NCBI GenBank assembly: GCA_934457235.1
Contig: CAKSHT010000026.1
Coordinates: 1 to 17,924 of the forward strand
Direction: 5' to 3'
Source of the DNA: an uncultured Oscillospiraceae bacterium
Lineage (GTDB): Bacteria > Bacillota > Clostridia > Oscillospirales > Ruminococcaceae
Length of the DNA stretch: 17,924 bases
Shown: positions 1 through 17,924 of the stretch, in pieces
How positions within the stretch are numbered: position 1 is the first letter of the stretch
Layout: every line of letters starts with the position of its first letter
Translations under genes and position numbers: made by a program
Notes under the pieces: model-generated
The model's database searches: none
What the model was told of the DNA's origin: nothing
Seen by the model: only the letters and a program-made list of their open reading frames with translations

Positions 1-108
1 CAGCTCCTCGCTGCCGTTAAGATCCGGTATAAGTCCGTTAGAAATACAGATCACTTCCTCTGAACACGCAGTTCTTGTAATATTATTTATGTTTTATACT
101 CTCAGTTA
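1..108. other. Left edge, no gene assigned
   Basis: This short stretch lies downstream of gyrB. Two open partial frames can be read, one on each strand. The plus strand gives a possible gene tail of 20 codons ending in TGA at 61-63. The minus strand gives an open frame from about 90 to 1 with no clear start or ribosome-binding site. Neither is recognisable. No hairpin terminator for gyrB is visible here. Confidence 0.3.
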
Positions 109-2103
109 TCAGAAATCCAGATTCTGAACCAGAGTTGCATTCTGTTCAATGAATTCTCTTCTCGGCTCAACCTTGTCGCCCATGAGAATGGTCATTATCT
201 CGTCGGCCTTTGCGGCGTCCTCAACAGTGATACGTACCATCGTACGGGTTTCGGGGTTCATTGTAGTCTCCCAGAGCTGCTCAGGATCCATCTCACCAAG
301 ACCTTTGTATCGCTGAACATCGACCTTGGCGCCGCTTTCGCCGGAAAGCTCGCGGATATACTTGTCGCGCTCATCATCGGAGAACGCATAGCGCACATTC
401 TTGCCCTTTGAAACCTTGAAAAGCGGAGGCTGTGCGATATATACATGACCCTGCTCGATAAGCGGTCTCATGAACCGGAAGAAAAACGTCAGCATAAGCG
501 TAGAGATATGCGCACCATCGACATCGGCATCTGCCATGATGATAACGCGTCCGTATCTGAGCTTGGTTATGTCGAAATCCTCGGCAATGCCGGTACCCAG
601 CGCCTTGACCACCGGAGAAAGCTTATCGTTGTTGTAAACCTTGTCCGCACGCGCCTTTTCGACGTTCAGCATCTTTCCCCACAGGGAAAGTATAGCCTGG
701 AAGCGTCTGTCGCGTCCGCTCTTTGCAGAGCCGCCCGCAGAGTCTCCCTCGACGATATATATTTCAGTGACTGACGGGTCGCTCTCGGAGCAGTCCGCCA
801 GCTTTCCGGGAAGTCCATTGCTGTCCATAACGGACTTGCGCTTTGCTTCCATAGCCTTCTTCGCAGCGTCGCGGGCAGCCTGGGAGTTCATCGCCTTGTT
901 CATGATTATCATGGCGGTGTCCGGGTGCTCTTCGAAATAATACGTCAGCTGCTCGACGGCAATCTTGTAAACAACCGGCTGTACTTCCGGATTTCCGAGC
1001 TTGCTCTTGGTCTGACCCTCAAACTCGCACTCCGGCAGCTTAACTGAGATTATCGCATTGATAGCCTCGCGGATAGCCTCGCCGCTATAGCCAGTGAACG
1101 GCTTTTCATCCTCGCCCTTCTTCGCGGATTTCTTCTTGGGCTTGTTCTTCTCCTGGTTCTCCTTGTACGCCTTGGCGTAGTCGTTTACGACCTTGCTGAG
1201 AGCCTTCTTGAATCCAAGCTCATGCGTTCCGCCCTCGCCGGTGTGGATATCGTTTGCGAACGATCTGAATATTTCTGAATTGAAGTCCGTAGTATACTGA
1301 AACGCGATCTCAACGTTTATTCCGTTCATGTCGCCGGTGAGATAAATAACGTCCGGGTGGAGCACGTCAGCTCCGCGCTTCTTGTTGAGCCACTCAACAT
1401 AGCTCTTTATGCCGCCCTCGTACATCATTTCCTCGTACACGGGGTTTTCCGGGTCACGGGTATCGGAAAGCGTTATCTTCAGACCGCCGTTAAGAAATGC
1501 CTTTTCGCGCAGTCTGTCCTGTAAGGTCGCATAGTTGAATTCCGTGGTATGGAATATCTGACTGTCCGGCTTGAAAGTAACGGTAGTACCGGTGTGGTCA
1601 GTTGTGCCGATGACCTTTATAGGCTCGCTGTATTCACCGCGTTCAAAGCGCTGGAAATGAATGTTCTTTCCGTCGTGTATCTCAACCTCCAGCCATTCAG
1701 ACAAAGCGTTTACAACGGACGCACCAACGCCGTGCAGGCCGCCTGCGACCTTGTATCCGCCGCCGCCGAACTTACCGCCGGCATGAAGCACCGTGAAAAC
1801 AACGGTAGCCGCAGAAATTCCCTCTGCATGGTTAATAGCGGTAGGGATACCACGACCATTGTCCACAACGCGGATAATGTTGCCAGGGAGAATGGAAACA
1901 TTGATCTCCGTGCAATAGCCCGCAAGAGCCTCGTCGATGGAGTTGTCCACGATCTCATAAACGAGGTGGTGCAGACCGCCCTCGCCGGACGAGCCGACGT
2001 ACATGCCCGGACGCTTTCTGACCGCCTCCAGACCCTTTAGAATCTGGATATCGTCAGCGCCGTAGCTCATGTTCTGATTCTGAACATTTTCATTTTCAGC
2101 CAT
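109..2103 (-). CDS. gyrB: DNA gyrase subunit B
   Basis: ATPase subunit of DNA gyrase, which introduces negative supercoils together with GyrA. The protein is 664 aa, normal for the family. In order: a GHKL ATPase domain with the EIVDNSIDEA helix near residue 50, DNGRGIP at 81-87 and GLHGVG at 122-127; a transducer domain; a TOPRIM domain with EGDSAGG at 452-458 and the acidic D525/D527/D529 triad; and the GyrB-type tail with QLWETTMNPE at 609-618. A lysine-rich insert occupies about 312-334. The frame is open up to 2247, but the ATG at 2103 is chosen because the protein proper begins there and GGAGG precedes it by 12 nt. The 48 extra upstream residues overlap the likely promoter. At the position of E. 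coli K447 this protein has W475. It is separated from dnaA-recF by two plus-strand genes. Confidence 0.98.
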   Translation of the reverse strand: MAENENVQNQNMSYGADDIQILKGLEAVRKRPGMYVGSSGEGGLHHLVYEIVDNSIDEALAGYCTEINVSILPGNIIRVVDNGRGIPTAINHAEGISAATVVFTVLHAGGKFGGGGYKVAGGLHGVGASVVNALSEWLEVEIHDGKNIHFQRFERGEYSEPIKVIGTTDHTGTTVTFKPDSQIFHTTEFNYATLQDRLREKAFLNGGLKITLSDTRDPENPVYEEMMYEGGIKSYVEWLNKKRGADVLHPDVIYLTGDMNGINVEIAFQYTTDFNSEIFRSFANDIHTGEGGTHELGFKKALSKVVNDYAKAYKENQEKNKPKKKSAKKGEDEKPFTGYSGEAIREAINAIISVKLPECEFEGQTKSKLGNPEVQPVVYKIAVEQLTYYFEEHPDTAMIIMNKAMNSQAARDAAKKAMEAKRKSVMDSNGLPGKLADCSESDPSVTEIYIVEGDSAGGSAKSGRDRRFQAILSLWGKMLNVEKARADKVYNNDKLSPVVKALGTGIAEDFDITKLRYGRVIIMADADVDGAHISTLMLTFFFRFMRPLIEQGHVYIAQPPLFKVSKGKNVRYAFSDDERDKYIRELSGESGAKVDVQRYKGLGEMDPEQLWETTMNPETRTMVRITVEDAAKADEIMTILMGDKVEPRREFIEQNATLVQNLDF

Positions 2104-2126
2104 AAAAAACCTTGCCCTCCATATCA

Positions 2127-2169
2127 TACTGAGCCATCTCAGTAAAGCCGCGGGACGTGCAAGCCCCGC
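2127..2169 (-). promoter_or_regulatory. Two hairpins in the gyrB leader
   Basis: Reading the minus strand, the leader first forms GCGGG/CCCGC (2150-2169, 10-nt loop). It then forms a perfect 7-bp stem TACTGAG/CTCAGTA with a 4-nt loop (2127-2144), about 10 nt before the Shine-Dalgarno sequence. No T-tract follows either stem, so they are not terminators. They may affect translation or mRNA stability; that role is inferred. Confidence 0.45.
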
Positions 2170-2196
2170 ATATTGCATAATGCATATATTATATAT

Positions 2197-2225
2197 AGTA
2201 TACCACAAAACCGCCGAAATTGCAA
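2197..2225 (-). promoter_or_regulatory. gyrB promoter (sigma-A type)
   Basis: On the minus strand, -35 TTGCAA (2220-2225) and -10 TATACT (2197-2202) are separated by 17 nt. This gives a leader of roughly 85-90 nt before the gyrB ATG at 2103. Confidence 0.75.
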
Positions 2226-2294
2226 GCATTTGCGCCAGATTTAACACAATAATTTTTATTTCTTCCTATATCGTCAGAGCGTTGCCCAGCAAAG

Positions 2295-2359
2295 TTTTCA
2301 ACACAAAAAAGCTTAACAAACCCGAATAATCAGGTGCATAAATTACTCGCTGTTGAAAA
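2295..2359. promoter_or_regulatory. Two DnaA-box-like sites between gyrB and rpsT
   Basis: TTTTCAACA lies at 2295-2303 and its complement TGTTGAAAA at 2351-2359. They are exact copies, in opposite orientation, of the 9-mer repeated at the origin. They sit between the gyrB -35 and the rpsT -35 in the divergent promoter region. DnaA binding is inferred from the sequence match. Confidence 0.5.
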
Positions 2360-2386
2360 AAATATAAAAAAATTTTGCCGCACCCC

Positions 2387-2415
2387 TTGAAATTCAGAAA
2401 ATAATATGCTATAAT
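2387..2415 (+). promoter_or_regulatory. rpsT promoter (sigma-A type)
   Basis: -35 TTGAAA (2387-2392), a 17-nt spacer, and a perfect -10 TATAAT (2410-2415). Transcription should start near 2422, giving a leader of about 118 nt. Confidence 0.85.
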
Positions 2416-2430
2416 AAAATATATTATTAT

Positions 2431-2514
2431 GGTGTTCAGAATGAGTAATTATAGAAAAACATCTGAATACCCAATAAGATAATAAATCGAGAGCCGCGCA
2501 TGCGCTGTTCCGAT
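2431..2514 (+). promoter_or_regulatory. Structured rpsT leader, candidate autoregulatory RNA
   Basis: Two helices can be drawn. The first pairs 2431-2440 with 2462-2471 (10 bp, one G-U) around a 21-nt loop. The second spans 2486-2514: AUCG/CGAU, a bulged A, GAGC/GUUC, a C-U mismatch and GCG/CGC with loop CATG. It ends 11 nt before the GGAGG. Autoregulation by the ribosomal protein is inferred by analogy with other ribosomal-protein leaders. Confidence 0.4.
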
Positions 2515-2539
2515 CGAATAGCTATGGAGGTGAAAATAA

Positions 2540-2785
2540 ATGCCGAACATCAAGTCTGCAAAGAAGAGAGTTCTCATCGCTAAGGAGAGAACAGAGGCTA
2601 ACAAGGCTTCCAAGACTGCACTCAAGACAGTTATCAAGAAGGCACGCGCTGAGGGTGCTGACGCTGCTGCTATCAAGACCGCAGTTGTAAGCGTAGACAA
2701 GGCTGCTGGCAAAGGTCTTATCCACAAGAACAAGGCTGCCCGCCTGAAGTCCCAGCTTGCAAAGAAAGCAAACGCTACTGCATAA
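2540..2785 (+). CDS. rpsT: Small ribosomal subunit protein S20 (bS20)
   Basis: Primary 16S rRNA-binding protein of the 30S subunit. It is 81 aa and very rich in Lys and Ala, as expected. It starts MPNIKSAKKR, and the conserved stretch VDKAAGKGLIHKNKAARLKS occupies most of the C-terminal half. The ATG at 2540 follows GGAGG (2526-2530) with a 9-nt spacer. It is monocistronic: a strong promoter lies upstream and a terminator begins 20 nt after the stop. It is transcribed toward oriC, head-on to the leftward fork, which is unusual for a highly expressed ribosomal-protein gene this close to the origin. Confidence 0.97.
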   Translation: MPNIKSAKKRVLIAKERTEANKASKTALKTVIKKARAEGADAAAIKTAVVSVDKAAGKGLIHKNKAARLKSQLAKKANATA

Positions 2786-2805
2786 TTCTTGAACAAAGCA
2801 AACTA

Positions 2806-2839
2806 CACCCACAGGCGAAAGCGTGTGGGTGATTGTTTT
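2806..2839 (+). terminator. rpsT terminator
   Basis: CACCCACA pairs with TGTGGGTG (8 bp), followed by a G-G mismatch and a GC/GC closing pair around a GAAA tetraloop. A U-rich tail follows. Confidence 0.85.
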
Positions 2840-2884
2840 ATATAGGGAAAATTGACGTAAAATCCAGAAGAAAGGGGAATTGAC

Positions 2885-3385
2885 ATGGCAGGCGTAAACA
2901 AGGAGATAACAGACATCACGGAAATCGAGCGGATCTTAAAGGAAGCAAAGGTATGCCGCCTTGCACTGATGAACGGGGATTATCCGTACATAATCCCGAT
3001 GTGCTTCGGCTACAAGCTTGACGGAGGACAGCTTGAACTGTACTTTCACAGCGCTCCCACCGGGCAGAAGATAGACCTGATCAAGAAGAGCAATCTTGCA
3101 GGCTTTGAGATAGACTGTCTGACCGGCATCACCAAGGACGAAGCGAGATGCAGTGTGACTGCGATGTACGAATGCATCACCGGAACTGGTTTCGTGGAAA
3201 TAATCAACGGAATCGAAAAGCTCACCGGGCTGACATCCATAATCAGCAAGTACGACGAGGTAAAGCAGGAGCATAAATTCAGTGAACAGGCGCTTAACGG
3301 AATGGTGCTCATCAAGCTCACGGCAGAAAACTTCTGCTGCCGCAGCCACCAGGTGGACGAGGACAACATTGACCTCCCGGAATAA
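2885..3385 (+). CDS. NimA-like pyridoxamine 5'-phosphate oxidase family flavoprotein
   Basis: A 166-aa protein of the FMN-binding split-barrel (PNPOx-like) superfamily, in the branch that includes NimA-type nitroimidazole reductases. The sequence shows the family pattern: an N-terminal helix, AKVCRLALMNGDYPYIIPMC at 21-40, LYFHSAPTGQKIDLI at 52-66 (the region that usually contacts the FMN phosphate), and AGFEID at 72-77. The substrate cannot be told. The name reflects family only, and drug resistance should not be assumed. The ATG at 2885 has AAGGGG 7 nt upstream. No strong promoter is visible between the rpsT terminator and this gene. A terminator follows immediately. Confidence 0.8.
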   Translation: MAGVNKEITDITEIERILKEAKVCRLALMNGDYPYIIPMCFGYKLDGGQLELYFHSAPTGQKIDLIKKSNLAGFEIDCLTGITKDEARCSVTAMYECITGTGFVEIINGIEKLTGLTSIISKYDEVKQEHKFSEQALNGMVLIKLTAENFCCRSHQVDEDNIDLPE

Positions 3386-3391
3386 CAAAGA

Positions 3392-3420
3392 AAGAGCGGA
3401 GATGATCCGCTCTTATTTCA
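3392..3420 (+). terminator. Terminator of the NimA-like gene
   Basis: A perfect 9-bp stem AAGAGCGGA/TCCGCTCTT (3392-3400 with 3406-3414) with a 5-nt loop and a T-rich tail, 6 nt after the stop codon. Confidence 0.8.
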
Positions 3421-3535
3421 TGCCAAGTTAAAACACTACAAGTATAATTAGCAGATAATTATACAGATTATTATAGAAGCTTGTAATCCGTTATGTAATA
3501 ATTTTAGTAGTAATTACATAAAGTATTTATAAAGC
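3421..3535. other. AT-rich spacer with two inverted repeats
   Basis: No gene is seen between the two convergent terminators. The stretch holds GTATAATT/AATTATAC (3442-3449 with 3457-3464) and TTATGTAAT/ATTACATAA (3491-3499 with 3523-3531). Confidence 0.6.
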
Positions 3536-3573
3536 ATAAAACAAAAGGGATACCCATCGCAGTGAGCTTCCCT
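3536..3573 (-). terminator. Terminator of the yaaA-recF-remB operon
   Basis: On the minus strand AGGGA pairs with TCCCT. After an A-A mismatch, GCTCA pairs with TGGGT (G-U pairs allowed) around a 6-nt loop. TTTGTTTTAT follows. The stem begins 3 nt after the remB stop. Confidence 0.75.
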
Positions 3574-3575
3574 GT

Positions 3576-3821
3576 TCATGTGTATTTTTCGAAGCATCGC
3601 TTATTGAGCGTAGCGTTAGAAACGTTCGTGATATAGGTGCTGTTGGAGCATACGACAAACGCCTTTGGCATATCGTCAGATACGCTGACCACTCCTCCGC
3701 GTTTCTGGCAGGCGTTGAGAAAATCAGCGGTCGTCCGGCTGACGGAGCATTCCTCAATGTCGAAAATCCCGATCACATCGTCCTTTTTCACGGTACAGTT
3801 CCCGCCAAGAAACAGATACAC
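3576..3821 (-). CDS. remB: RemB/YaaB-like DUF370 protein
   Basis: An 81-aa member of the DUF370 family. In Bacillus subtilis the equivalent gene, remB (yaaB), also sits just after recF, and the related RemA is a DNA-binding regulator of matrix and osmoprotection genes. Here the family pattern is clear: VYLFLGGNCTV at the start, then IGIFDIE, VSVSDDMPKAFVV and a C-terminal NATLNKR. The GTG at 3821 is chosen over the upstream ATG at 3893: homology begins there, GGAGG lies 9 nt before it, and it starts only 4 nt after the recF stop. The matching length of 81 aa supports this. The exact function in this organism is inferred. Confidence 0.85.
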   Translation of the reverse strand: MYLFLGGNCTVKKDDVIGIFDIEECSVSRTTADFLNACQKRGGVVSVSDDMPKAFVVCSNSTYITNVSNATLNKRCFEKYT

Positions 3822-3825
3822 CAGC

Positions 3826-4959
3826 CTACACCTCCGTAAATACTCCGTTTTCAGTGCGCCAGGTCTTTCCGCCGCTGAGCGCCGAAAGATCATCCATATT
3901 ACAGCAGGTTATAAATACCTGGCTGTTATCGATGTTGTTTACTACAAATCCCCTGCGGACGTGATCCAGCTCGCTCAGAATGTCGTCAAGAATTATCACG
4001 GGACAGGTACGGTTCCTGCGGCGGATTATCTCAGCCTCCGAAAGCTTCAGCGCCAGCGCTGCGCTGCGCAGCTGACCCTGTGACGCGAAATCCCGCGCCG
4101 GCATTTCGTTTATATAGAAGTTCACATCGTCGCGATGGACCCCAGCCACGGTGTAGCGAAGCTTCATTTCGTTATGTAGATTTTTGTCGAGTTCCTCAAC
4201 GTATTTCCTAAACAGTGCGTTTACATCATCGAATTCTATACTGTTTGTTTTGAAAATAGAGCTGTAATATTCTATTTTCAGATGCTCCGCGCCCTCTGTA
4301 AGGCGCGAATATATTTCGGCTGCATATTCCTGTAAGAACGCAAAATATTTCAGCCTGCCGTAAGTGACGTTTATTCCCTCGCCGGCAAGCACTTCATTCC
4401 ACGGTGCAAGCTGCGCTGACAGCTCCGCTTCCGGAATATCCTTCCGCGCAAACGCCAGAATATTGTTGCGCTGTTTGAGTCCGCGGTTATAGCTGGAAAG
4501 CTTCTTCAGATGGGTCTGAGTCTGCATCACCGCCACATCGTCAAGATAAGCGCGGCGCAGCTCCGGCGCGCCCTTTATAAGATTAAGATGCTCCGGAACG
4601 AACACGACATATTTCAGCACGCCATACAGCTTTGCGGCGTCACTGACATTCAGCCCGTTGTATTTTATCTGCGGTTTGTTATTACTTACAGTATATTCAA
4701 CAATGTTTTCACGCCCGGTATTATTATCGTCGCGGAAGCACAGTCGGATAAAAACCTCGGCAGAGCCGTCCGTGACCGGAATATACTGCGAAAAACGCAC
4801 ATGCCGGAAGCTTCCGCCCAGACAAACGGAAATCGCCTCCATCAGATTGGTTTTTCCCTGGGCGTTCTTGCCGATAAAGACATTCAGTCTTTTGTCGAAT
4901 GTCAGTTCCGCCTCCCGGATATTGCGGAAATTGCGGATATACAGCCTGGTTATTATCAT
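3826..4959 (-). CDS. recF: DNA replication and repair protein RecF
   Basis: SMC-like ATPase that binds gapped DNA and, with RecO and RecR, loads RecA onto SSB-coated single strands. It is 377 aa, standard length. Walker A GKNAQGKT is at 30-37. The ABC signature ASQGQLRSAALALKL lies in the last third, followed by Walker B PVIILDDILSELD. The N-terminal LYIRNFRNI is typical of the family. The ATG at 4959 directly abuts the stop of the S4 protein gene (TAA then ATG with no gap), so the two are probably translationally coupled. remB begins 4 nt after the recF stop. Confidence 0.97.
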   Translation of the reverse strand: MIITRLYIRNFRNIREAELTFDKRLNVFIGKNAQGKTNLMEAISVCLGGSFRHVRFSQYIPVTDGSAEVFIRLCFRDDNNTGRENIVEYTVSNNKPQIKYNGLNVSDAAKLYGVLKYVVFVPEHLNLIKGAPELRRAYLDDVAVMQTQTHLKKLSSYNRGLKQRNNILAFARKDIPEAELSAQLAPWNEVLAGEGINVTYGRLKYFAFLQEYAAEIYSRLTEGAEHLKIEYYSSIFKTNSIEFDDVNALFRKYVEELDKNLHNEMKLRYTVAGVHRDDVNFYINEMPARDFASQGQLRSAALALKLSEAEIIRRRNRTCPVIILDDILSELDHVRRGFVVNNIDNSQVFITCCNMDDLSALSGGKTWRTENGVFTEV

Positions 4960-5199
4960 TTATTCAGCGTCGGGGATAACTGCGTTTTCGTCAAGCACGA
5001 TTTTGTACTTCTTGCCCTTGAAATCAATAGTGTCGCCGGGCTTGATCTTCTTTCCGCGCTTGGTGCAGAGTTCTCCATTTACGTTGAATTCACCCAGCTC
5101 AATGAGGATCTTTGCCTTTGCGCCGGTCTCAGCAAGTCCGGCAAACTTGATAAGCTGATCCAGCTTGATAAAGGGTGTTACGATTTTGATTTCTTCCAT
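4960..5199 (-). CDS. yaaA: S4-domain RNA-binding protein, YaaA type
   Basis: A 79-aa protein made almost entirely of one S4-like RNA-binding fold: IKLDQLIKFAGLAETGAKAK near 11-30, then GEFNVNGELCTKRGKKI and GDTIDF. Small stand-alone S4 proteins of this type are found between dnaN and recF in many Firmicutes, including B. subtilis yaaA. A role with the ribosome or 50S assembly has been proposed there, but the partner in this organism is unknown. AAAGGA lies about 12 nt before the ATG. It is the first gene of the yaaA-recF-remB operon. Confidence 0.88.
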   Translation of the reverse strand: MEEIKIVTPFIKLDQLIKFAGLAETGAKAKILIELGEFNVNGELCTKRGKKIKPGDTIDFKGKKYKIVLDENAVIPDAE

Positions 5200-5245
5200 T
5201 AGTCTATTTATCCTTTCTTTGTCGTTGCAATACTATATAAAGCCC

Positions 5246-5260
5246 GGAGAACAGTTCTCC
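5246..5260. promoter_or_regulatory. Perfect palindrome upstream of yaaA-recF
   Basis: GGAGAAC, one central base, GTTCTCC. It lies about 45 nt before the yaaA start and could be an operator or an mRNA hairpin. It contains GAAC and GTTC, but spaced by 1 nt rather than the 4 nt of the Bacillus LexA box. Confidence 0.4.
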
Positions 5261-5331
5261 CTTGTCCGCGCTGCCGCATTGCTGACAGCGCAGCCGGCTG
5301 AAAATGCCTGCATTCAATTATTCACTACATG

Positions 5332-5367
5332 AAAAAACCGCCGCCGCATAGCGCGGAAGCAGTTTTT
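5332..5367 (-). terminator. dnaN terminator
   Basis: On the minus strand AAAACTGC pairs with GCGGTTTT (one U-G) and the stem continues through CCGC/GCGG with one mismatch to a short GCTAT loop. A run of six T follows. It separates dnaN from yaaA-recF-remB. The other intergenic sequence from 5200 to 5331 holds GC-rich hairpins and no clear promoter. Confidence 0.8.
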
Positions 5368-5437
5368 ATCAGTCACGGCACTATTTATGGAAGGCAAGCC
5401 CCTTCACTGCTGTGCAGGCTCTTTCCCACCGTTCAAT

Positions 5438-6535
5438 TCATTTCAGGCGCATCGGAAGCACCAGATATGTGAACGCGTCGCCCTCCATCGGCAGAATGAG
5501 GATCGGTGCAACAGAAGATGTGGCAACCAGTTTTACCGTATCGGAGTCGCACGCCTTGAAAGCGTCAAGCATGTATTTCGCATTGAATCCGACTACCAGC
5601 GGCTGACCGTTGTACTTCACGGAGATCTTGTCGTTTACCTTACCGATCGCCGTTGTGCAGCTCATGGTGATGGTATTGTCCTTGATCTCGCAGCGGATAG
5701 GATTCTTGTTCTTTTCGTTGATTATGAGCATTGTACGTTCGAGCATATCCGTCATTTCACGGCAGTTCACCTCGGCGTATATCTCGGAATTATTTTTGAG
5801 ATAGGTCTTGTAGGGAATGAAATCGCCGTCCAGCAGTCTGGAGATCATGATGTATCCGTCTACAGTGAAGCTTATCTGGTTCTTGTCCACGCTTACGATA
5901 ACGTTCTTGTCATTGTCATCGGAGAGGATATGTGTAAGCTCCTCCAGAGTCTTGGCGGGAACGATGAAACTCATGTTATTGTAAGTAAGCGGCTCCTGTC
6001 TGAGTGCGATCCTCACGCCGTCAACAGCTGCAACGCTGAGTACATTGTCCTCCAGCTCAAATTTGCAGCCCATAAGAGCGGGTTTGCTGTCCACAACGGC
6101 AACTGCGAACTTGGTCTGAGTTATCATGCTTTTTAAAAGCTTCTGGGGCATGGAAAAGCTTGTTTCAGGGTTTACCTGCGGTACGTTGGGATAATCGTCA
6201 GCGCTCATGCACATAACTGAGAAATTGGTATCCTTGCCGGAGATCTCTGCTATATTGTTTCCGCCGCATTCAAAGGTGATGTCACCGGACGGCATTTTTC
6301 TTATAATGTCGCCTGCCATTCTCGCATTGATAACGATGTTTCCACTTTCAATGCCGTTCACTTCTATTGAAGTCTTGATTCCTATATCAAGGTCATAACC
6401 GGTAACTGTAAGGGTATTGCCTTCAAGCTCCATGAGTATGCCTTCAAGAGCGGGAATGCTGGATTTACCTGCGGCTGCCTTTGAAGTGGTCTGTACGGCA
6501 GAGAGGATTATTTCCTTGGCGCAGCTGAATTTCAT
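5438..6535 (-). CDS. dnaN: DNA polymerase III beta subunit (sliding clamp)
   Basis: Ring-shaped processivity clamp that tethers the replicative polymerase to DNA. It is 365 aa, as usual, made of three similar domains. Recognisable parts are the N-terminal MKFSCAKEIILSAVQ, SIPALEGILME near 26-36, the ADDYPNVP segment near 111-118, and the C-terminal TYLVLPMRL, which forms part of the partner-binding pocket. The ATG at 6535 has AAAGGAAG just upstream. It follows dnaA across the unwinding part of the origin, as in B. subtilis, and ends in its own terminator. Confidence 0.98.
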   Translation of the reverse strand: MKFSCAKEIILSAVQTTSKAAAGKSSIPALEGILMELEGNTLTVTGYDLDIGIKTSIEVNGIESGNIVINARMAGDIIRKMPSGDITFECGGNNIAEISGKDTNFSVMCMSADDYPNVPQVNPETSFSMPQKLLKSMITQTKFAVAVVDSKPALMGCKFELEDNVLSVAAVDGVRIALRQEPLTYNNMSFIVPAKTLEELTHILSDDNDKNVIVSVDKNQISFTVDGYIMISRLLDGDFIPYKTYLKNNSEIYAEVNCREMTDMLERTMLIINEKNKNPIRCEIKDNTITMSCTTAIGKVNDKISVKYNGQPLVVGFNAKYMLDAFKACDSDTVKLVATSSVAPILILPMEGDAFTYLVLPMRLK

Positions 6536-6560
6536 ATTATCTTCCTTTCAGTTTTTCGAT

Positions 6561-6577
6561 TTCCGCCGAAGGCGGAA
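6561..6577. promoter_or_regulatory. Hairpin between the origin and dnaN
   Basis: TTCCGCC/GGCGGAA, a 7-bp stem with a GAA loop, in the dnaN 5' leader between the AT-rich unwinding tract and the ribosome-binding site. On the plus strand it is followed by TTTTAT; on the minus strand it has no T-tract. It may shield dnaN translation or stop antisense transcripts; this is inferred. Confidence 0.35.
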
Positions 6578-6799
6578 TTTTATAAATCATTTTTCTATTT
6601 TTTAATAATAATAATAAGGGCTGTTCAAATGTTGAAAAGTCCGCGGAGCGTTTGAAACAAACATTTCAACAGAGCCGAGTTTTTTGATCATCCATGTTGA
6701 AAAAATTCGAAATTTTGGTGGAACATTTTTATTTCAACCGCCGGTTGAAGAATTCTCAAAACTCGTTGAAAAACTCCGCAAAAACTGCCCTTTTCCGCC
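6578..6799. other. oriC: oriC unwinding region between dnaA and dnaN
   Basis: Going from dnaA toward dnaN there are DnaA-box-like sites (CGTTGAAAA at 6764-6772, TGTTGAAAA at 6695-6703, ATTTCAACA at 6663-6671, TGTTGAAAA at 6630-6638). Next comes a GGGC step (6618-6621), then five TAA triplets (6603-6617) and an AT-rich tract to 6578. This order of boxes, GC step, DnaA-trios and AT-rich DNA matches the basal unwinding system described in B. subtilis. The call rests on position and layout. Confidence 0.75.
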
Positions 6800-8164
6800 T
6801 CACTGATTTGCCTTGATGTTCTTTATCAGATCCTCAACCACGGAGCGGAAGTTGCTGTCCTTGGCCATCATTTCCTTAACGTTCTTGATGGCATAGACAA
6901 CAGTAGAGTGATCGCGGCCGCTGAATTCCTGACCGATGGTCTCATAGGGCATGCCGGTGATCTCCTGGATAACGTAGATAGCTACCTTGCGCGCAGCGGA
7001 AACAGGTGCGTTTCTCTTCTGGGAACGGATCTCATCTGGATCGACGTTGTATATCTTAGCGGATTCGCTGATTATCTTGTCAACGGTTATCGGTATCGGC
7101 TGGTGATCGGAAACGATATCCTTGATGACGTTCTGTGCCACAACGATGGTGGGCTTGATCTGGGATACCATATATAAGGCGTTCATTTTGGTAACAACGC
7201 CCTCAATCTGACGGATATTGGATTTCAGTTTTGTTGCGATGAAATCAACGACATCGTCCGGTATCTTGAAGTTGAGTATCTCAGCCTTGCGCTGGATAAT
7301 TGCAAGACGGGTCTCATATTCCGGCGCGCGGACATCCGCGGCGAGCCCCGATGAAAATCGCGTCTTTAATCTGTCGGAGATGGATTTTATCTCCTTTGCC
7401 GGTCTATCTGATGTGAGTACGATTGCCTTGTTGAGCTTATACAGCTCGTTGAAAATGTGGAAGAACTTTTCCTCTGTCTGCTCTTTTCCGGCGATGAACT
7501 GAATATCATCTATAAGCAGCGCGTCTGCGTTACGGTATTTTTCGTCAAAAAGCTCGGTCTTGTTCGCGGTAATGGAATGCAGGAACTCATTCGTGAAGGT
7601 TTCTGCCGAAATATATATAATGTTGATGCCGGGGTATTTCTTTTCCATCTCGTTCTGGATAGCGGAGAGAAGATGAGTCTTTCCAAGACCGGAATCTCCA
7701 TAGATGAACAGCGGATTATATTTTTCATGCTGCTTCTGTGAAACCGCCTTGGCAGCTGCGAAAGCGAGATTGTTTGAGGGACCGACGATGAAGTTGTCAA
7801 AGGTGTATGTAACCTTGTTGTCGTTCACCAGGTTGTCAATCTGGTTAGTAAGCTCGTCGCTGTTCTTTATGGAATTGAGCTTCGTTTCGTTGGTGGGAAC
7901 ATCGCTCTGTACGATGAACTGAATGGACATGGGCATGCCGATCACGTTCTCAAACTGCTGTTCCAGGCGCTCGCGATAAAGGTCGTTCAGTGTGTTTATC
8001 TTGAAATCAATGTCAGTTGCAAGTACAACAACGTTTCCGTTCATTTCGACTGGCTTGAGTGTGTCAAGCCAGATCTCCTGGGCGGAGGCAGAGGTATTGT
8101 ATTCCTGGACATAGTTTTCAACAACAAGCCTATAAATGTCGGAGAGGGAGGAGATTGAGTTCAT
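6800..8164 (-). CDS. dnaA: Chromosomal replication initiator protein DnaA
   Basis: AAA+ initiator that binds boxes at oriC and opens the duplex. It is 454 aa. Domain I (about 1-85) is followed by a short linker. Domain III has Walker A GDSGLGKT (156-163), Walker B LLIDD (216-220), LKTRF with the likely arginine finger R269, and sensor II near NIRQIEG (316-322). Domain IV carries the DnaA signature GQEFSGRDHSTVVYAIKNV (411-429). Relative to E. coli, GRDHT is GRDHS, and only one arginine of the VARPRQ stretch remains (SAARK). These residues lie at or near the box-reading surface and may relate to the variant boxes seen here. The ribosome-binding site is weak (GGTGA before ATG 8164), common for dnaA. 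Confidence 0.98.
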   Translation of the reverse strand: MNSISSLSDIYRLVVENYVQEYNTSASAQEIWLDTLKPVEMNGNVVVLATDIDFKINTLNDLYRERLEQQFENVIGMPMSIQFIVQSDVPTNETKLNSIKNSDELTNQIDNLVNDNKVTYTFDNFIVGPSNNLAFAAAKAVSQKQHEKYNPLFIYGDSGLGKTHLLSAIQNEMEKKYPGINIIYISAETFTNEFLHSITANKTELFDEKYRNADALLIDDIQFIAGKEQTEEKFFHIFNELYKLNKAIVLTSDRPAKEIKSISDRLKTRFSSGLAADVRAPEYETRLAIIQRKAEILNFKIPDDVVDFIATKLKSNIRQIEGVVTKMNALYMVSQIKPTIVVAQNVIKDIVSDHQPIPITVDKIISESAKIYNVDPDEIRSQKRNAPVSAARKVAIYVIQEITGMPYETIGQEFSGRDHSTVVYAIKNVKEMMAKDSNFRSVVEDLIKNIKANQ

Positions 8165-8230
8165 AATTAGTCACCATTCCATTGTTTATTGCAGTTCCGG
8201 ACTGCTTTTTTATCAGGTGTTCCTGCGTTT

Positions 8231-8260
8231 TTTATAATTATAGGCAGGAGTGTAAGTCAA
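8231..8260 (-). promoter_or_regulatory. Candidate dnaA promoter
   Basis: On the minus strand, -35 TTGACT (8255-8260), an 18-nt spacer and -10 TATAAA (8231-8236). A perfect TATAAT overlaps at 8237-8242 but lacks a good -35. The inverted pair TCCTGC/GCAGGA (8221-8226, 8244-8249) brackets the -10. A second TTGACT lies further upstream. Confidence 0.55.
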
Positions 8261-8325
8261 TAAATCAATTAGAATTACTAAATGATTCAAGTCAATAAAA
8301 GTCCATATTTAATAATAACATAAAA

Positions 8326-8365
8326 GTTGAATTTTTTCAAGCAAAAAAGCGCTTAAAAATTCAAC
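8326..8365. terminator. Long AT-rich inverted repeat, likely bidirectional terminator
   Basis: Perfect 11-bp arms at 8326-8336 and 8355-8365 (GTTGAATTTTT and its complement), extended by AAGC/GCTT around an A-rich loop. On the minus strand it follows the small gene 8381-8641 and is trailed by TTTTATGTT. It therefore probably ends that transcript ahead of the dnaA promoters. The arms carry the GTTGAA core seen in the origin boxes. Confidence 0.5.
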
Positions 8366-8380
8366 AGGAATATGTGAATT

Positions 8381-8641
8381 TTAAACAAACATATATAGTA
8401 TAGTGAATAATGCTGCTGTGAAAAAGGAGCCGGTAACGGCGGCAACGGCTATTTTAAGGCGGTTCACGCGCTTCTGACGGAATAGAAAATCTGGAGCATC
8501 TCTGGCAAGGAGCGCGGCTTCTTGTTCTATCTGCGCCTTATCCGGGACGCTGCAGCTGTTGTTGAGAATAACGATTATTCTCTCAAAGCATTCATTTTTC
8601 GGGTGGATCTCTATTATGCTTTTTGTTACACCTTTTATCAT
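8381..8641 (-). CDS. Small tail-anchored membrane protein, unknown function
   Basis: An 86-aa protein inside the origin region, directly upstream of dnaA. The ATG at 8641 is preferred to an upstream ATG at 8674 because AAGGAG (8648-8653) sits 6 nt before it. The upstream ATG has no such site. The N-terminal part is soluble and mixed in charge (MIKGVTKSIIEIHPKNECFE at 1-20). The last 22 or so residues, after KRVNRLK, are a single hydrophobic span ending in LYMFV, so the protein would be C-tail anchored with its bulk in the cytoplasm. A candidate -10 TATAAA lies at 8692-8697. No family is recognised. Position suggests, but does not show, a link to the origin or membrane. Confidence 0.7.
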   Translation of the reverse strand: MIKGVTKSIIEIHPKNECFERIIVILNNSCSVPDKAQIEQEAALLARDAPDFLFRQKRVNRLKIAVAAVTGSFFTAALFTILYMFV

Positions 8642-8777
8642 TTCAAGCTCCTTTGTATTGTTTTCATTTATCATAGGCTCAGCAGTGTTAATTTATACAT
8701 GATTTTCTTAAGTTTTTAACAGTTTTCTGTTAGATGTAAAAAAACTCATTGTATAACGGGGAAAATGCGGCAGTGCC

Positions 8778-8816
8778 TGTTGAAAAGTGCGTTGAATCTG
8801 TTAAAAAATCGCATCA
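8778..8816. repeat. Origin direct repeat, copy 1
   Basis: A 39-bp unit matching copy 2 at 34 of 39 positions. It contains a TGTTGAAAA box, a GTTGAA half-site and GTTAAAAAATCGCAT. Confidence 0.75.
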
Positions 8817-9050
8817 GACTGCCCGGTGATGTCATACAGATTTCAACGGTATAAATGAATCGGTGCATTTTTTAAGTTTAAAACATGTTGGTTAATCAAA
8901 ATTATACTGAATGTAAAGTCTTATAAATCCCATTATTCCGTCGGGTTATTGCGACGCAGTCCAGAAATGTTGAAAAGTAGTTCACATCATCGTTTCAACG
9001 GGTTTTCAAGACGTGTTTTCAACGTTAAATGCAATTTTGATAACTTATCT

Positions 9051-9089
9051 TGTTGAAAATTGTGTTGAAACAGTTAAAAAATCGCATTA
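9051..9089. repeat. Origin direct repeat, copy 2
   Basis: Second copy of the 39-bp unit in the same orientation, 273 bp from the first, with five substitutions. Confidence 0.75.
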
Positions 9090-9213
9090 ATTCGTAATCT
9101 GTTGAAAAATATAAATCAGTTGGAACAGCAGTTGAAAAGTCGTTGAGTGTCGGTTGGGAAAATTATTATCAACATTTCAGGGTTGAATGTTGAAAGTCCG
9201 CACAAATTTCACA

Positions 9214-9245
9214 TATAAAAAAATCCCCGTATAGTACGGGGATTT
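9214..9245 (-). terminator. Terminator of the lipoprotein-HD operon
   Basis: Perfect 11-bp stem AAATCCCCGTA/TACGGGGATTT (9221-9231, 9235-9245) with a 3-nt loop. On the minus strand it is followed by a T-run. It isolates the origin box cluster from the operon. Confidence 0.9.
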
Positions 9246-9263
9246 GAGTATTTAATTCAGCGT

Positions 9264-9851
9264 TCAGTTCGGCGTGCTTTCCAGAAAATAGGACGCTTCC
9301 ATGTCCGCGACCGTGAGCGCAAACGCCAGTGGATACATCGCCAGTGCCTGACCTATGGTATTCTTGTCCTCGATTCCGGAAAATCCCATGTGCCAGCGTA
9401 TCGCCATCGCTTCCTCGCGGGTGAGCCGGATAAATCCGCTGATCATATAAACGGACTTTTCGCCGTGACCATATGGGAGCGTGTCGTGTATCTCGTATCT
9501 GGGCTGCTTTTCCCAGGCGCCGGTCTGCTCGTTCTTGACGTTGCGCCAGCCTACGCGGTAGAAATTCACCTTGCATATATCATGCAGCAGCGCGACCACC
9601 GCCGCAGTTTCCGCTGATACGTTCAGTCCATATTCGTTCTTCACGCGGTCGCGCTCCAGATAGGCGCAGAGGCAGTGATATACGTTCAGCGAGTGCCGGA
9701 GAAGTCCGCCCTCGAACGCGTTGTGATATCTGGTGCTGGCGGGTGCAGTGAAGAAGTCGCTCTTGTTCTCCAGAAAGTCCAGGAGCCTGTCAGCGCCCTC
9801 CCGCGTGATGTTTTCGGTGTAGATCTGAATGAATTCTTCCTTATCGGTCAT
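9264..9851 (-). CDS. HD-domain hydrolase
   Basis: A 195-aa stand-alone HD-domain protein, a family of metal-dependent phosphohydrolases acting on nucleotides or phosphodiesters. The metal-binding pattern is complete: H53 in LLRHSLN, H90-D91 in ALLHDICK, H129 in GHGEKS, H154 in RWHMG and D183 in VADMEAS. The arrangement resembles the HD part of YhaM-type 3'-5' exonucleases, but no OB-fold nucleic-acid domain is present. The substrate is unknown. The ATG at 9851 has GGAGG 5 nt upstream. It starts 12 nt after the lipoprotein gene stop, so the two form an operon. The frame ends just before a strong terminator. Confidence 0.8.
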   Translation of the reverse strand: MTDKEEFIQIYTENITREGADRLLDFLENKSDFFTAPASTRYHNAFEGGLLRHSLNVYHCLCAYLERDRVKNEYGLNVSAETAAVVALLHDICKVNFYRVGWRNVKNEQTGAWEKQPRYEIHDTLPYGHGEKSVYMISGFIRLTREEAMAIRWHMGFSGIEDKNTIGQALAMYPLAFALTVADMEASYFLESTPN

Positions 9852-9863
9852 GATGTCCTCCGT

Positions 9864-10673
9864 TCAGTTGTATCCGGTGTAACGCACTCTACGGCGCGTT
9901 ATCACCAGGGATTCGGGGTCAAAGGTGTATTCGTATTTCTTTACCGTGTACGTTCCGTACTCCTTGGCTACGATGTGCTGATGCATCACTCCGGCGGACT
10001 GCGGCTCCAGGTGTGTACCGTACGGGGCGGTCTCTATGCCGTTTTCGTATACCGGGACCTCCACGAGCTTTTTGTCGGATATTGCGAAATACCGCGCGTA
10101 CTGCGGTACCTCCACTTCGTTCAGCAGAACGAAATCAAGCTGGATAAGGTCAGGGTACTCCGCGGCGTCGAAGTCACGCATGTTTGAGATTATATCGCAG
10201 CCGTATGTCAGGTTTTTCAGCACGTTTTCAAATATGAGGAATTCGTCGTCACGGGGAACGTTTATTTTCAGTGTGTCGATAATTTCTCCCTGCTGGAGGA
10301 GGTCGAGACGGAAATCCCCGTAGACGCTGCCGTTGATGACAGTGGTTTCAAGCTCCGGGGCCTCTGTGGTTTCCGGTAGCTTTATGCAGGAGATGTCAAC
10401 GGTGAAATACTCCCCGCCGGAATACACGTTCGTTATAGAATATGAAAGGCGGCTGCCCTCTATTCTCGGAGTTTGGACCGCCGGGGGTATGACTTCATCG
10501 GGCTGGAGCGGCTCCGGATCCGGTGTCGTGGTGGTAGGAACGGAGGTCGCTGCCGTAGTCGTTTCGGTGGAAGAAGCGACAGTGACCGAAGCGTTTGACT
10601 GAGTATCCTCCAGATTGCAGCCGGTCAGCAGCATAAAGGCTGCGCAGACCATCAGCGCAGATATGTATTTCAT
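9864..10673 (-). CDS. Predicted lipoprotein, unknown function
   Basis: A 269-aa protein with a type II signal peptide: a short hydrophobic segment, then lipobox LLTGC with C19 as the lipidated residue. A Thr/Ser/Pro-rich low-complexity linker runs from about 22 to 60, typical of a surface tether. The rest, rich in beta-type sequence, has no recognised domain. It should sit on the outer face of the membrane. The ATG at 10673 has AAGGGGGTG just upstream and a good promoter beyond. It is co-transcribed with the downstream HD hydrolase. No link between the two activities is evident from sequence. Confidence 0.75.
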   Translation of the reverse strand: MKYISALMVCAAFMLLTGCNLEDTQSNASVTVASSTETTTAATSVPTTTTPDPEPLQPDEVIPPAVQTPRIEGSRLSYSITNVYSGGEYFTVDISCIKLPETTEAPELETTVINGSVYGDFRLDLLQQGEIIDTLKINVPRDDEFLIFENVLKNLTYGCDIISNMRDFDAAEYPDLIQLDFVLLNEVEVPQYARYFAISDKKLVEVPVYENGIETAPYGTHLEPQSAGVMHQHIVAKEYGTYTVKKYEYTFDPESLVITRRRVRYTGYN

Positions 10674-10712
10674 AACGCCACCCCCTTGTTTCCGGTAAAA
10701 GTTTCTATACTT

Positions 10713-10741
10713 ATTATATAGAATTTAACGTAAAAAATCAA
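10713..10741 (-). promoter_or_regulatory. Promoter of the lipoprotein-HD operon
   Basis: On the minus strand, -35 TTGATT (10736-10741), 17-nt spacer, perfect -10 TATAAT (10713-10718). Confidence 0.8.
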
Positions 10742-10822
10742 GACATTTTTGGACGCATAATCCGTATAGCGCGGAGAAACAGGCACTGCGTTACATTTAT
10801 TGGGTCTTGTCTGCTAAAGTCC

Positions 10823-10851
10823 TTGACTTTTGGCGGGAATAGTAGTACAAT
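10823..10851 (+). promoter_or_regulatory. thrS promoter (sigma-A type)
   Basis: -35 TTGACT (10823-10828), 17-nt spacer, -10 TACAAT (10846-10851). Transcription should start near 10858, leaving a leader of only about 75 nt, too short for a T-box. Confidence 0.85.
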
Positions 10852-10859
10852 AAAGGATA

Positions 10860-10914
10860 CACAGCATATGGCTGTGAATTTACATTGAACGGCAGGGCTT
10901 TTGTTTAGCTCTGC
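10860..10914 (+). promoter_or_regulatory. thrS leader with tRNA-Thr anticodon-arm mimic
   Basis: The first hairpin is CACAGC/GCTGTG (10860-10876) with a 5-nt loop at the very 5' end of the mRNA. The second is an 8-bp stem (10892-10899 with 10907-10914, one G-U) closing a 7-nt loop TTTGTTT. Numbered like an anticodon loop, positions 32-38 place U at 33 and UGU, a threonine anticodon, at 34-36. The purine-rich ribosome-binding stretch AAGGAAAGGAAG starts on the next base (10915-10926). The pairing is seen directly. Binding of ThrRS and translational autocontrol are inferred from the known E. coli thrS operator. Confidence 0.5.
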
Positions 10915-10932
10915 AAGGAAAGGAAGTTCAGT

Positions 10933-12873
10933 ATGATTAAAGTTACACTGGCAAATGGCGAAACGAAGGAATTCGACTCACAGCTGTCCGCGTTCGACGC
11001 AGCGAGGGAGCTTGGCGAAGCAAAGACCGCATGTGCCGCAGAGATCGACGGCAAGGTCTGCGACCTGCGAACTACACTGACTGACGGCTGCACCGTGAAG
11101 TTCCTCACATTTGAGGACGAGCAGGGGCAGAGAGCCTTCAACCACACCGCCTCCCACGTTCTGGCGCAGGCAGTGAAGCGCCTTTACCCGGCAACTAAGC
11201 TTGCCATTGGTCCGGCCATCGAGAACGGCTTCTATTATGATTTCGACACCGAGGAGCCTTTCACCACCGACATACTGGCAAAGATCGAAGCAGAAATGAA
11301 GAAGATCGTCAAGGAGTCTATCCGTCTCGAACACTTCACAATGGCTCCCGACGAAGCAATAAAGTACCTTGAGGAGCAGGGCGAGCCTTATAAGGTAGAG
11401 TTGTGCCAGGAGCACGCTGACAAGGGCGAGCCTATCTCCTTCTACAAGCAGGGCGATTTCACCGACCTGTGCGCGGGTCCGCACCTTATGTCCACATCTC
11501 CGGTCAAGGCGTTCAAGCTCACTTCCGTTACCGGCGCTTACTGGCGCGGCAGCGAGAAGAACAAGATGCTCACCAGAATCTATGGTACTGCATTCCCGTC
11601 CAAGGACGCACTTAACGCACATCTTGAGGCTCTTGAGGACGCCAAGCGCCGCGACCACAACAAGATAGGCAGGGAGCTTGAATACTTCACCACCGTTGAC
11701 TATATCGGTCAGGGTCTGCCGATACTCCTGCCGAAAGGCGCAAAGGTCGTTCAGATCATGCAGCGCTGGGTTGAGGACGTTGAGGCAAAGCACGGCTGCC
11801 AGCTCACCAAGACTCCGTATATGGCTAAGCGCGAGCTGTACAAAATTTCCGGTCACTGGGATCACTATCTCGACGGAATGTTCGTACTGGGCGATCCCAA
11901 TGATGAGACCAAGGAGTGTTTCGCGCTCCGTCCGATGACCTGCCCGTTCCAGTATCAGGTATTCCTGAACAGACAGCGCAGCTACCGCGACCTCCCCATG
12001 CGCCTGACCGAGACCTCCACACTGTTCCGTAACGAGGACAGCGGCGAGATGCACGGACTTATCAGAGTACGTCAGTTCACTATCTCTGAGGGTCACTATA
12101 TCCTCCGTCCTGAGCAGCTTGAGGATGAGTTCAGAAACTGCCTGGAGCTTGCCAAGTACTGCCTGGATACCGTAGGACTTCTTGAGGACTGCACGTTCCG
12201 CTTCTCGCAGTGGGACCCCGCAAATCCCAAGAACAAGTACGAGGGTACCGCTGAGCAGTGGGAGATCGCACAGGCTACCATGAAGACCATTCTGGACGAC
12301 CTGGGCGTTGAGTACACCATCGGTATCGACGAGGCTGCATTCTACGGACCTAAGCTGGATATTCAGTATAAGAACGTATTCGGCAAGGAAGACACACTGG
12401 TTACTATCCAGATAGATATGCTGCTCGCACAGCGCTTCGGCATGGAGTACGTCGATGTTGACGGAACCAAGAAGTATCCGTATATCATCCATCGTACCAG
12501 CCTTGGCTGCTACGAAAGAACCCTGGCATACCTGCTGGAAAAGTACGCTGGCGCCCTGCCGCTGTGGCTGTCGCCGGAGCAGGTACGAATCCTGCCTATC
12601 ACCGATCGTGCAAAGGATTATGCAGAGAGCATTGCAAAGCGCTTCGACGATATGAACATGCGTGTTACAGTAGATAACCGTAACGAGAAGATCGGCTACA
12701 AGATCCGCCAGGCTCAGCTTGAAAAGATCCCGTACTTCTTCATTCTCGGCGACAAGGAGGTCGAGGACAACACCGTATCCCTGCGTTCACGCAAGGACGG
12801 CGATCTTGGTGCTTCCCCGCTTGAGGACGTTATCGCGAAGATCGTTAAGGAAAACTTAGAAAAGGCAAGATGA
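10933..12873 (+). CDS. thrS: Threonyl-tRNA synthetase
   Basis: Class II synthetase that charges tRNA-Thr and clears mischarged Ser-tRNA-Thr. It is 646 aa, full length. It has an N-terminal TGS domain (1-60), an editing domain with H71 and H75 in HTASH and C180/H184 in LCAGPH, and SVTGAYWRG near 198-206. The catalytic core contains motif 2 around TSTLFRNEDSGEMHGLIRVR (361-380) and motif 3 near HRTSLGCYERTLAYLLE (520-536). The zinc ligands are likely C337, H388 and H520. The anticodon-binding domain follows LPLWLSPEQVRILPI. The core differs in detail from the E. coli form (for example MTCPFQYQVF, where MTCPMHH is common), but all key residues are present. Its leader has a hairpin resembling the tRNA-Thr anticodon arm. 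sseB follows 19 nt later. Confidence 0.98.
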   Translation: MIKVTLANGETKEFDSQLSAFDAARELGEAKTACAAEIDGKVCDLRTTLTDGCTVKFLTFEDEQGQRAFNHTASHVLAQAVKRLYPATKLAIGPAIENGFYYDFDTEEPFTTDILAKIEAEMKKIVKESIRLEHFTMAPDEAIKYLEEQGEPYKVELCQEHADKGEPISFYKQGDFTDLCAGPHLMSTSPVKAFKLTSVTGAYWRGSEKNKMLTRIYGTAFPSKDALNAHLEALEDAKRRDHNKIGRELEYFTTVDYIGQGLPILLPKGAKVVQIMQRWVEDVEAKHGCQLTKTPYMAKRELYKISGHWDHYLDGMFVLGDPNDETKECFALRPMTCPFQYQVFLNRQRSYRDLPMRLTETSTLFRNEDSGEMHGLIRVRQFTISEGHYILRPEQLEDEFRNCLELAKYCLDTVGLLEDCTFRFSQWDPANPKNKYEGTAEQWEIAQATMKTILDDLGVEYTIGIDEAAFYGPKLDIQYKNVFGKEDTLVTIQIDMLLAQRFGMEYVDVDGTKKYPYIIHRTSLGCYERTLAYLLEKYAGALPLWLSPEQVRILPITDRAKDYAESIAKRFDDMNMRVTVDNRNEKIGYKIRQAQLEKIPYFFILGDKEVEDNTVSLRSRKDGDLGASPLEDVIAKIVKENLEKAR

Positions 12874-12892
12874 TCGCAGAAAGGTAAAGAAA

Positions 12893-13387
12893 ATGGCTAA
12901 TCAGCAGCTTACCCCTGAGCAGATGAAGGTGTTCAACAAGGCTCTTGAAGACAGGATCACCGAAGCTAACCAGGATCAGACAAAGACCAAGTGGAAAACA
13001 GTACTTCCGGATCTTATGGCAGCCGACGTATTTGCAGTTGCAGCCCTGGGCGACAATACCGACGCCAACGGCAACCGCCTGCTCAATGTCATGATGATGA
13101 CCGATAAGGAAGGACACCAGGTAATTCCGTTCTTTACATCGCCAAACCGCATGGCAGTCCTTGCCAACAAGGATCACAAGACATTCAACTGCATGAAGCT
13201 CAACACCACCCGCCTGTTCAGTGCCATCAAGGGCAGAACGGCGGTGCTTAACCCCGGATCTCCGTGCAGCAGGATATTCACCCCGTTCGAGATGAATCTG
13301 CTTGTTATGGAGAACAAGGACAAGCTGGAGGTAAAGCCGGCACCCGCTCCGGTTCCCGCACCCACCGACACACTGGTCGAGGACTGA
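12893..13387 (+). CDS. SseB family protein
   Basis: A 164-aa protein with the SseB N-terminal type domain, shown by VIPFFTSPNRMAVL near 97-110 and AVLNPGSPCSRIFTPFEMNL near 135-154. The E. coli namesake gives enhanced serine sensitivity when altered, but its biochemical role is unsettled. Other members are linked to secretion systems, which does not apply here. The C-terminus is a Pro/Ala-rich tail. AGAAAGG lies upstream of the ATG at 12893, and the 19-nt gap from thrS implies one transcript. Proximity to thrS may hint at amino acid stress, but this is inference. Confidence 0.8.
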   Translation: MANQQLTPEQMKVFNKALEDRITEANQDQTKTKWKTVLPDLMAADVFAVAALGDNTDANGNRLLNVMMMTDKEGHQVIPFFTSPNRMAVLANKDHKTFNCMKLNTTRLFSAIKGRTAVLNPGSPCSRIFTPFEMNLLVMENKDKLEVKPAPAPVPAPTDTLVED

Positions 13388-13424
13388 CCGGAATTACGGC
13401 GTTCCGCTTAGAAAAATAAGAACA

Positions 13425-13459
13425 CAGGGCGAGAGGATACTCCCGCCCTGCGATTTTTT
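13425..13459 (+). terminator. thrS-sseB terminator
   Basis: CAGGGCG (13425-13431) pairs with CGCCCTG (13444-13450), with a partial inner GAG/CTC pairing, followed by ATTTTTT. Confidence 0.85.
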
Positions 13460-13501
13460 AAATTGTCTGACAAATACAGATATAATAACCGAAAATAAAA
13501 A

Positions 13502-13525
13502 AAGCCGGAGCATAAGCTCCGGCTT
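13502..13525 (-). repeat. Terminator-like hairpin, distal copy of a 24-bp direct repeat
   Basis: A 10-bp perfect stem (AAGCCGGAGC and its complement) with a 4-nt loop ATAA. On the minus strand it is followed by a T-run, so it is the working terminator for transcripts coming from the ferredoxin gene. The identical 24 bp occur at 13715-13738. The two flank a 189-bp element like a target-site duplication. Confidence 0.75.
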
Positions 13526-13714
13526 CAGCTTGTCGAAAAAATCGAATTTGCCCGCGAAGCGGGCTTTTTAAATCCGTTTTTTGCCACGGGTTTCCCGGGG
13601 CAAAAAACACTTCTATCCGCACAAGTGTGCGGTTTGTTGGCTTTGCCAACAAACCGTGCGCGCAGGGCGGATGCTTCGGCGGAAAAGTCCCAACGGGACT
13701 TTTTCGACGGTCTC
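13526..13714 (-). repeat. Multi-hairpin intergenic element, complete copy
   Basis: A 189-bp non-coding element. Read on the minus strand it begins GAGACCGTCGAAAAAGTC. It then contains AAAAGTCCC/GGGACTTTT, TTTGTTGGC/GCCAACAAA, CCGCACA/TGTGCGG, a T6GCC/GGCA6 hairpin and GCCCGC/GCGGGC. Its far end, read inward, shares GTCGAAAAA with its start, giving imperfect terminal inverted repeats. It closely matches the copy at 17762. Spurious short open frames cross it. No transposase is present, so if mobile it would be a MITE-like passenger. Confidence 0.8.
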
Positions 13715-13738
13715 AAGCCGGAGCATAAGCTCCGGCTT
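13715..13738 (-). repeat. Terminator-like hairpin, ferredoxin-proximal copy of the 24-bp repeat
   Basis: Identical to 13502-13525. On the minus strand it lies 11 nt after the ferredoxin stop. It lacks a T-tract there because the inserted element begins immediately after it. On the plus strand TTTTTG-type sequence follows. Confidence 0.75.
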
Positions 13739-13749
13739 TTTGATATAAA

Positions 13750-13920
13750 TTACGCCTCAGAAGGAGCGCCTACAGGACATGTGCCTGCGCATGCGCCGCA
13801 GCTTACACAGGTGTCAGCGTCGATAACGTACTTGCCGTCACCCTCGGAAATTGCGTTTACAGGGCAGCCCTCAGCGCAAGCGCCGCAAGCGATGCAATCA
13901 TCAGAAATTACGTATGCCAT
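13750..13920 (-). CDS. 2[4Fe-4S] ferredoxin
   Basis: A 56-aa clostridial-type ferredoxin, a small soluble electron carrier for pyruvate oxidoreductase, hydrogenase and similar anaerobic enzymes. Two classical cluster motifs are present: C9-x2-C12-x2-C15-x3-C19-P and C38-x2-C41-x2-C44-x3-C48-P. The two halves show the usual internal pseudo-symmetry. The ATG at 13920 has GGAGG 9 nt upstream, and a strong promoter lies beyond. It appears to be a single-gene transcript, ended by the hairpin(s) at 13715 and 13502. Confidence 0.96.
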   Translation of the reverse strand: MAYVISDDCIACGACAEGCPVNAISEGDGKYVIDADTCVSCGACAGTCPVGAPSEA

Positions 13921-14002
13921 ATCAGTTTACCTCCAAAATATAAATACCGGGTCGATACCCGCCGTTCTGACTTATCGGCGTCTTGCCGTCTGTCTTTATT
14001 AT

Positions 14003-14030
14003 ATTGTAACATATTTTCAGAAAAAGTCAA
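14003..14030 (-). promoter_or_regulatory. Ferredoxin promoter
   Basis: On the minus strand, -35 TTGACT (14025-14030), 16-nt spacer, -10 TACAAT (14003-14008) preceded by TGT, an extended -10. A small hairpin CGGGT/ACCCG lies in the leader. Confidence 0.8.
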
Positions 14031-14118
14031 GTGCTTTACGGAAATTTTCACATACTTTTCGTCCGCAAATCAAGTCGCAGAGCGGGGTTAGGGGAGATTA
14101 ACGTTAACCAAAGTCAAC

Positions 14119-14146
14119 TTGTCTGGTTAGTCAAAACTAATACAAT
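14119..14146 (+). promoter_or_regulatory. Possible plus-strand promoter
   Basis: TTGTCT (14119-14124), 16-nt spacer, TACAAT (14141-14146). The predicted start falls on or next to the A of an ATG at 14154. Confidence 0.3.
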
Positions 14147-14153
14147 TTTCCCA

Positions 14154-14258
14154 ATGAGCGAACGCAGACTGACGGGCTTGTTACTGCTGAGCCTGGCTTC
14201 ATGCACCGTTATCTATAAAAAAACACAGGACGGGAATGATTTCGTCCTGTGTCGTTAG
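14154..14258 (+). CDS. Doubtful 34-aa leaderless lipopeptide frame
   Basis: The frame reads MSERRLTGLLLLSLASC and continues for 17 more residues to a TAG. It has two basic residues, a short hydrophobic run and a lipobox-like LASC (C17). No Shine-Dalgarno sequence is present, but a promoter-like pair ends 7 nt before the ATG, which would make it leaderless. Its 3' half overlaps the ricT terminator on the other strand, so it may be chance. Confidence 0.15.
   Translation: MSERRLTGLLLLSLASCTVIYKKTQDGNDFVLCR
14214..14252 (-). terminator. Terminator of the darA-holB-ricT operon
   Basis: Perfect 10-bp stem ACACAGGACG/CGTCCTGTGT (14223-14232, 14243-14252) with a 10-nt loop. On the minus strand a run of seven T follows. 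Confidence 0.9.
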
Positions 14259-14263
14259 TGTTC

Positions 14264-15478
14264 TTATTTATCCTCCAGTCCCTTGAGCGCCTTGGCTTCA
14301 TCGCGGCTGATGCGCACCTGACCGTCCTTCAGCAGCTTGACGTCGGCCTTGTTTACGGTGATGGGGGCGTCGGGATTCTTGTCGAGCTGTACCTTGAGGA
14401 TTCCTGTGAGCAGGTTGGTTTCACATACCTTGCCCTTTCCGTCGGCGGTCTCGACATAAGCGCCGACCTTAGGTGTGGTGCGCAGGAACTCTTCGTAGCA
14501 GTTCTGTTCGTATTTCAGGCAGCACATAAGTCTGCCGCAGGTGCCGGATATCTTTGTCGGATTAAGGCTGAGCGACTGCTCCTTTGCCATCTTTATGGAC
14601 ACCGGCTGGAATTCTCCCAGGAAGCTGGAGCAGCAGAACGGTCTGCCGCAGATCCCAAGTCCGCCGAGCATCTTTGCCTCGTCACGCACGCCGATCTGAC
14701 GAAGCTCAATACGCGTGCGGTAAACGGACGCCAGATCCTTGACAAGCTCGCGGAAATCCACTCTGCCGTCGGACGTGAAGTAGAACAGTATCTTGCTGCC
14801 GTCAAAGGTGCAGTCCACGTCGATGGGCTTCATATCCAGCTTGTGCTGCGCGATCTTGTCGCTGAACACCTGCATGATCTCCTTTTCCTGGACCATACGT
14901 TCTTCAAGCTGCCTGACATCTGCGGCGGTAGCCTTGCGGATTATCGGCTTGAGCGGAGAAACTATGGTGCTCTCCGGAACGGTGCGATTTGTGAGGACTA
15001 TTTCTCCGCACTCTATTCCGCGGGCGGTCTCAACTATTGCCTTATCTCCCTGTTCGAATTTAACGGCGCCGGGCGCAAAGTAATACACCTTTCCGACATC
15101 CTTGAAACGCACGCCGATTATTTCGACAACAGCGTTCGGGTCAACGGGTCTGCGCTCCTTTTTTGGAGCCTCGCGGCGTTCCCCGCGTTCGTTACGCTCC
15201 GGGCGTTCCTGGCGCTCGCTTCTTTCAGCGCGCTCCGGGCGGGAGGGACGTTCGTTTGCGGGGTGGTTCTGGCGGTGTTCCATCAGATCTTTTGGGAGCG
15301 TTTCCTTTCTGGGAGCTTCAGCGGTGGGCTTCTTCGGCTCAAACTGTTCGCTGATCGGGTGATTCTGACGGTGTTCGGTGAGATCGTCCGGGATAACTGC
15401 CGGCTTTGGAAGTTCGGTGGTTTCCGGTGCGGGTTTATTCTTGGGCGCTATTTTTTCAGTGAAATAATTGTTATCCAT
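14264..15478 (-). CDS. ricT: RicT/YaaT-like PSP1 domain protein with extended N-terminus
   Basis: A 404-aa PSP1-domain protein. In B. subtilis RicT (YaaT) forms the Ric/Y complex with RicA and RicF, carries iron-sulfur clusters and assists RNase Y in mRNA maturation. The conserved core here is about 118-400. Its cysteines are visible: C277, C282 and C283 in ICGRPFCC, and C314, C319 and C320 in TCGRLMCC, plus C327. Bacillus RicT is about 275 aa. The extra N-terminal 115 residues are disordered and highly charged, with a repeated block (DLTEHRQNHP at 32-41, DLMEHRQNHP at 64-73) and a Glu/Arg-rich tract near 80-110. The tract could bind RNA or partners (inferred). The ATG at 15478 has AGGAG close upstream. 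It follows holB by 16 nt. Confidence 0.9.
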   Translation of the reverse strand: MDNNYFTEKIAPKNKPAPETTELPKPAVIPDDLTEHRQNHPISEQFEPKKPTAEAPRKETLPKDLMEHRQNHPANERPSRPERAERSERQERPERNERGERREAPKKERRPVDPNAVVEIIGVRFKDVGKVYYFAPGAVKFEQGDKAIVETARGIECGEIVLTNRTVPESTIVSPLKPIIRKATAADVRQLEERMVQEKEIMQVFSDKIAQHKLDMKPIDVDCTFDGSKILFYFTSDGRVDFRELVKDLASVYRTRIELRQIGVRDEAKMLGGLGICGRPFCCSSFLGEFQPVSIKMAKEQSLSLNPTKISGTCGRLMCCLKYEQNCYEEFLRTTPKVGAYVETADGKGKVCETNLLTGILKVQLDKNPDAPITVNKADVKLLKDGQVRISRDEAKALKGLEDK

Positions 15479-15494
15479 TTTACTCCTGTCTGTT

Positions 15495-16526
15495 TTACAT
15501 CAGCTCTGATGTGAGGTATGCTGAACAGAGCGCAAGATTAAGGTTTGCGGCTGCTGTCTTGTCGTTTATGTCGAATACGGCTTCAAGCATCTGTGTGAGT
15601 CGGTTTTCATCGAAGATTCTCGCAATGTCCGTGGCTTCCTTTTTTCCGCAGGAATATAGTTCGCCGCCGGTCCGTGCCGCCAGCGCGTCACGCAGGATAC
15701 CCGCGAGATATTCCATCATTCCGGCGTATTCCCTTCTTCCGGATTGTTCGCCGAGGGCGGCGCATAATGAGTATCCGTTTTTCGCGGCGATAGCCGCAGC
15801 GGCGTGCCGGGCGCTTTCCATGAGCTTGAGCTCTGAGGATACGTCGTCCTCCGATTCTTCGTCGGATTTCTTTGTGCGTTTTTTGTCCGGCTTTTCGGCG
15901 GCGTTCAGTCCGAGGGCTTCGACGCATTTTCCGATATTTCCGGACATCATCTGTGAGTATTCCTCCGCCTGTTTCGGAGAGACTCCGAATTCATTCACCA
16001 GACAGTCCCGGCATTGATCGGTCGGGCAGTCCGGTATCCTGAATTCCGCAACGCGGGAGCGTATAGTGGTGAGCAGGCTGCTGGAGTTTTCGCAGAGGAA
16101 GATGTACTTGACCCACGGCTCCGGCTCCTCAATATTCTTCAGCAGGGTGTTCTGAACCTGCACGGACATTTCCTCGGCGTTTTCAAATACGTATATCTTG
16201 ACGTCGCCGTCGTTCGGCTTTACCGCTGTGCTTTCCATGAATTCGCGGACGTCGGTCAGACCGCTCTTGGTAGTCAGTCCGTATTTTCCGCCGACCTCCC
16301 GTCGTACCCAGATGACGTCGGGATGTGCACCGGCGTTTATGCGGGTGCACGTGGGGCAGGTTTCGCATGGCTCGGCGCCGCACATGAAGAGCTTCGCGAT
16401 GAACTTAGCCATCGTGCGTCTGCCGCTGCCGCGTTCTCCGCTGAGGAGTATCGAATGTGGCAGGCGGTTTTCCGCTGCGGTGTCGCTCAGCAGCTCCGCC
16501 AGCCTGTTTTTACCGTAGAGCCGCAT
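15495..16526 (-). CDS. holB: DNA polymerase III delta' subunit
   Basis: Clamp-loader subunit of the DnaX complex, which opens and places the beta clamp. It is 343 aa. The N-terminal AAA+ domain has a degenerate P-loop GERGSGRRT (30-38), with Arg where the catalytic Lys would be, as expected for a non-hydrolysing delta' subunit. A zinc module follows with C49, C54, C57 and C60. LLKNIEEP and TIRSRV (the arginine-finger region) are conserved. The linker near 210-230 is Lys/Glu/Ser-rich. Its ATG overlaps the darA stop by one base (TAATG), indicating coupling. The order darA-holB-ricT is conserved in Firmicutes, though the yaaR gene found between them in Bacillus is absent. Confidence 0.94.
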   Translation of the reverse strand: MRLYGKNRLAELLSDTAAENRLPHSILLSGERGSGRRTMAKFIAKLFMCGAEPCETCPTCTRINAGAHPDVIWVRREVGGKYGLTTKSGLTDVREFMESTAVKPNDGDVKIYVFENAEEMSVQVQNTLLKNIEEPEPWVKYIFLCENSSSLLTTIRSRVAEFRIPDCPTDQCRDCLVNEFGVSPKQAEEYSQMMSGNIGKCVEALGLNAAEKPDKKRTKKSDEESEDDVSSELKLMESARHAAAAIAAKNGYSLCAALGEQSGRREYAGMMEYLAGILRDALAARTGGELYSCGKKEATDIARIFDENRLTQMLEAVFDINDKTAAANLNLALCSAYLTSELM

Positions 16527-16849
16527 TATACCTTCTCGAATCTTTCGATGTTGGTGACGAAAATAGTCGCACCGCCAACGGATACTTCAACTGGGAAGCT
16601 GGTGTAATTGCTCAGCCCGTAGCTTGCGGAATTCGGCACGAACTGCTGGCGCTTGTGGCTGTGCTTGCTGATTATGTCGATAACAGTGTCTACCTGGTCG
16701 TCCTGGGAGCAGATCATGAACGTGGTGTTTCCAGCCATGAGAAATCCGCCGGTGGAAGCGAGCTTAGTCGCCTGGAATCCGCCCTGGGTGAGGGAGGACG
16801 AAACAGAATGACTGTCGTCGTTATTTACGATTGCGAAGATCAGCTTCAT
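16526..16849 (-). CDS. darA: Cyclic-di-AMP receptor DarA (PII-like, YaaQ/PstA)
   Basis: A 107-aa PII-like trimeric signalling protein that binds cyclic di-AMP in B. subtilis, Listeria and Staphylococcus. The sequence is close to the family throughout: MKLIFAIVNNDDS at the start, FQATKLASTGGFLMAGNTTF (25-44), which forms most of the ligand pocket, and FPVEVSVGGATIFV (85-98). Its effector partner is unknown. It is the first gene of the operon with holB and ricT. AGGAGG lies just before the ATG at 16849. Confidence 0.95.
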   Translation of the reverse strand: MKLIFAIVNNDDSHSVSSSLTQGGFQATKLASTGGFLMAGNTTFMICSQDDQVDTVIDIISKHSHKRQQFVPNSASYGLSNYTSFPVEVSVGGATIFVTNIERFEKV

Positions 16850-16904
16850 ATATAACTACCTCCTGGTAATTCCGTTCAACGGAAAATACAGTTGTTCATA
16901 ATCT

Positions 16905-16933
16905 ATTATACAGCATATCGGTGAAAAATGCAA
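16905..16933 (-). promoter_or_regulatory. Promoter of the darA-holB-ricT operon
   Basis: On the minus strand, -35 TTGCAT (16928-16933), 17-nt spacer, perfect -10 TATAAT (16905-16910). A small TTCCG/CGGAA hairpin lies in the leader before the ribosome-binding site. Confidence 0.85.
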
Positions 16934-17010
16934 TGTTTTTTTATCCGGAGCAGAAAATATCGGATAAAAGCGGCACAGTTCCGTAAACTAACAGCGAAAG
17001 GCGGTGGCAT

Positions 17011-17733
17011 ATGAGAAGAACAGACCTTGCGTGCGAAAGCGCGCGGATTGCGGGAGGCAAGGGAGTCCGCCGGGTAAGCAGGCGCATTGGCGGCGTGGAT
17101 ATCACGGATATCCGGGTGCCTTCGGGCGCGGAGCGTCGGAATGGCCGATACATCATCCTGGAGGGAGATCCTGCCGGGGAGGCGCTTCCGGCGCTGCTGC
17201 GCCGGGCGATAGACCAGCTGGTTCCGGGGAACGGAGTGATACTGGCGGCGGGTCTTGGTAATCCGGACGTAACGCACGACAGCCTGGGAGCGCTGACGAT
17301 ACGCCGGATGATACCGGGGAGCGGCGCGCGTTACGCGCTGTCTGCGGTAGAAACTGACGTATCCGTGCGTACCGGGATAGAAACAGTTAAGCTTGTCCGG
17401 GGCGTGGCGCGGGAAATCGGCGCGGCATGCGTCATCGCAGTGGACTCGCTGAGCTGCGGCACTCCGTCGCGGATATGCAGAACTGTGCAGCTTACGGATA
17501 CGGGGATAACTCCCGGCTCCGGCACTGCAGAGCCGCGACGGGAGCTTTCTGAAAGGACGGTCGGGATACCAGTGATATCCGTAGGCGTACCAACGGCTGT
17601 GAGCGTTGCGGCGCTGACGGGGCAGCGGGAGCATAAGACGCTGCTGGCGGTCCCGGCGGACGAGGATATCCAGGTGAAATTGTGGTCGGAATGCATCGCA
17701 AATGCGCTCAATTCAATTATAAAGGTCGTATAA
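17011..17733 (+). CDS. gpr: Germination protease GPR, short form
   Basis: Aspartic-type peptidase (family A25) that degrades small acid-soluble proteins when spores germinate. Family blocks are clear: RTDLA at 3-7, AGLGNPDVTHDSLG at 80-93, IETVKLVRGVAREI at 123-136, VIAVDSLS at 141-148, TVQLTDTGITPGSG at 158-171 and TVGIPVISVGVPT at 183-195. D90 and D145 probably match the two catalytic aspartates of Bacillus GPR. At 240 aa it is much shorter than Bacillus GPR (about 370). Only two residues precede RTDLA, leaving no room for the usual propeptide. An in-frame stop at 16984 and no start codon between it and 17011 fix the start. No convincing sigma-G promoter was found. Its base composition looks more GC-rich than its neighbours. 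Confidence 0.9.
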   Translation: MRRTDLACESARIAGGKGVRRVSRRIGGVDITDIRVPSGAERRNGRYIILEGDPAGEALPALLRRAIDQLVPGNGVILAAGLGNPDVTHDSLGALTIRRMIPGSGARYALSAVETDVSVRTGIETVKLVRGVAREIGAACVIAVDSLSCGTPSRICRTVQLTDTGITPGSGTAEPRRELSERTVGIPVISVGVPTAVSVAALTGQREHKTLLAVPADEDIQVKLWSECIANALNSIIKVV

Positions 17734-17739
17734 GCAAAA

Positions 17740-17761
17740 AGACTGCCGTTTCCGGCAGTCT
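17740..17761 (+). terminator. gpr terminator hairpin, tail replaced by repeat element
   Basis: Perfect 9-bp stem AGACTGCCG/CGGCAGTCT with a 4-nt loop, 6 nt after the gpr stop. Instead of a T-tract it is followed at once by the multi-hairpin element. Confidence 0.7.
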
Positions 17762-17924
17762 GAGACCGTCGAAAAAGTCACTAAAGTGACTTTTCCGCCG
17801 AAACAATCCGAGGACATTGGGCGTTGCCCAAGTCCACCGCTTCGCTTCTGCGCGCACGGTTTGTCGGCATAGCCGACAAACCGCACACTTGTGCGGATAG
17901 AAGTATTTTTTGACCCGGCAAAGC
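17762..17924 (+). repeat. Multi-hairpin intergenic element, second copy cut by the window edge
   Basis: Begins GAGACCGTCGAAAAAGTC, identical to the minus-strand start of the copy at 13714. It continues with AAAAGTCAC/GTGACTTTT, an extra hairpin GGACATTGGGC/GCCCAAGTCC missing from copy 1, TTTGTCGGC/GCCGACAAA and CCGCACA/TGTGCGG, then runs off the edge. Stem changes relative to copy 1 are compensated. Confidence 0.8.

Follow-up and report, generated by a model that had tools for sequence, protein, structure and literature searches.

A hairpin resembling the tRNA-Thr anticodon arm as a probable translational operator of thrS in a genus of Clostridia

The thrS gene of an uncultured Oscillospiraceae bacterium is preceded by a short leader whose main hairpin resembles the anticodon arm of tRNA-Thr and lies directly against the ribosome-binding site. 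We assign a probability of roughly 0.86 to the reading that this leader is a translational operator, through which threonyl-tRNA synthetase (ThrRS) would bind the mimic and so hold down its own synthesis; that the enzyme binds, represses, and is released by tRNA is deduced from sequence and from analogy with E. coli. The evidence consists of a fixed loop, compensating changes in the stem, the position at the ribosome-binding site, the lack of a T-box core, a second type of such hairpin in another genus, and the domains of ThrRS. A hairpin at the ribosome-binding site of thrS that keeps the identity bases and varies between threonine anticodons alone leaves little room for another reading, and the operator probably works like that of E. 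coli. An E. coli-like operator had been proposed in a sequence-only reading of the DNA, and the proposal is strengthened by a loop conserved in 41 of 41 leaders, by stem compensation, and by contact with the ribosome-binding site, with binding and repression still at the level of prediction.

Architecture of the thrS leader

We refer to the whole stretch of DNA analysed, 17,924 nucleotides long, as the window; all elements of the leader are on its forward strand. A promoter recognised by reading the sequence (10823 to 10851; -35 element TTGACT, 17-nucleotide spacer, -10 element TACAAT) places the predicted transcription start near 10858, and thus gives thrS a predicted 5' UTR of ~75 nucleotides (10858 to 10932), in which no T-box was found. 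Folding yields a 5' hairpin, CACAGC-ATATG-GCTGTG (10860 to 10876), which is a candidate second domain or 5'-end protector. An A/T-rich linker (10877 to 10891) joins it to the anticodon-mimic hairpin (10892 to 10914), whose stem of eight base pairs, one of them G.U (10892 to 10899 with 10907 to 10914), closes the seven-nucleotide loop TTTGTTT (UUUGUUU in RNA; 10900 to 10906). Loop positions 34 to 36, numbered as in tRNA, are UGU (10902 to 10904). The purines of the ribosome-binding site, AAGGAAAGGA (10915 to 10924), begin on the next base, and thrS follows (10933 to 12873, with ATG at 10933). Direct reading bears out the predicted promoter, start, and leader length, and the stem, the loop, and the abutting purines, as they had been described from the sequence alone.

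The encoded ThrRS has 646 amino acids and carries TGS, editing (SAD), class II core, and anticodon-binding domains (Pfam: TGS 2-59, tRNA_SAD 168-217, core 324-538, HGTP_anticodon 550-639). Its gene is transcribed from its own predicted promoter, away from a divergent open frame on the minus strand (9864 to 10673). Between 109 and 8164, the window contains open frames resembling gyrB, recF, dnaN, and dnaA, as judged by eye from their translations, and the window is therefore probably near a replication origin.

The leader and first codons together fold better than shuffled sequences (z -3.28, equalled by 2 of 200 shuffles), and an eight-base-pair stem with a seven-nucleotide NTNGTNN loop arises in 6 of 20,000 dinucleotide shuffles of the leader.

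Conservation of the hairpin across the genus

Relatives were collected by a ThrRS search of genome contigs, from which the best 80 loci were taken, and the hairpin was read in two of these (L001 and L066). Their genus comprises 43 genomes, and the genus search was repeated from the other centre. Leaders were read in the window and in 40 of the 43 genomes, giving 41; the three genomes without a readable thrS start are G026 (thrS end only), G027, and G028 (no thrS match). The G027 contig stops 16 nucleotides past the hairpin, with no thrS left to read.

The mimic hairpin is present in all 41 readable leaders. A strict hairpin pattern matches 38 of them, the exceptions being L093 and L094, in which the innermost C-G pair is replaced by U-A, and L091, which has no base following the loop (position 39). 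Loop positions 32, 33, 35, and 36 are T, T, G, and T in every leader. At position 34, 29 leaders have T and 12 have C, so that the loop presents UGU or CGU, both of which are threonine anticodons. Alignment of related leaders had been suggested as a check on the window hairpin, and the outcome, an invariable TT[T/C]GT and a stem with compensating changes, favours it. The U at position 37 of the window had been counted against mimicry; this objection is weakened, because U occurs in 9 of the 41 leaders but A in 31, with C in the remaining one.

On a thrS tree (FastTree, midpoint root, with some partial rows and L120 as a long outlier), parsimony gives no changes at positions 32, 33, 35, and 36, eight at position 34, all between U and C, and 11 and 10 at the flanking positions 31 and 38, respectively. 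Position 34 varies by transitions, the commoner kind of change, so that finding neither A nor G at this position is weak evidence when taken alone. Mean pairwise identity is 92% in loop positions 32 to 36, 63% in the stem, and 30% in the 30 nucleotides upstream (40 leaders, L091 excluded). In 32 of the 41 leaders, the operator is preceded by a promoter-like pair with a score of 9 or more out of 12; none so scoring is found in the other nine.

Two genus members are unusual in their thrS genes. The ThrRS of L120 (genome G031) is 63% identical to that of the window, compared with 84 to 97% for other full-length copies in the genus; its leader hairpin is ordinary, and its long tree branch perhaps points to misassembly or to replacement of part of the sequence. 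L084 (G002:C109) is a second, partial thrS (residues 183 to 646, 86%) on a small contig, and is either a duplicate or part of a foreign contig.

Resemblance to tRNA-Thr and possible readers of the loop

We searched for tRNA-Thr in one genus genome, G011, by applying ARAGORN to 30 loci that surround tRNA matches, out of 41 such matches. This genome has tRNA-Thr with GGU, UGU, and CGU anticodons, whose arms are CATC-CTTGGTAAG-GATG, GCTG-ATTTGTAAT-CAGC, and GCGC-ATTCGTAAT-GCGC; the operators resemble the last two, and GGU is used by none of the 41. With the preceding base, the tRNA loops read A-TTCGTAA (CGU) and A-TTTGTAA (UGU), and examples from operators read A-TTCGTAT and A-TTTGTAG. Leaders with A at positions 31 and 37 match the tRNA throughout positions 31 to 37 (A-TTCGTA or A-TTTGTA), and differ at 38 and 39. 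The mimicry has limits, in that the tRNA loop is not reproduced in full: none of the 41 leaders has A at position 38, where T, C, or G is found, and among the 38 leaders of the strict-pattern set, 32 have positions 31 and 39 opposed as G.A or A.A.

A conserved loop by itself names no reader, and the loop might instead be recognised by a small RNA, a pairing tRNA, or a different RNA-binding protein. That leaders in these bacteria can read tRNA directly is clear from their T-boxes, at least one of which scores above the Rfam cut-off in each of the 43 genus genomes, away from thrS among the matches listed. However, TT[TC]GT contains the anticodon and not a threonine codon (ACN), and is thus unlike a T-box specifier, and the gene downstream encodes the very enzyme that reads UGU and CGU anticodons. 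Moreover, the accessible text of a review gives G35 and U36 as threonine identity bases, with which the interchange of U34 and C34 is consistent. We consider that another reader has little chance of being the explanation, and prefer ThrRS.

Stem covariation and specificity

To analyse the stem, we aligned the 28 distinct hairpins. Pairing is found in 87.8% of stem cells, and sliding the partners lowers this figure to 46.3% or less. Cells with double changes number 36, compared with 14.4 (sd 2.9) in shuffles that ignore relatedness, and none of 500 shuffles reaches 36; further pair types number 12, no more than the shuffles give (14.0). Each of the four inner pairs holds throughout the alignment, and mispairing affects the three outer pairs in 7, 8, and 9 of the 28 hairpins. 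Counted on the tree, the inner pairs underwent 1, 2, 5, and 3 changes, and pairing was never broken. Unbroken stems of at least 5 base pairs occur in 29 of the 41 leaders, and of at least 6 in 23. A bulged alternative stem pairs in 79.6% of cells rather than 87.8%, but one alternative pair was mis-set (columns 4 and 30 never pair), and the comparison therefore carries little weight.

A covariance model (R1) was built from 28 distinct hairpins, whose recovery is by construction. Genomes were searched with the stricter filters of Infernal, with 150 or 17 candidates scored per genome. Of the 43 genus genomes, 41 contain a single strong R1 match (at least 32 bits); 40 of these matches are at thrS and one is on the cut contig of G027, a genome that was not used in building the model; the next-best match anywhere in these genomes scores 25 bits. 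Scores above 31 bits occur only in genus members, which are seven among 396 genomes of the family and three among 394 of the order. No ThrRS match lies within roughly 2 to 3 kb of the 13 weaker family matches examined (L138-L150) or of nine matches from the order searches (L327-L335); the weaker R1 matches examined were 13 from the family and one from the order. Across 96 sources outside the genus no R1 match reaches 18 bits. One locus, L192, was rejected as an operator; it sits in an open frame that we judged by eye to encode pyruvate phosphate dikinase.

A simpler pattern gives a similar separation. A TTYGTNN hairpin with at least 4 unbroken pairs, under a rule that permits a closing mismatch, is found in 40 of 41 genus leaders and in none of 94 other thrS leaders; raising the minimum to 5 or 6 pairs leaves 29 or 23 of the 41, respectively, and still none of the 94. 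Looser NTNGTNN hairpins are present in six of the 94 (L160, L017, L024, L029, L068, and L158).

The 5' hairpin and the ribosome-binding site

Most leaders of the genus have a 5' hairpin near their predicted 5' end, whose sequence is not conserved. The 5' part could be folded in 36 of the 41 leaders, namely those with a promoter candidate and enough sequence, and gives a mean z of -2.75; the mean is -3.01 for the 32 with a promoter score of at least 9. Folds are poor for two of these 32 (L101, z -0.27; L108, 0.24) and for three of the four poor-promoter leaders (L082, 0.35; L088, 0.83; L093, -0.20). Outside this count are L091, L099, L105, and L122, which have no promoter candidate, and L104, which is too short. 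The suggestion that the 5' hairpin forms a second domain fits its frequency in the genus, but the window loop, ATATG, has no NGU and so is not anticodon-like, and some leaders of the second type described below have no such hairpin. A role as an obligatory domain is weakened by the five second-type leaders of this kind, and also by leaders without a recognisable promoter.

The 5' hairpin, near the transcription start, could stabilise the mRNA, and the mimic hairpin adjoins the ribosome-binding site, a closeness visible by eye in other genus leaders too. The hairpin could instead be a structural feature that serves the initiation of translation or the stability of the mRNA, by flanking the ribosome-binding site or shielding the 5' end, without imitating a tRNA. 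Such an element needs no fixed loop, yet UU[U/C]GU is retained in all 41 leaders while the stem and flanks vary, and the different hairpin of a second genus also bears a threonine anticodon loop. We regard this explanation as very unlikely, and retain the operator reading.

T-box riboswitches at thrS and elsewhere

T-boxes respond to tRNA charging, and read the tRNA through codon-anticodon pairing. The T-box riboswitch (RF00230) resembles the present element in serving thrS, as it does in many related genomes; here, in contrast, it is the mRNA that takes on the likeness of the tRNA. None of the 41 genus leaders contains the T-box core motif (up to 600 nucleotides read, with four under 300). 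An Rfam scan of the whole window gives no family at gathering score, and at E<=5 the region 10600 to 11100 has a single irrelevant match, on the opposite strand within thrS. These results agree with the earlier view that the hairpin stands in place of a T-box. The same motif search, which misses variants, detects a T-box core in 57 of 71 other thrS leaders. In a second set of 80 leaders, read to ~250 nucleotides and including 16 from the second genus, it is found in 21, and T-box use at thrS is therefore patchy within the family. According to the accessible text of a published survey (PMC2494555), at least 29 of 34 Firmicutes have T-box control of thrS, as of ileS, alaS, and serS, in line with the statement that thrS is usually T-box controlled in Firmicutes.

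Despite this prevalence, a degenerate or divergent T-box, or leader-peptide attenuation, has a practically negligible probability, given the missing core, a leader of ~75 nucleotides compared with 219 positions in the T-box model, and a mini-ORF, MAVNLH (10868 to 10888), that is free of threonine codons and shares part of its length with the unconserved 5' hairpin.

Comparison with the E. coli operator and proposed mechanism

According to the accessible portions of four papers, E. coli ThrRS binds anticodon-like hairpins in the thrS leader and blocks the 30S subunit, the N-terminal region of the enzyme is needed for repression, and placing a methionine anticodon in the operator brings it under the control of MetRS (PMC11088916, PMC7373986, PMC9976931, PMC3858243). 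In the literature consulted, control of a synthetase's own mRNA through tRNA mimicry has been worked out, among bacteria, for E. coli thrS. In the E. coli leader (NC_000913), GTGATC-TTTCGTGTG-GGTCAC, with the operator loop UUCGUGU, is followed after ~10 nucleotides by AAGGA, and the upstream hairpin is TAGC-ATTTGTTG-GCTA.

The two leaders share the same gene, a hairpin with a UU-N-GU loop upstream of the ribosome-binding site, and an upstream hairpin, and both enzymes have TGS and editing domains. PDB entry 1kog, which we take to be the ThrRS-operator complex, is among the relatives of the window ThrRS. The host, however, belongs to Clostridia rather than Gammaproteobacteria, the leader is ~75 nucleotides long, and the hairpin lies directly against the ribosome-binding purines instead of ~10 nucleotides away. 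The upstream hairpin of the window does not imitate an anticodon arm as E. coli domain 4 does. The unpaired linker of E. coli (domain 3) has a possible counterpart in the A/T-rich linker, which is mostly unpaired when the 5' part is folded alone, but partly paired in the full fold of the window: the minimum-energy fold adds an outer stem, in which the 3' end of the linker (10884 to 10890) pairs with 10926 to 10932 and encloses the ribosome-binding site. This pairing is possible in 11 of the 41 leaders, where its core, GAAC/GTTC, shows no variation and thus neither supports nor refutes the outer stem.

With filters off, R1 does not pick up the E. coli thrS operator, although signs of relationship could vanish completely from an element of this size; shared descent is thus not supported, and convergence seems the simpler reading of the sequence likeness. 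The yeast AspRS and HisRS mRNAs, as the accessible sources describe them, likewise contain an anticodon mimic bound by the synthetase; yeast RPC10 mRNA, which ThrRS binds, also has a mimic. These systems are eukaryotic, and RPC10 does not encode the synthetase. Among the titles and abstracts listed by searches of the open-access literature, none deals with such an operator in Clostridia.

We propose that the hairpin at 10892 to 10914 would imitate the tRNA-Thr anticodon arm, with UGU here and CGU in some relatives, and that free ThrRS would bind it through the C-terminal anticodon-binding domain. The bound enzyme would cover the adjoining ribosome-binding site and block entry of the 30S subunit. 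An abundance of tRNA-Thr awaiting charging would draw ThrRS off the leader and translation would resume, so that the supply of enzyme would follow demand.

Other operator types in the family

The looser NTNGTNN scan brought out L160 (genome G299), whose ThrRS is 76% identical to that of the window. G299 is one of the 396 family genomes, and its genus comprises 71 genomes, of which 66 have a ThrRS match. We read 45 leaders from this second genus, covering most of the better ThrRS matches, with some starts uncertain. A second type of hairpin, CCGCT-loop-GGCGG, adjoins the ribosome-binding site in 15 of the 45, and is absent from the other 30. Its loops are CTCGTAT, CTCGTAA, and CTTGTAT. A short 5' hairpin is present in 10 of the 15 leaders; the other five (L236, L239, L240, L242, and L244) have none, and only about 9 nucleotides are predicted to precede the mimic. 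The five core pairs are invariant, and covariation consequently cannot support this hairpin; the next pair is A-T, G-C, or A.C (L239) in the short subtype. A model of the second type (R2), built from 11 distinct hairpins, gives eight strong matches in the 394 order genomes, all at thrS and all in already known carriers.

In L210-L212, the last 135 nucleotides before thrS hold a possible third type, AAATCCG-TTTTGTACT-CGGATTT and variants, in which a TTTGTNN loop lies within an outer stem ~25 nucleotides before the ribosome-binding purines. A similar promoter with no such loop is found in L213-L218 and several other loci of the second genus.

The ThrRS proteins of L160 (minus strand, 1501 to 3435) and L229 (1501 to 3402) are 55% identical overall; their N-terminal parts and C-terminal anticodon domains are alike and their catalytic cores have diverged, as if the core had been swapped and the leader and outer domains retained. 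Another sequence, L209 (MT835816.1), is labelled Bacteriophage sp. and looks like a bacterial chromosome; its thrS is 81% identical to that of the window, and no such hairpin was seen by eye in its leader.

It seems somewhat more likely than not that thrS, within a single family of Clostridia, abandoned the T-box and acquired mimic operators bound by ThrRS at least twice, independently of E. coli. The shortest of these would be single-hairpin operators with the complete anticodon loop CUCGUAA. The third type in L210-L212 perhaps represents a further origin within the family.

Implications

The same regulatory logic as in E. coli would here operate in Clostridia, a branch in which the T-box is the rule and such an operator was not expected. 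If the reading is correct, the second and possibly third types imply that operators of this kind arise readily and replace T-boxes. Natural variation would then offer a ready-made mutational scan, in which G35 and U36 are fixed, U34 and C34 are interchangeable, position 32 is U in one type and C in the other, and the 5' hairpin is missing from some leaders. The short leaders of the second type may also provide a way to test the minimal RNA that a synthetase requires.
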